Source: Halorussus limi
GTDB taxonomy: Archaea > Halobacteriota > Halobacteria > Halobacteriales > Haladaptataceae
NCBI RefSeq assembly: GCF_023238205.1
Contig: NZ_CP096659.1
Location: 1,240,001-1,304,000 of the forward strand
Direction of reading: 5' to 3'
Length of the DNA: 64,000 nt
The notes beneath the pieces are model-generated. The model was not told where the DNA came from. It did not search any database and was given only the letters and a program-made list of their open reading frames with translations. A program made the translations under genes and the position numbers. Shown in pieces: positions 1 through 64,000 of this stretch (positions within the stretch are counted from its first letter, which is position 1; each line of letters opens with the position of its first letter).

Positions 1-61
1 CGAGGAGATAGAGACGGAACTGCGGCGCGTGTTCGGCTTCGAATCTGAGAGCGAATCCTGA
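1..61 (+). CDS. 3' end of a truncated CDS
   Basis: The window opens inside a reading frame that closes at TGA 59-61. The visible 19 codons read as an acidic tail, EEIETELRRVFGFESESES. This is too short to name the protein. Codon use (GAG, CTG, CGC, TTC) matches the rest of the window. Confidence 0.5.
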   Translation, partial: EEIETELRRVFGFESESES

Positions 62-240
62 CGTCCGCCCCGACTCGAGCGAGTTCGGCAGTTTTCCGGC
101 GACTTCGACGCTTCGTCCAGCGGTTGCTCTGAGAGCGGTGCAAACCGTCGTTTGTTGTCCATAAATCAGTTATCGCTATACCGAATCTCCGAATGTGTCC
201 TACGAAGCGAGACGGAACGTGACTCGTCGCGGATAGCGGT

Positions 241-284
241 TTAGGTAGACCAGAATATCTAAGGCAGAGTTTAGGCTACCCTAA
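241..284 (+). promoter_or_regulatory. DtxR/SirR-type iron box pair
   Basis: TTAGGCTACCCTAA at 271-284 is a near-perfect palindrome of the IdeR/DtxR iron-box type. It ends three bases before the ATG at 288. A second half-site, TTAGGTAGACC, lies at 241-251, with an inverted ATCTAAGG between them. A regulator bound here would cover the promoter and start site of the binding-protein gene, which fits repression when iron is plentiful. Confidence 0.6.
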
Positions 285-287
285 GAC

Positions 288-1532
288 ATGCGAGAAACAC
301 CGGCTACGAAACTGACGCGGCGAAGTTTGCTGAAGGGCGCGGGCGCGGCCAGCACTGGCGCGCTCCTCGCCGGCTGTACGGGAGACGGAGCGGGCGACGG
401 AACCCAGACGAGCGGGACGGGAGAGTCGGAGACGACTGGAACGACCGCGGCCGAGTCCACCACGACGGAGAGCAGCGACGGGCACTCGGTGACGATGTCG
501 CCGGTGGGAACCGTCGAGTTCGACGCCGTCCCCCGGAACGTCTTCACGGTGTTTCCCCAGTACGCGGACATGGCGGTGGCGCTCGGACACGGCGACGCGG
601 TGAACTCGGTGTACGTGCCGAAGATGACCGGCACGACGCTGAACCACTACGGCCACCGCCTCGACGGCGTCTCGTTCGAGTGGGACGGGCTACGGGACCC
701 GTTGAGTAACGGCTTCTCCAAGGAACTGCTGTACGAACTCGATAGTGACGTTCACCTGACCGACCCCGCGTGGGCGTCGACTCAGAGCAACTGGGACAAG
801 TCGGACGTGGAGGAGATCAAGTCGAACGTCGCGCCGTGGTTCGGGAACTTCTACAGCGGCACCCACGCTCAGCCTCCGGACGGGTACGGCAACTACGAGT
901 ACTACGACCTGTGGAAGTTGTTCGGGAAGGTCGCGGACGTGTTCCGCGAGCGCGAGCGGTACGAGGCGCTCGCGGAGGTACACGCGAACCTCGTCTCCTC
1001 GATTCGGGAGAAGCTTCCGCCGAAGGAGGAGCGACCGAGCGCCGTCCGGGTCACGCTCGCACAGGACGGCCAGTCGTTCTACACGTACCACCTCAACAAA
1101 CCGGGCTACTGGTTGGCTGACACCCGACCGCTCGGGGCGAACGACGCGTTCGCCGACGAGGACTGGCAGAGCCTCTGGGGCACCGTCGATTACGAGACGA
1201 TGCTCGAAGCCGACCCGGACGTCATCCTCCACCTGTGGGGAATCACGCCGAGTTACAGCATGGCCGACACGCGCTCGAAACTCGAGAACCACACCAGCGG
1301 AAGTCAACTGACCGCGGTCGAGAACGACCGCGTGTACGCCGCGGGGATGCGGTATCAGGGACCGATAATGAACCTGTTCCAGATAGAGATGGGAGCCAAA
1401 CAGCTCTACCCCGACCTGTTCGGCGAGTGGCCCCGCTACGAGGACGGCGACCCCTACCCGGAAATTCCCGAGGACGAGTGGCTGTTCGACCGCAACCGCG
1501 TGGCCGACATCATCACCGGCGACGGCCAGTAG
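288..1532 (+). CDS. Iron/siderophore ABC transporter substrate-binding lipoprotein
   Basis: A 414-residue secreted binding protein. The N-terminus carries a Tat-type signal (TRRSLLKGAG, about residues 10-19) followed by a lipobox with the lipid-anchored cysteine at residue 30 (LLAGCTGD), then a Ser/Thr/Glu-rich linker to about residue 65. The remainder reads as a TroA/FepB-like periplasmic-binding fold: VEFDAVPRNVFTVFPQYADMAVALGHGD resembles the first lobe of iron(III)-siderophore receptors. No permease or ATPase is next to it, so it probably works with a transporter encoded elsewhere. The ATG at 288 starts just after an iron box, which supports an iron role. The exact ligand is inferred. Confidence 0.75.
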   Translation: MRETPATKLTRRSLLKGAGAASTGALLAGCTGDGAGDGTQTSGTGESETTGTTAAESTTTESSDGHSVTMSPVGTVEFDAVPRNVFTVFPQYADMAVALGHGDAVNSVYVPKMTGTTLNHYGHRLDGVSFEWDGLRDPLSNGFSKELLYELDSDVHLTDPAWASTQSNWDKSDVEEIKSNVAPWFGNFYSGTHAQPPDGYGNYEYYDLWKLFGKVADVFRERERYEALAEVHANLVSSIREKLPPKEERPSAVRVTLAQDGQSFYTYHLNKPGYWLADTRPLGANDAFADEDWQSLWGTVDYETMLEADPDVILHLWGITPSYSMADTRSKLENHTSGSQLTAVENDRVYAAGMRYQGPIMNLFQIEMGAKQLYPDLFGEWPRYEDGDPYPEIPEDEWLFDRNRVADIITGDGQ

Positions 1533-1648
1533 CGCCGCATCCACGGCCGTCGGAGCGGCGAAGTATCGGCGGACAGCCGTCGGTATCCCGACGCGGTGAA
1601 CGAGAGTGAACCAAAGGCCTAAGACCGCACGCTCCCTATCGCTTCAGT

Positions 1649-2008
1649 ATGAGCACCGAGACTCAGGACGACGGGGACGACCTCGAGGAGCGCGTCAGCA
1701 ACTTCCTGCGACGCAACTTCCCCCAGATTCAGATGCACGGCGGAAGCGCGGCCATCCAGAACATCGACCGCGAGACCGGGTCGGTCCACATCCAGTTGGG
1801 CGGCGCGTGCAGTGGCTGTGGCATCTCGCCGATGACGATTCAGGCCATCAAGAGCCGAATGGTCAAGGAGATTCCCGAAATCGAGAAGGTCAACGCCGAG
1901 ACCGGCATGGGCGGCGACGGCGGACACGGCGGTGGCATGAGTCCCTCGTTCCCTGGCGAGACGAGTGACGACGGCGACGACGACGAGGGACCGCAGGCCC
2001 CCTTCTAA
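1649..2008 (+). CDS. NifU C-terminal-domain iron-sulfur scaffold protein
   Basis: A 119-residue protein matching the NifU-like C-terminal domain (Nfu family), which holds or delivers Fe-S clusters. The core is FLRRNFPQIQMHGGSAAIQNID followed by the cluster-binding motif CSGC (Cys54 and Cys57) in GGACSGCGISP. The tail is Gly/His/Asp-rich (GGDGGHGGG) and may be flexible or bind metal. The ATG at 1649 begins just before the conserved region. It lies alone between an iron-uptake gene and a sulfatase-like gene. Confidence 0.85.
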   Translation: MSTETQDDGDDLEERVSNFLRRNFPQIQMHGGSAAIQNIDRETGSVHIQLGGACSGCGISPMTIQAIKSRMVKEIPEIEKVNAETGMGGDGGHGGGMSPSFPGETSDDGDDDEGPQAPF

Positions 2009-2102
2009 GCACGGATTTCCGCACGCGAAACGTTTCAATTCTTCCCGTAGAACGCGGCTAACATCAGGATATTTATCCCGTCGGGGATTGCACGGTACTG
2101 AT

Positions 2103-3641
2103 ATGACCAACGACGACGCTGCGGGGAACGTCGTGTTCGTGGTCATGGACACGGTTCGCAAGAGCCACCTCTCCGTCTATGGCTACGACCGACCGACGAC
2201 GCCGGGCTTAGAGCGGTTCGCCGACGAGGCGGCCGTCTTCGAGCAAGCGGTCTCCCCCGCGCCGTGGACCCTCCCAGTACACGCCTCGCTGTTCACGGGA
2301 ATGTACCCGAGCGAACACGGCGCGAGTCAGGAGAACCCGTATCTGGAGGGCGCGACGACACTCGCCGAGACCCTCTCGGGCGCGGGCTACGACACCGCGT
2401 GCTACTCCTCGAACGCGTGGATTACGCCCTACACTCACCTCACCGACGGGTTCGACGACCAAGACAACTTCTTCGAGGTGATGCCCGGCGAGTTCCTGTC
2501 GGGTCCGCTGGCGAAGGCGTGGAAGACGATGAACGACAACGAGACCCTCCGGAAGGCCGCCGACTGGTTGGTGTCGGTCGGGAACAAGATTCACGAGTAC
2601 ACGGCCTCCGGCGAGGGCGCCGACTCGAAGACGCCGCAGGTCATCGACCGGACGATGGAGTTCATCGACGACGCCGACGACGACTACTTCGCGTTCATCA
2701 ACCTGATGGACGCTCACCTGCCGTACCACCCGCCCGAGGAGTACAAAGAGGAGTTCGCGCCCGGCGTGGACTCCACGAAAGTCTGCCAGAACTCGAAGGA
2801 GTACAACTGCGGTGCCCGCGATATCTCGGACGACGAGTGGGATGCCATCGAGGGGCTCTACGACGCCGAGATTCGGCACATCGACGCCCAACTCAGTCGA
2901 CTGTTCTCGTGGATGCAGGAGAACGACGAGTGGGAGGACACCATGGTCGTCATCTGCGCCGACCACGGCGAACTCCACGGCGAACACGACCTCTACGGCC
3001 ACGAGTTCTGTATCTACGACCCGCTCGTGAACGTGCCGCTGATGGTCAAGCACCCCGAGATGGAGTCGGGACGCCGCGAGGACCAGCAGGTCGAACTCGT
3101 GGACCTCTACCACACCGTGCTGGACCACACCGGCGTCGAGGCGACCGACTCGACGGTTCCGCTCGACAGGACGCGGTCGCTCCTCGACGCGGACTATCGC
3201 GACTTCGCGGAGAGCGAGGCGCGGAGCGCCTCGGGGAAGACGCCCGGGAGCCACCCGGGCGACGGCGACTACGCCTTCGTGGAGTACTACCGGCCGGTCG
3301 TGGAACTGAAGCAGTTGGAGGAGAAGGCCAGCGACGCGGGCATCGAGTTGGACCGCGACTCGCGGTTCTACTCCCGGATGCGGGCCGCACGCCGCCCCGA
3401 CGCCAAGTACATCCGCAACGAGCGTATCAGCGACGAGTTCTACCACCTCGACGAGGACCCCGGCGAGACCGACAATTTGCGCGGCGAGGGGAGCGACGAG
3501 GAGGTCGAACTCGAAGGCGCGCTCTCGGAGTTCGAGCAGAGCGTCGGCGGCGAGTGGAAGGAAGTCGAGGACGACGACGTGCTGGACGACATGAGCGACG
3601 ACGCGAAAGACCGGCTACAGGACCTCGGGTACATCGACTGA
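2103..3641 (+). CDS. Sulfatase/alkaline-phosphatase superfamily hydrolase with Thr in the nucleophile position
   Basis: A 512-residue cytosolic enzyme of the sulfatase family. It begins VVFVVMDTVRKSHLSVYGYDRPTTPG, with the metal-binding Asp near residue 16. The nucleophile block is PWTLPVHASLFTG, so Thr56 stands where sulfatases have the Cys or Ser converted to formylglycine (C/S-x-P-x-R). A second metal block, VVICADHGELHGEHDLYGHE, is present. The ATG at 2103 is preferred over an upstream in-frame extension because the family motif starts at once and a TATA-like ATATTTATCCC lies about 30 bases upstream. Thr nucleophiles occur in phosphodiesterase or phosphoglycerol-transferase members, so the substrate may be a phosphate ester rather than a sulfate ester. 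Confidence 0.8.
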   Translation: MTNDDAAGNVVFVVMDTVRKSHLSVYGYDRPTTPGLERFADEAAVFEQAVSPAPWTLPVHASLFTGMYPSEHGASQENPYLEGATTLAETLSGAGYDTACYSSNAWITPYTHLTDGFDDQDNFFEVMPGEFLSGPLAKAWKTMNDNETLRKAADWLVSVGNKIHEYTASGEGADSKTPQVIDRTMEFIDDADDDYFAFINLMDAHLPYHPPEEYKEEFAPGVDSTKVCQNSKEYNCGARDISDDEWDAIEGLYDAEIRHIDAQLSRLFSWMQENDEWEDTMVVICADHGELHGEHDLYGHEFCIYDPLVNVPLMVKHPEMESGRREDQQVELVDLYHTVLDHTGVEATDSTVPLDRTRSLLDADYRDFAESEARSASGKTPGSHPGDGDYAFVEYYRPVVELKQLEEKASDAGIELDRDSRFYSRMRAARRPDAKYIRNERISDEFYHLDEDPGETDNLRGEGSDEEVELEGALSEFEQSVGGEWKEVEDDDVLDDMSDDAKDRLQDLGYID

Positions 3642-3713
3642 CGAAGCGGTTCGCGGCGAATCGTCGCGGTTCGTCGAGAACGAAGAGTCGAGCGGAGAAC
3701 GACGGTCTGTTTC

Positions 3714-4739
3714 TCACACCGAATCGACGCCGACCACGCTCACGACGCCGCCGCCGATGGTGACGGGCACCCAGTAGATAGCGCCCCGGAAGATAATCAC
3801 GGCGGCGAAGGCGGTTCCCGTACTGACCCCTGCGCCGGGGAGACTGGAGAGGAGTCCGACGAGCACCGCCTCGATGCCGCCCGCACCGCCGGGGAGCGGC
3901 GTGATACCGGCGATTGCGCCCACCGGGACGACGAACAGGAGGACGGCGAACGGGACCGGTGAACCGATAGCCGCGAACGCCAGCCACAGCGCGACCATCT
4001 GGCAGACCCACCCCGCCGTCGAGGCGACGAGCGCGAGGGCCAGTCCGCGCCGGTTCGTGGCCACGCGCTCTATCGAGTCGAAGAACTCGCCGACCCGCGT
4101 TTCGAGGGTCTCGCGACTGAGCGACACGTCGACGGGCGCGACCCGAGTCACGAGTCGGAGTATCGGCGCGAGGACCCGCGCGATGGCGCGCCGAAGCGCG
4201 TTCCGGTTGCGCCAGCCGAAGAAGCCGGCGAAGGGGACGGCGATCGAGAGAACGACGATGGCCGCCGTCGCGAGTCGGAGCCGGCGGCCGAACGAGGTCT
4301 GGGTCGCGTAGAACGCCGCGCCGCCCAGCGCGAGGACGATGGACGGGACGAAGTTGAGCGAGTCGACGCTCGCGATGGCCGCCAGTCCGCGCTCGTACTC
4401 GGTGTCGGCCACCTTCGAGATGAGGAGCGCCGTCACCGGTTCGCCGCCCGCCTGCCCGAAGGGCGTGATGTTGTTCGAGAACATCGCGCCGTTCAGGATG
4501 AAGAAGGACTTGACGAACGACACGTCGACGCCGAGGACGTCGAGGACGGTCCGGAGGCCGAAGCCCCACGCGGCGAGCCACCCGATTGTGACCACGACGA
4601 TGAGCGCCACCGCCTCGGTGTCGGCGTGCCGGAGTTCCTGAACGAACCCCTCGACGCCGACCAGATACAGCAGTAGGCCGAGAATGGCAAACGTCCCGAG
4701 AAACCCGATAATGGTAGTTCGCAACTGCGCGCCGTTCAT
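3714..4739 (-). CDS. Flippase-like integral membrane protein (LPG synthase TM-domain family)
   Basis: A 341-residue, highly hydrophobic protein of the lysylphosphatidylglycerol-synthase transmembrane family (UPF0104, AglD-like). It has about eight membrane segments and the typical PFGQAGGEPVTALLI block near residues 92-106 and LPGGAGGIEAVLVGLL near residue 290. Relatives flip or elongate lipid-linked sugars or are membrane-only paralogues of MprF. It is convergent with the sulfatase-like gene, whose family includes membrane-glycolipid modifying enzymes. The product is certain to the family level only. Confidence 0.8.
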   Translation of the reverse strand: MNGAQLRTTIIGFLGTFAILGLLLYLVGVEGFVQELRHADTEAVALIVVVTIGWLAAWGFGLRTVLDVLGVDVSFVKSFFILNGAMFSNNITPFGQAGGEPVTALLISKVADTEYERGLAAIASVDSLNFVPSIVLALGGAAFYATQTSFGRRLRLATAAIVVLSIAVPFAGFFGWRNRNALRRAIARVLAPILRLVTRVAPVDVSLSRETLETRVGEFFDSIERVATNRRGLALALVASTAGWVCQMVALWLAFAAIGSPVPFAVLLFVVPVGAIAGITPLPGGAGGIEAVLVGLLSSLPGAGVSTGTAFAAVIIFRGAIYWVPVTIGGGVVSVVGVDSV

Positions 4740-4854
4740 GGGCAGTGCTTGCCGTCTGCACTAATCAGTATGTCGGAATCTCCACTCGAAGCCGGAGGGT
4801 GGGACGGTGAGCGCATCGGCATGTCTACTGTGCTAACAGCGTCGTCGGGGCAAT

Positions 4855-5754
4855 TCAATCCTGTGGGCGGTCTCGCTCCCGCGCTCGGAGCAGATTCGTT
4901 AAGGTCCGGTTGACCGGCACCGACTTGCCTCGCTCGCGGGCGCGCGCGCAGACGTGTCCGTTTATCGACTCGATTTCGGTCCGTCTGCCCGCCAGCACGT
5001 CCTGCTGCATCGAGGACGTGTTCGCGGCGGTGGCGCGGGCGACGCGCTCGACCGCCTCGACCGCCTCGTCGTCTCCTAGTTCGACGCCTTCGGCCCGCGC
5101 GACGCGGGCCGTCTCTCGGGCGGCGTCCCCGGCGACTTCGCTGGCCGGGCCGTCGAGGAGCGCGCCGTTCTCGACCCGCGCCAGCGCCGTAGTCGCGTTT
5201 ATGCCCGCGTTGACCGCCAGTTTCTCCCAGAGGCGGCGAGGCATGTCGTCGGCGACGGTGGTCTCGACGCCCGCCGTAGAGAAGGCGCGGCCCGCCCGGT
5301 CGGCCGCCTCGGAGGTCCCGCCTTCGCGCGGGCCGAGGACGACCTCGCCCCGGCCGGTGCAGTCCACCGCGCCCGGTTCTCGGCGGACCGCGCCGTAGGT
5401 CGCGGTGCCCGCGAGGACCGGGCAGTCGAGGCTGGCGGCCAGCGTCTCCTCGCTTCCCATCCCGTTCTGGAGCGAGATTGCGGCGTCGAACCGACCGGTG
5501 GCGAGCGCCTCGGCGGCCGCCGCGGTGTCGAACGCCTTGACCGTCACCACCGCGAGGTCGGCCGCGAGACCGGTCCCGTCGGTGGTCGCGTCCGGGCGGA
5601 CTGTGAAGTCGAACTGGCCCCCGACTCGCAGACCGGACTCTCGGACCGCCGCGACGTGAGGGTCGCGTCCGACCAGCGTGACCGCGTGTTCGCGGGCGAG
5701 CAGGCCCCCGACGAGGCTTCCGAGGCTTCCCGCGCCGAACACGACGATATCCAT
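4855..5754 (-). CDS. panE: 2-dehydropantoate 2-reductase
   Basis: A 299-residue ketopantoate reductase (NADPH-dependent reduction of 2-dehydropantoate to pantoate, coenzyme A pathway). It shows the dinucleotide loop MDIVVFGAGSLGSLVGGLLA at the N-terminus, the VTVKAFDT block, NGMGSEE, and the catalytic-lysine block WEKLAVNAGINATTAL near residue 180. Length is normal for the family. The ATG at 5754 directly precedes the Rossmann strand. It is upstream of the flippase-like gene with a 115-base gap. In archaea this enzyme may prefer NADH; the sequence does not decide that. Confidence 0.85.
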   Translation of the reverse strand: MDIVVFGAGSLGSLVGGLLAREHAVTLVGRDPHVAAVRESGLRVGGQFDFTVRPDATTDGTGLAADLAVVTVKAFDTAAAAEALATGRFDAAISLQNGMGSEETLAASLDCPVLAGTATYGAVRREPGAVDCTGRGEVVLGPREGGTSEAADRAGRAFSTAGVETTVADDMPRRLWEKLAVNAGINATTALARVENGALLDGPASEVAGDAARETARVARAEGVELGDDEAVEAVERVARATAANTSSMQQDVLAGRRTEIESINGHVCARARERGKSVPVNRTLTNLLRARERDRPQD

Positions 5755-5803
5755 GTCTGGTCGTCGGGACTGCGAGTAGAAAAATCGGTGCGTCTCGCGC
5801 GCG

Positions 5804-6145
5804 TCAGTCCTCGGTCCAGTACATCAGCGCTTCCTTGGGTTCGCCGCAGTTCGGGCACTCGTCGGGAAGCCCCTCGTCTATCTCGCCCATCTCGCCGCAG
5901 TTGGTGCAGCGCCACATCAGTTCGGCCTCGCCGAAGTCGTGGCCCGACCGGGCGTGTTCGATGCTCATGCTCTCGACGCCCTCTCTGGTCGAGACGAAGA
6001 AGCCGCCCTCCTCCAGTCCGCGGACGTTGCCGAGTTCGTTGCCGTCCTCGTCGTAGACGGTCTGGCCGAAACTCACTTCGAGCGCTTCCTCGACCGCTTC
6101 CACGTCCCCGTCGTCCTCCGCGGGTTGCTCCCCGTGTCCACTCAT
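5804..6145 (-). CDS. Haloarchaeal rubredoxin-like zinc-ribbon protein (DUF7130-like)
   Basis: A 113-residue acidic protein. The N-terminal half (EVSFGQTVYDEDGNELGNVRGLEEGGFFVSTREGVESM) resembles a PRC-barrel-like strand pattern. The C-terminal half is a zinc ribbon with CTNCG and CPNCG and ends EALMYWTED. I chose the Met at 6145 (MSGHGEQP) over a 19-codon upstream extension because the extension lacks the acidic character of haloarchaeal proteins. It sits between polC and panE on the same strand. The function is unknown. Confidence 0.75.
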   Translation of the reverse strand: MSGHGEQPAEDDGDVEAVEEALEVSFGQTVYDEDGNELGNVRGLEEGGFFVSTREGVESMSIEHARSGHDFGEAELMWRCTNCGEMGEIDEGLPDECPNCGEPKEALMYWTED

Positions 6146-6282
6146 AGATTCGTGTACGCCGTCATTCCTGATAAACGTCGTCGCCGATTCGAGCGGGAAC
6201 ACGACGGAGCGGTGATTTCGTTACCCCCGTTCGCGGCCGAGATGATTACCCCGAGACGAATCGCCGAGTACGGCAGGCGCGA

Positions 6283-9200
6283 CTACATGAAGTCGGCGAT
6301 GCTTCCCTGCTTGTTCTTGTCGTTCTCGAAGATGGACTCCAGTCTGCGGTCCATGATTTCGAGGCGCTGTTTCGTGTACTCCCGACAATCGTACTTCTCG
6401 GCCACCTGAATCGCGGTCTCCATGTACTTGTTCACCGACCCTTGGTGAACCGTGAGGTTGACCTGTCCGCCGCAGTCCCGGCACTCCTTGGTCAGGGGCA
6501 TCCGGCGGTACTTCGCGCCGCAGTCGAGACACCGGGTCTCCTGCCGGGAGAACGCCCGGAGGTTGCCGATGAGGTCGGGCAGGAAGTGGTACTCGATGAC
6601 GCGTTCGGCCACGTCGGTCTCGTCCACCGAGCGGAGTTTCCGGGCGAGTTCCAACTGGGCATCCATCTTGTCCATCATCGACCCGAGGGTCTTGTACGCC
6701 GAGAGGTCCGGGCCTAGCGCGATGTTCGAGGTGTCGTGACTGTGGTGGAAGTCGGTGTACTCGCGGTCGGTGCCCAGATTCTCCTCGGCGATGGTCATCA
6801 CGTCCTCGACCTCGCCGGGGTCAACCATCTCGCGGGTCGCCTCGTAGAACTCCCGGGGGTACTCCCGCACGATGTCCATGTTGTGGGCCTCGTCGTCGAT
6901 TTCGGAGGGGTCGATGCGCGAGGACATCACGAGAGGCGCGTCCATCTGGCCCCCGCGCTTGTCGGGCAGGAACTCCTTGCTGAAGTTGAGCAGGCCGTCC
7001 ATCAGGAGCATCACGCAGTCCTCGTCGCCGTCGCAATTGCGTCGTTTCGCGGCGTGAAAGTACGGATGTGCGTACCCGACGGCCGCCGAGGTGAACCCGA
7101 CGATGCGGCCCACGACCGCCGCGGAGGTGTGGGGAGCCATCCCGAAGACGAGTTCCCCGACGAGTTCGTCGCGCTCGTCCAACTCGTAGAACGGGTCGAG
7201 ACCGTAGTACTGCTCCAGCAGGTCGTCCACGAAGTCGGCGGTCTGGAGGAGGTGTTCGGCCGCGCCGTCCGAGAGGACGATGTCCTGCACCTTGAGTTCG
7301 ACCAGTTGGTCGTCGTGGCGGAGCGGGTCGCCGTGGATGTCCTCCTCGTAGCCCAGCGACCGGAAGTGGTCGGCCGTCACGTCGAGTTCCGAGGGGCGGA
7401 CGCTCGTGACGGGGAGGTCGGTCATGTCGTACCGGACCGTCCCGTCCTTGAACGCCGACACGTCGTGTTTCGCGCGGAGGACGCCCTTCTCGATGGGTTC
7501 GGGCGTCTTGTACGACGACGACAGCCCTTTGACGCCTTTGAGCGTGTCGAAGGCGTTCTCGCGTTCGCCGACCGACTCCAGCGCCGACCTGAACTCGTCG
7601 TTGACGTCGATGGTTCGACGCTCGACCGGCGTGGCCTCCACTTCGCAGTTGTCGCAGACCGCACGCCCGGACTCGTCCAACTCGACCACCGAACCGCACT
7701 CGGGGCAGGTGAAGTGAGCGAAGGTGTTGCCGCCGCACTCGGGACACTTACACTCGAAGGTGTGTTCGCCGCAGTCCTCGCACTCCCGGCGGCCGACCTG
7801 CGCGTCGACCAGTCCGGGCGTGCTCTCCATGTCGGGGGCGTGCTTGGCGGCGGCCGCCACGTCTCGCTGACTGCCGCCCGCCTCGCCGATGGGGAAGAGC
7901 GTGTGGACCGCGGGCGAGAGATCGCGGCTCTCGGACTTCTCGGGGCGACCCATGCGGTTACCGATGCGGGTCGGCGCTCGCTCGCGAACCTCGAAGGGCG
8001 CGACTTCGTTGACCGCTCGGACCGCGTTGTCGCCGTCCTCGGCCTCTCCCCAGTCGCGGGCTTCCGGCGAGAGGTCGTCCCACGTCTTTTCGAGGTCGTC
8101 GTCGACCCCCAGCGACCGCGCGAGCGGTCGCCACTCGGGGACGCGAATCTCCGTCTCCTCCTGCTGGTGGGGCACCAGAATACATTCGAGCGCGGTCCGG
8201 ACCGTCTCGGTGAACTCGACGTGTAACTCGCCGCCGACCACGTCGCCGTCCGCGACCGCCTCGGCCAGCGCCTCGAACTGGTCGACGGTGAGGTCGTGCC
8301 AGAGGTAGGTGTACTTCGGGTGGAGCGGGCAATCGTACTCGGTGGCCCACGTCAGCGCCTCGTCGGGGGTCGGGTCCGAGAGGTCGACGCTCGGGGAGTC
8401 CCGGAGCGCCTGCACGTCCGCGCCGGCCGCCTCGAAGTCCTGCACCCACCACTCGACGGTGTAGGAGGCGGGCGCGAGCGGGTGGTTGTTCTCCACGAAC
8501 TCGCCGTAGTTGACCAGATACTCCCCGAGGTCGAGAATCTTCTCGACGCCGTTCCGGAGTTCGAGCGCCTCGTCGGGGTCGTCGATGCGCCGCACGTCGC
8601 CGTTGGCGAGGCGGACCGTCGGCCCCTCGATGGAGTCCACGGGCACCACGCCCGCGGCCTTGCCCGGGCGCTCGGTCTTGATTTGCGTTCCGGTGGCGAG
8701 GAAGTCGTCCACGAGGTGCATCGTGGCGGGGTGGACGCCGGCCGTGGCGAACCCGTGGTTGCGCGCCCGACCGTAGCGCAGGCGGAAGCCCCCGGACTCG
8801 CTCGGGTGGCCGAAGACGGGGCGTCCGGCGATGAGGTCCCGGAGGAACTTCTTCGCGGGGTCGACTCGGGGCGGGCCAGTCGCTTCCTCCGCGGCGTCGT
8901 CGGCCTCGTCCTCCGTCGCGTCGGCCTCGCTCTCCTCGTCGCCTTCGTCGTCGCCCTCGTCTTCCTCGCCGTCGTCCTTTCCGATGGTGCCGTCGATGAG
9001 GTCCTGCAACCACGGCCAGTCGATTTCGTCCAGGTTCCGGGTGTAGCGCTGAATCTTGGGTGCCTTGAGCGCGATACCCTCCGCGAGGACGAGACACATG
9101 CCGCCGCGGGCGTTGTTGGTGTCGACCCGTTCGAGGTCCCGGAAGCCCGAAACCTCCTCGTCGCCGGTCGACTCCCCGTCGAGCATGATGGGCATGTGTT

Positions 9201-9819
9201 CGGCGATGAACTTCGTCTCCTTGTCCTTCGGCGAGTACTGAAGCCCGGTCTCCTTGTCGTAGAGGTTTATCTCCTCGGCGTAGCGCTCGATTTCCTCGTT
9301 TCTGGCCTCGTACTCCGACATGCCGACCAGCGCGCGGGTGTAGTCGGCCACGAGGACCGACAGGGCTTGGGCGGTCCCGCCGGCGGAGCGAATCGGTCCG
9401 GCGTAGTAGACGTTGACGAACTCGGTGCCGTCGTCGTTTTCGAGGATTTCGACCTTGTCGATGCCCTCGATGGGGGCGGCGACCACGCCTTCGGTGAGGA
9501 GCGCGACCGCGGTCCGGACCGCACCCTCGACTTTCCCGGCCTTGCTCTCGTAGTCGCCGACGCGACCCTCCGCGAAGTCTTCGGCGAGTTCGAGGGCGGC
9601 CTCCTCTCGACTCATCTCGCCCTCGAGTTCGCGGACGCGCTCGGCCACTCCGTCGATGCCGAGAATGTTCTCGACGCGGTCGGCCATGTCCTTGGCGACC
9701 GGTATCTCGACCTCGGGTTTCGGGTCGCCGCTGTTCGCGCGTGCCTCGCGGGCGACCTCGAACGCCTCGTCTAAGTCGTCTTCCAGGTCCTCGAAGTATC
9801 GCTCGTCCTCGGCCCGCAT
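6283..9819 (-). CDS. polC: DNA polymerase II (PolD) large catalytic subunit DP2
   Basis: A 1178-residue large subunit of the archaeal D-family replicative polymerase. Visible are the N-terminal helical region, an acidic insertion near residues 275-315 (DDGEEDEGDDEG), zinc clusters CEDCG/CKCPECG/CPECG/CDNCE near residues 680-740, the catalytic DGDED acidic block near residue 935 in RNCDGDEDCVMLLMDGLLN, and a C-terminal CLDCG/CRDCGG zinc module. The catalytic block is a known intein insertion site in euryarchaeal DP2, but here it is continuous. The small subunit DP1 is at 47.4 kb beside the origin. One base separates this gene from the upstream PPC-domain gene, so they are probably co-transcribed. 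Confidence 0.95.
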   Translation of the reverse strand: MRAEDERYFEDLEDDLDEAFEVAREARANSGDPKPEVEIPVAKDMADRVENILGIDGVAERVRELEGEMSREEAALELAEDFAEGRVGDYESKAGKVEGAVRTAVALLTEGVVAAPIEGIDKVEILENDDGTEFVNVYYAGPIRSAGGTAQALSVLVADYTRALVGMSEYEARNEEIERYAEEINLYDKETGLQYSPKDKETKFIAEHMPIMLDGESTGDEEVSGFRDLERVDTNNARGGMCLVLAEGIALKAPKIQRYTRNLDEIDWPWLQDLIDGTIGKDDGEEDEGDDEGDEESEADATEDEADDAAEEATGPPRVDPAKKFLRDLIAGRPVFGHPSESGGFRLRYGRARNHGFATAGVHPATMHLVDDFLATGTQIKTERPGKAAGVVPVDSIEGPTVRLANGDVRRIDDPDEALELRNGVEKILDLGEYLVNYGEFVENNHPLAPASYTVEWWVQDFEAAGADVQALRDSPSVDLSDPTPDEALTWATEYDCPLHPKYTYLWHDLTVDQFEALAEAVADGDVVGGELHVEFTETVRTALECILVPHQQEETEIRVPEWRPLARSLGVDDDLEKTWDDLSPEARDWGEAEDGDNAVRAVNEVAPFEVRERAPTRIGNRMGRPEKSESRDLSPAVHTLFPIGEAGGSQRDVAAAAKHAPDMESTPGLVDAQVGRRECEDCGEHTFECKCPECGGNTFAHFTCPECGSVVELDESGRAVCDNCEVEATPVERRTIDVNDEFRSALESVGERENAFDTLKGVKGLSSSYKTPEPIEKGVLRAKHDVSAFKDGTVRYDMTDLPVTSVRPSELDVTADHFRSLGYEEDIHGDPLRHDDQLVELKVQDIVLSDGAAEHLLQTADFVDDLLEQYYGLDPFYELDERDELVGELVFGMAPHTSAAVVGRIVGFTSAAVGYAHPYFHAAKRRNCDGDEDCVMLLMDGLLNFSKEFLPDKRGGQMDAPLVMSSRIDPSEIDDEAHNMDIVREYPREFYEATREMVDPGEVEDVMTIAEENLGTDREYTDFHHSHDTSNIALGPDLSAYKTLGSMMDKMDAQLELARKLRSVDETDVAERVIEYHFLPDLIGNLRAFSRQETRCLDCGAKYRRMPLTKECRDCGGQVNLTVHQGSVNKYMETAIQVAEKYDCREYTKQRLEIMDRRLESIFENDKNKQGSIADFM

Positions 9820-9820
9820 G

Positions 9821-10240
9821 TTAGAGCCAGAGGTCGAGGTCGGTGGGTTCGTCGTGGTCGCGCTTCAGTTCCTCCTCGAAGGTCCGCATGTACAGTTCCC
9901 CGGCGAACACGGTCGCAGCGTCGAGGTGGCCCGCGAGCGTCTGACCGCTCTTGCGCGAGAGGACGGCGTGGGTGTGGGCGAATCGGTCGCCGTCCAACCA
10001 CGAGACGTTCCCGACGCAGGAGGCGACTTCGAGCGGTTCGTCGAACTCGACTTCGCGGTACTCTAGCTCCGACTGGTCGTAGTACCAGACGGTCGCGTCC
10101 TGTACCGCGCCCATGGCGACGAACCACGCGGCGTCCACGTCCTCGTCGGCGGCGAGCGACTCGATTTCCTCGCGCCAGTCCTCGCCGTGGCCGAGTCTGG
10201 CGACGAACTCGCGGTCTCCTGAGACCTCCCGGTAGTTCAT
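9821..10240 (-). CDS. PPC-domain (DUF296) protein
   Basis: A 139-residue protein of the plants-and-prokaryotes-conserved domain family. The pattern MNYREVSGDREFVARLGHGEDWREEIESLA, then AAWFVAMGAVQDATVWYYD, FAHTHAVLS and TLAGHLDAATVFAGELYMRTFE, is typical of the trimeric PPC fold, with His residues in HTHAVLS and GHL that may bind zinc. Plant relatives are AT-hook DNA-binding proteins; prokaryotic ones have no clear role. The Met at 10240 is preferred over one nine codons upstream. Its stop lies one base from the PolD large subunit start, so it leads that operon. Confidence 0.8.
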   Translation of the reverse strand: MNYREVSGDREFVARLGHGEDWREEIESLAADEDVDAAWFVAMGAVQDATVWYYDQSELEYREVEFDEPLEVASCVGNVSWLDGDRFAHTHAVLSRKSGQTLAGHLDAATVFAGELYMRTFEEELKRDHDEPTDLDLWL

Positions 10241-10340
10241 GTTCCGTGGAACGGGAACCGGCGGCAAAAAGGTTGAGTATTGGCTCGTTACCCGAGTCGA
10301 GTCGCCACCGCAGAAAGCGAGAGTGGCAGGCCGAGAGGTG

Positions 10341-10511
10341 CTACTGCCAGTCTTGGAGGGCTACGCTTCCGGAGACGGGGACGGAAAGCCACGCTTTGTC
10401 GGCGGTCGTGTCCGCGATGATGAGTCGCTCCGTGCGACCATCGTCGTCTAACGAGGCCATAACCTCGCTCTGTGCGACCGAATCCGACGGAGTGGCCGTG
10501 TTCGGGGCCAT
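10341..10511 (-). CDS. Small haloarchaeal protein (DUF7556-like, 56 aa)
   Basis: This 56-codon frame, read from ATG 10511 to TAG 10341, encodes an acidic protein with the core LDDDGRTERLIIADTTADKA and WLSVPVSGSVALQDWQ. The pattern (D/R-rich start, IIAD strand, AWLS, C-terminal Trp) resembles a short conserved haloarchaeal family, as far as I recall. A TATA-like GTTTATTAA centred near 10537 is about 26 bases upstream of the ATG, which fits a leaderless transcript. It reads divergently from the peptide-binding protein gene. The function is unknown. Confidence 0.65.
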   Translation of the reverse strand: MAPNTATPSDSVAQSEVMASLDDDGRTERLIIADTTADKAWLSVPVSGSVALQDWQ

Positions 10512-10807
10512 ATGTGAGACATGGTATCATGGGTTAATAAACGCTCCGAAACGGCAGACCGGTGGTAGGTATCGAAGGGTTCAAGTGATGGGAATCGTTA
10601 TCACACGACAATACCATCAGGCACCTTTCACGAGCGCGGGCCACGGCCACACGACTTATCCGCGTCCTACTTTGGGGTGCGAACCCCGAAAAGAAGAAAA
10701 TAACGGCCGTCATTCGTCTAGAGTCAAAGTAATACGGGCGTTAGGACGGGCTTTCTCTAAGTAACAAACGGTAAGTTTATCCGGTCTGCTTTACAATGGG
10801 TGGTTGG
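10512..10807. promoter_or_regulatory. Divergent promoter region between the 56-aa gene and the dpp-type operon
   Basis: This intergenic stretch holds the leftward TATA box near 10533-10541 and a rightward one, AAGTTTATCC, at 10773-10782. The latter is about 28 bases before the ATG at 10808. The middle (10560-10760) shows no convincing gene; it is relatively AT-rich for the window. Confidence 0.6.
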
Positions 10808-12688
10808 ATGACAGATACTGACAACCTCAGTCGCCGTCGCTTCCTGCAGGCGACCGGCGGTGCGGCATCGGCTGTGGCTCTCGCTGGCTGTACTGGCGGC
10901 AACGACGATAGCTCCCAAGATACTACGACGACCAGCGGTGAGACGACCACGGCTGGCGAGGAGACGACGACCGAGGAGGCGGAGACTCCGAGCGACGACG
11001 CCAACGTCCTCCGACTCATCAACTCCACGATGACCACGCTGGACCCCATCAAGGCGACCGACACCGCCTCCGGGACGGTCATCCAGCAGGTCTTCGACGC
11101 CCTGATGAACTACCCCAACGCGGAGATCGAGGTCAAGGGCCAACTCGCCAAGGGCCACAAGGTCTCCGACGACTTCAAAACGTACACCTTCAACCTGAAG
11201 CAGGGTGCGAAGTTCCACAACGGGAAGGAAGTCACGGCGCAGGACTTCGTCTACTCGTTCGAGCGCCTCGCCGCCTCGGACAACTCTCGTCGGGGGTACT
11301 TCATCCTCGACTCCATCGGCGTCAAGCACGAGACGAAGACTGTCAAGAAAGACGGCAAGGAGACCGAGGTCTACAAGCCCGGTTCCATGGCCGTTACCGC
11401 CGTGGACGACTACACGCTCAAGATGGAACTCTCCGAGCCGTTCCACGCGGTGCCCGAGATGCTCGCGTACACCTCGTTCGCCGCCCTGCCGAAGGGCATC
11501 CTCGGCGACATCGAGGGGTACGAGGGCAAGATGAGCCACAAGAAGTTCGCGACGCAGAACCCCATCGGCGCAGGTGCCTTCAAGTTCGACGAGTGGAGCA
11601 CCAACACCGAGGCCAAGGTCTCGAAGTTCGAGAACTACCACGGCAGCGCCGCCGACGTGGACGGTATCCACTGGAACATCATGTCCGACCCGCAGGCGAT
11701 GTACACCTACGGGACGGTCAACCAGAACGCGGACATGATTCACGCCGGCCAGTTCCCCACTAGTCAGTACAACGCCGACAAGGTCAACGTCAAGAAGACC
11801 GACAAACTCGGTCGGAAAATCGGTACCTACGGCAAGACGACGAGCGGCGCGACGATGAACTACACCGGCGTCGCGACCATCGGCTCTTACTACATCGGCT
11901 TCAACGCGGAAGCGGTTCCGAAGCCAGTCCGTCAGGCCGCCGCCTACGCGCTGAACCAAGGGCAGGCAGTCGACAAAGTGTTCAAGGGCCGCGGCGAGAG
12001 TTCGTATCACTTCACGCCGCCGTCCATCTATCCGGGTGGTCCCGACGCGTACGACAAGCACGCGAAGGAGAACTACCCCTACGGCTACAACAAGACGGAC
12101 CTCAAGCAGGCCCGGAAGGTCATGAAGGAGGCGGGCTACGGTCCCGACAACAAGTTCAGCTTCGAGTTCACGGTCTACGAATCGTCGAGCACGTGGCCCG
12201 AACTCGGCAAGCTCCTGCGCGACAAGCTCGCCAGCGCCTACATCGACATGAGCATCAACACCGCGCCGTTCTCGACGCTCCTCAAGCGCGGCCGCAAGGG
12301 CAACCTCGAAGCCTACTCGCTCGGGTGGATCATGGACTACCCGGCACCGGACAACTTCCTTCAGCTCCTCCACCCGCCGAAGACTGACACGTCGGCGGAC
12401 AACGAGCTCTCGTACTTCAACTGGTCCGGCACGGAGGCCGCGAAGAAGGCCAAGCAGGCCTGGAAGAAGATCCAGAACAACCCCAAGCCGACCGACGCGG
12501 CCAAGAAGAAGCGCGGCGAGGCCTACGTCGCCATGGAAGAGGCCAACTGGGAGGACGTGGTGCTTCTGCCGGCCTACCACGACTTCAGCGAGCGCTTCAC
12601 GTACGACTGGGTCGACGCACCCCGCTTCGGTGCGGCCGACTACAGTCGCCAGATGTACAACAACGTCAAAATCGGCCAGCGCAAGTAA
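10808..12688 (+). CDS. Peptide/oligopeptide ABC transporter substrate-binding lipoprotein
   Basis: A 626-residue SBP_bac_5 family binding protein. It has a Tat signal (LSRRRFLQATGG, residues 7-18), a lipobox with Cys28 (VALAGCTGG) and a Thr/Glu linker to about residue 60, then the DppA/OppA-like body (LRLINSTMTTLDPIKATDTASGTVIQ; YTFNLKQGAKFHNGKEVTAQDFVYSFERL). The C-terminus ends with DWVDAPRFGAADYSRQMYNNVKIGQRK. I chose ATG 10808 over 10796 because the TATA box is about 28 bases upstream, giving a leaderless or near-leaderless mRNA. It heads the transporter operon, but a T-rich stretch and a second promoter separate it from the permeases. The peptide substrate is inferred from the family. 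Confidence 0.85.
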   Translation: MTDTDNLSRRRFLQATGGAASAVALAGCTGGNDDSSQDTTTTSGETTTAGEETTTEEAETPSDDANVLRLINSTMTTLDPIKATDTASGTVIQQVFDALMNYPNAEIEVKGQLAKGHKVSDDFKTYTFNLKQGAKFHNGKEVTAQDFVYSFERLAASDNSRRGYFILDSIGVKHETKTVKKDGKETEVYKPGSMAVTAVDDYTLKMELSEPFHAVPEMLAYTSFAALPKGILGDIEGYEGKMSHKKFATQNPIGAGAFKFDEWSTNTEAKVSKFENYHGSAADVDGIHWNIMSDPQAMYTYGTVNQNADMIHAGQFPTSQYNADKVNVKKTDKLGRKIGTYGKTTSGATMNYTGVATIGSYYIGFNAEAVPKPVRQAAAYALNQGQAVDKVFKGRGESSYHFTPPSIYPGGPDAYDKHAKENYPYGYNKTDLKQARKVMKEAGYGPDNKFSFEFTVYESSSTWPELGKLLRDKLASAYIDMSINTAPFSTLLKRGRKGNLEAYSLGWIMDYPAPDNFLQLLHPPKTDTSADNELSYFNWSGTEAAKKAKQAWKKIQNNPKPTDAAKKKRGEAYVAMEEANWEDVVLLPAYHDFSERFTYDWVDAPRFGAADYSRQMYNNVKIGQRK

Positions 12689-12698
12689 CGACGCGCCG

Positions 12699-12712
12699 TT
12701 TTTCTTTTCTTC
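12699..12712 (+). terminator. T-rich transcription stop after the binding protein
   Basis: GTTTTTCTTTTCTT begins about ten bases after the TAA of the binding-protein gene. Archaeal RNA polymerase stops at such T-tracts. A partial stop here would leave the binding protein in excess over the membrane subunits. Confidence 0.5.
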
Positions 12713-12819
12713 GACTGCACGCCCGATAGCCGTCGCTCAAGTGCGTCGAATCGGGTCGAGAAGCCATCTCTCGTTCGTTAGCGGGGTGGTACACGAAAGC
12801 GCAAGACATAATGAGAGGA

Positions 12820-12834
12820 CCCTCAAATTTATCA
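12820..12834 (+). promoter_or_regulatory. Promoter-like element before the permease genes
   Basis: CTCAAATTTATCAC looks like a BRE/TATA element. It would start a transcript near 12855, giving a leader of about 50 bases before the GTG at 12906. A G-rich GGCGGTGG sits just upstream of the start as a possible ribosome site. Confidence 0.45.
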
Positions 12835-12905
12835 CGCATGTGCGCGGTCCAGTTTGGGTACGTACGATTCGACGGGAGTAGCCGCAGTCGCGGCGGTGGT
12901 TCGTC

Positions 12906-13922
12906 GTGAGCAGGTGGCAATACTTCGCGAAACGGGTACTGCTTTCGGTCCCGGTGTTGCTGTTCGGGGCTTCGATCACCTTCCTCGTGATTCGTGCCGG
13001 GCCGCTCGACCCGGTGTCCGCGATTTTGGGACCACAGGGAGACCCGCAGGCGTACAACACCATCCGGCGTCAACTCGGACTCAACCAGCCGCTCTGGCAG
13101 CAGTACATCGACTACATGATCAACATGTTCACCTTCGACTTGGGTGAGTCGTGGGTGCTGCAGCCCGACACCAGCGTCTACTCGCTGGTGCTGAGCTACG
13201 CGCCCCGGACCATCTGGCTGGGCTTCTGGTCGGTGCTCATCGCCATCTTCATCGGCATCCCGCTCGGGTTCTACGCGGGACTGAACCCCAACACGTTCAG
13301 CGACTACGTGGCGTCGTTCGGGGGCATCGTCTGGCGAGCCATGCCGAACTTCTGGCTGGCCGTCATCCTGATGAGCGTCCTCTCGCAGTCCGAGAAGTTC
13401 ATGTTCGGCTTCGACTGGGAGACGTTCCTCTACTCGACGAACGTCACCGGGCCGCCGCCGCTCGGCAACCTCGCTTCCGTCGAAGGGTTCACGAAGGCGC
13501 TGAAGAAGATCGCGCCGGCCGCCATCGTCCTCGGGTCGGCGTCGATGGGTAACGAGATGCGTATCGGACGGACCGCAGTGCTGGAGACCGTCAACTCCAA
13601 TTTCATCGAGACCGCGAAAGCGAAGGGCGTCCGGCCCCGCTCGCTGGTCTGGAAGCACATCTTCCGGAACGCGCTCATCCCGCTCGTGCCGATTATCACG
13701 GGTGAGGCGTTCATCCTCATCGGCGGGTCGGTGCTGGTCGAGACGGTGTTCGACATCAGCGGTATCGGCTTCCTGTTCTTCCAAGCGATCAAGAACGGGG
13801 ACATGCCGCTCGTCGGGTCGCTGATGTTCATCTTCATCCTGCTCGTCGTCCTCATCAACATCATGCAAGACTTCCTGTACACGATTATCGACCCCCGCGT
13901 GGGGTACGACGGAGGTGCCTGA
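12906..13922 (+). CDS. Peptide ABC transporter permease (DppB type)
   Basis: A 338-residue inner-membrane permease. It opens MSRWQYFAKRVLLSVPVLLFGASITFLVIRAGPLDP, the standard DppB start with the first membrane helix. The coupling loop (EAA-type) is at about residues 220-245: NFIETAKAKGVRPRSLVWKHIFRNALIPL. It starts with GTG at 12906 and ends overlapping the ribosome site of the next gene. Together with the following permease it forms the channel for peptides delivered by the binding protein at 10808. Confidence 0.9.
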   Translation: MSRWQYFAKRVLLSVPVLLFGASITFLVIRAGPLDPVSAILGPQGDPQAYNTIRRQLGLNQPLWQQYIDYMINMFTFDLGESWVLQPDTSVYSLVLSYAPRTIWLGFWSVLIAIFIGIPLGFYAGLNPNTFSDYVASFGGIVWRAMPNFWLAVILMSVLSQSEKFMFGFDWETFLYSTNVTGPPPLGNLASVEGFTKALKKIAPAAIVLGSASMGNEMRIGRTAVLETVNSNFIETAKAKGVRPRSLVWKHIFRNALIPLVPIITGEAFILIGGSVLVETVFDISGIGFLFFQAIKNGDMPLVGSLMFIFILLVVLINIMQDFLYTIIDPRVGYDGGA

Positions 13923-13923
13923 T

Positions 13924-15318
13924 ATGAGCGTAGACAGAGAGGCGGACGCTTCCCTCCTGGAACGAATCAAGGAGAACCCCGGCCCGGCGGTCGGCTGGCT
14001 CGTCGGTGCGCTACTCCTGTTCGCGCTGGAGGCCGGAGCGGTCGTCCACTTCGTGACCGGTTTCTTCGGTTCGGGCGTCGAACTGCCGACGCTGCTGAGC
14101 CGGGACATCATCCCGAACAACGGATACGTGACGCCGCAGGGTGTCTGGGAGGACACCTTCCTCGGCCTCCCCGCCGCCTACGCGTGGGCGCTCCGCGTCG
14201 TCCTCATCTACGCCTACGCCTTCCTGTGGTTGGTCTGGCTCTGGCGCGGCTACGTCGTCTTCCGAGAGAACTACCGCTACGCCGACTGGACGCCGCGCGA
14301 CGACATGGTTGACCGCCTCCGGGGACACCGATGGGGTCAGTTCGGCGCGGTAATCGTCTTCGCGTTCGTCGTGATGGCGATGTTCGCGCCCGCACTCGGC
14401 CCGACGACGGTCGAGCGGACCATCTCGAACCCCTACTCGCACTACATCGAGTACTACAACGACGAGGGACAACTCGAGAACATCACGGTCGGGGCGGCCA
14501 ACCTCGGGTCGCGCTCGCAGGGGACGGCCGACCGTAACGTCGGTCCGATGGAGTACGACCAGTACGGTCGGTGGCACCCCTTCGGGACGTTACCGTCCGG
14601 AAAAGACATGTTCACGTTCATGGCCGCGGGAGCGCGGATATCGCTGTTCATCGGGCTGATATCCATCGGCGCGAGCGGACTCATCGCGACGTCGTTCGCG
14701 CTGTTGACCGCCTACTACAAGGGACTGGTCGACCTCGCGGTGGTCATCGTCGGTGACTCGATAATGTCCTTACCCAGACTCCTGTTCGTCATGTTACTGT
14801 CGGTGGTGTTGGGCAACACGTGGATAGCCGAGATATACAGCGGCGCGCTCATCTTGGCGCTCATCTTCGCCGGGACCGGGTGGCCGTTCCTGTGGCGGTC
14901 CGTACGCGGACCCGCGATGCAAGTGTCCGAACAGGAGTGGATCGACGCCGCCAAGAGCTTCGGTCAGCGACCGAGTGTCACGATGCGCAAGCACATGGCA
15001 CCGTACATCCTCGGTTATCTGCTGGTGTACTCGTCGATGACCCTCGGCGGCGTCATCATCGCCGTCGCGGGGCTATCGTTCCTCGGACTCGGCATCAATC
15101 CGCCGACGCCCGAGTGGGGCCGCGCGGTCGACATCGGCCAGTCGTACGTCACCACGATGTCGTGGCACATCTCGTTCATCCCCGGCGTGATGATCGTGCT
15201 GGTCGTGACCGCGTTCAACGCGCTGGGTGACGGCATCCGCGACGCCATCGACCCGCAAAGCGAAGGCGGCGAAGGCGACGGCGCTGAAGTCGCCGCGGCC
15301 GGAGGAGGTGGTGCCTGA
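13924..15318 (+). CDS. Peptide ABC transporter permease (DppC type), enlarged
   Basis: A 464-residue permease, clearly longer than the roughly 300 residues of bacterial DppC. Residues 20-110 contain extra membrane helices before the family's usual N-terminal helix (MVDRLRGHRWGQFGAVIVFAFVVMAMFAPALGP). The coupling loop is EQEWIDAAKSFGQRPSVTMRKHMAPYIL. Start ATG 13924 follows the ribosome site GGAGGTG at 13911-13917, six bases away, which rules out the GTG three codons upstream. It ends in GGGGA repeats, and its stop overlaps the next ATG by one base. Confidence 0.9.
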   Translation: MSVDREADASLLERIKENPGPAVGWLVGALLLFALEAGAVVHFVTGFFGSGVELPTLLSRDIIPNNGYVTPQGVWEDTFLGLPAAYAWALRVVLIYAYAFLWLVWLWRGYVVFRENYRYADWTPRDDMVDRLRGHRWGQFGAVIVFAFVVMAMFAPALGPTTVERTISNPYSHYIEYYNDEGQLENITVGAANLGSRSQGTADRNVGPMEYDQYGRWHPFGTLPSGKDMFTFMAAGARISLFIGLISIGASGLIATSFALLTAYYKGLVDLAVVIVGDSIMSLPRLLFVMLLSVVLGNTWIAEIYSGALILALIFAGTGWPFLWRSVRGPAMQVSEQEWIDAAKSFGQRPSVTMRKHMAPYILGYLLVYSSMTLGGVIIAVAGLSFLGLGINPPTPEWGRAVDIGQSYVTTMSWHISFIPGVMIVLVVTAFNALGDGIRDAIDPQSEGGEGDGAEVAAAGGGGA

Positions 15319-16400
15319 TGGCACAGCGAGAGACCTCCGCGGCCCGCCGCGAGGAGGAACCCCTGCTGTCGGTCGACAACCTCCAGACGGCCTTCTTCAC
15401 GGACAAGGAGGTCATCCGGGCCGTCGACGGCGTGAGCTTCGACATCCACCGGGGCGAGACCGTCGGCATCGTCGGCGAGTCCGGGTCGGGCAAGAGCGTC
15501 ACCGCCCGCTCGATCATGGGACTCGTTGACTCGCCCGGTCGCGTGCTGGAGGGCAGCAGCATCAGGTTCGACGGCGAGGAACTGACCGAGAAGACCGAGA
15601 AGCAGTACCGGAACCTCCGGGGGAGCGACATCGCGATGGTGTTCCAAGACCCGCTGACCTCGCTCAACCCGGTCTACACCGTCGGCAACCAGATCAAGGA
15701 GGCGCTTCGCCTCCACCAAAACCTCCGCGGGTCGGCCGCGACCGAGGAGGCCATCGAACTCCTCGAAGCGGTCGGTATTCCGGACGCCGCCCGACGGGTC
15801 AGAGAGTACCCCCACGAGTTCTCGGGCGGGATGCGCCAGCGCGCGGTCATCGCGATGGCGCTCGCCTGCGACCCCGAACTCCTCATCTGCGACGAACCGA
15901 CCACCGCGCTCGACGTGACGATTCAGGCCCAGATTCTCGAACTCCTCGAGGAACTCCAAGAGGAGCGGAATCTCGCCATCATGTTCATCACCCACGACAT
16001 GGGCGTCATCGCGGAGACGTCCGACCGCGTGAACGTGATGTACGCGGGCGAAATCATCGAGAGCGCGCCGGTCGAAGACCTGTACGAGAACCCCCGACAC
16101 CCCTACACCGAGGGGCTTCTCCAGTCGATTCCGGGCAACCAACCCGGCGCGGAACGCCTCTCGACCATCGAGGGCGACGTACCGACGCCGAACGAACCCG
16201 CTAGCTACTGTCGGTTCGAACCGCGGTGTCCCAAGGCGTTCGAGGAGTGTACGAAGGTCCACCCCGCGTCGGTCGAAGTGAACGCGGAATCGGAGGACCA
16301 CACCGCGGCCTGCCTGCTGTATCCCGAGGACGTGTCCCAGGAGGAGGCCGTCGAATTGCACGAACAGCGTGAGAGCCAGCGCGAGGTGAGCGAACGATGA
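15318..16400 (+). CDS. Peptide ABC transporter ATP-binding protein (DppD type)
   Basis: A 360-residue ATPase. Walker A is [10 protein letters not shown] (about residues 53-62), the Q-loop is [13 protein letters not shown], the signature is [15 protein letters not shown], and Walker B is [14 protein letters not shown] with the switch His in FITHDMGV. The C-terminal oligopeptide-transporter extension has the Cys motif [15 protein letters not shown] and a last Cys in AACLLYP, which in relatives can hold an Fe-S cluster. ATG 15318 overlaps the previous TGA and follows GGAGGTG at 15304-15310. Confidence 0.92.
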
Positions 16401-17728
16401 GCGAGCAAGTCCAACAGGAGTCGGTCAGCGTCGCCACGGGTGAGACGCTCGTGGAGGTCAACGATCTGAAGACCTACTACGACGAGGGCGGCATCGTCGA
16501 TTCCAACCCGGTGAAAGCGGTCGACGGCGTCGACTTCGAGATAAAGCGCGGCGAGACGCTCGGTCTCGTCGGCGAGTCCGGTTGCGGCAAGACGACGCTC
16601 GGCCGGACGCTCATCCAACTGGAGGACTCGACCTCCGGCGAAGTCCTGTTCGACGGGACCGACGTGACCGAACTCTCGGGGAAGGAACTGAAAGACTGGC
16701 GGCGCAACAGCCAGATGGTGTTTCAGGACCCCGAGTCCAGCCTCAACGATCGGATGACCATCGGCGAAATCGTCCGCGAACCGCTGGACGTTCACGACTG
16801 GAACACTCCCCAAGAGCGCCGAGAGCGCGTGCGCGAACTCCTCGACGTGGTGGGACTTCAGCCCCAGCACTACTACCGGTATCCCCACCAGTTCTCGGGC
16901 GGTCAGCGCCAGCGCATCGGCATCGCGCGGGCCTTGGCGCTCGAACCCGAGTTCGTCGTGTTGGACGAACCGGTGTCGGCGCTCGACGTGTCGGTGCAGG
17001 CCCAGATTCTCAACCTGCTGGAGGACTTGCAGGACGAGTTCGGCCTCACCTACCTGTTCATCGCCCACGACCTGAGCGTGGTCCGGCACATCTGCGACCG
17101 CGTGGCCGTGATGTACCTCGGTAACATCATGGAACTGGGCGACACCGAGGAACTGTTCGAGAACCCGAAGAACCCCTACACCCACTCGCTGCTGTCGGCG
17201 ATTCCGGAACCCGACCCCAAGGCCAACAAGGAGCGCATCACGCTCCGCGGGACGCCGCCGAGTCCCCGCGACCCGCCGAAGGGGTGTCCGTTCACGACCC
17301 GGTGTCCGATGAAGATTCGGCCCGAGAAGTATCAGGACATGGACTCGGACGTGTGGGTCGCCATCGAGGTGTTCCGCGAGGTGCTGCGCGAGCGGTCGCG
17401 CGCCGACAAGTCGCTGACAGAGCAGGCCAAGGAACTGCTCGGGATGGAGACTCGATTCTCCGACATCGGCGAAATCAAACACGAGTTGTTCGGCGACTTG
17501 GACATTTCGGGCGAAGTAGAGCGGTACGTCGACGAGGCGGCCGACCACGTCGAGAACAACGACGAGGCGGAGGCGCGGCGAGTCCTCCGCGAGGAGTTCG
17601 GGAGCATCTGCGACTACGAGAAACCCGACGACTACGTGGTCAGCGACACCGGACGCGTGAGCCACTGTCACCGCCACAAGTCCGAGTACACCGAACCCGA
17701 CGAGTTCGTGCCCTACACCGAGCGGTAG
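16397..17728 (+). CDS. Peptide ABC transporter ATP-binding protein (DppF type) with C-terminal insertion
   Basis: A 443-residue ATPase with Walker [13 protein letters not shown]-loop [13 protein letters not shown], signature [15 protein letters not shown] and Walker [15 protein letters not shown]. In the C-terminal extension, CPFTTRCPM is separated from the last Cys residues ([17 protein letters not shown]) by about 100 extra, largely helical acidic residues (around 310-415). Bacterial DppF is about 330 residues. The start ATGA overlaps the previous stop by four bases, with GAGGTGA at 16383-16389 as the ribosome site. It pairs with the DppD-type subunit. Confidence 0.9.
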
Positions 17729-18196
17729 ATGTCGCCGACGCCTTCCGAACCGCCGTCCACGGCTGCCCGGCGCGCTCGACAGACCGTCGACGCCGTCGTC
17801 TACGCCGTCGCGGTCGCCGGTGTGGTGTTCGGTCTCGGCGCGTTGGTCGGCCTGCTGGTCGGCGGCGGTCTCGTCACAGCGAAGTACGTGATGTTCGTCC
17901 TCGGCATCCTGCTGTTCGGTTACGCGACGTTCCAACTCCGGCCGGACCCGCCGTGGGACACCACGGAGACCGAGGACGGCGAACTCAAGGTGACGAGGAA
18001 CGAACCGGACGGTCGGGTCGTCAACGCGCGCGACGAGACGCGGTTTCAGGCCGCGGTCCAGCGGATTCCGCCGCTCCCGTGGTACTCGCTCCCGCCGAGC
18101 GAGCGGTTCTCGATAGCGTTCAAGATGTTCCTCGCGAGTCTGGCGACGCTGGTGTGGTCGTTCGTGCTGGAAGCGGTGTTCGGCGTCGCGGCGTAG
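17729..18196 (+). CDS. Unknown membrane protein at the end of the transporter operon
   Basis: A 155-residue protein whose ATG follows the previous stop directly, so it is translated as part of the transporter operon. It has two adjacent hydrophobic stretches (VVYAVAVAGVVFGLGALVGL and YVMFVLGILLFGYATFQL), a charged middle, then a third near the C-terminus (MFLASLATLVWSFVLEAVFG). I recognise no domain beyond a haloarchaea-restricted look. A role in assembly or stability of the transporter is possible from context only. Confidence 0.75.
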   Translation: MSPTPSEPPSTAARRARQTVDAVVYAVAVAGVVFGLGALVGLLVGGGLVTAKYVMFVLGILLFGYATFQLRPDPPWDTTETEDGELKVTRNEPDGRVVNARDETRFQAAVQRIPPLPWYSLPPSERFSIAFKMFLASLATLVWSFVLEAVFGVAA

Positions 18197-18279
18197 GCCG
18201 GGGTCGGTTTCGCGATTTTCGCGCGGTCGTTGGTTCACAAACAACAGGTTTTACCCTCGGAAGGGCGTCAGACGCACAC

Positions 18280-18867
18280 ATGCCAGAGACTGGGGACGGG
18301 GAAAACCCCGACTACGCCGAGCAGATCGCCGCGAGCGCGGAGGTCCACAAGGGCGCGTGGCAGCGCACCATCGACGACATGCGGGCGATGGAAGCGGAAC
18401 TCGAAGACGACGGGTGGGACGTCGTCGCCATCGGCGCGGGCCACACCGCGCCGACGAACCCGGACGTCGGCGAGACCGACCGCTGGGGGTTCGTCCACGT
18501 CATCCCCGACAATCAGGCCGAGGAGTTCGAGGACGCCATCGAGACCGGGAAGTTCCCGCAGTATCGGGTGTTCCGCAACGAGGTGCAGGGCCGCATCTTC
18601 ATGCTGACCCAACTCCTCGACCCCGACTCGGAGACGGCCATCCTCATCGTGGGTAACTTCGAGATGCGCCACGCCCCCGGACTGGTCAAGACCGCACTGG
18701 AGGAAGACGAGATGTACACCCACGTCCAGACACTGGACGAGACCCACCTCGGGTCGTTCCGCCACGACGACTTGGAGAAGTTCTTCCCCAACCCGGAGAA
18801 GTACGCCGGCTACGACGTGCCGTTCGACGACGTGCTGGACGACGAGGACGCGGGAGACGAAGAGTAA
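18280..18867 (+). CDS. Unknown haloarchaeal cytosolic protein (DUF7529-like)
   Basis: A 195-residue acidic protein without signal or membrane segments. The core WDVVAIGAGHTAPTNPDVGETDRWGFVHVIPDN, ILIVGNFEMRHAPGLVKTALEEDEMYTHVQTLDETHLGSFRHDD, suggests a mixed alpha/beta fold. The ATG at 18280 follows a TATA-like TTTTACCC at about -30. I do not recognise a catalytic motif. It is an independent unit after the transporter operon. Confidence 0.75.
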   Translation: MPETGDGENPDYAEQIAASAEVHKGAWQRTIDDMRAMEAELEDDGWDVVAIGAGHTAPTNPDVGETDRWGFVHVIPDNQAEEFEDAIETGKFPQYRVFRNEVQGRIFMLTQLLDPDSETAILIVGNFEMRHAPGLVKTALEEDEMYTHVQTLDETHLGSFRHDDLEKFFPNPEKYAGYDVPFDDVLDDEDAGDEE

Positions 18868-18963
18868 ACGCGCAAATTTCCCTCGGAGAGGCGTCGTCGC
18901 GTCCGGTCGCTCCGTCGGCGCTCCCCCAACTCATTTCGTGTCGGGTAGCGAACCGTCTCGCCG

Positions 18964-19497
18964 ATGGACGAGACTCCGATAACGATTCGCGAGTACGACC
19001 CGACGTGGGCAGAGACCTTCGAGGCCGAGCGGGAGCGACTGGAAACGTTCCTCGAATCACGCACGTCCAGAATCGAACACGTCGGGAGTACGGCCGTCGA
19101 GGGACTCGGTGCGAAACCGGTTATCGACGTATTGGCGGTCGTGACCGATCTGCCGGGCGCTTGGGGCGACCTCGACAACCTCGCTACGTTCTACGGGTAC
19201 GAACTGAGTCACATTCCCGGCGATTGGCTGTTCCTACAACGCACCGACGACTCGGGACAACTGTACAACCTCCACCTGATTCAGGAGTCCGACGACCAGT
19301 GGCGAGACGATTTGCTGTTCAGGGAGTACCTACGGGCGAACCCCGATGTCCGTGACGAGTACGAGGCCGTCAAGCGGGAGGCCGCGGAGTCTCACCCGAG
19401 CGACATCACCGCGTACAACGCCGCGAAAGACGAGTTCTGTCGGTCCGTGCTGTCGCGGGCTAAGTCCGACGAGTCGGTAACGGTACCCGACGAGTGA
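18964..19497 (+). CDS. GrpB/UPF0157 family nucleotidyltransferase-fold protein
   Basis: A 177-residue GrpB-family protein. The family hallmark is IEHVGSTAVEGLGAKPVIDVLAVV near residues 36-60, after YDPTWAETFEAERERL. The fold is nucleotidyltransferase-like; in bacteria a GrpB domain is fused to dephospho-CoA kinase. The archaeal role is not established. The gene stands alone, with intergenic gaps of about 100 bases on both sides. Confidence 0.85.
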   Translation: MDETPITIREYDPTWAETFEAERERLETFLESRTSRIEHVGSTAVEGLGAKPVIDVLAVVTDLPGAWGDLDNLATFYGYELSHIPGDWLFLQRTDDSGQLYNLHLIQESDDQWRDDLLFREYLRANPDVRDEYEAVKREAAESHPSDITAYNAAKDEFCRSVLSRAKSDESVTVPDE

Positions 19498-19609
19498 AGG
19501 CGTAGGCGAAGCCATCTGCCGGAAGGTCCCGAGGGAGACGAGCGAAAGCGACCGAAACGGAACCCTCGGTTCGTAGACTACAAGGCGCCCCGACCCGTAT
19601 CGCGCGAGT

Positions 19610-20458
19610 ATGAAAGTCGGCGAAGCCATGACGCCACGCTCGGAGGTCGTCACCGTGGAGCTTCCGGGCACTCGCGACGACGTGCTAGAGTACCTGCAGG
19701 AACGGTCGTTCTCGTCCGTTCCCGTGGTCAAGAACAGCGACGGAACCGAGGAGTTCCGCGGTCTCGTCTCGCGCGACGGCCTCATCGAGAACCCCGACGA
19801 AGACCAACTCGCGATGCTGATGCGCGACGTTCCGACGACCACGCAGGACACCACCATCGAGGAGGTCGCCGCCCTGATGGTCGAGGAGGGCGCGCGCCGC
19901 GTGCCGGTCGTCGACGGCGAGTTGGAGGGCATCGTCACCGTGACCGACGTGGTCCGGGCGATCGCCGACGGCGAAGTCGTCGGGGACGCCGAGGTCGGCG
20001 ACATCGCCTCGACCGACGTGAACACCACCTACGCCGAGGTGCCGCTGACCGTCGCCGAGCGCGAACTCTACTACGCGAACCTGCCCTACGCCGTGGTGCT
20101 CGACGAGGAAGGCGAGATGGACGGCGTGCTGACCGAGGTGGACATCATCGAAGTCGCCCGCGTGGTCGAGGGCGAAGACGACACCGGCGACTCGCTGGCC
20201 GACGAGGACGACGACTGGAAGTGGGAGTCCATCAAGGCGGTCGGCAAGCGCTACCTGCCGACCCGGAACGTCGAGATTCCGGCCGCGCCGGTCCGGGAGT
20301 TCATGACCGACGACGTGGTGACCGTCTCGGGCGAGAAGACCGCCAAGGAGGCGGCCCAGATGATGCTCCGCCACGACGTCGAGCAGATTCCGCTGGTGAA
20401 CGGCGACCGACTCACCGGTATCGTCCGCGACGTGAACCTGCTGGAGGCGATACAGTGA
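19610..20458 (+). CDS. Four-CBS-domain protein coupled to glyS
   Basis: A 282-residue protein made of four CBS repeats: MKVGEAMTPRSEVVTVELPGTRDDVLEYL, MRDVPTTTQDTTIEEVAALMVEEGARRVPVVD, IASTDVNTTYAEVPLTVAERELYY, and MTDDVVTVSGEKTAKEAAQMMLRHDVEQIPLVN. CBS pairs usually bind adenosine nucleotides and sense energy state. The stop TGA 20456-20458 overlaps the GTG start of glyS by four bases, so the two are translationally coupled. A link between nucleotide sensing and glycyl-tRNA synthesis is an inference from this coupling. Confidence 0.9.
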   Translation: MKVGEAMTPRSEVVTVELPGTRDDVLEYLQERSFSSVPVVKNSDGTEEFRGLVSRDGLIENPDEDQLAMLMRDVPTTTQDTTIEEVAALMVEEGARRVPVVDGELEGIVTVTDVVRAIADGEVVGDAEVGDIASTDVNTTYAEVPLTVAERELYYANLPYAVVLDEEGEMDGVLTEVDIIEVARVVEGEDDTGDSLADEDDDWKWESIKAVGKRYLPTRNVEIPAAPVREFMTDDVVTVSGEKTAKEAAQMMLRHDVEQIPLVNGDRLTGIVRDVNLLEAIQ

Positions 20459-22206
20459 CCCGAAACGACCTCGTGGAACTGGCAAAGCGCCGGGGCTACT
20501 TCTTCCAGTCGGCGGGCGCGTACGGCGGCGTCTCGGGCTTCTACACCTACGGCCCGCAGGGCGCGACGCTCAAGCAGAACGTCGAGAACACGTGGCGCGA
20601 GCGGTTCCAGATTCGAGAGGGCCACCGCGAAATCGACGCGCCGACCGTGATGCCCGAACCCGTCTTCGAGGCGTCGGGCCACCTCGACACCTTCGACGAC
20701 ATGCTCGTGGAGTGTCCCGAGTGCGGCGAGAGCCACCGGGCAGACCACCTCGTGGAGGACAACACCGACATCGAGGAGGCCGAGAGCATCTCGATTCCGG
20801 ACATCGAGGACCTCATCGCCGAACACGAGTTGCAGTGTCCCAACTGCGGCGCGCAACTCGGCGGCGTTCCGGTGGACGACTTCAACTTGATGTTCGAGAC
20901 CAACATCGGTCCGGGTAACTCCTCGCCGGGCTATCTCCGGCCAGAGACCGCACAGGGCATCTTCGTGGAGTTCCCGCAACTCGCCGAGTACGCCCGCAAC
21001 CAGCTTCCGTTCGGCATCACCCAGATCGGCAAGGCCTACCGCAACGAAATCAGCCCCCGGAAGTCCATCGTCCGGGTCCGGGAGTTCACGCAGGCCGAGT
21101 TGGAGCACTTCATCGACCCCACGGAGGACGAACCCGACCTCGACCGGGTGGCCGACGTGGAACTCAAACTCTACCCGGCCGAGGAGCAGGAGAAAGAGGA
21201 CGGCGGCTACGTCTACAAGACCGTCGAGGAGGCGGTCGAAGAGGGCATCGTCCACGAGTGGGTCGCCTACTATCTGGGCGTCGGCAAGCAGTGGTACGAG
21301 TCCATCGGCGTGGACATGGACCGGTTCCGGTTCCGCCAGCACCTCGGCGGCGAACTCGCCCACTACGCCGCCGACTGCTGGGACGCCGAGTCGGAGGTAG
21401 ACGGCGACTGGATAGAGATTACCGGCTTCGCCTACCGGAGCGACTACGACCTGAGCAAACACCACGAGTACTCCGACGACGACTTCACCATCTTCAAGCA
21501 GTACGACGAACCGAAGGTGGTCGAGCGCGCCACGGTGGACCCCGACATGAGCTACCTCGGTCCGGAGTTCGGCGGTGAGGCCGCGGAAGTCGCCGAGGAA
21601 CTCGAACTGCTGGCCGAGCGCGACCGCGCGGCCTTCGACGACGAGGAAGTGACCGTCGAGGTCGGCGGCGAGGAGTACGCTATCCCGACCGAGAAGACCG
21701 GCTTCTCCGTCGAGGAGGTCAAGGAGACGGGCGAACACGTCATGCCCCACGTCGTGGAACCGTCCATCGGCATCGACCGCGTCGTCTATACGGTCCTCGC
21801 CCACGCCTACGGCGAGGACGAAATCGAGGGCGAGACCCGCAAGCGCCTCTCGCTCGAACCCGCGGTCGCGCCCACCTTCGTCGGCGTCTTCCCGCTGATG
21901 GAGAAAGACGGCATGGGCGAGACCGCCCGCGAAATCACGGAGGACCTCCGCTCGGAGGGCTTCGACGTGACCTACGACGACTCGGGGAACATCGGTCGGC
22001 GCTACCGGCGACAGGACGAGGTCGGCACCCCGTTCTGCGTGACGGTCGACTACGAGGCCTTGGAGGAAGACACCGTCACCCTCCGCGAGCGCGACTCGAC
22101 CGATCAGGTTCGGGTACCGATATCGGAGCTTCCGGACCTGCTCGCGGCCCTCCGCGAGGGCGAGACCACCTTCGCGGAACTGGACGCCCCCAAAGCAGAA
22201 CAGTAA
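20455..22206 (+). CDS. glyS: Glycine--tRNA ligase
   Basis: A 583-residue alpha2-type class II glycyl-tRNA synthetase (archaeal/eukaryotic kind). It shows GFYTYGPQGATLKQNVENTWRERF (motif 1 region), a zinc-type insert with CPECGESH and CPNCG, motif 2 YRNEISPRKSIVRVREFTQAELEHF, motif 3 VEPSIGIDRVVYTVL, and an anticodon-binding domain at the C-terminus (VAPTFVGVFPLMEKDGMGETAREI). Start GTG 20455 overlaps the upstream stop. Two bases separate it from the following membrane kinase-like gene. Confidence 0.95.
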   Translation: MTRNDLVELAKRRGYFFQSAGAYGGVSGFYTYGPQGATLKQNVENTWRERFQIREGHREIDAPTVMPEPVFEASGHLDTFDDMLVECPECGESHRADHLVEDNTDIEEAESISIPDIEDLIAEHELQCPNCGAQLGGVPVDDFNLMFETNIGPGNSSPGYLRPETAQGIFVEFPQLAEYARNQLPFGITQIGKAYRNEISPRKSIVRVREFTQAELEHFIDPTEDEPDLDRVADVELKLYPAEEQEKEDGGYVYKTVEEAVEEGIVHEWVAYYLGVGKQWYESIGVDMDRFRFRQHLGGELAHYAADCWDAESEVDGDWIEITGFAYRSDYDLSKHHEYSDDDFTIFKQYDEPKVVERATVDPDMSYLGPEFGGEAAEVAEELELLAERDRAAFDDEEVTVEVGGEEYAIPTEKTGFSVEEVKETGEHVMPHVVEPSIGIDRVVYTVLAHAYGEDEIEGETRKRLSLEPAVAPTFVGVFPLMEKDGMGETAREITEDLRSEGFDVTYDDSGNIGRRYRRQDEVGTPFCVTVDYEALEEDTVTLRERDSTDQVRVPISELPDLLAALREGETTFAELDAPKAEQ

Positions 22207-22208
22207 CC

Positions 22209-22793
22209 GTGTCGCTACACAGCGAGGTCAAGCGCCGCCTCGTCCACGTCTCGGGGACGGGGTATCCGGCGCTGTACCTGCTGGGCCTCGCGAGCTACGA
22301 ACAGCTACGGCTCCTGCTCGTGGCGAGTTCGGTCGCCACGCTCGTGCTGGAGGTGGTTCGGCTGTTCGTCGGCCTCGACTGGCGGGTCTTCGACGAGTTG
22401 ACCCGCGAGTACGAGCAGGAGAACCTCGCCGGCTACGCCCTCTACATCTTCGGGATGACCGTGGCCGCGCTCGCCTTCGAGGCTCGCGTCGCCATCCCCG
22501 CGATGCTGATGCTGACCATCGCCGACCCCATCAGCGGCCTCGCGGGATCGGGCGAGCTGGGCGTGAAGGCGACCCACACGCTCCTGCTCACGTTCGGCGT
22601 CTGTCTGCTCATCACGAGTCTGTCGGGGCTCCCCGTGGCGGCGGCGGTGCTGGGCGCGCTGGCCGCGACGCTGGCCGACGGCATGAAGCCCATCATCGCG
22701 GGGTACGTCATCGACGACAACATCACGATTCCGGTCGTGTCGGCGGTCGTGATGTATCTCGCGTTGCGGTACCTGCCGACGGCGACGGTGTGA
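22209..22793 (+). CDS. Polyprenol/dolichol kinase-like membrane protein
   Basis: A 194-residue protein with about six membrane helices, from GTG 22209. It resembles the SEC59/DGK1/VTE5 family of CTP-dependent lipid kinases: KRRLVHVSGTGYPALYLLGL at the N-terminus, then LTIADPISGLAG and ATLADGMKPIIAGYVIDDNITIPVVSAVVMYLAL, corresponding to the family's conserved DxxAxxxG and D-N-hydrophobic blocks. The likely substrate is an isoprenoid alcohol in the membrane. It is the third gene of the CBS-glyS transcript. Confidence 0.75.
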   Translation: MSLHSEVKRRLVHVSGTGYPALYLLGLASYEQLRLLLVASSVATLVLEVVRLFVGLDWRVFDELTREYEQENLAGYALYIFGMTVAALAFEARVAIPAMLMLTIADPISGLAGSGELGVKATHTLLLTFGVCLLITSLSGLPVAAAVLGALAATLADGMKPIIAGYVIDDNITIPVVSAVVMYLALRYLPTATV

Positions 22794-22886
22794 GAGCGCC
22801 GTCCGAGACGGCCGGACTCCGGGCCGCTGTCTGAACGGCCGGAACTCGCACGGCCGATTTCCGAACGAGTGCCCGTAGGTTTCGAC

Positions 22887-23951
22887 ATGGAGGGGAAGGC
22901 GGACGGAGCAGCGGACGGAGAAGTGGCCGGACCCGACGTGAACCCCGGCCGTCACGGCTACCGGCAGCGACTGTCTCGGATACACGAACTGGTCTTTCTG
23001 TCCGGGAATCGACTGCTTCTGGCGGGCGTTCTCCTCGTCCCGTTCTTCGGCGTGGTCGCCGCCCTCGAACTGTACGCCGGCGTGACCAGTCAGCGACTCG
23101 TTCCGTTGTACTACGTACTGAGCGGCATCATCGGCGGCAACTTCACCCTGCTCACTATCGTCATCTCCATCAATCAACTCGTGATCTCGCGGCAGTTGAG
23201 TGCGCCCGGCGAGTTGCGAACGCAGATCGAGGACACTATCGCCTACCGCGAGGCCTCGTCCGAGTTAGTCGAGGAGAGGGTTCTACCGCCGACCCCGGCG
23301 ATGTTCCTCAGCGTGCTTCTGGGCGGCGTTCGGGACTCGATTCGCGACCTCGAAGCACATCGTTCGGACGTCGACAGCGACGCCGCCGACGCTATCGACG
23401 AGGTTCTCGACCCGCTCAAAGAACAGATTCGCCGCTCGAAACTGAAACTCGAAGCGGAGGATACGACCACCTTCGAGGCGCTGGTCGTCAGCCTGAACAC
23501 CAACTACTCCAACGACATCTATCACATTTCGCGCTTGCAGACGGAGTACGGGGACGAACTGACGTCGGACGTCGAGGACTGCCTCGAACGACTGGTCACC
23601 GGCCTCGAACAGATAGACGTCGCGCGCCAGTACCTGAAGACGGTCTACATTCAGGCGGAACTCCCGCGACTGTCCCGAAACCTGATGTACATCGGCCTCC
23701 CCGTGATTTTCACCGCGATGGGTCTGCTGGAGATGTTCATCAGTACGCCGCACCCGGTCCTCTCTGCGAGTCAGCTGTCGGCCCTGACCCTGGTGTTCGT
23801 GACCGCCAGCGCGGCCCCGCTTGCGGTGCTGTTCGCGTACGTCCTGCGACTCTCGGTCGTCTCCGAACGCACGGCGGCCATCACGCCGTTCACGACGCCG
23901 ACCCAGGAGGCGACGCCGTTCGAGGCGATAACCGAGGACACCGACGACTGA
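22887..23951 (+). CDS. Unknown four-helix haloarchaeal membrane protein
   Basis: A 354-residue protein starting MEGKADGAADGEVAG. Two N-terminal helices (LLLAGVLLVPFFGVVAALELYAGV and LVPLYYVLSGIIGGNFTLLTIVISINQLV) precede a soluble, mostly helical, acidic central domain of about 170 residues, followed by two C-terminal helices (LMYIGLPVIFTAMGLLEMFI and LTLVFVTASAAPLAVLFAYVL). The layout resembles ion-channel-like or sensor proteins, but I recognise no named domain. A GTG six codons upstream is an alternative start. Confidence 0.75.
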   Translation: MEGKADGAADGEVAGPDVNPGRHGYRQRLSRIHELVFLSGNRLLLAGVLLVPFFGVVAALELYAGVTSQRLVPLYYVLSGIIGGNFTLLTIVISINQLVISRQLSAPGELRTQIEDTIAYREASSELVEERVLPPTPAMFLSVLLGGVRDSIRDLEAHRSDVDSDAADAIDEVLDPLKEQIRRSKLKLEAEDTTTFEALVVSLNTNYSNDIYHISRLQTEYGDELTSDVEDCLERLVTGLEQIDVARQYLKTVYIQAELPRLSRNLMYIGLPVIFTAMGLLEMFISTPHPVLSASQLSALTLVFVTASAAPLAVLFAYVLRLSVVSERTAAITPFTTPTQEATPFEAITEDTDD

Positions 23952-24014
23952 GCCGTTTCACTTTCACCACGCAACGCGAACGCTTTAACCGGAGGGCGAC
24001 TAACCCTGCCACGA

Positions 24015-26459
24015 ATGGCGACGACCGGGGACCAGCAGTACGTGGACCACGAACTCCTCGTCCCGGAGTTCATCGAGCGCCGGATGTATCAGTTGCAACT
24101 CGCGGGGTCGGCGAAGGACCGCAACACGCTGGTCTGTCTGCCGACCGGTCTCGGGAAGACGACCGTGAGTCTGCTGGTGACCGCCGAGCGACTGGCCGAC
24201 GTCGGGGGCAAGAGCCTCCTGCTCGCGCCGACTAAACCGCTCGTCAACCAGCACGCCGACTTCTACCGGGAAGCCCTCCGGGTTCCCGACGACGACATCG
24301 TGGTCTTCACCGGGGAGGTCCGACCCGACGAGCGCACGGAACTCTGGCAGAGCGCCTCGGTCGTCATCGCGACCCCGCAGGTCGTGGAGAACGACCTCGT
24401 GGGAAGCCGCATCGACCTGCGCGACGTGACCCACGTCACCTTCGACGAGTGCCACCGCGCGACCGGCGACTACGCCTACAACTACATCGCCGAGCGCTAC
24501 CATCAGGACGCCGAGGACCCGCTTGTCACGGGGATGAGCGCGTCGCCGGGCGGCGACGAGGAGGAGATTCTGGAGGTCTGTGAGAATCTCGGCATCGACA
24601 ACGTGGAAGTGATGACCGAGGAGGACTCCGACGTGGAGGAGTACACCCACGACACCGACGTGGAGTGGGAGCGCGTCGAGTTGCCCGACGAGGTGCTGGA
24701 GATTCGCGACACCCTGAACGAGGTCGTCGAGGACCGACTGGCGAAGCTGAAGGAACTGGGCATCACCAAGAAGACCAGCGCGGACCTCTCGGAGACCGAC
24801 ATCAAGAAGATGCGAGCGGAACTTCAGCAACTCATCGACAACGACCAGTCGGAGGGGTATCAGGGGATGTCGGCGCTCGCCGAGATTCGGAAACTCCGGA
24901 CCGCAGTGACCTACGTCGAGACCCAGAGCGTCGAGGCGCTCCGGCGGTACTTCGAGCGCCAGCGCAACGCCGCCAAGTCCTCGGGCGCATCGAAGGCCAG
25001 CCAGCGGTTCGTCTCCGAACCCAAAGTCAAGGAGGCGATGCGCAGGGCCGAGAAGTACGACGACCTCCACCCGAAATACTCCCGTGCGAGGATGCGCATC
25101 GCCGAGACGCTCGGCATACAGGACGGCGAGCGCGTCATCGTGTTCACCGAATCGCGCGACACCGCCGAGGCGCTGACCGAGTTCCTCGGGCAACACTTCG
25201 ACACCCAGCGGTTCGTCGGACAGGGCGACAAGGAGGGCAGCGACGGGATGACCCAGAAACAGCAACAGGAGGTCTTAGACCGGTTCCGCGGCGGCGACTT
25301 CGAGGTGCTGGTCTCGACGTCGGTTGCCGAGGAGGGGCTCGACGTGCCCGAGGTCGACCTCGTGCTGTTCTACGAACCGGTTCCGACGGCCATCCGGTCT
25401 ATCCAGCGCAAGGGCCGAACCGGCCGACAGGCCGAGGGCCGGGTCGCGGTCCTGCTCGCCGAGGACACCCGCGACGAGGCCTACTTCTGGATTTCCAAGC
25501 GCCGCGAGGACGAGATGGAAGAAGAGATGCGGAAACTGAAGGGCGTCGCCGACGAGGTCGAAGAGGAGTTAGACGACTCCCAGCGCCAACTCGGGGACTT
25601 CGACGCCGGCGGCTCCGGCGGGTCGGGCGACGGAGACGGCGACTCGCGGAGCGACGTGGAACCCGGACTGCAGACGTTCGACGCGAGCGACGGAGAGGGT
25701 GACGAGGCAACCGACCAGAAAGCCGAGAGCGGGGACGGAACCGCAGACGCGACGGAAATCGCGGACGACGAAGAGGGCGTCGTCGCCACCGCGGAACCCG
25801 ACGACGAGACGGTCGAAATCGTGGCCGACCAGCGCGAACTCGACTCGACCATCGCGCGGGACCTCTCGACCCGCGAGGGAATCGAGACCCGACTCGAAAC
25901 CCTCTCGGTGGGCGACTACGTGCTGAGCGACCGCGTGGTGGTAGAGCGCAAGTCGGTCGCCGACTTCCTCGACACCCTGACCGGCGGCGACCGCTCGATG
26001 TTCGAACAGGTGGGCGACGCGACCCGCCACTACGCTCGACCGGTCGTGATTCTGGAAGGCGAGGGCCTCTACGAGGAGCGCAACGTCCACCCGAACGCGA
26101 TTCGGGGCGCGCTCTCGTCGCTGGCGGTGGACTTCGGCGCGAGCGTCCTCCGAACCGAGGACGAGGACGACACCGCCGACCTGCTGGAGGTCATCGCGGC
26201 CCGCGAGCAGGAGGCCGACGACCGGGAGGTGTCGGTCCACGGCGAGAAGGCGAGCAAGACGCTGGCCGAACAACAGGAGTACGTCGTCTCCTCCATCGCG
26301 GACATCGGCCCTGTGACCGCGCGTTCGCTGCTGGAAGAGTTCAAGACCGTCGAGGCGGTCATGACGGCCAGAGAGGACGACTTGCTAGAGGTTCAAGGCG
26401 TCGGTGAAGTCACCGCCGAGCGAATCCGCGAAGTGGTCGGAAGCGAATACGATCGGTAG
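24015..26459 (+). CDS. hef: Hef helicase/nuclease (XPF/FANCM-like)
   Basis: An 814-residue replication-fork repair protein with helicase and nuclease halves. Helicase part: Walker A PTGLGKTT (43-50), motif II FDECHRATGDYAY (about 145-157), motif III TGMSASPG, and motif VI SIQRKGRTGRQAEGR near residue 460. A low-complexity acidic linker (about 525-595) follows, then an ERCC4 nuclease domain with VVVERKSVADF (Glu645-Arg-Lys) and a tandem helix-hairpin-helix end (VVSSIADIGPVTARSLLEEF; LLEVQGVGEVTAERIREVV). In haloarchaea Hef handles stalled forks and overlaps in function with Hjc. Full-length and apparently active. Confidence 0.93.
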   Translation: MATTGDQQYVDHELLVPEFIERRMYQLQLAGSAKDRNTLVCLPTGLGKTTVSLLVTAERLADVGGKSLLLAPTKPLVNQHADFYREALRVPDDDIVVFTGEVRPDERTELWQSASVVIATPQVVENDLVGSRIDLRDVTHVTFDECHRATGDYAYNYIAERYHQDAEDPLVTGMSASPGGDEEEILEVCENLGIDNVEVMTEEDSDVEEYTHDTDVEWERVELPDEVLEIRDTLNEVVEDRLAKLKELGITKKTSADLSETDIKKMRAELQQLIDNDQSEGYQGMSALAEIRKLRTAVTYVETQSVEALRRYFERQRNAAKSSGASKASQRFVSEPKVKEAMRRAEKYDDLHPKYSRARMRIAETLGIQDGERVIVFTESRDTAEALTEFLGQHFDTQRFVGQGDKEGSDGMTQKQQQEVLDRFRGGDFEVLVSTSVAEEGLDVPEVDLVLFYEPVPTAIRSIQRKGRTGRQAEGRVAVLLAEDTRDEAYFWISKRREDEMEEEMRKLKGVADEVEEELDDSQRQLGDFDAGGSGGSGDGDGDSRSDVEPGLQTFDASDGEGDEATDQKAESGDGTADATEIADDEEGVVATAEPDDETVEIVADQRELDSTIARDLSTREGIETRLETLSVGDYVLSDRVVVERKSVADFLDTLTGGDRSMFEQVGDATRHYARPVVILEGEGLYEERNVHPNAIRGALSSLAVDFGASVLRTEDEDDTADLLEVIAAREQEADDREVSVHGEKASKTLAEQQEYVVSSIADIGPVTARSLLEEFKTVEAVMTAREDDLLEVQGVGEVTAERIREVVGSEYDR

Positions 26460-26606
26460 CCGTCTGTGGTGGTACCACTCGGTTGTGAACCGTCGTGAAC
26501 GATTCGCCAAAAGCCGACGTTGTTCCGCTCGGTTCCGACGCTCCCGTGTGGGAAACCGTAGCTTACTCGGCAGTACGCCGCGTGTAACCGGTAATTTTCC
26601 GCTGAA

Positions 26607-26668
26607 ACTGAGTAAAACGGCCTCGCCGACTTAAGCCTACTCGGACTGTTCATTAGATACTGAGTAAA
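26607..26668 (+). promoter_or_regulatory. Direct repeat ACTGAGTAAA around the promoter of the repeat protein
   Basis: ACTGAGTAAA occurs at 26607-26616 and again at 26659-26668, exactly 52 bases apart. The second copy ends on the A of the ATG. A TATA-like CTTAAGCC lies between them near 26630, about 35 bases before the ATG. The arrangement could place one regulator on both sides of the promoter. Confidence 0.4.
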
Positions 26669-26973
26669 TGAGATACGAACGGCCTTCCACGGACGACGAC
26701 ACGGGAAGCGTCGATTCGCTCTACGGTGAATCGAGCTACGAGACCGCCGACACGCCCGACGAGCGGAAACTCTACGGCGAACCGTGTCACGAGACCGGTT
26801 CGGAGTACGACGAGCAGACGCTCTACGGCGAACCCCAGCACGAGACCCGCGACGAAGACCGCGAGCTTCCGGACCTCGACCTCCTGTTCGCCCGAATGCG
26901 AGCGGAGGCCCCCGAGGGACCGACCGTGCTGTCCGGACGGTCCGACTCCTCACCTGCGACTACGGAACAATAG
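26668..26973 (+). CDS. Small acidic protein with LYGE-x-x-x-ET repeats
   Basis: A 101-residue protein containing three copies of a roughly 18-residue unit: SLYGESSYETADTPDERK, LYGEPCHETGSEYDEQ and LYGEPQHETRDEDREL. The remainder is acidic and ends in a Ser/Thr-rich tail. No signal peptide or membrane helix is present. The repeats suggest a short linear binding motif displayed several times, or a metal or nucleic-acid partner; no known family was recognised. Its 3' end overlaps the convergent uspA-like gene by 14 bases. Confidence 0.65.
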   Translation: MRYERPSTDDDTGSVDSLYGESSYETADTPDERKLYGEPCHETGSEYDEQTLYGEPQHETRDEDRELPDLDLLFARMRAEAPEGPTVLSGRSDSSPATTEQ

Positions 26974-27352
26974 TTACCGCGACTGCCTCTTCTTCGACGA
27001 CGGTGTGCGCCGCGCTCCCGAGAATCGCCCGGTCGAGAGTGCCGCTGCCGTGATGACCCATAACGACGTGGTCGTAGCCCCGCTCCGCGACCAGCGAGAG
27101 GATGTCTTCGCCGATGCGTTCGGCCGGACGGAACGCCAAGTCCACGTCGGTCGAAACTTCGGGTTCGTCTCGAATGCCCGCCTCGTCGAGTCGCTCTCTG
27201 GCGCGATTCAGGATGTCTTCGGTCGCGTCGGTCTCGGTGTCGCTGACGTGGACGACGTGGAGCGTCGCCTCGAACCGGCGGACGAACTCGATGGCGAAGT
27301 CGAGCGCACGGAAACTGCACTCGGAACCGTCGATGGGAACGAGGACTTCCAT
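26960..27352 (-). CDS. Universal stress protein (UspA family)
   Basis: A 130-residue single-domain UspA protein. It begins MEVLVPIDGSECSFRALDFAIEFVRRF and ends with the ATP-binding pattern G-x2-G-x9-G-S in GHHGSGTLDRAILGSAA. The ATP-binding motif is complete, so this is an ATP-binding-type rather than UspA-type member. It is convergent with the repeat protein, sharing 14 bases of coding sequence at the 3' ends. Confidence 0.9.
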   Translation of the reverse strand: MEVLVPIDGSECSFRALDFAIEFVRRFEATLHVVHVSDTETDATEDILNRARERLDEAGIRDEPEVSTDVDLAFRPAERIGEDILSLVAERGYDHVVMGHHGSGTLDRAILGSAAHTVVEEEAVAVTIVP

Positions 27353-27378
27353 GCCCGAGAACGACGGGCGGAAGCGGG

Positions 27379-28209
27379 TTAACGGTTTGCCCGGTCGAGC
27401 GCGGCGAGCGCCTCGGCGGCCTCGCGGGTCGCCGCGAGGAGTTCGCGGGCCCGGGTCACGTCATCGGTCTCCTCGGCGCGGCGAGCGAGGTCCGAAAGCT
27501 TGCGGACCAGCGCCTCGCGGGCGGGCGTGAGGTCGCGGGCGTCCTCGGAGGTAGGTGTTCGGACGGGAGTGTCGCCTCGGGCGGACGCGTCGCGGTCGGT
27601 CGCGCCGCGCGCGTGCCGGTGGTCGTGCGCTCGCTCGCTTTCTCGCGAAGACGTGCGGTTCCGCGCACGGTCGCGATTCCCCGTCTCTGCTCGGTCGCGG
27701 TTCTGTGTCTGGGACGGCGGTCGGCGCACCTTCGACGGGTCGGCGTGGCGGTCGGAGACCCGAACGTCGTTGATTTCGACGCGGGGTTCGCCGTCGGCCT
27801 GCTGGTCGGCCGTCCGCCTCTCGTCGCCGGCGTCGGCGCTCGCGGCGTCGGCGTCCGACGCCGCTCGGTCGCCGGAGTCGGTGGTTTCCGCGGTGTCGGC
27901 GGTGTCGGCAGTTCGGGTCGCGTCGGCGGTGTCCGCGGCGCCGGTCGCCCCGCCGGGTCGACCCGCGTCGGCGTCCGCCTGCTGGGCCTGCTGGGCCTCG
28001 TGCTGGCAGGTCGGACAGAACTCCTGACCGTCGTATCGGAAGATGGGGTCGCCGCAGTTGTCGCAGTGCTTGCCCGTCATGGTCGCGCCCTGCAGGAGCA
28101 GTTCGCTCATCCGGCGGGTGTTCTCGCGGTCCTCGTCCTCGTCACCGTACTTCTCCCGGAGTTTCTCGCGCTCGGCCTCCTTGTCGAACTCCGAGTCGTC
28201 GCTGCTCAT
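27379..28209 (-). CDS. p27 (Sjogren/scleroderma autoantigen 1)-like zinc protein
   Basis: A 276-residue protein. The N-terminal 80 residues match the autoantigen-p27 family: REKYGDEDEDRENTRRMSELLLQGATMTGKHCDNCGDPIFRYDGQEFCPTCQHE, with a zinc ribbon CDNC/CPTC. The middle (about 85-225) is a low-complexity Asp/Ala/Thr/Arg-rich linker with tandem AD/TADT runs. A helical C-terminus follows (ALVRKLSDLARRAEETDDVTRARELLAATREAAEALAALDRANR). Start Met 28209 was chosen because the conserved region begins there; the longer frame adds a cysteine-rich piece without family match. The function is not established in archaea. Confidence 0.8.
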   Translation of the reverse strand: MSSDDSEFDKEAEREKLREKYGDEDEDRENTRRMSELLLQGATMTGKHCDNCGDPIFRYDGQEFCPTCQHEAQQAQQADADAGRPGGATGAADTADATRTADTADTAETTDSGDRAASDADAASADAGDERRTADQQADGEPRVEINDVRVSDRHADPSKVRRPPSQTQNRDRAETGNRDRARNRTSSRESERAHDHRHARGATDRDASARGDTPVRTPTSEDARDLTPAREALVRKLSDLARRAEETDDVTRARELLAATREAAEALAALDRANR

Positions 28210-28265
28210 GTACGTCAAGAGGAACGCCAGCGTTTTCCGGTTTTCGCAACCCGCCGGGTCACAGG

Positions 28266-30230
28266 TCACCGACGTGTTCCCAGACGCAACGCCGTCGCGC
28301 CGAGGAGCGCCACGGCGGCGACGAGCGGGCCGAAGCCCGGTATCCCCACATCCGTCCCGTCGGAGGGTGTAGTGGAGCTAGCGTCGGGCGTGGTCGGGGT
28401 CGTTCCAGTGGACTCAGCGGTTCCGGTGGTTGCAGTGGACCCGACGGTGAAATCGGCCGTATCGGGGTCGGTCGGCGCGGTGTCGGGGTCGTCGGTCGGT
28501 GTTTCCGTCGGCGGCGTCACCGCTCGGTCGGCGTCGAACGTCGCCCACGGTTCGTCCCCGGTCGGTTCGACCCCGTCGACGGTGACGCCGACCCAATCGC
28601 TCACTACTCGGTCGCCGACCCGGTACGGCGAGTCAGTCGCCGGGCCGTCGAACGCTCGGTTCCCGTTGGCGTCTCGGTGTGCGACGACGAGGAGGTAACC
28701 CGGCTCGGTTCGGGAGTCCACCACGAGGTCGTCGTCGCTCGGGGTCGTCGAGCCGACCGGTCGGAACCGGTCGGTCGAGGAGTCGTACTCGTAGGCGACG
28801 AGGAAACCACCCTCGGGGAGCGTGAGTTGCCCGATGTTCAGGTCGGTGACTCGCTGGCGGTGTCCGTATTCGGACAGCTTCCAGTAGATGGCCGGCGGCT
28901 CACCGATTTCCCCGGGAAACTGGTGGGGGCCGACGTGGACCGCAAACAGTTCCGGAGCCGAGGCGGTCGATAGGTCTACCGTCGCGGTGAACGTGCCGTT
29001 GTCGGTGACCGTTGCGGTCGTCCGTCGCTCGAACGTCGAATCGACCCGCGACTCCACCCGGACGGGGACGCGCGAATCGGCGAGAAGGTTCGTTTCGCCG
29101 GAAATCGTCGCTCGGTCGTCGGCGGTCAGTCGAACGGTATCGGTTCCGGCCGGTCGAATCGCGGTCTGACGGGCAGCGATTCGGAACGAGGTGGTCAGTT
29201 CCCGCCCGGCATCTCCGAGACGACTCTCCGGAGAGACCTCGACGTAGACGGTCTGTCCTCCGGCTTCCGTCCCTTCGAGATTTGTTGTATCGAGCAAGAT
29301 GTACGCCGCGCCAGCGCGGTAGTCGAGTAAGATGCGAGCGCCCCCCTCGGTGACGGTCTCGTGGAACAGGATGCCACCGCACGGACCACTGATTTCGAAC
29401 GTCTCGTCGGTCTCCGGTTCCGTTTCCTCGTGAAGCGCGAGGAACCGCTCGGTCGTCGTGTTTCTGGACTGGGCGGCGATTGCACCGAGGAGGCTCGGCG
29501 CGTCGATGCGGAGCAGAAGCGTCTCGCCCTCGACGACTTCAGGTTCGTGCTCCCCCGACTGGAGCGAGGCGGTCAACTCGCTTCGGTTCGCCGCTCGAAT
29601 CGCGCTGGCATTCGGCGCGTCGAACAGTCGAGGGACAGCGCGACGGGCGGTGATGGACTCGAACGAAGGCCCGGTCACGGTCAACTCGCGCTCCCCGACG
29701 ACGGTCCCGTTCCGGTGAACCGTCATGGGGTAAGTGCCGGGTTCCAGCGGCGGGGCCGGGGTTCCGCCGGTGACGGTCACGGCGTCGTCACCTGCGGCCC
29801 GGTACGTGCCGGGTGCGACGGTGGTCCGGTTCCCCGCGAGGTAGGTGTTAACGAGGAGTCGGACTCGCCCGTCACCATCGTCGCGGACGCTGAGTCTGGC
29901 GCTGTACCCGTCGTCGGACCCGACCCTGACGGTGACGTTCGCGCCCGCCGGGACCGACAGGGGAACGGTCGCGATATCGCCCAGGGCGACGGAGAGGTCC
30001 GCGGACTCGTTCGGCGTCGGAGGCGACGTGGCGTTCTCGGGAAGTCCTCTTGCGCCGGTCGGTTCGAGTGATTGCGGACAGATCTTCCGGTCGGCGGTGC
30101 CGCCGGACGTGGTCGCAGATTCGACGCCGGTGACGGCGGCCGCCGGGAACGACGCGGCGAGGACTGCCAAGACTGCGATGGCGACGGCCGCTCTGGAGGT
30201 GGAACCGTCTGGTGACGGGAGAGAGGGCAT
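28266..30230 (-). CDS. Secreted surface glycoprotein with PGF-CTERM anchor
   Basis: A 654-residue exported protein. A Sec-type signal peptide ([19 protein letters not shown], about residues 14-32) starts it. The body is beta-rich with many N-x-S/T sequons (for example NATS, NVTV, NRTT, NGTV, NTTT), followed by a DUF7282/BGTF-like segment near residues 480-560 ([35 protein letters not shown]). A Thr/Pro/Asp-rich stalk leads to [25 protein letters not shown], a PGF-CTERM signal recognised by archaeosortase A, so the mature protein should be lipid-anchored at the cell surface. Its ligand or role is unknown. Confidence 0.8.
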
Positions 30231-30420
30231 CAGCCGAACGACGTATCGCCGGGCGTATCAGTTTTCCGGGGTCGTCCCCGTAACGAACCGACGACGAGCT
30301 AGCGGGACCAAGATGTCACGTCGTTCGTCGAACCCATCAAACGTCGTACGACGACCACGCGGGCGGTTTTTCGGTCGTTCCGAAGCACTTAACGGATTTC
30401 CGGGCGGCGTTTTACGTGGT

Positions 30421-31335
30421 ATGACGAAAATCAGCGTGGTCGGCGCGGCCGGAACCGTCGGGGCCGCGGCGGCGTACAACATCGCGCTTCGGGATATCGC
30501 GGACGAACTGGTACTCGTAGACATCCCGGACAAGGAGGAGGACACCGTCGGGCAGGCCGCCGACGTGAATCACGGGGCCGCCTACGACTCGAACACCACG
30601 GTCCGACAGGGCGGTTACGAGGCGACCGAAGGGTCGGACGTGGTCGTCATCACGGCCGGGATTCCGCGCCAACCCGGCCAGACTCGCATCGACCTCGCGG
30701 GCGACAACGCGCCCATCATGGAGGACATCGGCTCCTCCGTCGCGGAGTACAACGACGACTTCGTGACCATCACGACCTCGAACCCGGTGGACCTCCTCAA
30801 CCGTCACCTCTACGAGACCGGCGAGCGGTCGCGCGAGAAGGTCATCGGCTTCGGCGGCCGACTCGACTCCGCGCGGTTCCGCTACGTCCTCAGTCAGCGC
30901 TTCGACGAACCGGTCCAGAACGTCGAGGCGACGATTCTGGGCGAACACGGCGACGCGCAGGTCCCGGTCTTCTCGAAGGTCCGGGCCAACGGCAAGGACC
31001 CCGAGTTCAGCGACGAGGAGAAGGAGGAGATTCTGGAGGAGCTCAAGCAGAGCGCGATGAACGTCATCGAGAAGAAGGGCGCGACCCAGTGGGGTCCGGC
31101 CACCGGCGTCGGCCACATGGTCGAGGCCGTCGTCCGCGACACCGGCGAGGTGCTGCCCGGTTCGGTCAAACTCGAAGGCGAGTACGGCCACGACGACGTG
31201 GCGCTCGGCGTCCCGGTGAAACTCGGCGAGGACGGCGTGCAGGAAGTCGTCGAGTGGGACCTGACCGAGTTCGAGCGCGAGCAGTTGGGCGAGGCCGCGG
31301 ACAAACTCTCCGAACAGTACGACGAAATCGCCTGA
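30421..31335 (+). CDS. mdh: Malate dehydrogenase
   Basis: A 304-residue LDH-like malate dehydrogenase (malate to oxaloacetate with NAD, citric acid cycle). Visible are the nucleotide loop [15 protein letters not shown], the NAD-selecting Asp in [12 protein letters not shown], the substrate-binding Arg block [30 protein letters not shown], and the catalytic His in [14 protein letters not shown]. Start ATG 30421 lies about 35 bases after a TATA-like CACTTAACGG. Length and acidity match characterised haloarchaeal enzymes. Confidence 0.95.
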
Positions 31336-31515
31336 ACTGACCGCGACACCGATTCTTTCGGAGTCTCTTTTCGCCGCTCGCGGGAGTACGGAGAGGCGGT
31401 AGAACGGAGTGACAGTAGAGCAGAGAGGCAGTCTTCGCAGTAGAACAACCTAGAGGGTGTTTTTAGATAACTCTGTATGGCTACAGCGGTACGACTCGGT
31501 CCCCGAACGCGATAG

Positions 31516-32175
31516 CTACTTCCCGGACTCCAGTCGCTCGCCGATTCGACTCGGGAGACCCGCGTCTTCGACCGCTCGCCGGACCGCCGCCACGTCGTAC
31601 TCCACGCGGTGTTCGGTCACGCTCAAGTCGTCCAAGTCGAGGACCGCGTAGGCGGCCCGGGGGTCGCCGTCGCGCGGTTGACCCACACTCCCGGGGTTCA
31701 TCACGACGCCCTCGCCGTACCGCTCGTGATGCTGGACGTGCGTGTGGCCCATGACCAACACGTCCTCGTCGCCGAGGAGGTCGGGCGAGAACTCGTCGGG
31801 CATCGTGTAGTGGTCGGGGTCGTCGGGGTGGCCGTGGACGACCTTCACCCGGTCGTCGAAGAGGCGGCGCTCGTTGGGCAGACTTTCGAGCCAACTTAAC
31901 TGCTCGTCGGTGAGTCGCTCGCGGGCGTGTTCGACCCCTGCCTTAGCCATCGCATTGAACCGAAAGGCGGTGCCAGAGGCGACCGCTCGGTCGTGGTTTC
32001 CCATCACGGTCGGAACCTCCCCCTCGCGTATCATCTCGACGCACTCGCCGGGCCACGGGTTGTAGCCCACCACGTCGCCGGCGCAGACGAACGCGTCCAC
32101 GTCCGGCACGTCGTCGAGAACTGCCTCGAACGCGACCCGATTGGAGTGAACGTCGGAGAGAACGCCGATTCGCAT
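31516..32175 (-). CDS. YfcE/MJ0936-type metallophosphoesterase
   Basis: A 219-residue calcineurin-like phosphoesterase. All five metal-binding blocks are present: LSDVHSN, CAGDVVGYNPWP, MGNHDRAV, VVHGHPDD, and VMGHTHVQ. Relatives hydrolyse phosphodiesters such as bis-pNPP or cyclic nucleotides; the natural substrate is unknown. The gene starts with ATG 32175, 51 bases from the stop of purO upstream, so the two may be one transcript. Confidence 0.88.
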   Translation of the reverse strand: MRIGVLSDVHSNRVAFEAVLDDVPDVDAFVCAGDVVGYNPWPGECVEMIREGEVPTVMGNHDRAVASGTAFRFNAMAKAGVEHARERLTDEQLSWLESLPNERRLFDDRVKVVHGHPDDPDHYTMPDEFSPDLLGDEDVLVMGHTHVQHHERYGEGVVMNPGSVGQPRDGDPRAAYAVLDLDDLSVTEHRVEYDVAAVRRAVEDAGLPSRIGERLESGK

Positions 32176-32226
32176 GGCAGACCGTTCGGGCGCGCGCGAC
32201 TTAGTTCCGGGTCTCGGCCGCGGCGT

Positions 32227-32805
32227 TCAGTCGCCGTTCTCGACGGCGAGCTTGAACCCGTCGTCGGTGCGCGCGACTCCGGCCGCACAGACCGCGTGTT
32301 CGAAGTCGAGGTCGTAGGCCTCGCTCGCGGCCGCCGCGGCGGTGTCGGCCGCGAAGTCGAACGCCTCGGGCGCGTCCTTCTCGTAGGTCGCCACGAGGGT
32401 CGGTTCGGTCACTTCGCGGACGAGTACCGCGTCCTTCCGGACGGTGCCGACGAACGCCGACCCGTCGGTCAGGACGCCGGCGATTCGCGGGGTGTCGTAG
32501 TCGTCCTTCTCGTAGTCGAGCGCCAGCAGACTCTCGGCCAGCGCGTCGCGGGCGGGGTAGCCCAGTTCGAGTTTCTCGGTGACGGGGTCGACGTGCGACC
32601 CGTTCCCGACGACCGCCGACCCCTCGCCGGTCGCCCGCGCACAGTTGTACGAGATGTAGGGATTGTCCGTCTCGGGCGCGTCCTCGGTGGGCGCGACGGT
32701 CAACGCGGCGTCGCGCTGGGCTATCTTCCGATTCGGGAACGACCGCGAGGAGACGCGGTAGGCCGCGACCTCCGGGCCGACGACGACGAAGCGTCCGACG
32801 TACAT
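32227..32805 (-). CDS. purO: IMP cyclohydrolase, archaeal type
   Basis: A 192-residue PurO enzyme, closing the last ring of IMP (FAICAR to IMP) in purine synthesis. The start [28 protein letters not shown] and the block [28 protein letters not shown] are characteristic of the archaeal family, which is unrelated to bacterial PurH. I chose Met 32805 over nine codons upstream, since the family begins MYVGR. Confidence 0.92.
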
Positions 32806-32976
32806 ACACGAACGTGCGCACTTGCGGGGCAAGTACGTGTTGGTTTATGCACGGCCATCGGCTCAGCGGACGAGTCGGTCGGAGCGGTGGAATCGGCCGA
32901 GAGGAGTGCGAACGGTTAGCAAATTCGGACGAACGCGCAACGCTTACATTCCCCCGGCGAATAGGATAGGGTGCGC

Positions 32977-33049
32977 AGTCCCATGGGGTAGTGGCCAATC
33001 CTGAAGCCTTCTGGGGGCTTCGACCCAAGTTCGAATCTTGGTGGGACTA
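32977..33049 (+). tRNA. tRNA-Gln (anticodon CTG)
   Basis: A 73-base cloverleaf without encoded CCA. Acceptor AGTCCCA pairs with TGGGACT, followed by discriminator A at 33049. The anticodon stem AAGCC/GGCTT encloses the loop TTCTGGG, giving anticodon CTG (Gln, codon CAG). The T arm CCAAG-TTCGAAT-CTTGG is canonical. Confidence 0.93.
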
Positions 33050-33136
33050 CTTCCCGATTCTTCGCGTTTCTCGATACAAATCGGAGTCCGTCTTCTCTCA
33101 ATCAAAACTAAATAACACTGGTACGTCGGTTCGTTC

Positions 33137-34252
33137 GTGAAACGGAGAGCGAGACGCGTCTTGGCGAGGAGTGGCCACTGGCTCATCGCCTTCGCCGGTA
33201 CGACCTACGTCGCGTTGGCCGTCGGACTCGCCGTCCTCGTCGCGGTCAACAAGGAGGCGGACCTCGGTGGCCTCATCGACCTCGTCATCGTCGGCGGTCC
33301 CGGTCTCGTACTCCTCTCCGGCGCGTACCGACTGCACCGGAGCGACGTCGACCCGGACGCGTACTCCCGCGTCGTCGCGTGGTGTCTCGGCGGCGTCGCA
33401 CTCCTCCTCGCCTTTCTGTTTCTGCTCCACCTCGAACCGCTGAACTCGTTTCGAATCTCCGTCTGGTCGGCGACGTTCTCTACGGCGATCGGTGCCGCCG
33501 GTGGGCTTGTCGTCGGTATCTACGACGCTCGCGCCGCCACGCAGGCCGAGCAACTGCGCGAGCAACACCGACGGCTCCGCGAACAGCGACAGAAACTCGA
33601 ACGACAGCGCCAGCGGCTTCAGCGCCAGAACCAGCGCTTGGACAGTTTCGCGAGCCTCCTCGCTCACGAACTTCGAAACCCGCTGAGTATCGCCCAGATA
33701 TACCACCGACGGGCCGCGAACGGCGATTCGGACGCCGCCGAGGAGGTCGAAGCGGCGCTCGACCGCATCGAGGAGATGGTGGAAGTCATCCTCTTCATCG
33801 CCCGAGATCAGAGCGAGGAACTCGACCAAGAGGCGGTGGAACTCGCGGCGGTCGCGAGGGACGTCTGGGCCGACCTCGACGGTTCCCGTGCGGAGTTGGT
33901 CGTCGAAACCGACCGGACGCTGCTGGCCGACCCGATTCACCTCCGGCATCTGTTGGAAAACCTGTTCGAGAACGCGGTCGAACACACCGACGAGCGCGTC
34001 TCGATTCGCATCGGCGGCCTCTCGTCCGGCTTTTACGTCGAAGACGACGGACCGGGAATTCCCGCCGAGGAGCGCGAGCAGGTCTTCGAAGCCGGATACA
34101 CCACCGACGGAACCGGTTTCGGGTTGCTGTTCGTCGCCGAACTCGCGGACGCGTACGGCTGGAACTACACGGTCGCTACCGGAAGTGACGGCGGGTCGCG
34201 GTTCGAGTTCACGGACGTCGAACTCGACACGGCGGCGGAGTGCCAACAGTGA
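33137..34252 (+). CDS. Membrane-bound sensor histidine kinase
   Basis: A 371-residue kinase from GTG 33137. Three to four membrane helices lie within residues 15-130. A basic Gln/Arg-rich coiled coil (about 135-170: EQLREQHRRLREQRQKLERQRQRLQRQNQRL) links to the dimerisation domain with phospho-acceptor His177 in LLAHELRNPLS. The ATPase domain follows with N-box HLLENLFENAVEHTDE, G1 EDDGPGIP and G2 DGTGFGLLFV. No response regulator is nearby, so it is an orphan. No extracellular sensing domain is apparent between the helices. Confidence 0.88.
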   Translation: MKRRARRVLARSGHWLIAFAGTTYVALAVGLAVLVAVNKEADLGGLIDLVIVGGPGLVLLSGAYRLHRSDVDPDAYSRVVAWCLGGVALLLAFLFLLHLEPLNSFRISVWSATFSTAIGAAGGLVVGIYDARAATQAEQLREQHRRLREQRQKLERQRQRLQRQNQRLDSFASLLAHELRNPLSIAQIYHRRAANGDSDAAEEVEAALDRIEEMVEVILFIARDQSEELDQEAVELAAVARDVWADLDGSRAELVVETDRTLLADPIHLRHLLENLFENAVEHTDERVSIRIGGLSSGFYVEDDGPGIPAEEREQVFEAGYTTDGTGFGLLFVAELADAYGWNYTVATGSDGGSRFEFTDVELDTAAECQQ

Positions 34253-34318
34253 CGATACTCCGGTCCGCCAACGTTGCGAAACGAAAGAATGTGGTGAGAC
34301 GTGTCAGTTCGCGGCAGG

Positions 34319-34465
34319 TCAGTCCTCGGAATCGTACGCTGAGACTTCGTACTCGGAGGTACCGCACTTCGGACACTCGTCCCTGACGGGTCGGATGCCC
34401 TCGTCGGTTTCCCTGCCGACGCGCAACTCTCCGCAATCAGCACATTCCAACTGATAGACCACCAC
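34319..34465 (-). CDS. Small zinc-ribbon protein (48 aa)
   Basis: A 48-residue frame from GTG 34465 to TGA 34319: VVYQLECADCGELRV, acidic middle, then DECPKCGTSEYEVSAYDSED. The two CxxC knuckles (CADC, CPKC) form a classical haloarchaeal small zinc-finger design. A TATA-like GGTTTACTGG about 29 bases upstream of the GTG supports a leaderless transcript. A second GTG is the next codon. Function unknown; many such microproteins act as regulators. Confidence 0.65.
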   Translation of the reverse strand: MVVYQLECADCGELRVGRETDEGIRPVRDECPKCGTSEYEVSAYDSED

Positions 34466-34751
34466 GCCTCTGTGGAGACACTCCGGCCAGTAAACCCCCG
34501 AGACGGTTGCAACTGTTTCACGGCAGTTCGACCCTCGTTCTGGCGGTGAACGTCGAAATAAGAGCGAGTGGAGCGATACCGAGAACCGCAACCGCCGGCA
34601 ATGCGCGACCGGAAGAACGAAGTCCTTCGGTAAGATACGACCGAGCGCGTGGTCGTGCGAACCGCCGCGTTTTAAACTCGCTCGTCGAGCGTGGTGCCGT
34701 CGCCGCATTTAACCCCTTCGTTTCAACTGGAGCGCCGGACGCGGAGGGACG
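34466..34751. other. Intergenic region with one ORB-like element
   Basis: No gene is apparent in these 286 bases. The region holds the promoter of the zinc-ribbon gene (near 34490) and, at 34711-34733, an origin-recognition-box-like sequence described separately. Confidence 0.5.
34711..34733 (-). promoter_or_regulatory. ORB-like element far from the origin
   Basis: Read on the minus strand, TCCAGTTGAAACGAAGGGGT matches the boxes at the 43.4-44.8 kb origin almost base for base (compare 43613-43634 and 49016-49036). It is about 9 kb from the origin core, in an intergenic gap. Confidence 0.55.
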
Positions 34752-35129
34752 TCAGTTCGAGTTGACGTTCGACTCGTCGTCGGTCACGTCCGCGTCGAGT
34801 TCGCCGAGGTCGCGCTCGTCGTTGTACTCCTCGGGTCCGGCGGCTTCGCCGGTTATCTCGTCGTAAACCGCTTCGCGGGCCTCGTCGGCGGACTCGAATC
34901 GCTCGTCCACGAGGCGGTCGAAGACGCTCCCGAGCGACTCGGTCTCGTTCTGGAGGTCGAGGGGTTGGTCGCCGTACTCGGTCGCCAGTTCCTCGCTGGT
35001 CGCGGGGTACTTGTGCTCGCCGAGCATCTGGCCCGCCTCGCCGAGAATGCTCTCGACGCTTTCAGTTCGCTCGCGCTGGCGCTCGCGGGCGTGGCGCTGT
35101 TCGCGCTCGGGGTCTGGTTCGTCGGCCAT
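34752..35129 (-). CDS. Small acidic haloarchaeal protein (DUF5789-like)
   Basis: A 125-residue, strongly charged protein. The centre ILGEAGQMLGEHKYPATSEELATEYGDQPLDLQNETESLGSVFDRL looks like a small helical domain (KYPATSEEL-TEYGD is typical of DUF5789/DUF2795-like proteins); both ends are disordered and acidic or Arg-rich. No catalytic residues are evident. It lies 55 bases downstream of the Cgi121 gene on the same strand. Confidence 0.7.
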   Translation of the reverse strand: MADEPDPEREQRHARERQRERTESVESILGEAGQMLGEHKYPATSEELATEYGDQPLDLQNETESLGSVFDRLVDERFESADEAREAVYDEITGEAAGPEEYNDERDLGELDADVTDDESNVNSN

Positions 35130-35184
35130 GTTGCCGAGTAGTGTCGTGACGTCCGTAACCTTGCTGGCTGTCGGAGCGCGACGC

Positions 35185-35700
35185 CTACTTTTCCACGTCT
35201 AGCAGAGCCACGCGCTCGCAGACGAGGTCCGCGAGCGTCGCGCCGGTCGCGTCGAGTTCCGCCTCGCTCACGTCGAAGAACTCGCGGACGGCGCCGGCGT
35301 CGATGCGGTCGGCCGCGAGCGCGTCCCCGGACGCAGGCGCGAGCAGGTCGCCGACCGCTTGGGCGGCGGCGCGCTCGCTCTCGGCGTCATCCGCCGGCGA
35401 GTGGACGACGACCACGACGTCGGTCTCGCCCTCGCCGACGCCCATGCGGAGCGCGCGGTTGATTTGCCGTCGGCCCGCGGCGTACAGCAGGATTTCGACG
35501 GCGCGCTCGCGGGCGACGTTCTGGTCTCGCTCGAAGGCGCGGTCGGCGCGCTCGACGGCGGTTCGGAGGTGTGCCTCGCCGAGGACGTAGTCCGGGTCGA
35601 ACGCCTGCACCGCGCAGTCGAACTCGTCGCCGACTTCGCCGAGGTCCCCGAGGAAGGCGTCGAGGTCCTCGATTTCGGCGCGACCGTCGACGAGTCTCAT
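35185..35700 (-). CDS. cgi121: KEOPS complex subunit Cgi121
   Basis: A 171-residue protein matching archaeal Cgi121, the KEOPS subunit that binds the tRNA 3' end during t6A modification. Typical blocks are VQAFDPDYVLGEAHLRTAVERADRAFERDQNVARERAVEILLYAAGRRQINRALRMGVGEGETDVVVVVHS. Met 35700 (MRLVDGRAEIED) is chosen because the family starts there; a longer frame would run into the Hel308 gene. It follows hel308 by 34 bases and is probably co-transcribed with it. Confidence 0.88.
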   Translation of the reverse strand: MRLVDGRAEIEDLDAFLGDLGEVGDEFDCAVQAFDPDYVLGEAHLRTAVERADRAFERDQNVARERAVEILLYAAGRRQINRALRMGVGEGETDVVVVVHSPADDAESERAAAQAVGDLLAPASGDALAADRIDAGAVREFFDVSEAELDATGATLADLVCERVALLDVEK

Positions 35701-35734
35701 TCGTTGCCCTCCGCGCGGAGTCGCTCGTGGCGAG

Positions 35735-37981
35735 TCATTCGAAGTCACCGAGGCTCTGCTGGCCGCCGTCGTCTCCGGTTCCGGTCGCGTCCCCGGCGCT
35801 GACCTCGCCCTCGGGTTCGACGCCCTCGAGGTCGGGGTCCTTCCGACCGACGTTCTCGAGGATGGTCTCGGCGGTCTTCCGGCGGCCTCGAAGCGCGCCG
35901 AGGACGACCGACTTGTCGGCGTCGCGGAGGTCGGCGCGGGACTCGATGCCCGCCTCGTAGAGTCGCCGGGCGCGCTTGCGGCCGACGTTCCGGACTCCGG
36001 CGAGGTCGAGCAGTTCATCGCGGACGCCGTACTCGACGCGCTTTTTCGCCTCGCGGATGGCCGGGCCGGAGTCGAGACCGAGTTCGCCCGCGAGTCGCTC
36101 GGCCGCGTTGAGCAGCCACTCGGCAGTCTCGACCTTCCCGCGGATGTCGCCCGGACCGACGCCGTACTGCTCGGCCATGTCGTCCTCGTCCATCTCGGAG
36201 GCCCAGTCTTCGAGCAGGCGGGCGGTCTTGAGCGCCGAGAGCCAGTCCTCGAAGGCGCCGTCCTCGAACTCCGAGGGCATCGACCCGAGGAACTCCGACT
36301 CGCGCTCGTAGGCGAGTTCGGTGTATTCCTCGCGGTCGCCCGACCGGAGGTAGAGTTCGTACATGTCGGGGGTGCGCGAGACGAGGTGGTAGAGACCCAT
36401 CGCGGTCGGTCGGTCGTCGGCCGACCGGATGCCGTCGATGATTTCGGCCGCGCTCATGGGGTCGATGTAGAGTTGCGAGACGCGGTGGCCGAGTCCGGTC
36501 GCCCGGAGGCCACCGTCCTCGCGTTCGAGGAACTCGTTGCGTTCGAGATAGCGCAGGACGTTCTGGGTGACGGTTTCGAGGCGGCCGGTCTCGTCGGTCT
36601 GGGTCGCGTAGAGGGTGCGTTCGAGGAACGAGACCAGTTCGTCCTCGGTGTCTGCGAACCCGGAGGCGACCGTGGCGAGGATGTGGGTCCGCAGGGCGGG
36701 TTCGGCCGCGAGTTTCGACCGAACCGGTTCGGGGTCGGCCCAGACGTAGCGGTCGAACAGTTCGTTCAGTTCGTCGTGGCTGTCGGCGATGAGGACCGCC
36801 TCGCCGTAGGGGTCGAGTCCGGGCCGTCCGGCCCGGCCGAACATCTGGTGGACCTCCAGCACGTCGAGCGGTTGCATGCCGCCCACGTCGCCGTCGTACC
36901 GCCGCCAGTCCCGGACGATGACCCGCCGAGAGGGCGTGTTGACCCCCGCGGCGAGCGTCGGGGTTGCGGAGATGACCTTGATGAGTCGGTCACGGAAGGC
37001 GTCCTCGACGAGTTCGCGGCTCTCGCTGGAGAGGCCCGCGTGGTGGAACGCCGACCCCTTCTCGACGGCGTCGGCGAGGTCGTCGCTGGTCTGGGTGTCG
37101 CTGGCGTCGCGGATGTCCGCGGCGATGTCGCGCAACTCGGCGCGCTCCTCCGTCGTGAGGTAGTCGCGGGTCACGTCGCCGAGTCGCCTCGCGGCGGCCT
37201 CGGCGTTCCGCCGGGAGTTGACGAACACGAGCGACGAGCCTTCGTCGGTCAGGGTGTCCTCGACCAGTGCGGCGGTCGCCTTCTCGTTCCCTCTGGAAAT
37301 CTGCTTCTTCGACCCGTCGTCCAGGTGGAGCGCCTGCCCGTAGAGGACGCCCTTCTGGAGGTCGATGGGCCGCCACGACGAGTCCACGAGCGTCGCGTCG
37401 AGCCAGTCGGCTATCTCGTCGGCGTTGCCGACCGTGGCCGAGAGCGCGACGGTCTGGAGGTCCTCGTTGAGTTTCCGGAGTTTGGCGAGGGTGACTTCGA
37501 GCGTCGGGCCGCGGTTCTTCGAGTCCACGAGGTGGACCTCGTCGGCGACGACGCAGGTCAGGTCGTCGACCCACTGGGCGCCGTTCCGGACGAGCGAGTC
37601 CACCTTCTCGCTGGTGGCGACGATGATGTCCTTCTGGGCCAGCCAATCGCCGTCGCTGTCGTAGTTGCCGGTCGAGACGCCTACGTCGATGCCGTACTGC
37701 TCGAACTCCTCGAACTCGGCCTTCTTCTCGCTGGCCAAGGCCCGGAGCGGGACGATGTAGAGCGCCTTTCCGCCGCGGGCGACGCTGGTCAGCATCGCCA
37801 ACTCGGCGACGAGCGTCTTCCCGCTGGCGGTCGGGACGCTGGCGACCACGCTCTCGCCCTCGGCGACGCCGGCCTCGACGGCCTCGCCTTGGGGCGGGTA
37901 CAACTCCTCGATGCCCTGCTCGCGGAAGTGTTCGGGGACGCCGTCCGGTAGGTCGGGGATGTCGGAGATTTCGACGGTCAC
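35735..37981 (-). CDS. hel308: ATP-dependent DNA helicase Hel308 (Hjm)
   Basis: A 748-residue superfamily 2 helicase acting at stalled forks. Walker [14 protein letters not shown] (50-62), motif [27 protein letters not shown], and motif [19 protein letters not shown] are present. A ratchet domain is followed by a helix-hairpin-helix end ([31 protein letters not shown]) and a C-terminal QQSLGDFE, a PIP-box-like tail for PCNA binding. Start GTG 37981 ([18 protein letters not shown]) is chosen because the family begins there; the frame extends 64 codons upstream without match. Confidence 0.93.
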
Positions 37982-38204
37982 GCCGCCCACCTCCGCGGGG
38001 AGACGAAAGTAGTCATTACCCCGTCTTTGGCGCGTCTTCTGGTTTAAACTGTCGGGTCGGGCGGTCGGTCGGGGTGTCTTTCCGGTCGGGCGGAGGATTG
38101 ATTCGGACTTTCGGAAGTAACTCGCTCGTCGGAACCGCGAGCGGAGAGACGGCGAACTCGGGAACTCCGGCAACGATTAGGACTTCGCCGCCCAACCCCG
38201 AGCC

Positions 38205-38450
38205 ATGAGAGTCGAGTTCGACCGCGACACCTGCACCGGGATGTTCCAGTGTACCGCCGAGTGGGACGCGTTCGAGGAGAACCGCGACGACGGAAAGGCA
38301 GACCTCCGCGACTCCGAGGAGGAGGACGAGGACACTTTCGTCCGCGAAGTTCCGGACGACGCCGAGTTCGACGCGAAGATGGCGGCGCGCGTCTGCCCGG
38401 TGGACGCCATCCGGGTCTACGACGACGACGGCGAGCAACTGATTCCTTGA
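38205..38450 (+). CDS. Ferredoxin with three cluster cysteines
   Basis: An 81-residue acidic ferredoxin. Cys10 and Cys16 in DTCTGMFQC and Cys64 in AARVCPVDAI are the only cysteines, the layout of Fer4_15/19-type proteins binding a [3Fe-4S] or a three-Cys [4Fe-4S] cluster. An acidic insertion (SEEEDEDTF) separates the halves. It is divergent from hel308 and stands alone, so the redox partner is unknown. Confidence 0.85.
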   Translation: MRVEFDRDTCTGMFQCTAEWDAFEENRDDGKADLRDSEEEDEDTFVREVPDDAEFDAKMAARVCPVDAIRVYDDDGEQLIP

Positions 38451-38660
38451 CTGCGTTCGGTCGCTCCCGGCCGTTCGCTAGTTTTCCGCCTCTTGCATCG
38501 CCGATGCTCCCGATGCTGGCACCGCCGACCGTGTATCAGAATCTCCAGACGAAAAGGTGGGGTAGCGTGACGCGTTCTCGTGTCCGGTGCGGTCGCTCGG
38601 TCGGCGAATCGCGTACGCGAAAATTAAGTCCGGCCGCAATCGTGTGCTCGCCCCGCTGTC

Positions 38661-38768
38661 TCACTCGGTCGTCAGTCCCTCGACGTTGTCGTCTTCGTCG
38701 ACATCGTCGGGATAAAGCTGTTCCTCCCAGCCGTGTGCGCCACTGCGCACGTCCCAGTGATTTCCCAT
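38661..38768 (-). CDS. Possible 35-aa microprotein
   Basis: ATG 38768 to TGA 38661 encodes 35 residues: MGNHWDVRSGAHGWEEQLY followed by an acidic PDDVDEDDNVEGLTTE. The acidic tail and aromatic N-terminal half look like haloarchaeal protein, and the surrounding 430 bases hold no other gene. There is no clear TATA box, so the call is tentative. Confidence 0.4.
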   Translation of the reverse strand: MGNHWDVRSGAHGWEEQLYPDDVDEDDNVEGLTTE

Positions 38769-38883
38769 AGCTAACCGTTACAGGGCTAGCTACGGAGAGT
38801 GAAAATCGTTTCGGGGCGGCAAAATTCGCGTGATAGAGCGTCTCATTCGGGTGTCTGGTACTGCGGTCGCGTCCGAGGTCTCG

Positions 38884-39654
38884 TCACTCGAAGGTCTTCT
38901 CGGCCCACTTGACCGCGTAGTCCGCGCCGTGGTCTCGATAGGCCGTGGTGTCGAGCGCCGCGAACGGCGCGGGGAGTTCGAGTCCGTGCTTCACCGCCGC
39001 GCAGGCGAACTCCGCGGCGTCGGCGAAGTCGGTCTCGTCGCGGGCCATCGAGGAGGGCAGGCTCTCAAGTCGCGGTTCGATGCGCTCGCCCGCGTCCTGC
39101 CACGCCGCGAAGAGTCGCGGGTGGTTCTCGCCCCACTCGGCGAAGACCTCGCGGGTGTGGAGTCCGAGGTAGGCGTCGTACAGCGCCGCCGCGACTTGGT
39201 AGACGCTCCCCGCGTCGAACGGGAGTGCGGCGTCGAGGTCCCGGTACCGGTCCTCGAAGAACCCGAGGAAGTGTTCCGGAAGTCCGGTGCCGATTTCGAC
39301 GAGCGCCTCCGCGACGAGGAAGTCCACGAACTCGTCGGGCGACCCCTGCACGCGGGGCTTGACGAACGCGACCGGCGGGTCGGTCTGGCGCGTCCACGCG
39401 ACGCTCCCGTCGCCGGGCATCCCGACCGTGAAGTCCGACGAGGCGAACCGGGCGAGGAGTTCGGGCGCGTCCTCGGGAAGCCACTCGGCGGGGTAAGCGA
39501 GGGGGTCGAGCGCGTCCACCAGAAGGCCGAGGTCCTCGGCGCGCGCGGGGTCGAGCGTCTCGAAGTCCGACCCCGAGTCGAGGACCAGCGCGTCGGGCGC
39601 GTGGGCCTCCCGGACCGCCTCGACTTCCCCCGAGAGCGACCGTTCTTCGAACAT
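38884..39654 (-). CDS. Unknown haloarchaeal protein (DUF7089-like)
   Basis: A 256-residue acidic, cytosolic protein. Features include MFEERSLSGEVEAVREAHAPDALVLD, FVDFLVAEALVEIGTGLPEHFLGFFEDRYRDLDAALPF, VYQVAAALYDAYLGLHTREVFAEWGENHPRLFAAW and a helical end AAVKHGLELPAPFAALDTTAYRDHGADYAVKWAEKTFE. It appears all-helical. I recognise no catalytic motif. Its ATG overlaps the stop of the upstream 30-residue membrane peptide (TGATG), so the two are translationally coupled. Confidence 0.75.
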   Translation of the reverse strand: MFEERSLSGEVEAVREAHAPDALVLDSGSDFETLDPARAEDLGLLVDALDPLAYPAEWLPEDAPELLARFASSDFTVGMPGDGSVAWTRQTDPPVAFVKPRVQGSPDEFVDFLVAEALVEIGTGLPEHFLGFFEDRYRDLDAALPFDAGSVYQVAAALYDAYLGLHTREVFAEWGENHPRLFAAWQDAGERIEPRLESLPSSMARDETDFADAAEFACAAVKHGLELPAPFAALDTTAYRDHGADYAVKWAEKTFE

Positions 39655-39746
39655 CAGGCCGCGAGCCAGAGGTTCGCCAGCAGTGCGACCGACAGTATCG
39701 TCACGATGCCGATGGTTCCGACCGTGATTTTGGTTGCCTTGCTCAT
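39654..39746 (-). CDS. 30-residue single-helix membrane peptide
   Basis: ATG 39746 to TGA 39654 encodes MSKATKITVGTIGIVTILSV followed by ALLANLWLAA. After a short basic start, it is one continuous membrane helix. The TGA and the ATG of the next gene share one A, forming TGATG, a typical reinitiation junction. High hydrophobicity and the coupled junction make it a likely real microprotein despite its size. It could anchor or regulate the 256-residue protein encoded next. Confidence 0.6.
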   Translation of the reverse strand: MSKATKITVGTIGIVTILSVALLANLWLAA

Positions 39747-39785
39747 GGTCGGTCGTTCGGGCGCGAGCGTTTAAAATTGGCAGGT

Positions 39786-41267
39786 TTAATCCGCGCCGGT
39801 CCCGGCACCCACGTCGGACTCGCGGGCGACGCGCTTCCACTCGCCGGACCAGAACCGGAAGACGTTGACTCCCGCGCGGAGGTACATGTCCCCGAGAATG
39901 GAGACGTACACCGCCAGCAGGCCCAAGCCCATCCCCGGCGCGAACTGCACGCCCGCGACCTCGAAGAGGACGACGCCGGGCGCGACCGCGAGGAAGGCGA
40001 CGGGGAGCTTGAAGAAGTAGGTGCCGACGAACGCGCCGTAGAAGGGCCAGCGCGTGTCCCCTGCCCCGCGGAGTCCGCCGCGCATGGTTCTGGAGACGCT
40101 GAAGGCCGCGACGCCGAGTCCGAACACGCGGACGAACGTGACGGTCAGGTCCACGTGTTCGGTGCCGAACGCGACCGAGAGAGGGCGGGCCGCCGCGAAC
40201 AGCGCCGCGCCGATGAGCAGTTGCGTGACCAGCGCGATGCGGAGCGTCTGCCACCCGTACTCGGTGGCCTCGTCGTCCTCGCCCGCACCGATGGACTGGC
40301 CGACCAGCGTCGAGGAGGCGGTCGAGTACCCCCACGCGGGCATCAGCGCGAGAAGCATCACGCGCCTGCCGATGGCGTAGGCCGCGACGACCGGCGTGCC
40401 GAGCGTCGTGAGGACGATGAGGAAGGGGAACCGACCGAGCGTCCGCGAGAGTCGAGTGCCCGCGAGCGGTGCGCCGACCCGGACGATTTCGCCGGCGATG
40501 GACCAGTCCCACTGCTTGCCGCCGAGGGGGAGACGGACCGAGTACCGGCCGGAGAGGAGCGCACCGGTGAACAGCGTCGCCGCGAGGACGTTGGCGATGG
40601 CGGTGCCCCACGCCGCGCCCGCGACGCCCAGTTTGGGGAACGGTCCGAACCCGAAGATGAGGACCGCGTTGAGGAGGATGTTGGTCGGGAGCGTGAGCAG
40701 GCGGACGTACATCGGCGTCCGGGTGTCGCCGACTCCGGCCAGCGCGCGGGCGGCTATCATGCTCCAGAACCGGAACGAGACCGAGAGCATGATGATTTTG
40801 AGGTAGATAGCGCCGAGTCGGATGGTCTCGGGGTCGTCGGTCAACACGTCTATCATCGGTTCGGCGTAGGCCCACGTCGCCGCGGTGATGGGCACCGCGA
40901 ACAGGAGCGCCAGCCAGAGCGACTGCTTGATGGCGAAGTTGGCCTTCTCGTGTTCGTCCGCGCCCTCGAACCGCGAGACGACGCTGATGGTCCCGCTGGT
41001 CAGCGCCAGCGAGAGACCGAAGGGGATGAAGAAGTACTGGAAGCCGAGTTCGAGCGCGGCGACCGCCTCCGCGCCGAGCGACGCCCGCCCGACCATGAAG
41101 AAGTCCGCGACCCGGAGCAGGGTCCGCATCCCGCCCGTGACCATCACGGGCACCGCGAGGTCGAACGCTTCCTCGCCCTTCTCCCGGTCGAGTAGACCGA
41201 GTCGGGCGAGCGCGGCCGGAAAGAGGAGGGCAACGCTCTGTGCTCGGCGCTTGGCGTCGTCCAACAT
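39786..41267 (-). CDS. MATE family efflux transporter
   Basis: A 493-residue protein with about twelve membrane helices arranged as two homologous six-helix bundles. MATE-type blocks include LAVPVMVTGGMRTLLRVADFFMVGRASLGAEAVAALEL, ARALAGVGDTRTPMYV, and the second-half copy MRGGLRGAGDTRWPFYGAF. Such proteins export cationic drugs or metabolites by Na+ or H+ antiport. Start ATG 41267. The DUF7089-like pair lies downstream, 39 bases beyond its stop. Confidence 0.88.
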   Translation of the reverse strand: MLDDAKRRAQSVALLFPAALARLGLLDREKGEEAFDLAVPVMVTGGMRTLLRVADFFMVGRASLGAEAVAALELGFQYFFIPFGLSLALTSGTISVVSRFEGADEHEKANFAIKQSLWLALLFAVPITAATWAYAEPMIDVLTDDPETIRLGAIYLKIIMLSVSFRFWSMIAARALAGVGDTRTPMYVRLLTLPTNILLNAVLIFGFGPFPKLGVAGAAWGTAIANVLAATLFTGALLSGRYSVRLPLGGKQWDWSIAGEIVRVGAPLAGTRLSRTLGRFPFLIVLTTLGTPVVAAYAIGRRVMLLALMPAWGYSTASSTLVGQSIGAGEDDEATEYGWQTLRIALVTQLLIGAALFAAARPLSVAFGTEHVDLTVTFVRVFGLGVAAFSVSRTMRGGLRGAGDTRWPFYGAFVGTYFFKLPVAFLAVAPGVVLFEVAGVQFAPGMGLGLLAVYVSILGDMYLRAGVNVFRFWSGEWKRVARESDVGAGTGAD

Positions 41268-41408
41268 CCGATACCGAGTGTTGCGGAGCGCACGGTAAAC
41301 AGTTTTGCGAAGGTCTCGTAGCTCGACAAAAACGTCGTGGAGAAACCTACCGAGAGGAAACGATGGTCGGGAGGCGTCTCGTCGGTCGGCCAGCGCTTCG
41401 TTCGCCGG

Positions 41409-42275
41409 TCAGCGCTCGACCTCGTCCCACGCGTCCGGAACCTCGATGACGTACTTGCCGTCCTCCTGCAGGGAGATGATGTACTCCTCGCGCTCGTACA
41501 GTTCCATCAGGTTGAGTTCGTACTGGCCCGGGTTGACGATTCGGATGCTCTCGAACTGGCTGTTGAGTTCCTCCCGGAGTTCCTTCAGGCCGGGGTTCTC
41601 GTCGTCGGGCGCGCTGACGACGTTCGCGTCGTCGTCAGCGCCTGCCCGAGCGGGACCGGCCTTCGCGGCGCTCTCCGGCGGGTCGTCGGGGAGTTCCGAC
41701 TCGTTGACGACGTCCGAGCGGGCGCTCGCTTGCGCCGAGTCCTCGGCGCTGGGTGCGGCGTCGGGAGTCGCGGGCGAGTTCGGAGTCGCGGGCGAATCGG
41801 TCCGTGACGACTCCGCCTCGCCGGCCCGTTCGTTTCGAGCGGGACCCGAGCGGTCGCCGCCGACCGCTCCCTCGGAGCGCCCGCGCTCGGCGGACTCCTC
41901 CGAGTCGTCTCGCGTGCGCACCCAGTCGCGCACGGTCGCGGCCGCGCGGTTGACCGCGCCCGAACTGGCGTCGTCGGTGTCACCTCGGGCGTCCTCGGCG
42001 TCGGGTCGGGCCTCGCTCCGGACGCCGCCGCTCTGACCGCGAGCGCCCCCCGTTTCGGGTGCGTCGCGACCGGACGACCGGGCGTTCTCCGGCGTCTTCT
42101 TCGGTTCGGTGGCGCGAGTAGCGGCTCTCGCTCCGGCGCCGTCGCCAGCGTTCCCATCTGCGGCGCTCGCGGGCTGGAACTGGAACTTGTTCCCGCCGCA
42201 GTCGGGACAGCCCGACAGCATCTCCTTCGAGCCGTCCGCGAACGACCGACCGCAGTTGGTACACTGGTGAGGCAT
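41409..42275 (-). CDS. oapC: OapC/ArvC family zinc-ribbon protein
   Basis: A 288-residue protein with an N-terminal zinc ribbon (CTNCG, CPDCG in MPHQCTNCGRSFADGSKEMLSGCPDCGGNKF), a long disordered Asp/Ala/Arg/Ser linker (about 40-215), and a conserved C-terminal module GLKELREELNSQFESIRIVNPGQYELNLMELYEREEYIISLQEDGKYVIEVPD. This is the third gene of the origin-associated oapABC cluster known beside haloarchaeal oriC1. Its ATG overlaps the OapB stop. Function is not established. Confidence 0.85.
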   Translation of the reverse strand: MPHQCTNCGRSFADGSKEMLSGCPDCGGNKFQFQPASAADGNAGDGAGARAATRATEPKKTPENARSSGRDAPETGGARGQSGGVRSEARPDAEDARGDTDDASSGAVNRAAATVRDWVRTRDDSEESAERGRSEGAVGGDRSGPARNERAGEAESSRTDSPATPNSPATPDAAPSAEDSAQASARSDVVNESELPDDPPESAAKAGPARAGADDDANVVSAPDDENPGLKELREELNSQFESIRIVNPGQYELNLMELYEREEYIISLQEDGKYVIEVPDAWDEVER

Positions 42276-42664
42276 TATTTGCGGGAGACGAGCGCGCTGA
42301 TGAGGTTCTCGTCTTTGTGAAGCGTCTCGATTTGGTTCGCCGGGCCGATGACCGTGAGCTTGTGAGTCGACTCCTTGCCCATCAGGCGGTCGAGGAAGCT
42401 CTGGTCGGCGGTCTCCGAGCGGGGGTACGTCTCGATTTCGATTCCGTTGAACTCGTCGGGGCTGATCTCGGTCATCGTCACCTCGATGAGTTTGCTCTCT
42501 TCGTCGGGCGAGAGGCCGGTCTCGAGGATGACGATGTTGCCGTCGCGGACCCCGTCGAGGATCATCCGAATCTTCTCCATCGAGGCCATCTCGGCCATCC
42601 GGTCGGCGCCGATGAGGTCGATCTGAACGCCGTCGTTCGGGTCGTCCTCTGTCACTTCCGGCAT
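42275..42664 (-). CDS. oapB: OapB/ArvB family protein (DUF2073)
   Basis: A 129-residue protein, MPEVTEDDPNDGVQIDLIGADRMAEMASMEKIRMILDGVRDGNIVILETGLSPDEESKLIEVTM, ending ENLISALVSRK. It matches the DUF2073 family always found next to the Era-like GTPase. Met 42664 is chosen: the stop of the GTPase is four bases upstream. It overlaps oapC by one base (stop TAA 42277-42275). Confidence 0.88.
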   Translation of the reverse strand: MPEVTEDDPNDGVQIDLIGADRMAEMASMEKIRMILDGVRDGNIVILETGLSPDEESKLIEVTMTEISPDEFNGIEIETYPRSETADQSFLDRLMGKESTHKLTVIGPANQIETLHKDENLISALVSRK

Positions 42665-42668
42665 GGTA

Positions 42669-43310
42669 TCACCCGAAGTACTCCGCGATCTTCCCGTACA
42701 CTTCGTCCATGTTGTCACCTTCGAGCGCCGAGAGCGGAATCGTCTCGTGCTGGGGGAACGCGTTGCGGATGCGCTGGACGCTCGAATCTTCGAGGTCGGT
42801 CTTGTTGGCGAGGATGAGGACCGGAAGGTCCTGACTCTCGATGATGCCGATGAGCATCGTGTTGACCTGCGTGAAGGGGTCGGTCGTGCTGTCCAACACG
42901 TAGATGACCCCGTCAACGTCCTCGCGGAGCCAGTGCATCGCCTCCGCGACGCCTTCGGTGGCCTCGCGGGAGCGCCGCACGGCGTCCTCTTTCTCCATGT
43001 CGTGATCGAGAAACTCCTCGTAGTCCACCTTGGTCGTCACGCCCGGCGTGTCGACGATGTCGATGGACACCGTCTTGCCGTCGCGCTCGATTTCGACGTT
43101 CTCCTTGCGGCGTGCGCGTCGAGTCTCGTGTGGAATGTGGCTCTCGGGACCGACTGCGTCACCGGTCCAATCACGGGCGATACGATTCGCGAGGGTCGTT
43201 TTTCCGGCGTTCGGCGGGCCGTAGATACCGATACGCTTCGGCTCCTGCGCCGAGAAGAGCTTATCCGTAACGCGGGAAATGCTGTCTTTCAGGTCCGTAA
43301 ACAATCCCAT
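42669..43310 (-). CDS. oapA: Era-like GTP-binding protein (OapA)
   Basis: A 213-residue GTPase. G1 is GPPNAGKTTLANRI (about 29-42), G3 is DTPGVTTK, and G4 is LANKTDL; G5-like is LSALEGDN. Met 43310 (MGLFTDLKDSISRVTDKLF) is used; the 32-residue upstream extension is not family-like. The gene faces away from the origin and is the first of the oapABC operon. Archaeal members are linked to replication origins by gene position only; the biochemical role is unknown. Confidence 0.88.
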   Translation of the reverse strand: MGLFTDLKDSISRVTDKLFSAQEPKRIGIYGPPNAGKTTLANRIARDWTGDAVGPESHIPHETRRARRKENVEIERDGKTVSIDIVDTPGVTTKVDYEEFLDHDMEKEDAVRRSREATEGVAEAMHWLREDVDGVIYVLDSTTDPFTQVNTMLIGIIESQDLPVLILANKTDLEDSSVQRIRNAFPQHETIPLSALEGDNMDEVYGKIAEYFG

Positions 43311-43612
43311 CCTTTCCTCCCAGACCCCACTATCGGCGTACGAAACCGTCACGGGGGCTGTTGCGCGAACAACTATATCCCACCTACTTAAACCTATGTC
43401 AGACACCGCTCGGGGAAAATGACTGATTCGGGGGTTCGCAACGAACGCGTCGGGCGTTTCGAAGCCGCCCGACGCTGGGTGAGAGAGACGAAGAGGGAAG
43501 AAGACACGATTAAACGCGCTGCTACGACAGACCGAAGAGTCAAGTAAGGAGGCCGAAGCTCCACTGCGAGAATTGACGATGGGATACTGTTTCGGCTCGA
43601 CGAAGGGTTAGG

Positions 43613-43634
43613 TTCCAGTTGAAACGGAGGGGTC
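43613..43634 (+). promoter_or_regulatory. Origin recognition box
   Basis: TTCCAGTTGAAACGGAGGGG followed by TC. It matches the box consensus with one change in the core (GGAGGGG for GAAGGGG). Confidence 0.7.
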
Positions 43635-43927
43635 GTGGCAACGAGAGCCAAAGAGCGTATCGGGCGAACGTCGTAGAGAGACGCCACGAGAGTCAGCGTT
43701 AGCGGTAAATCGCCGTTTAGCGGTGGAGTTTCAGTAGAAGCCACTCGGCAGTAGAAGTGAGTCGGTATCAGAGATGGGTCGGTGAGTTGAAAGTGTAGCA
43801 CCGATGACGCCGAGGAGAGACGGTTACTTTCTATTGGGAACGACACCGTCGAGCAGACGGCCGGACACGCAGATCGAGGCGGGTGGACTGCTACTGAGTT
43901 CATAGCGTATTGGTCAGCCCCACCCCC

Positions 43928-43950
43928 ACCCCTTCGTTTCGAGTGGAACC
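43928..43950 (-). promoter_or_regulatory. Origin recognition box (inverted, core)
   Basis: On the minus strand it reads TTCCACTCGAAACGAAGGGG, then TGGGGGTGGGG, giving a G-rich flank. It is the left member of the inverted pair around the unwinding region. Confidence 0.8.
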
Positions 43951-44010
43951 GGACGAGGCGGTGGGGCGAAGGGAGATGCGCGGTTGGTTACAGGGTAAAG
44001 CCAGAGAACA

Positions 44011-44088
44011 GAAGGGAAAATACTAGGTTGGACTAGTTTGCGGATATTGTTTTTCTTCTACTATAATAAAGGTTGCTAGTCTATAGAC
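44011..44088. other. AT-rich duplex unwinding element
   Basis: About 78 bases rich in A and T, including ATATTGTTTTTCTTCTACTA then TAATAAAGG and two CTAGT repeats. It is bracketed by the inverted boxes and is the most AT-rich stretch of the origin. Confidence 0.75.
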
Positions 44089-44117
44089 ACCCCTCCCCTC
44101 CCCACCGTCTCACGCGC

Positions 44118-44140
44118 TCCACCTGAAATGAAGGGGTGGG
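44118..44140 (+). promoter_or_regulatory. Origin recognition box (core)
   Basis: TCCACCTGAAATGAAGGGGT followed by GGGGGAGGGG. Right member of the inverted pair; the core has one change (ATG for ACG). Confidence 0.8.
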
Positions 44141-44170
44141 GGAGGGGACAGCTCTGTTCACCGACCACGG

Positions 44171-44192
44171 TTCGACTCGAAGAAGAGGGGTC
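44171..44192 (+). promoter_or_regulatory. Degenerate origin recognition box
   Basis: TTCGACTCGAAGAAGAGGGG then TC. It keeps the spacing and the GGGGTC end but differs in the GAAACGA core. Confidence 0.4.
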
Positions 44193-44346
44193 TCGATTCG
44201 AGGGTGATTACTCGAAGCAACGAAAACGTGCAACGGAGGATACCCGAACGTGGATTCCCCGAACACGAAACGAGAGATGTGAACGAGTCACGAAATTCGG
44301 TTTGGAGAACAGTCGTCTACTGATCGACCCCGCCACCGTTTCCGGG

Positions 44347-44367
44347 CTCTACGCGAAACGAAGGGGT
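44347..44367 (+). promoter_or_regulatory. Origin recognition box
   Basis: CTCTACGCGAAACGAAGGGG then TAGGGGG. The core GAAACGAAGGGGT is perfect; only the left arm differs from the others. Confidence 0.7.
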
Positions 44368-44500
44368 AGGGGGTGCAATCTCGTCGGGTACTGGCACTTC
44401 ATCCCTTTCTCTCCTTCCTCCTCTCCGCTCTTGCCTCCTCCTTTTCTTCTATTTTCTTCACATCCGGTTCGTCTACTCTGTCGGACCGCGTTCGACCGCC

Positions 44501-44524
44501 GCTACACACGAAACGAGGGGGTTC
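44501..44524 (+). promoter_or_regulatory. Origin recognition box
   Basis: GCTACACACGAAACGAGGGG followed by GTTC. Close match to the core with one altered base. Confidence 0.65.
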
Positions 44525-44611
44525 GACGCCCGGAAATCACACCCTGAACCCTGATTTAGGCTGCGTTTTAACTGCTGTCTTCGGGCGTTCTGTTGCCTCT
44601 CGCGCCCGTAT

Positions 44612-44633
44612 CTCTGAACTGAAACGAAAGAAG
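44612..44633 (+). promoter_or_regulatory. Degenerate origin recognition box
   Basis: CTCTGAACTGAAACGAAAGA keeps the left arm and GAAACGAA but lacks the GGGG end. Confidence 0.35.
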
Positions 44634-44760
44634 AAAGAGTTTAATACCCTGCTGGACCTTTAGTTCTCCTGCATCAACTGGACGCGCTCGCAACTTCTCG
44701 ACCTCGGCATCCCGGCGCTTTCGGTCGGTTTCGCCGAAATCAGCTCACGCGTCGCGCGTC

Positions 44761-44782
44761 TTCCACCTGAAACGATGGGGTC
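44761..44782 (+). promoter_or_regulatory. Origin recognition box directly before orc1
   Basis: TTCCACCTGAAACGATGGGG then TC. It ends 11 bases before the orc1 ATG, so Orc1 bound here would cover the start of its own gene. Confidence 0.75.
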
Positions 44783-44793
44783 GGCACGAACGT

Positions 44794-46284
44794 ATGTCAG
44801 ACGAAAACAGCCAACCGACGGACGACGCGGTCGACGTCAGCCCCGACCGTAGCTTCGACAACGTCGATTTAGACGACGTGGTCTTCGACGACGAGGACGA
44901 CGAACAGGGGCTCTTCGACGACCTGTTGTCCGGCGAACCGATATTCGAGAACAAGGAGGTCCTCCGGCCGTCGTACACGCCGCACGAACTTCCCCACCGG
45001 AAGGACCAAATCAACAACATGGCGACGATTCTCGTCGCCGCGCTCCGTGGGGAGACGCCCTCGAACATCCTGATATACGGCAAAACCGGGACTGGCAAGA
45101 CGGCCAGCGCGAAGTTCGTCAGCAAGGAACTGGAGAGCACCTCCCAGAAGTACGACGTTCCGTGCAACGTCGAGTACATCAACTGCGAGGTGACCGACAC
45201 CCAGTACCGCGTCCTCGCGCAACTCGCCAACAAGTTCATCGAGAACAATCAGGAGTTCGTCTCCGACCGCGTCGCCGAACTCGACGCGCTCCGCGAGGAG
45301 GCGACCGCCGACCCCGCGCGACTCGACGACACCGAGTTCGACTCGCCCGAGGCCGTGGACGCGCGCATCGAGGAACTGGAGGACGACCGCGAGGAGATGG
45401 AGTCGGTACCCATGACCGGATGGCCGACCGACCGCGTGTACAACACGTTCTTCGAGGCCGTGGACTACGAGGAACGAGTGGTCGTCATCATGCTGGACGA
45501 GATCGACAAACTGGTCGAGAAGTCGGGCGACGACACGCTCTACAACCTCTCGCGGATGAACTCCGAACTCGAAAACTCGCGGGTCTCCATCATCGGCATC
45601 TCCAACGACCTCAAGTTCACCGACTTCCTCGACCCCCGCGTCAAGTCCTCGCTCGGCGAGGAGGAAATCGTCTTCCCGCCGTACGACGCCAACCAGCTCC
45701 GAGACATCCTCCAGCACCGCGCGGAGGTCGCGTTCAAGGCCGACGCGCTGAGCGACGACGTGATTCCGCTCTGCGCCGCGTTCGCCGCACAGGAACACGG
45801 CGACGCCCGGCGCGCGCTCGACCTCCTCCGGACCGCGGGCGAACTCGCCGAACGCGACCAGGCCGAGGGCGTCAACGAGAAGCACGTCCGGAAGGCCCAG
45901 GAGAAGATAGAACTCGACCGCGTGGTCGAAGTCGTCCGCACCCTGCCCACGCAGTCGAAACTCGTCCTCTTCTCCATCATCTCGCTGGAGAAGAACGGCG
46001 TCCACAACGTCAACACCGGCGAGGTGTACAACATCTACAAGCGCCTCTGCGAGGAAATCGACGCCGACGTGCTGACCCAGCGCCGGGTCACCGACCTCAT
46101 CAGCGAACTCGACATGCTCGGCATCGTCAACGCGGTGGTCGTCAGCAAGGGTCGGTACGGGCGCACCAAGGAGATCAGCCTCTCGGTACCCATCGACGAG
46201 ACCGAGGCGGTGCTGATGTCCGACTCCCGACTCGGCGACATAGAGAGCGTCCAACCGTTCGTGCAGGCGCGGTTCGACAACTGA
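44794..46284 (+). CDS. orc1: Orc1/Cdc6 origin-binding initiator protein
   Basis: A 496-residue AAA+ initiator. After an acidic, disordered start of about 55 residues come Walker A ILIYGKTGTGKTASAKF (about 93-109), an acidic insertion (about 165-205), Walker B VVVIMLDEIDKL, sensor 1 IIGISNDLKF, sensor 2 GDARRALDLLR, and a winged-helix domain at the C-terminus (LTQRRVTDLISELDMLGIVNAVVVSKGRYGRTKEISL) that contacts the boxes. It is transcribed away from the origin. Gene order oapABC-origin-orc1-sec11-polD small subunit is the conserved haloarchaeal oriC1 locus. Confidence 0.95.
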   Translation: MSDENSQPTDDAVDVSPDRSFDNVDLDDVVFDDEDDEQGLFDDLLSGEPIFENKEVLRPSYTPHELPHRKDQINNMATILVAALRGETPSNILIYGKTGTGKTASAKFVSKELESTSQKYDVPCNVEYINCEVTDTQYRVLAQLANKFIENNQEFVSDRVAELDALREEATADPARLDDTEFDSPEAVDARIEELEDDREEMESVPMTGWPTDRVYNTFFEAVDYEERVVVIMLDEIDKLVEKSGDDTLYNLSRMNSELENSRVSIIGISNDLKFTDFLDPRVKSSLGEEEIVFPPYDANQLRDILQHRAEVAFKADALSDDVIPLCAAFAAQEHGDARRALDLLRTAGELAERDQAEGVNEKHVRKAQEKIELDRVVEVVRTLPTQSKLVLFSIISLEKNGVHNVNTGEVYNIYKRLCEEIDADVLTQRRVTDLISELDMLGIVNAVVVSKGRYGRTKEISLSVPIDETEAVLMSDSRLGDIESVQPFVQARFDN

Positions 46285-46335
46285 CCTCTTTTCTCTGCGA
46301 CGGACTCGTCGGATAATCGGCGGTCAATCGGCGTT

Positions 46336-47127
46336 CTAGACTTTTCCGGAGAACTTCAGCCTCACGTATCCGAGGTACGGGATTCGGACCTCGGCGGTAC
46401 CGCGAATCCAGTCGGGCTTGACGACGTTCGATATTCCGCGAGACTGGTCGTAGAACCCGTTGTGGTCACCCTTCGTGATGAACCCCGCGTGGGACGCCGG
46501 ACAGTTCGACAGTTCGCGACAGTTGTCGACGCCCTCCGGAAGGTACTTCTTTTTCGCTTCGTCGTACCAGTTCTCTCCGTCTTCGACCCAGAATCTGGCG
46601 CGGTGGATTATCGGCGTCTCCTGCGAACTCCCGTACGGTTGATACACTACCACGTCTCCGTAGCGGTTGAACTTCTTGTATCCGGCTTCCTTCCCGGCCT
46701 GATACGTGACGACTCCGGTTCCTTGGTGTGCGGCCGCGGGCGCGAGTCGACCCTCCTCCATGATGAACACGAGGTCGCCCTTCTCCATGTTCGGCTGCAT
46801 GCTCCCGCTCTCGATGGCCACCATCGGCGGCCAGACGCCGCTCACGGCGAACAGTAGGAGACCGATGGCCAGCACGATTCCGGCGCTACTCAACACCTCG
46901 CGGACGAACACGACGACTTCGTTGTCGCTGGCGCGGAACCGGCGGACGAGCGCGAGCGGACCGGTGCCCTTCTCGCGCTCGCCGCCGTCGGACCGGGCCT
47001 CGCGCTCGACGCGCGAGCGGTCGGCCCTGTCCGCGGCCGCGTCGTCGGACCGCTCGCCGGACGAGGTGGGCGGACCGTCGGCCTGCCCGTCCTCGCCGGA
47101 AGAGTGGTCGTCTCGGGAAGAACTCAT
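46336..47127 (-). CDS. sec11: Signal peptidase I (archaeal Sec11 type)
   Basis: A 263-residue membrane-bound protease that removes Sec signal peptides. After an acidic, disordered N-terminus of about 85 residues comes a membrane helix (VLSSAGIVLAIGLLLFAVSGVW), then the catalytic Ser block AIESGSMQPNMEKGDLVFI and the catalytic His block QETPIIHRARFW. KGDHNGFYDQSRG supplies the Asp region. Archaeal Sec11 uses Ser-His rather than Ser-Lys. Met 47127 is used. Convergent to orc1, and divergent from the PolD small subunit. Confidence 0.87.
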   Translation of the reverse strand: MSSSRDDHSSGEDGQADGPPTSSGERSDDAAADRADRSRVEREARSDGGEREKGTGPLALVRRFRASDNEVVVFVREVLSSAGIVLAIGLLLFAVSGVWPPMVAIESGSMQPNMEKGDLVFIMEEGRLAPAAAHQGTGVVTYQAGKEAGYKKFNRYGDVVVYQPYGSSQETPIIHRARFWVEDGENWYDEAKKKYLPEGVDNCRELSNCPASHAGFITKGDHNGFYDQSRGISNVVKPDWIRGTAEVRIPYLGYVRLKFSGKV

Positions 47128-47372
47128 CGGACCCACCTTACCGTTCCGAGGTTGTCAATTTTCCGGGTGCGGCACGAGTTTACGCGAGTAATCTGGACCG
47201 TCGGGGGCGAGAGTGAGCGGCCGGGCGCGTCGCGACTCGATTGTAACGGGTCCAACGCGCGTCGAAAAACGATTGGGCACAGCGCGGATTCGAGAGGGCG
47301 GACCGTGGCGCCGGTTCTCGTACCGGGACGCGCTCCGCTATCCTTTTGACGAACCCCCGAAATTGAGTGAAC

Positions 47373-48983
47373 GTGCCGCTGGAGACGCCCGCTCGTATCG
47401 TCAGCGAACTCACCAGTCGCGGCTACAACGCCGACCGCGAGGCGGTGACGCTCCTCGCGGGGGCCGACGACCCCGACGCCGCGCTGGACGCCGCCGTCGA
47501 ACGCGCGTCCGACGACGTGTTGAAGCTCTCGTCCGACCACGTCGAGGCGGTTCTCGCGGAGTTCGAGCGGGCCGACGATACCCCCACTTCGAGTGGAAAC
47601 GAAAGCGGAAACGAATCGGTGACGGAGACTGGCTCTCCAGAAGAAACGAAGGGGGTTCCCCGAAGCGAGGAAAACGGTCGAAATCGCGACACCGACGGCG
47701 ACGTCGGCGAGAGCGTCACCGACGTTTCTCGGCCCGACGAGTCGGTCCGGGACCCCGACTTCGACGCGCGGTCGCTCGAAATTGACGGCGACGTGACCGG
47801 CGAGAGCACTGGCACGGGCGAGTACGAGGACTTCGTGTCGGTGTTCCGCGACCGGTTCAAGCGCCTCTCGAAGCAACTCCGGTCGCGGGTGAACGCGCGG
47901 CCAACTTCCGCGGTCCGGAAGATGCCCGGCGGCGGCGACACCGCCATCGTCGGCATGGTAAGTGACATCCGCTCGACCGCCAGCGGGCACTGGCTCATCG
48001 AGTTGGAGGACACGAGTGGGACCTACCCCTGTCTCGTCATGAAGGACCGGGAGTTCGCCGACGCGGTGGACGAACTCCTCCACGACGAAGTTATCGCGGT
48101 CGAGGGGACGCTCTCGGACGACAACGACGACGGGGACGGTATCCTGTTCGTGGACTCGCTGTACTTCCCGGACGTGCCTCGGACCTACAAGCCCTCGACC
48201 GCCGACCGCCACGTGCAGGCCGCGCTCATCAGCGACGTACACGTCGGCAGCCAAGAGTTCATGGCCGACGCGTGGTCGCGCTTCGCCGACTGGCTTCACA
48301 CCGAGGAGGCCGAACACGTAGAGTACCTGCTCGTCGCGGGCGACATGGTGGAGGGCGTCGGCGTCTACCCGAATCAGGACGAGGAACTCGACATCGTCGA
48401 CATCTACGACCAGTACGAGCAGTTCTCGGAGTATCTCAAGGAAGTTCCCGGCGACCTCGAAATCCTGATGATTCCGGGTAACCACGACGCGGTCCGCCTC
48501 GCCGAACCCCAACCCGGATTCGACGAGGAGTTGCGCGACATCATGTCGGTCCACGACGCCCGCATCTCGGGCAATCCCTCGACGGTCACGGTCGAGGGCG
48601 TGGACATCCTGATGTACCACGGCGTCTCGCTGGACGAGGTCATCGCGGAACTCCCCGACGAGAAAGCGAGTTACGACGACCCCCACAAGGCGATGTACCA
48701 ACTCCTGAAGAAGCGCCACGTCGCGCCCCAGTTCGGCGGGAAGACCCGACTCGCGCCCGAGGAGAAGGACTACCTCGTGATGGACTCGGTGCCGGACGTG
48801 TTCCACACCGGCCACGTCCACAAACTCGGGTGGGGGAAGTACCACAACGTCCTCGCGGTCAACTCCGGGTGCTGGCAGGAACAGACCGCGTTCCAGAAGT
48901 CGGTCAACATCGACCCGGACGCCGGGTTCGCGCCCATCCTCGACCTCGACACGCTCGACATGACCGTCAGGCAGTTCAGTTAA
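47373..48983 (+). CDS. polB: DNA polymerase II (PolD) small exonuclease subunit DP1
   Basis: A 536-residue small subunit of the replicative D-family polymerase, with an N-terminal helical domain (MPLETPARIVSELTSRGYNADREAV), a disordered Ser/Thr/Glu linker (about 70-145), an OB-fold (IVGMVSDIRSTASGHWLIELEDTSGTYPCLV), and the Mre11-like nuclease domain: ALISDVHVGSQEF, VAGDMVEGVGVYPNQ, MIPGNHDAVRL, MYHGVS, FHTGHVHKLG. All metal ligands appear intact, so the 3'-5' proofreading exonuclease should be active. GTG 47373 is preferred over GTG 47367 because TATCCTTTTGACG is centred about 27 bases upstream. Two ORB-like sequences lie in the linker. Confidence 0.92.
   Translation: MPLETPARIVSELTSRGYNADREAVTLLAGADDPDAALDAAVERASDDVLKLSSDHVEAVLAEFERADDTPTSSGNESGNESVTETGSPEETKGVPRSEENGRNRDTDGDVGESVTDVSRPDESVRDPDFDARSLEIDGDVTGESTGTGEYEDFVSVFRDRFKRLSKQLRSRVNARPTSAVRKMPGGGDTAIVGMVSDIRSTASGHWLIELEDTSGTYPCLVMKDREFADAVDELLHDEVIAVEGTLSDDNDDGDGILFVDSLYFPDVPRTYKPSTADRHVQAALISDVHVGSQEFMADAWSRFADWLHTEEAEHVEYLLVAGDMVEGVGVYPNQDEELDIVDIYDQYEQFSEYLKEVPGDLEILMIPGNHDAVRLAEPQPGFDEELRDIMSVHDARISGNPSTVTVEGVDILMYHGVSLDEVIAELPDEKASYDDPHKAMYQLLKKRHVAPQFGGKTRLAPEEKDYLVMDSVPDVFHTGHVHKLGWGKYHNVLAVNSGCWQEQTAFQKSVNIDPDAGFAPILDLDTLDMTVRQFS
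47634..47659 (+). promoter_or_regulatory. ORB-like element inside the polB linker
   Basis: TCTCCAGAAGAAACGAAGGG then GGTTCC resembles the origin boxes in both arms. A weaker copy in the opposite direction lies at about 47580-47599 (TTTCCACTCGAAGTGGGGGT on the minus strand). Both fall in the low-complexity linker, where codon choice is free. Confidence 0.4.
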
Positions 48984-49015
48984 CTACCGCTCTCACGCCG
49001 GTTCCTGTTTCGCAC

Positions 49016-49036
49016 TCCACTTGAAACGAAGGGGTC
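49016..49036 (+). promoter_or_regulatory. ORB-like element after polB
   Basis: TCCACTTGAAACGAAGGGGT then C is a full match to the origin boxes. It lies in the 110-base gap between polB and the convergent GNAT-like gene, about 4.2 kb from the boxes before orc1. Confidence 0.65.
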
Positions 49037-49093
49037 TACACGACTAGTGGTCGCCGGGTCCGGTCCGCCGCGCGGACTTACTGAGGTGCCGAC

Positions 49094-49645
49094 TCAACGA
49101 CGCGCAGACCCCGCGCGACCGGACGGTTCGAGTCGGTACTCGAACGTCTGGCCTCCCTCGAACCGCGGGCCGGTCCCCGCGCGTTCGAACCCCGCGGCTT
49201 CGACCACCTCCTTTGTCTCGCTCTCGTCTTCGGGGACCAGCGCCTCGACGGCCATCTCCTCCTTGCGGGCGAACCGAACCGGTTCCTCCAGCAGTCGCCC
49301 GCGGGCCTCCGGCGTCCCGCGGAGGTAGGTCACGCGGACAGTGCCGGGCATCGCGTCGAACCCGACGAACCCCACGACTTCCGCTCCGTCGGTGTCCGCC
49401 GCGTCGGTGTCTGCCCCGTCGGCGTCTGCACCGTCACCGTCCGCGTTTTCGGAGACTTCATTCTGGGAGTCTGCACCATCCGGGTCGTCTCCGTCCGGGT
49501 CCGCTCCGCCGTCCGAGTCGTCGGAGGGTCGTTCGGCCACGCGGACCGTCCGGTCGTGAATCACGTTGCGCATCACCTCGGCGGGGGCGTCGGCCAGTTC
49601 GCCGAGGACCTCCCCGTCCTCTTCGACTGCATCTCGCACGCGCAT
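49094..49645 (-). CDS. GNAT-like protein with acidic repeat insertion
   Basis: A 183-residue protein. MRVRDAVEEDGEVLGELADAPAEVMRNVIHDRTVRVAE and the later VVGFVGFDAMPGTVRVTYLRGTPEARGRLLEEPVRFARKEEMAVEALVPEDESETKEVVEAAGFERAGTGPRFEG follow the N-acetyltransferase strand-helix pattern, including a C-terminal GF-x-GTGPRFEG. Between them (about 38-88) is a low-complexity run of DGADADGADTDAADTDGAE. The acetyl-CoA loop (R/Q-x2-G-x-G/A) is not clear, so activity is doubtful. Convergent with polB. Confidence 0.6.
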   Translation of the reverse strand: MRVRDAVEEDGEVLGELADAPAEVMRNVIHDRTVRVAERPSDDSDGGADPDGDDPDGADSQNEVSENADGDGADADGADTDAADTDGAEVVGFVGFDAMPGTVRVTYLRGTPEARGRLLEEPVRFARKEEMAVEALVPEDESETKEVVEAAGFERAGTGPRFEGGQTFEYRLEPSGRAGSARR

Positions 49646-49804
49646 TGTTCACGTATCTTCCGTCTACGAAGTTAAAGCCCCTGGGGAGTTCCGCCCGGCC
49701 GGAACGCGTCGGGCGGTTCCCCGGTGACCGGCGGAGAGCGACCGGAACTGTCAACCGACGCACGAACGCGTAGGTCTTTTTCGCTCGCGTACTTACTCGC
49801 GTGC

Positions 49805-50905
49805 ATGGATAGCTCGGGCGACTCCGAACTCTGTGACTTCTGTCGTCTCCCGATTCCGGACGACCCGATTACGATGGGACGGGACTCGACGGTCTACGAG
49901 TTCTGCACCGAGGCCTGCCGGGACGCGATGGTGGAGAGCGACCGCGCGTTCACCGAGTACCACGGCTTTCGGCGCATCCGAACCGGCGTCTCGGGGCTGG
50001 ACTCGTTTCTCCCGCAGGGGTTTCCCCGCAACTCGTTCGTCCTGCTGGCCAACGACGAGGGCGCGCGCGACGACGCCCTCCGGGCCGAACTCGTCTGGCG
50101 GGCCTTGGAGCGCGACGAACCCGCGGCCGTCGTCACGTTCACGGAACCGCCCATCTCGGTCGTCGAGGGGTTCCTCTCGCTCGATTGGAACGTCCTGCCG
50201 TACCTCGAATCCGGTCAACTTCACATCGTGGACTGCTTCACGTATCGGATGGACGACCGGGACCGCGAGCGCATGTTCGAGCGCATGGACGAGTGGAACC
50301 GCCACATCTACGACATCACGAAGTCGGTGACCCAGACCGTCCGGGACCCCAGCGACGTGAGCGAACTCCACAACAAACTCGACAACTGCCTCGAAGCGCT
50401 GTCGATGAGCGACTGCGGCGTCGTCGTAGTCGATTCACTGACCGAGTTCGGCACGCTCGTCCAACCGGTGCAGGCGTACAACTTCGTCAAGGACATCCGG
50501 GCCGACGTCTGCAAGGGTCGGTTCGTCCCCATCTTCGCGGGCGCGACGCTCACGGCCGAGGAGGGTGATTTCCCCCACGACCTCGGTTACGCGGTGGACG
50601 GCATCGTGGATATGCAGGTGAACGGCAACATCGTCGAGGACACGCTCATCAAGCGCATCCGCATCCGGAAGATGAACGGCGTGCTGGCGATTCCCGAATG
50701 GGTCGCCTACGAGTTCACCGCGGGGAAGGGACTGGTCACGTTCGACCCGATAGCCGAGATGAGCGACACCTACGAAGGCGGCGAGCGCGAGAGCGACGAG
50801 GACGGCGAGAGTGACGAGAGCGCCCGGCGCGAGGCCAGCAGCGAGAACGCCGACAGCGGCGAGGACGGGGACCGCGAGGAATCTCACGTCCAGACCGACC
50901 AGTGA
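49805..50905 (+). CDS. KaiC/RecA-like protein with N-terminal zinc motif and degenerate P-loop
   Basis: A 366-residue protein. Residues 8-40 form a TRASH-like zinc module with Cys10, Cys13, Cys34 and Cys38 (CDFC...FCTEAC). A KaiC-like domain follows (IRTGVSGLDSFLPQGFPRNSFVLLANDEGARDDALRAELVWRAL); where a GxxGxGKS P-loop is expected the sequence is ANDEGARDDAL, without Gly-Lys-Ser/Thr. Walker B CGVVVVDSLTEFG (about 201-213) remains. The C-terminus is an acidic tail of about 50 residues. It probably senses or binds rather than hydrolyses ATP. Start ATG 49805. Confidence 0.8.
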   Translation: MDSSGDSELCDFCRLPIPDDPITMGRDSTVYEFCTEACRDAMVESDRAFTEYHGFRRIRTGVSGLDSFLPQGFPRNSFVLLANDEGARDDALRAELVWRALERDEPAAVVTFTEPPISVVEGFLSLDWNVLPYLESGQLHIVDCFTYRMDDRDRERMFERMDEWNRHIYDITKSVTQTVRDPSDVSELHNKLDNCLEALSMSDCGVVVVDSLTEFGTLVQPVQAYNFVKDIRADVCKGRFVPIFAGATLTAEEGDFPHDLGYAVDGIVDMQVNGNIVEDTLIKRIRIRKMNGVLAIPEWVAYEFTAGKGLVTFDPIAEMSDTYEGGERESDEDGESDESARREASSENADSGEDGDREESHVQTDQ

Positions 50906-51015
50906 GCCGACAGAACCGTCGGTGGCAAGCTTCTCAGACATGAAAGCAGTTATCTGGATGCCAAAGTTAGCCCCTCCCATGCATCAGTGTCGCACGTGGG
51001 GGTCCGCTGACTCAC

Positions 51016-51023
51016 AGGTGATC
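51016..51023 (+). promoter_or_regulatory. Strong ribosome binding site for aspartate kinase
   Basis: AGGTGATC is an eight-base match to the anti-Shine-Dalgarno end of this window's 16S rRNA (GGATCACCTCCT, 60020-60031). It ends two bases before the ATG at 51026 and fixes that start. Most genes in this window lack such a site. Confidence 0.7.
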
Positions 51024-51025
51024 GT

Positions 51026-52210
51026 ATGCGAGTAGTAGCGAAGTTCGGCGGGACGAGTCTCGGAAGCGGCGACCGAATCAACCGCGCGGCCGACTCGGTC
51101 GCCGACGCCGTGGCGCAGGGCCACGAAATCGCGGTGGTCGCCAGCGCGATGGGCAACACGACCGACGAACTCCTAGACGAGATAGCGTTCGAGACCGAGG
51201 AGGCCGACCGGGCCGAAATCGTCAGCATGGGCGAGCGAACCAGCGTCCGCATGCTGAAGGCCGCCCTCGCGGCCCGCGGGGTCGAAGCCGTCTTCGTGGA
51301 ACCCGGCAGCGAGCGGTGGCCGGTCTTCACCGACGAGAACGGCGAACTCGACGCCGAGCGAACCAAGGAGGCCGCCGCGAAACTCGCCGCGGAACTCGAC
51401 GGCGTGGTCCCGGTCGTCACCGGGTTCCTCGCGGAGGACCCCGAGGGCAACGTGACGACGCTCGGTCGAGGCGGTTCGGACACCACCGCCGTCATGCTCG
51501 GCAACTACATGGACGCCGACGAAGTCGTCATCGTGACCGACGTGGAAGGCGTCATGACCGGCGACCCTCACGTGGTGGAGGGCGCGCGGAACGTCGGCGA
51601 AATATCGGTGGACGAACTCCGGAACCTCTCGTTCCGCGGAGCCGAGGTCGTCGCGCCCAGCGCGCTCTCGTACAAGAACGAGAACCTGAGCGTCCGCGTC
51701 GTCCACTACCAGCACGGCGACCTGCTGGCCGGTGGTACCGACATCATCGGCGAGTTCGAGAGCCTCATCGACATGCGCGAGGAACCGCTGGCCTGTCTCA
51801 CGGTCGCGGGCCGGGCCATCCGGAACCGGCCGGGCATCCTACAGGACCTCTCGACAGCGCTCGGCGACAGCGACATCAACGTCGACGCGGTCGCCAGCGG
51901 GATGGACTCGGTGACGTTCTACGTGGACGAGACGGTCGCCGAACGCGCCGAGAACATCCTCCACCGCGAGGTCATCGACGAGGAGTCGCTGTCGAGCGTC
52001 ACGGTCGACGACGACGTGGCGGTCGTCCGCGTGATGGGCGGCGAACTCCCGAACCAACCGGGCGTCATCCGGAACCTCGTCGTCCCTATCGCGGACGCCC
52101 ACATCAACATCCACGACCTCATCACCAGTGCGACCAGCGTCGCCGTCTTCGTGGACTGGTCGGACCGCGAGGAGACGCTGGACATCATTCAGGCGGAGTT
52201 CAACAACTGA
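51026..52210 (+). CDS. lysC: Aspartate kinase
   Basis: A 394-residue enzyme phosphorylating aspartate at the head of the Lys/Thr/Met pathway. The N-terminal kinase domain has VVAKFGGTSLGSGDRI, VVVASAMGNTTDELL-type, LGRGGSDTTAVMLG, and the substrate loop VEGVMTGDPHVVEGARNV. Two ACT domains follow (IRNRPGILQDLSTALGDSDINVDAVASGMD; LPNQPGVIRNLVVPIADAHINIHDLITSATS), so feedback control by an amino acid is expected. ATG 51026 is supported by a strong ribosome site. Downstream is the pheST leader. Confidence 0.92.
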   Translation: MRVVAKFGGTSLGSGDRINRAADSVADAVAQGHEIAVVASAMGNTTDELLDEIAFETEEADRAEIVSMGERTSVRMLKAALAARGVEAVFVEPGSERWPVFTDENGELDAERTKEAAAKLAAELDGVVPVVTGFLAEDPEGNVTTLGRGGSDTTAVMLGNYMDADEVVIVTDVEGVMTGDPHVVEGARNVGEISVDELRNLSFRGAEVVAPSALSYKNENLSVRVVHYQHGDLLAGGTDIIGEFESLIDMREEPLACLTVAGRAIRNRPGILQDLSTALGDSDINVDAVASGMDSVTFYVDETVAERAENILHREVIDEESLSSVTVDDDVAVVRVMGGELPNQPGVIRNLVVPIADAHINIHDLITSATSVAVFVDWSDREETLDIIQAEFNN

Positions 52211-52277
52211 CCGTCCGGCGGGTACCGGTCCCCGGCGCTTCGGCCCGTCCGCGCTTCGCCGGGGGCCGCCCCGGAAC

Positions 52278-52290
52278 GTTTTTTAGCGAT
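52278..52290 (+). promoter_or_regulatory. Promoter of the pheST leader transcript
   Basis: CGTTTTTTAGCG is centred about 26 bases before ATG 52309, the standard distance between the TATA box and transcription start in archaea. A transcript from here would begin at the leader ATG. The same T-run could also end the lysC transcript. Confidence 0.55.
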
Positions 52291-52308
52291 TGCGAACAAC
52301 TGCCGAGC

Positions 52309-52392
52309 ATGCCATCCGAACCCCCACTCGGTGGGAGCGCTCGCCAGCCACGCCACCAGCGCGCGGGGTTCGGCTTCTTCTTCGCGTCCTGA
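52309..52392 (+). CDS. Candidate Phe-rich leader peptide upstream of pheST
   Basis: A 27-codon frame, ATG 52309 to TGA 52390-52392, beginning MPSEPPLGGSARQPRHQ and ending RAGFGFFFAS. Four of the last eight residues are phenylalanine, all TTC, three of them consecutive. The TATA box about 26 bases upstream fits a leaderless start. The next gene is pheS, 146 bases downstream, with no strong promoter of its own. In Escherichia coli the analogous pheM leader also has a Phe cluster and controls pheST by attenuation. The similarity in layout is seen; the function is inferred. Confidence 0.6.
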   Translation: MPSEPPLGGSARQPRHQRAGFGFFFAS

Positions 52393-52429
52393 CCGAGCGG
52401 CGGACTTCCCGGCCGGGCGAGGACCTCGG
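52316..52429 (+). promoter_or_regulatory. Possible attenuator RNA in the pheST leader
   Basis: Three mutually exclusive pairings are visible. CCGAACCCC (52316-52324) pairs perfectly, nine bases, with GGGGTTCGG (52365-52373), just before the TTC run. CTCGGT (52327-52332) can pair with ACCGAG (52392-52397) at the leader stop. CCGAG (52393-52397) can instead pair with CTCGG (52425-52429). The nine-base hairpin is followed directly by CTTCTTCTTCG, a pyrimidine tract made of the Phe codons. Confidence 0.4.
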
Positions 52430-52538
52430 CGGGAACGAAACCGCTCGTGCGCGGTCGTCGGCCAGCGACGCGACCGCGCTTCAGAAACGATAAGCGGGCG
52501 CACGGACACGTACGGACAACGAGCGACCCAGAGACACG

Positions 52539-54047
52539 ATGAAACTACCCGAATCACAGGTCGCGGTGTTACGAGCCGCGAGCGCGAACGACGCACAGAC
52601 CATCGACCAACTGGCCGACGAGACCGACCGCAAGCCCGAGACGGTCACGGGCGCGGCCTTCGAGTTGGAGGACGAGGGTCTCGTGACGGTCGCGGAATCG
52701 ACCGACGAGACCGTGACGCTGACCGACGAGGCCCGCGAGTACCTCGAAGACGGCCTCCCCGAGGTCCGACTCTACGAGGCCGCGACGGACGCGGGGGCCG
52801 ACGAGGAACCGGTCGAGATGGGCCGGGTCATCGGCCAGTCCGGACTCGAAGGTCCGCAGGTCGACATCGCACTCTCGAACTACGCCCGGAAGGGGTACGG
52901 CACCATCGAGAGCGGCGAGATTACGGCCGACCCCGACGCCGACCCCGAGAGCGACGCCGAAGCCAGCGCGCTCGCCGCACTCGACGCTGGCGAGTCGGCA
53001 GACGACGAGAGCGTGTTGGAGCAGTTAGAGCGGCGCGGACTCGTCGAACTCTCCGAGTCCACGGTTCGCTCGGTGACGCTGACCGACGAGGGCGTGACCG
53101 CGATGATGGAGGGCGTCGAGACGGCAGAGACGGTCGGCCAGTTGACGCCCGAGATGCTGACCTCCGGCGAGTGGCGCGACGTGGAGTTCGCGGAGTACAA
53201 CGTCAAGGCCGACGCCGAGCGCATCGACGGGGGCAAGACCCACATCCTGCGCCAGACCGCAAACAGGGTCAAGGACACGCTGGTCGGGATGGGCTTCGAG
53301 GAGATGGAAGGGCCCCACGCCGACGCGGAGTTCTGGATAAACGACTGCCTGTTCATGCCTCAAGACCACCCCGCGCGAACCCACTGGGACCAGTTCGCGC
53401 TGGAGAACCCACGGGAAATCGACGAGTTGCCCGAGGACCTCGTGGCCCGCGTCGAAGACGCCCACCGGAACGGCGTCGGCGATGACGGCGAGGGCTACCA
53501 CTCGCCGTGGACCGAGGAGGTCGCGCAGGGAATCGACCTGCGGGGCCACACCACCTCGCTGTCGATGCGGTACCTCTCGGGTCACGAGGTCGGTGAATTG
53601 GAACCGCCACAGCGGTTCTTCAGCGTCGAGAAGGTGTACCGCAACGACACTCTCGACCCGACCCACCTCCTGGAGTTCTACCAGATAGAGGGCTGGGTGA
53701 TGGCCGAGGACCTCTCGGTACGGGACCTGATGGGGACCTTCGAGGAGTTCTACGCCCAGTTCGGCATCACGGACATCGAGTTCAAGCCCCACTACAATCC
53801 CTACACGGAGCCGAGTTTCGAACTGTTCGGAACCCACCCGACGACCGGCGAGATGGTCGAAATCGGCAACTCGGGCATGTTCCGCGAGGAAGTCCTCTCT
53901 CCGCTCGGCGTCGAGTGCGACGTGATGGCGTGGGGCCTCGCGCTGGAACGCCTGCTGATGCTGATGTACGGCTTCGAGGACATCCGCGACGTTCACGGGA
54001 CGCTCGCCGACCTCGAACTGCTCCGCGAGACGGAGGTGCTACACTGA
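52539..54047 (+). CDS. pheS: Phenylalanine--tRNA ligase alpha subunit
   Basis: A 502-residue catalytic alpha subunit of archaeal/eukaryotic type. N-terminal winged-helix repeats (MKLPESQVAVLRAASANDAQTIDQLADETDRKPETVTGAAFELEDEGLVTV) occupy about 200 residues. Motif 1 and 2 regions follow (MGFEEMEGPHADAEFWINDCLFMPQDHPAR; FFSVEKVYRNDTLDPTHLLEFYQIEGWVM), and motif 3 is CDVMAWGLALERLLMLMYG. The ATG at 52539 has no ribosome site or close TATA box, consistent with transcription from the leader promoter. Its stop overlaps the pheT ATG by one base. Confidence 0.95.
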   Translation: MKLPESQVAVLRAASANDAQTIDQLADETDRKPETVTGAAFELEDEGLVTVAESTDETVTLTDEAREYLEDGLPEVRLYEAATDAGADEEPVEMGRVIGQSGLEGPQVDIALSNYARKGYGTIESGEITADPDADPESDAEASALAALDAGESADDESVLEQLERRGLVELSESTVRSVTLTDEGVTAMMEGVETAETVGQLTPEMLTSGEWRDVEFAEYNVKADAERIDGGKTHILRQTANRVKDTLVGMGFEEMEGPHADAEFWINDCLFMPQDHPARTHWDQFALENPREIDELPEDLVARVEDAHRNGVGDDGEGYHSPWTEEVAQGIDLRGHTTSLSMRYLSGHEVGELEPPQRFFSVEKVYRNDTLDPTHLLEFYQIEGWVMAEDLSVRDLMGTFEEFYAQFGITDIEFKPHYNPYTEPSFELFGTHPTTGEMVEIGNSGMFREEVLSPLGVECDVMAWGLALERLLMLMYGFEDIRDVHGTLADLELLRETEVLH

Positions 54048-55798
54048 TGCCAGTCGTAGACGTGAATCCCGACGAACTTCGGGAACTGACCGGCCACGAC
54101 GAGAAGAGCGACGACGAACTCATCGACGACATGTTCGCCCTCGGACTGGAGTTCGAGGGCCGGACCGAGGAGGGCGACCTCCAACTGGAGTTCGCGCCCG
54201 ACCGACTCGACCGCCTCTCGGTCGAGGGCGTCGCGCGGTCGCTGCGTTACCAGTACGGCGATGACCGCGGCGTCTACGTGCCGGGCACCAACGACGCCGA
54301 CTGGACCATCGAAGTCGACGAGTCGGTGCCCGAGGTGCGACCCTACGTCACCGGCGCGGTGATTCGGGACGTGGACCTGGACGACGAGGCGCTCGATTCG
54401 CTCATCCAGTTGCAGGAGAAACTCCACGCGACGATGGGCCGCAAGCGCGCGAAGGGAGCCATCGGCATCCACGACCTGACGATGCTGAAGGGGCAGGCCG
54501 CCACCGCCGAGGGCCAGACCGAGGCGGGCAACTCCATCGTCTACCGGGGCATCGACCCCGACGGCGACCGGTTCGTCCCTCTCGACTCCGACGCCGAGAT
54601 GACGCCCGAAGAGGTCCTGCGCTCGCATCCGACCGGCGAGACGTACGCCGACCTCGTCGCCAAGTACGACCGGTACCCCGCCATCTACGACGACATCGGT
54701 CTGTTCTCGTTCCCGCCGGTCATCAACGGCCGCCGGACGGAGGTCTCGACCGACTCGCGGGACCTGTTCGTGGAACTGACGGGCACCGACCAGTGGACCA
54801 TCGACCACATGTGCAACATCATCTGCTACGCGCTCGACGCCCGCGGCGCGAAGGTCGAGGAAGTCGAGGTCAGTTATCCCGACCGCGACCTCCTGCGACC
54901 CGACTTCGAGGTCCGCGAGAAGACCGTCACCCACGAGCGCATCGAGAGTCTGCTCGGCGTCGACCTGAGCGCCGAGCGCGTGTTGGACCTGCTGGAGCGG
55001 TCTGGGTTGGACGCCCGGACCGAGGAGGTCGGCGACGACGAGTTGGCCTACGAGGTCGAAGTCCCGCCCTACCGGGTCGACGTGTTGCATCCGCTCGACA
55101 TCGTGGACGACGTGGGCCGGGCCTACGGCTTCAACGACCTCGAACCGCGCTACCCCGACGTGGGGACGGTCGGCGGCCGCCACGACCGGTCGAAACTCGA
55201 AGACGCCGCCCGCGAACTGTTGGTCGGTCTCGGCTTCGAGGACCTGCTCAACTTCCACATGATAAGCGAGACGGAGAACTTCGACCGGATGGGACTCCCG
55301 CGGCCGGGCGAAGACGGCGACGCGCCGGACGCGGACGTTCTCGGTGCAGACGCCCCCGCGACCATCCTCGAACCCTACAGCGAGGACTACACCATGCTCC
55401 GGACGTGGGCGCTCCCCTCGCTGCTGATGGTCTTGGAGAACAACACTCACCGGGGCTACCCGCAGGACCTCGCGGAAATCGGTCTCGCGGCGCGCGTGGA
55501 CGAGAGCGAGAACACCGGAGTCGCCGAGCGCCGGACGGTCGCCGGGGTACTCGCGCGCCACGACGCCTCCTACGAGGACGCGAAGGCCCGACTCCAAGCT
55601 ATCGCACGCAACTTCGACGTCGAACTCGAGACGCCCCCGACCGACCACCCGACGTTCATCGACGGGCGCACGGCCTCGGTCGTTATCGACGGCGAGACAG
55701 TCGGGGTCATCGGCGAACTCCACCCGGAGGTGCTGGTCGAACACGACCTCGAACTGCCGGTCGCCGCGTTCGAGTTCCGACTCGACGCGTTAGAATAG
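54047..55798 (+). CDS. pheT: Phenylalanine--tRNA ligase beta subunit
   Basis: A 583-residue beta subunit, normal length for archaea (bacterial versions are near 800 with extra domains). It shows MPVVDVNPDELRELTGHDEKSDDELIDDMFALGLEFEG, the B3/4 editing region (FPPVINGRRTEVSTDSRDLFVELTGTD), B5 domain (RIESLLGVDLSAERVLDLLERSGLDAR), and the pseudo-catalytic domain (GLGFEDLLNFHMISETENFDRMGL, YTMLRTWALPSLLMVLENNTHRGYPQDLAEIGL). It forms an alpha2beta2 enzyme with PheS. Start ATG 54047 overlaps the pheS stop. Confidence 0.95.
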   Translation: MPVVDVNPDELRELTGHDEKSDDELIDDMFALGLEFEGRTEEGDLQLEFAPDRLDRLSVEGVARSLRYQYGDDRGVYVPGTNDADWTIEVDESVPEVRPYVTGAVIRDVDLDDEALDSLIQLQEKLHATMGRKRAKGAIGIHDLTMLKGQAATAEGQTEAGNSIVYRGIDPDGDRFVPLDSDAEMTPEEVLRSHPTGETYADLVAKYDRYPAIYDDIGLFSFPPVINGRRTEVSTDSRDLFVELTGTDQWTIDHMCNIICYALDARGAKVEEVEVSYPDRDLLRPDFEVREKTVTHERIESLLGVDLSAERVLDLLERSGLDARTEEVGDDELAYEVEVPPYRVDVLHPLDIVDDVGRAYGFNDLEPRYPDVGTVGGRHDRSKLEDAARELLVGLGFEDLLNFHMISETENFDRMGLPRPGEDGDAPDADVLGADAPATILEPYSEDYTMLRTWALPSLLMVLENNTHRGYPQDLAEIGLAARVDESENTGVAERRTVAGVLARHDASYEDAKARLQAIARNFDVELETPPTDHPTFIDGRTASVVIDGETVGVIGELHPEVLVEHDLELPVAAFEFRLDALE

Positions 55799-55827
55799 AT
55801 TCCGTCGTTCTAATTTCTCCGACCGCG

Positions 55828-56883
55828 TCAGTCTAAGTCCGCGCCGACCGCCTCTTCCACCGAGTCGAAGCCGTCGCGGTCCAGCAGGTCGAGCAGGCCC
55901 TCGTTGATGTCGCGGGCGATGGACGGGCCGCGGTAGACCAGGCCGGTGTAGAGTTGCACTACGTGCGCGCCCGCGCGAATCTTCTCGTAGGCGTCTTCGG
56001 CGGTGAACACTCCGCCCACGCCGACGACCGGCACGTCCACGCGTTCGGCGACGAACCGGACCATCTCCGTGGCCCGCGACTCGATGGGCTTGCCCGACAG
56101 GCCGCCCTCCTCGGCGCGGTTGTGGCTCCGGAGCGTGTCCGGTCTGTCGGTCGTGGTGTTCGTCGCGATGACGCCGTCGAGACCGAGTTCGTTCACGAGG
56201 TCCAGCGCGTCCTCGACGGCGGGGTCCGGGAGGTCGGGCGAGAGTTTGACGAGGAGCGGACTCGCGCCAGCGTCTAGCAGGGTCGTGAGGATAGCCTCCA
56301 TCGAGTCGCGGTTCTGGAGGTCGCGGAACCCCTCCGAGTTGGGACAGGAGACGTTGACGACGAAGAAATCCCCGCCTTCGGCGACGCGCTCGTAGGTGTA
56401 GCGGTAGTCCTCGGGAGCGTCGTCGACGGCGACGTGTTCGGTCTTCGCGAGGTTGACTCCGACCGGAACGTCCACGTCCGCGCCGGAGAGACGCTCGCCG
56501 ACCGCGTCAGCGCCTCGGTTGTTCAGGCCCATTCGGTTGACGATGCCCTCGTCCTCGCGCAGGCGGAACATCCGCGGCCGGGCGTTTCCCGATTGGGGGT
56601 CGGCCGTGACGCCGCCGACTTCGACGGACCCGAAGCCGAGACTCGCCAGCGCAGAGGGTACCTCCGCGTTTTTGTCGAATCCGGCCGCGACGCCGACCGG
56701 GTTCGGAAACGTCCGGTCGAACGCCTCGACTCGGAGTCGGTCGTCGTCGACGCGGTATCGCGCTCGAAGCGTGTCGGCGAGCGACGTTCCCTGCGCGGCG
56801 CGCATCCCCGCGTGGACCGCACTGTGGGCCGTCTCCGGAGGGAGACCGAAGAGAAGTGGTTTCACCAATTGGTAGGCGTTCAT
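55828..56883 (-). CDS. pyrD: Dihydroorotate dehydrogenase (class 2, quinone)
   Basis: A 351-residue flavoenzyme of pyrimidine synthesis. The N-terminal helical membrane-associating segment MNAYQLVKPLLFGLPPETAHSAVHAGM marks it as class 2, using quinone. FMN-binding blocks PNPVGVAAGFDKNAEVP, FGSVEVGGVTADPQSGN, NRMGLNNRGADAV, the catalytic Ser in NVSCPNS, LVKLSPDL, and VVGVGGVFTAEDAYEKIRAGA are present. It is convergent with pheT, 29 bases between stops. Confidence 0.93.
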   Translation of the reverse strand: MNAYQLVKPLLFGLPPETAHSAVHAGMRAAQGTSLADTLRARYRVDDDRLRVEAFDRTFPNPVGVAAGFDKNAEVPSALASLGFGSVEVGGVTADPQSGNARPRMFRLREDEGIVNRMGLNNRGADAVGERLSGADVDVPVGVNLAKTEHVAVDDAPEDYRYTYERVAEGGDFFVVNVSCPNSEGFRDLQNRDSMEAILTTLLDAGASPLLVKLSPDLPDPAVEDALDLVNELGLDGVIATNTTTDRPDTLRSHNRAEEGGLSGKPIESRATEMVRFVAERVDVPVVGVGGVFTAEDAYEKIRAGAHVVQLYTGLVYRGPSIARDINEGLLDLLDRDGFDSVEEAVGADLD

Positions 56884-56928
56884 TGTACCTTTACCCAGAC
56901 TCCGGTGGCAAAAACCCCTCGTTCCAAC

Positions 56929-57126
56929 TCAGAATTCGTGTTCGACCTCGTCTTTGTCGGCCTTCTGGATGATGATTTTGTCTTCCCTGACGCGCACGAA
57001 CACCTCGTCGCCGATGTCCATGCCAGCGACGGCGAGTTCGTCCTCGTGCAGGTTGATGTGGACGTTGTGATACTCGCCGTCCTCGCCTTTCGCGCCACTC
57101 GGGCTGAGCTTCTTTTTCCGTACCAT
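56929..57126 (-). CDS. AbrB/SpoVT-like small protein
   Basis: A 65-residue protein, MVRKKKLSPSGAKGEDGEYHNVHINLHEDELAVAGMDIGDEVFVRVREDKIIIQKADKDEVEHEF. The second half follows the swapped-hairpin AbrB pattern (L-x-x-x-x-L-x-x-x-x-G-x-x-x-G-D-E-V-x-V-x-V). The basic start could contact DNA. Such proteins are transcription regulators or antitoxins; no toxin gene is next to it. It is 45 bases upstream of pyrD. Confidence 0.75.
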   Translation of the reverse strand: MVRKKKLSPSGAKGEDGEYHNVHINLHEDELAVAGMDIGDEVFVRVREDKIIIQKADKDEVEHEF

Positions 57127-57319
57127 CGCGGTATCGTAGGCGTACGTTCGCCCCAGATTATACTTAAGTGTTTTCTACCGACCGACCTGCACTCACACCC
57201 ACGTCGGTTTCACTCGACTTACACTCTCGCTATTCGATACGCGCAGACGGGCCGGAAAAACGCCTGACGGAGCAAACATAATATATAAGGCTTACGACGA
57301 GAATGGCTCATATCGGCGA

Positions 57320-57331
57320 TATATTTATAGT
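57320..57331 (+). promoter_or_regulatory. TATA box of the MC1 gene
   Basis: TATATTTATAG is centred near 57326, about 26 bases before ATG 57352. A strong archaeal TATA box fits an abundant chromatin protein and supports 57352 rather than 57367 as the start. Confidence 0.65.
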
Positions 57332-57351
57332 GGGTCCTGTGCTGGGTTGTC

Positions 57352-57675
57352 ATGGAGGAGAAAACCATGGTACGTGAAGACGGTAAACGAAATTTCGCGC
57401 TTCGAGAAACCGACGGTGACGAGAGTAGTGTTTTCTCAGGAAACACTCCACGGCAGGCCGCGTTGAAAGCGGCCCGCCGTCTCGAACCAGCGTCGTCCGA
57501 AGACGCGGCCGACCACACCGAGATACGACTTCGAGAGAAAGGCACCGACAAAGTCCACATCTACGAAGGATGGGCGTGGCACGAGTCGGCCCCCGACGAC
57601 AAACCCGACTGGATGCCGAACGAGATCACCGAAGCCAACGTCTCGAAGCAGGGCATCAAGCACCTCGATGAGTAG
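57352..57675 (+). CDS. Chromosomal protein MC1
   Basis: A 107-residue DNA-bending chromatin protein. MC1-type sequence runs the whole length: REDGKRNFALRETDGDESSVFSGNTPRQAALKAARRLEP, then EIRLREKGTDKVHIYEGWAWHESAPDDKPDWMPNEITEANVSKQGIKHLDE. The Trp pair and basic residues that contact DNA are present. The Met at 57367 is an alternative start (five codons shorter), matching some relatives. Confidence 0.9.
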   Translation: MEEKTMVREDGKRNFALRETDGDESSVFSGNTPRQAALKAARRLEPASSEDAADHTEIRLREKGTDKVHIYEGWAWHESAPDDKPDWMPNEITEANVSKQGIKHLDE

Positions 57676-57930
57676 CGCGGTCGGGAACAACTTTCACCTG
57701 TTTTCTCAGTTTTCGAGCAGTTGCACGTCCTCATGCGCGTGCAGGGGCTGAGAACCATTGTTCGTACGCCACGTGCGCTAACTACTGACTGACGACGTGA
57801 GTGACACGTAGGATGACCGGTCTGCTCTTACCGTCTCTGTTACCTCGACGAGCTGGCGCTCCCAGTAGTCGCTGTCGTATCTAATCGCCCGACGAGGGTG
57901 GCACGTCATCGCACCTCGAAGAGCTCTCGG

Positions 57931-57951
57931 TTCGACGGCCTTAAGTGCAAC
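57931..57951 (+). promoter_or_regulatory. rRNA promoter element 1
   Basis: TTCGACGGCCTTAAGTGCAA, the haloarchaeal rRNA promoter pattern (TTCGA..CCCTTAAGTG). Confidence 0.75.
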
Positions 57952-58060
57952 CCGGCCATTCGTTTGAATGCGAACGAGGTCCGGTGGTTCGGGCCTCCGG
58001 GAAACGGCGAAAATCGGCGCCTTTTTAAGGTGCCTACGCCGCTTCTCGAAATTAATCCCA

Positions 58061-58083
58061 ATCCGTAGCCCTTTAGTGTACTG
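58061..58083 (+). promoter_or_regulatory. rRNA promoter element 2
   Basis: ATCCGTAGCCCTTTAGTGTA then CTG, a diverged copy of the same pattern, 130 bases after element 1. Confidence 0.6.
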
Positions 58084-58140
58084 GGGGACATGGATTGAGT
58101 AGGCGCGCTGTCCTGCGATTTAGGACGACCGCACCACGCT

Positions 58141-58164
58141 CGATCCGATGCCCTTAAGTGTAAC
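58141..58164 (+). promoter_or_regulatory. rRNA promoter element 3
   Basis: GATCCGATGCCCTTAAGTGT then AACA, a strong copy 80 bases after element 2. Confidence 0.75.
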
Positions 58165-58223
58165 AGGGTACTCGGATTGGATGTGACGAGCCTTCGGGGG
58201 TCTTCCCACCGAAGGACGACCGC

Positions 58224-58246
58224 GGTTCGGTGCCCTTAAATGATAG
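58224..58246 (+). promoter_or_regulatory. rRNA promoter element 4
   Basis: GGTTCGGTGCCCTTAAATGA then TAG, 80 bases after element 3. Confidence 0.7.
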
Positions 58247-58330
58247 GGGCGCATTGAACCGTAATGCAGAGAAAGACGCGACGTGATTCGCGAGACGTTC
58301 AACCCGTCTCGCAATCTCGGACCACGAACA

Positions 58331-58354
58331 CGCTTCGATGGGTTTAAGCCCAAT
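58331..58354 (+). promoter_or_regulatory. rRNA promoter element 5
   Basis: CGCTTCGATGGGTTTAAGCC then CAAT, closest to 16S, 110 bases after element 4. Confidence 0.7.
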
Positions 58355-58427
58355 CGACGCAAACGTTCAGGTCCGAAGGAAATGAGGATTCCACCCCTGC
58401 GGTCCGCCGTACACGATGGAATCTGAT

Positions 58428-58459
58428 GTTAGCCCTGGCAGTTCGGTGACACCCGACCA
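58428..58459 (+). other. 16S processing stem, 5' half (bulge-helix-bulge)
   Basis: GTTAGCCCTGGCAGTTC (58428-58444), helix GGTG, bulge ACA, then CCCGACCA. It pairs with 60132-60163 (TGGTCGGG, helix CACC, bulge TTC, GAACTGCCAGGGTTAAC). The two three-base bulges and the four-base helix match the archaeal splicing-endonuclease target that excises pre-16S. Confidence 0.85.
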
Positions 58460-58559
58460 ACGATATGGTTTGGGGTCGTCGAACTGACGGACCTAGAAGA
58501 TAGACACGATACATGTGTCTCCGCCAGAAACCCACCGAGCCATTACGCGCTCGGCAACC

Positions 58560-60031
<1,472 letters not shown>

Positions 60032-60131
60032 AACGCACGAGACCAGGTCGACGACCTGGCTCACACACCCGTTCGTCACCACCATACGACGAACACACGC
60101 GAGGGTTCCTCGACGACCTCGACCGCTTCGG

Positions 60132-60163
60132 TGGTCGGGCACCTTCGAACTGCCAGGGTTAAC
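60132..60163 (+). other. 16S processing stem, 3' half
   Basis: Pairs with 58428-58459 as described there, with one G-U pair in the outer stem. The pair encloses the complete 16S gene. Confidence 0.85.
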
Positions 60164-60189
60164 ATTCGCCCCTCCCCGTCCGGGGAGGT

Positions 60190-60261
60190 GGGCCCATAGC
60201 TCAGTGGTAGAGTGCCTCCTTTGCAAGGAGGATGCCCTGGGTTCAAATCCCAGTGGGTCCA
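60190..60261 (+). tRNA. tRNA-Ala (anticodon TGC)
   Basis: A 72-base cloverleaf in the 16S-23S spacer. Acceptor GGGCCCA pairs with TGGGTCC; anticodon stem CCTCC/GGAGG encloses TTTGCAA, anticodon TGC. Discriminator A. A spacer tRNA-Ala is typical of euryarchaeal rRNA operons. Confidence 0.96.
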
Positions 60262-60421
60262 TGTCTCGGGCTGGAACGTGAACCGTGTCCCTTAAGTGGG
60301 AGACGGAGCAACGTTCGAGTCCGAACTAACCGATGCACTACACCGTGAAAGCGCGTGTAGGAAGGGTTCGATGCACGCTCCTACACCACCTGTAGGACGT
60401 GGCAATGACGACCGTATGTAC

Positions 60422-60451
60422 GTGCAATCCAGGCGTCCACTGGATCCGATG
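60422..60451 (+). other. 23S processing stem, 5' half (bulge-helix-bulge)
   Basis: GTGCAATCCAG, helix GCGT, bulge CCA, CTGGATCCGATG. It pairs with 63443-63472 (CATCGGGTCCAG, helix GCGC, bulge AAA, CTGGATTGCAC). A perfect bulge-helix-bulge layout enclosing 23S. Confidence 0.88.
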
Positions 60452-60494
60452 CGTAGCAGTCAATCCGGGTCACAGTGCGATGTATACCAACAGC

Positions 60495-63401
<2,907 letters not shown>

Positions 63402-63442
63402 CCACACACTCATCACCGCACTGCGCCCGATTGACACACACT

Positions 63443-63472
63443 CATCGGGTCCAGGCGCAAACTGGATTGCAC
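63443..63472 (+). other. 23S processing stem, 3' half
   Basis: Partner of 60422-60451; together they release pre-23S by cleavage in the two bulges. Confidence 0.88.
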
Positions 63473-63503
63473 ACACTACATACGGTCACAACGACCATCG
63501 AAT

Positions 63504-63548
63504 CACCGACGGTGGACCAGTATCGCGGTTCGATTCCGCGAGTCGGCG
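63504..63548 (+). other. tRNA-like element directly before 5S
   Basis: A T-arm mimic CGCGG-TTCGATT-CCGCG (63524-63540) is followed by GTCGGCG (63542-63548), which pairs, with one mismatch, with CACCGAC (63504-63510) as an acceptor-like stem. The element ends exactly at the 5S start. In Haloferax volcanii, tRNase Z is known to make the 5S 5' end in vitro; a structure like this would be its substrate. Confidence 0.65.
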
Positions 63549-63670
63549 TTAAGGCGGCCACAGCGGCGGGGCGACACCCGTACCCATCCCGAACACGGAA
63601 GTTAAGCCCGCCTGCGTTTCGGCGAGTACTGGAGTGCGCGAGCCTCTGGGAAATCCGATTCGCCGCCTCC
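63549..63670 (+). rRNA. 5S ribosomal RNA
   Basis: 122 bases beginning TTAAGGCGGCCACAGCGG, with CCCGTACCCATCCCGAACAC and GAGTACTGGAGTGCGCGAGC typical of haloarchaeal 5S, ending in GCCGCCTCC, which pairs with the start. Confidence 0.95.
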
Positions 63671-63682
63671 CACTCATACTCC

Positions 63683-63713
63683 GACCCCGTTCGGCACCGC
63701 GCCGAACGGGGTC
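63683..63713 (+). terminator. Perfect 13-bp hairpin after 5S
   Basis: GACCCCGTTCGGC, loop ACCGC, GCCGAACGGGGTC. It lies 12 bases after 5S and is followed by a weak CTTCATTTC tract. It may stop transcription or stabilise the 3' end. Confidence 0.5.
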
Positions 63714-63789
63714 GCTTCATTTCGAACCTCGGCGAGCGCCGCCGGGGACCGCTATATTTAAGCGCGACCAGCGAATAGCAGAAGACAGC

Positions 63790-63865
63790 GCCAAGGTGGC
63801 AGAGTCCGGCCGAACGCAGCGGCCTGCAGAGCCGCCTACCGCCGGTTCAAATCCGGCCCTTGGCT
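63790..63865 (+). tRNA. tRNA-Cys (anticodon GCA)
   Basis: A 76-base cloverleaf. Acceptor GCCAAGG pairs with CCTTGGC; the anticodon stem GCGGC/GCCGC encloses CTGCAGA, anticodon GCA; discriminator T as usual for tRNA-Cys. The CTATATTTAAGC at 63750-63761 is a TATA box of its own, so it need not depend on the rRNA promoters. Confidence 0.95.
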
Positions 63866-64000
63866 TGCACCGTTTTACTTCGTCGAGTGTCCTCGCACCC
63901 ACAACCTCAGTTCGGCCTGCGGACACCGTTCCTCGTGAAAATCTGTACCGAAATCCCCGTTCGCTCAGTCGCTTCGCTCCTTCGCTCACGGCGAAACGGC

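Follow-up and report, generated by a model that had tools for sequence, protein, structure and literature searches.

The pheST operon of Halorussus limi is preceded by a short open reading frame with a run of phenylalanine codons at its end. Comparison of haloarchaeal sequences establishes a conserved, structured Phe-codon leader at this position. The best explanation, and one that we consider likely, is that this leader acts in cis as a phenylalanine sensor for pheST. In the 64,000-nucleotide stretch analysed here (the window), the leader region lies between an aspartate kinase gene, its 5′ neighbour (51026-52210), and pheS (52539..54047, + strand, as are all the elements of the region described below), which encodes the alpha subunit of phenylalanine--tRNA ligase (NCBIfam NF003210 and TIGR00468, over cut-off) and is the presumed regulated gene. 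The beta subunit gene, pheT (54041..55798, NCBIfam TIGR00471 over cut-off), overlaps pheS by 7 bases. The leader frame (52309..52392) has 27 codons (MPSEPPLGGSARQPRHQRAGFGFFFAS), is predicted to be leaderless, and extends from an ATG at 52309 to a TGA stop at 52390-52392, with 146 nt separating it from pheS. Its putative control codons, TTC GGC TTC TTC TTC (52369..52383), specify F21 and F23-F25. The peptide matched no Pfam or NCBIfam family at E-values up to 10, PheM included.

To follow the leader in other species, pheS loci were collected via PheS across genomes of the family and the class, leaving 143 distinct loci once identical upstream regions had been removed. A counterpart of the leader precedes pheS at 122 of these (85%, a frequency that is biased, if anything low, for one part of the set, where loci were chosen because the hairpin model described below had found nothing). 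The 21 loci counted as lacking the leader include one that has it at a contig end (L088) and one, from a metagenome assembly, whose frame is shifted (L042). The 122 leaders are spread over many families and dozens of haloarchaeal genera and are 24-31 codons long, with a few longer. They carry 3-5 Phe codons at their end, with a mean of 3.7 Phe within the final ten residues versus 0.07 before them; FF occurs in 109 and FFF in 87 leaders, and the synonymous TTC and TTT swap freely. In some genera the leader has been kept and the hairpin lost, and in others both are gone; neither such a leader nor the hairpin was found in 20 pheS upstream regions from the same phylum outside the haloarchaea. The frame ahead of pheST, first noticed by a sequence-only reading of this DNA, is thus confirmed, and the comparison with relatives that it proposed comes out in its favour, for the ATG, the TTC run and the stop as well as for compensatory changes in the stem. 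Three Natrinema leaders (L071, L087 and L067) are stretched to 46-48 codons with stem and Phe run intact; in L071 and L087 the additional codons stem from a repeat, in frame, that separates the strands of the stem further. In many haloarchaea (G031, G047, G058 and others, from match coordinates), the other TrpRS gene, as opposed to the stand-alone one discussed below, lies directly 5′ of the pheS leader.

The leader has its own promoter, P1 (52271..52284), composed of a BRE (CGGAACG, 52272-52278) and a TATA-like T-run (52279-52284). Among the 122 relatives, the BRE is found at −37..−31 and the TATA box at −30..−26 from the leader ATG in practically all cases, its T-run occupying −29..−26, with a pyrimidine at −1. 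When the 1082 ATGs of the window were ranked with a promoter matrix trained solely on other genera, the leader ATG came first (20.3 bits vs. 14.1 for the next). The proposal of a TATA box at the leaderless distance is therefore upheld. Given the fixed BRE/TATA distance and the pyrimidine at −1, transcription from P1 is expected to begin with the first base of the start codon itself, at 52309.

A second promoter-like element, P2 (CAGAAACGATAAG, 52482..52494), is found between the leader and pheS. It corresponds to a GAAmCsnTAA motif that is conserved about 36-60 bases ahead of pheS in most loci, and may be a basal promoter. A second perfect 9-bp GC hairpin (52449-52479, with strands 52449-52457/52471-52479) lies directly 5′ of P2; it takes several forms within the genus and was seen in none outside it. 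The conservation of the P2-like motif at loci with and without a leader, and the existence of genomes in one genus (g8) that have lost the leader and kept P2, are what one would expect if the leader were a constitutive leaderless uORF without Phe sensing, P2 being the main driver of pheST and the upstream unit a short independent or occluding transcript. We consider this unlikely, since the Phe run, the stop spacing and two covarying helices (see below) are under selection. In addition, in loci L193 and L194 of another genus (g4) the leader stop lies only 35-37 nt before pheS, and the hairpin and P2-like motif have both disappeared; this leaves no room for P2, so that in these loci transcription of pheS has to come from P1.

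Transcript start data from Haloferax volcanii also bear on this question. In Table 2 of a dRNA-seq study (Babski et al. 2016, PMC4983044), pheS (HVO_2948) is listed with a long 5′-UTR containing a 26-aa uORF, with the start at the uORF and no additional start at pheS itself in that table, which argues against P2 as the main promoter. A transcription start between 52400 and 52539 had been put forward as an observation that would refute the attenuator; the conserved P2-like element does lie in this interval, whereas the H. volcanii table gives no start at pheS. Table 2 also includes a 23-aa uORF that precedes the tryptophan--tRNA ligase gene HVO_A0127, again with the start at the uORF. The uORFs are given there by length, pI and mass, an account that does not describe their Phe or Trp content, conservation, hairpins or regulatory role. 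The tabulated mass of the pheS uORF is 2772 Da, compared to 2793-2850 Da for the 26-aa leaders of other Haloferax species, and we infer from these tabulated values that it is the Phe leader.

Just downstream of the leader stop, comparative covariation and a covariance model revealed a structure that the sequence-only reading had not described, the post-stop hairpin (52394..52447). It consists of an outer helix (52394-52400/52441-52447), an internal loop (CGGAC, 52401-52405 / CGAAA, 52436-52440) and an inner helix (52406-52411/52430-52435). Both helices show compensatory changes, while the internal loop, YGGAC/CGAAA, is almost invariant. RNAalifold, applied to 42 aligned sequences, predicted eight pairs, all of which show double changes; in the ten-pair structure, double changes affect 8/10 pairs, 91.6% of cells are paired, and the total of 80 double changes compares with 27.6 in shuffles, none of 500 reaching the observed value. 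A regular expression located the hairpin after 112 leaders out of 122, and several of the remaining ten carry variants that it fails to recognise. The hairpin core starts 16-22 nt from the last Phe codon in 104 of these 112. With strict filters, the covariance model detects the hairpin in 184/391 haloarchaeal genomes, mostly in one copy, and in this genome at pheS only (E 2.7e-7, the next match being at 0.33). Candidate further copies in this genome, whether strict-pattern or weak model matches, sit in coding regions without leaders, and second matches in other genomes are weak, have no leader and look chance-like; both sets were discarded.

An internal loop that hardly varies between two covarying helices, in a hairpin that occurs in this genome at pheS only, is reminiscent of a protein site. 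PheRS or another protein might accordingly autoregulate by binding the post-stop hairpin, with the YGGAC/CGAAA loop as its recognition site and the leader of secondary importance. Such a scheme leaves the Phe codons and their fixed distance to the hairpin unexplained and three loci have lost the hairpin yet keep the leader, making it quite improbable in our view.

Other structural candidates in the region fared less well. Rfam covariance models, T-box included, gave no match. There is no U-tract terminator, the T content after the leader stop being 0.05-0.15, which makes an intrinsic terminator at the pheST leader unlikely, and a short attenuated RNA ending near 52390, as had been predicted, is unsupported for the same reason. 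Competing pairings had also been proposed at 52392-52397 (with 52327-52332 and about 52424-52428); the letters exist, but even members of the same genus do not keep the partner sequences, and comparison pairs 52394-52400 with 52441-52447 instead. A pairing between region 2 (see below) and region 4 (GGNUUCG/CGAAACC) was likewise rejected: it matches at 6/7 positions, the seventh being a constant mismatch, with no covariation and a fold probability of 0.

Within the leader itself, a perfect nine-base stem joins region 1 (52316..52324, codons 3-6) to region 2 (52365..52373, the Gly-Phe-Gly codons). This stem had been noted from the single sequence and proved real on comparison by covariation, slide and shuffle tests: across relatives, 98.1% of positions pair in register, a share that drops to 9-72% once the strands are slid by one to four bases, and the total of 986 pairs exceeds the 943 obtained with strands reassigned (0/2000 shuffles as high). 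Where codon 5 (first base) faces the Gly codon (third base), T-A is seen in 53, C-G in 48 and T-G in 19 cases (n=121), while C-A never occurs; CCC/GGG, for example, alternates with TCC/GGA. On the PheS tree, about 4 co-changes go in the right direction and practically 0 against, too few for significance alone.

The amino acid exchanges in the leader track this pairing. Ser to Leu (CTC) is accompanied by Gly to Asp (GAC), Pro CCT is found with Arg AGG, and Arg CGC with Ala GCG; in the L204 leader (MPSNP), CGAACCCC is retained in another reading frame. Because the exchanges follow the stem, even out of frame, the conserved N-terminus of the leader is largely an RNA feature, whereas the Phe run is a feature of the codons. 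This bears on the idea that the frame encodes a functional micropeptide, to which conservation of the start, the stop and the C-terminal GFGFFF would lend some credit; RNA pairing accounts for the N-terminal conservation, the L204 case included, the middle of the peptide varies in length and sequence, and no Pfam or NCBIfam family matches it, so that we view a micropeptide as very improbable. Single-sequence folding energies are ordinary (z-scores of 0.06 and −0.01 for the region and −1.97 for the post-stop hairpin), so that the evidence for the structures is comparative; this is all that would favour a chance frame or annotation artefact, already refuted by conservation through many families and dozens of haloarchaeal genera.

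In the cis-acting sensor that we favour, the P1 transcript would start at the leader AUG, and a ribosome would load on the leaderless end and translate as far as the Phe cluster. With ample Phe-tRNA, the ribosome would reach the stop, where its footprint would melt the hairpin's outer helix, and the leader stem would close again in its wake. With scarce Phe-tRNA, the ribosome would wait on the Phe run, holding the leader stem open and leaving the post-stop hairpin intact. The two ribosome states would be read as less versus more pheST expression, the synthetase being raised when phenylalanine is short. Folding of 52309-52484 with the bases under the ribosome held unpaired, assuming a footprint of about 30 bases, is consistent with this scheme. 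Both hairpins are predicted to form without a ribosome (0.95 and 0.98). Placing one on the Phe codons brings the leader stem down to 0.0 and leaves the outer helix at 0.97-0.99; a position at the stop gives 0.84 and 0.0, respectively. In this model, then, the leader stem and the outer helix swap according to whether the ribosome is waiting on Phe or has gone to the stop.

The leader stem and the post-stop hairpin do not overlap, and there is no classical exclusion between antiterminator and terminator. The locus combines a putatively translated short frame, rich in codons for the amino acid of the downstream operon, with covarying RNA helices that change with ribosome position in masked folding; the hairpin plus U-tract and the exclusive antiterminator of an E. 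coli-type intrinsic attenuator are not found here. We infer stalling at the Phe codons, the sense in which expression responds and the step at which it is changed. The change in pheST expression may come about through FttA-type termination, RNA decay or translation. As there is no U-tract terminator, FttA-type factor-dependent termination or transcript protection is the most likely output; archaeal polarity has been attributed to FttA (PMC12548453). The original idea of a Phe-codon leader and RNA structure controlling pheST is, in its main part, strongly supported by conservation, covariation and the Trp parallel described below, whereas the competing pairings at the stop and the short RNA are not.

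A parallel arrangement is seen before a stand-alone TrpRS gene, present in 136/391 haloarchaeal genomes. In the first set of loci (L244-L264), a leader-like frame lies upstream of TrpRS in every case, and 20/21 of these frames contain WRW or a comparable double-Trp motif (L251 has a single Trp, and L262 a GTG start only), and it is also found in most of 70 further loci (to L343), giving 73 distinct leaders in total. These leaders are leaderless and carry WRW or WRWW codons, and the TrpRS uORF is, from its sequence, a probable Trp leader peptide. In this genome, the Trp leader is MESALRTWRWQSPGERTVS (L244 1030-1089; G000:C1 about 991,600), outside the window; it was located via the TrpRS gene and not via a Trp-run pattern, which when applied to this genome gave chance matches only (one of them, MGESPWAWW, belongs to a longer open reading frame). 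Early codons of the leader pair with later Gly/Arg-Ala-Asp codons to form a stem laid out like that of the Phe leader, which is 96.6% paired in register, compared to at most 60% when slid, and which has undergone large strand exchanges (GTCCGCTCCC/GGGAGCGGAC and GTCCACTTCCC/GGGAAGTGGAC). A U-rich tract follows 20-50 bases past the stop (T 0.23-0.34 vs. about 0.1); its resemblance to region 1 allows it to pair with region 2, with a score of 18.5 vs. 16.0 ± 0.34 in base shuffles. Judged by these sequence features, the Trp arrangement is close to a classical attenuator. No such leader was found in 30 loci each of hisS and trpE, showing that the Phe and Trp leaders are not a by-product of the search.

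Translated leaders that sense amino acids are a textbook mechanism in bacteria, where ribosome-mediated attenuators of the trp/his type place control codons inside a structured leader and where pheST of E. coli is attenuated via the leader peptide PheM. The haloarchaeal Phe leader shares with pheM-pheST a short frame with a Phe cluster at its end, a proposed stall on the Phe codons and hairpins around the leader. It differs in its leaderless promoter, in lacking a U-tract intrinsic terminator and in having hairpins that are not mutually exclusive; no sequence kinship with PheM was detected in Pfam or NCBIfam. The analogy drawn earlier with pheM therefore stands as a functional likeness but not as a copy of the E. 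coli attenuator, there being no U-tract terminator. The haloarchaeal Trp leader resembles bacterial trp/his attenuators in its 1:2 stem and U-rich tract complementary to region 2; unlike them, both systems are archaeal, and the Phe leader has no recognisable terminator. T-box leaders also regulate aminoacyl-tRNA synthetase genes, to our knowledge in bacteria only. GGUGGA in the haloarchaeal region resembles part of the T-box sequence; in contrast to a T-box, the pheS region has a leader peptide and no Rfam T-box match. A T-box-like pairing with tRNA ends was rejected, as the UGG is not constant (YGG).

In the open-access literature, we still found no archaeal case described, in agreement with the original note. 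The H. volcanii uORF was tabulated in 2016 (PMC4983044); as far as that table and the open-access literature go, we found no description of its nature, spread, structures or Trp parallel. On balance, we lean towards a haloarchaeal class of regulators in which leader peptides control aromatic aminoacyl-tRNA synthetases (Phe at pheST, Trp at the TrpRS paralog), a class that evolved independently of bacterial attenuators and acts on leaderless mRNAs, with FttA-type rather than intrinsic termination. Should the leader work as proposed, it would be evidence that transcription-translation coupling in archaea is tight enough for ribosome position to steer expression, and H. volcanii would offer a natural reporter that is easy to work with. 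The Phe leader, without a U-tract, and the Trp leader, with one, would allow a side-by-side comparison of two output modes.
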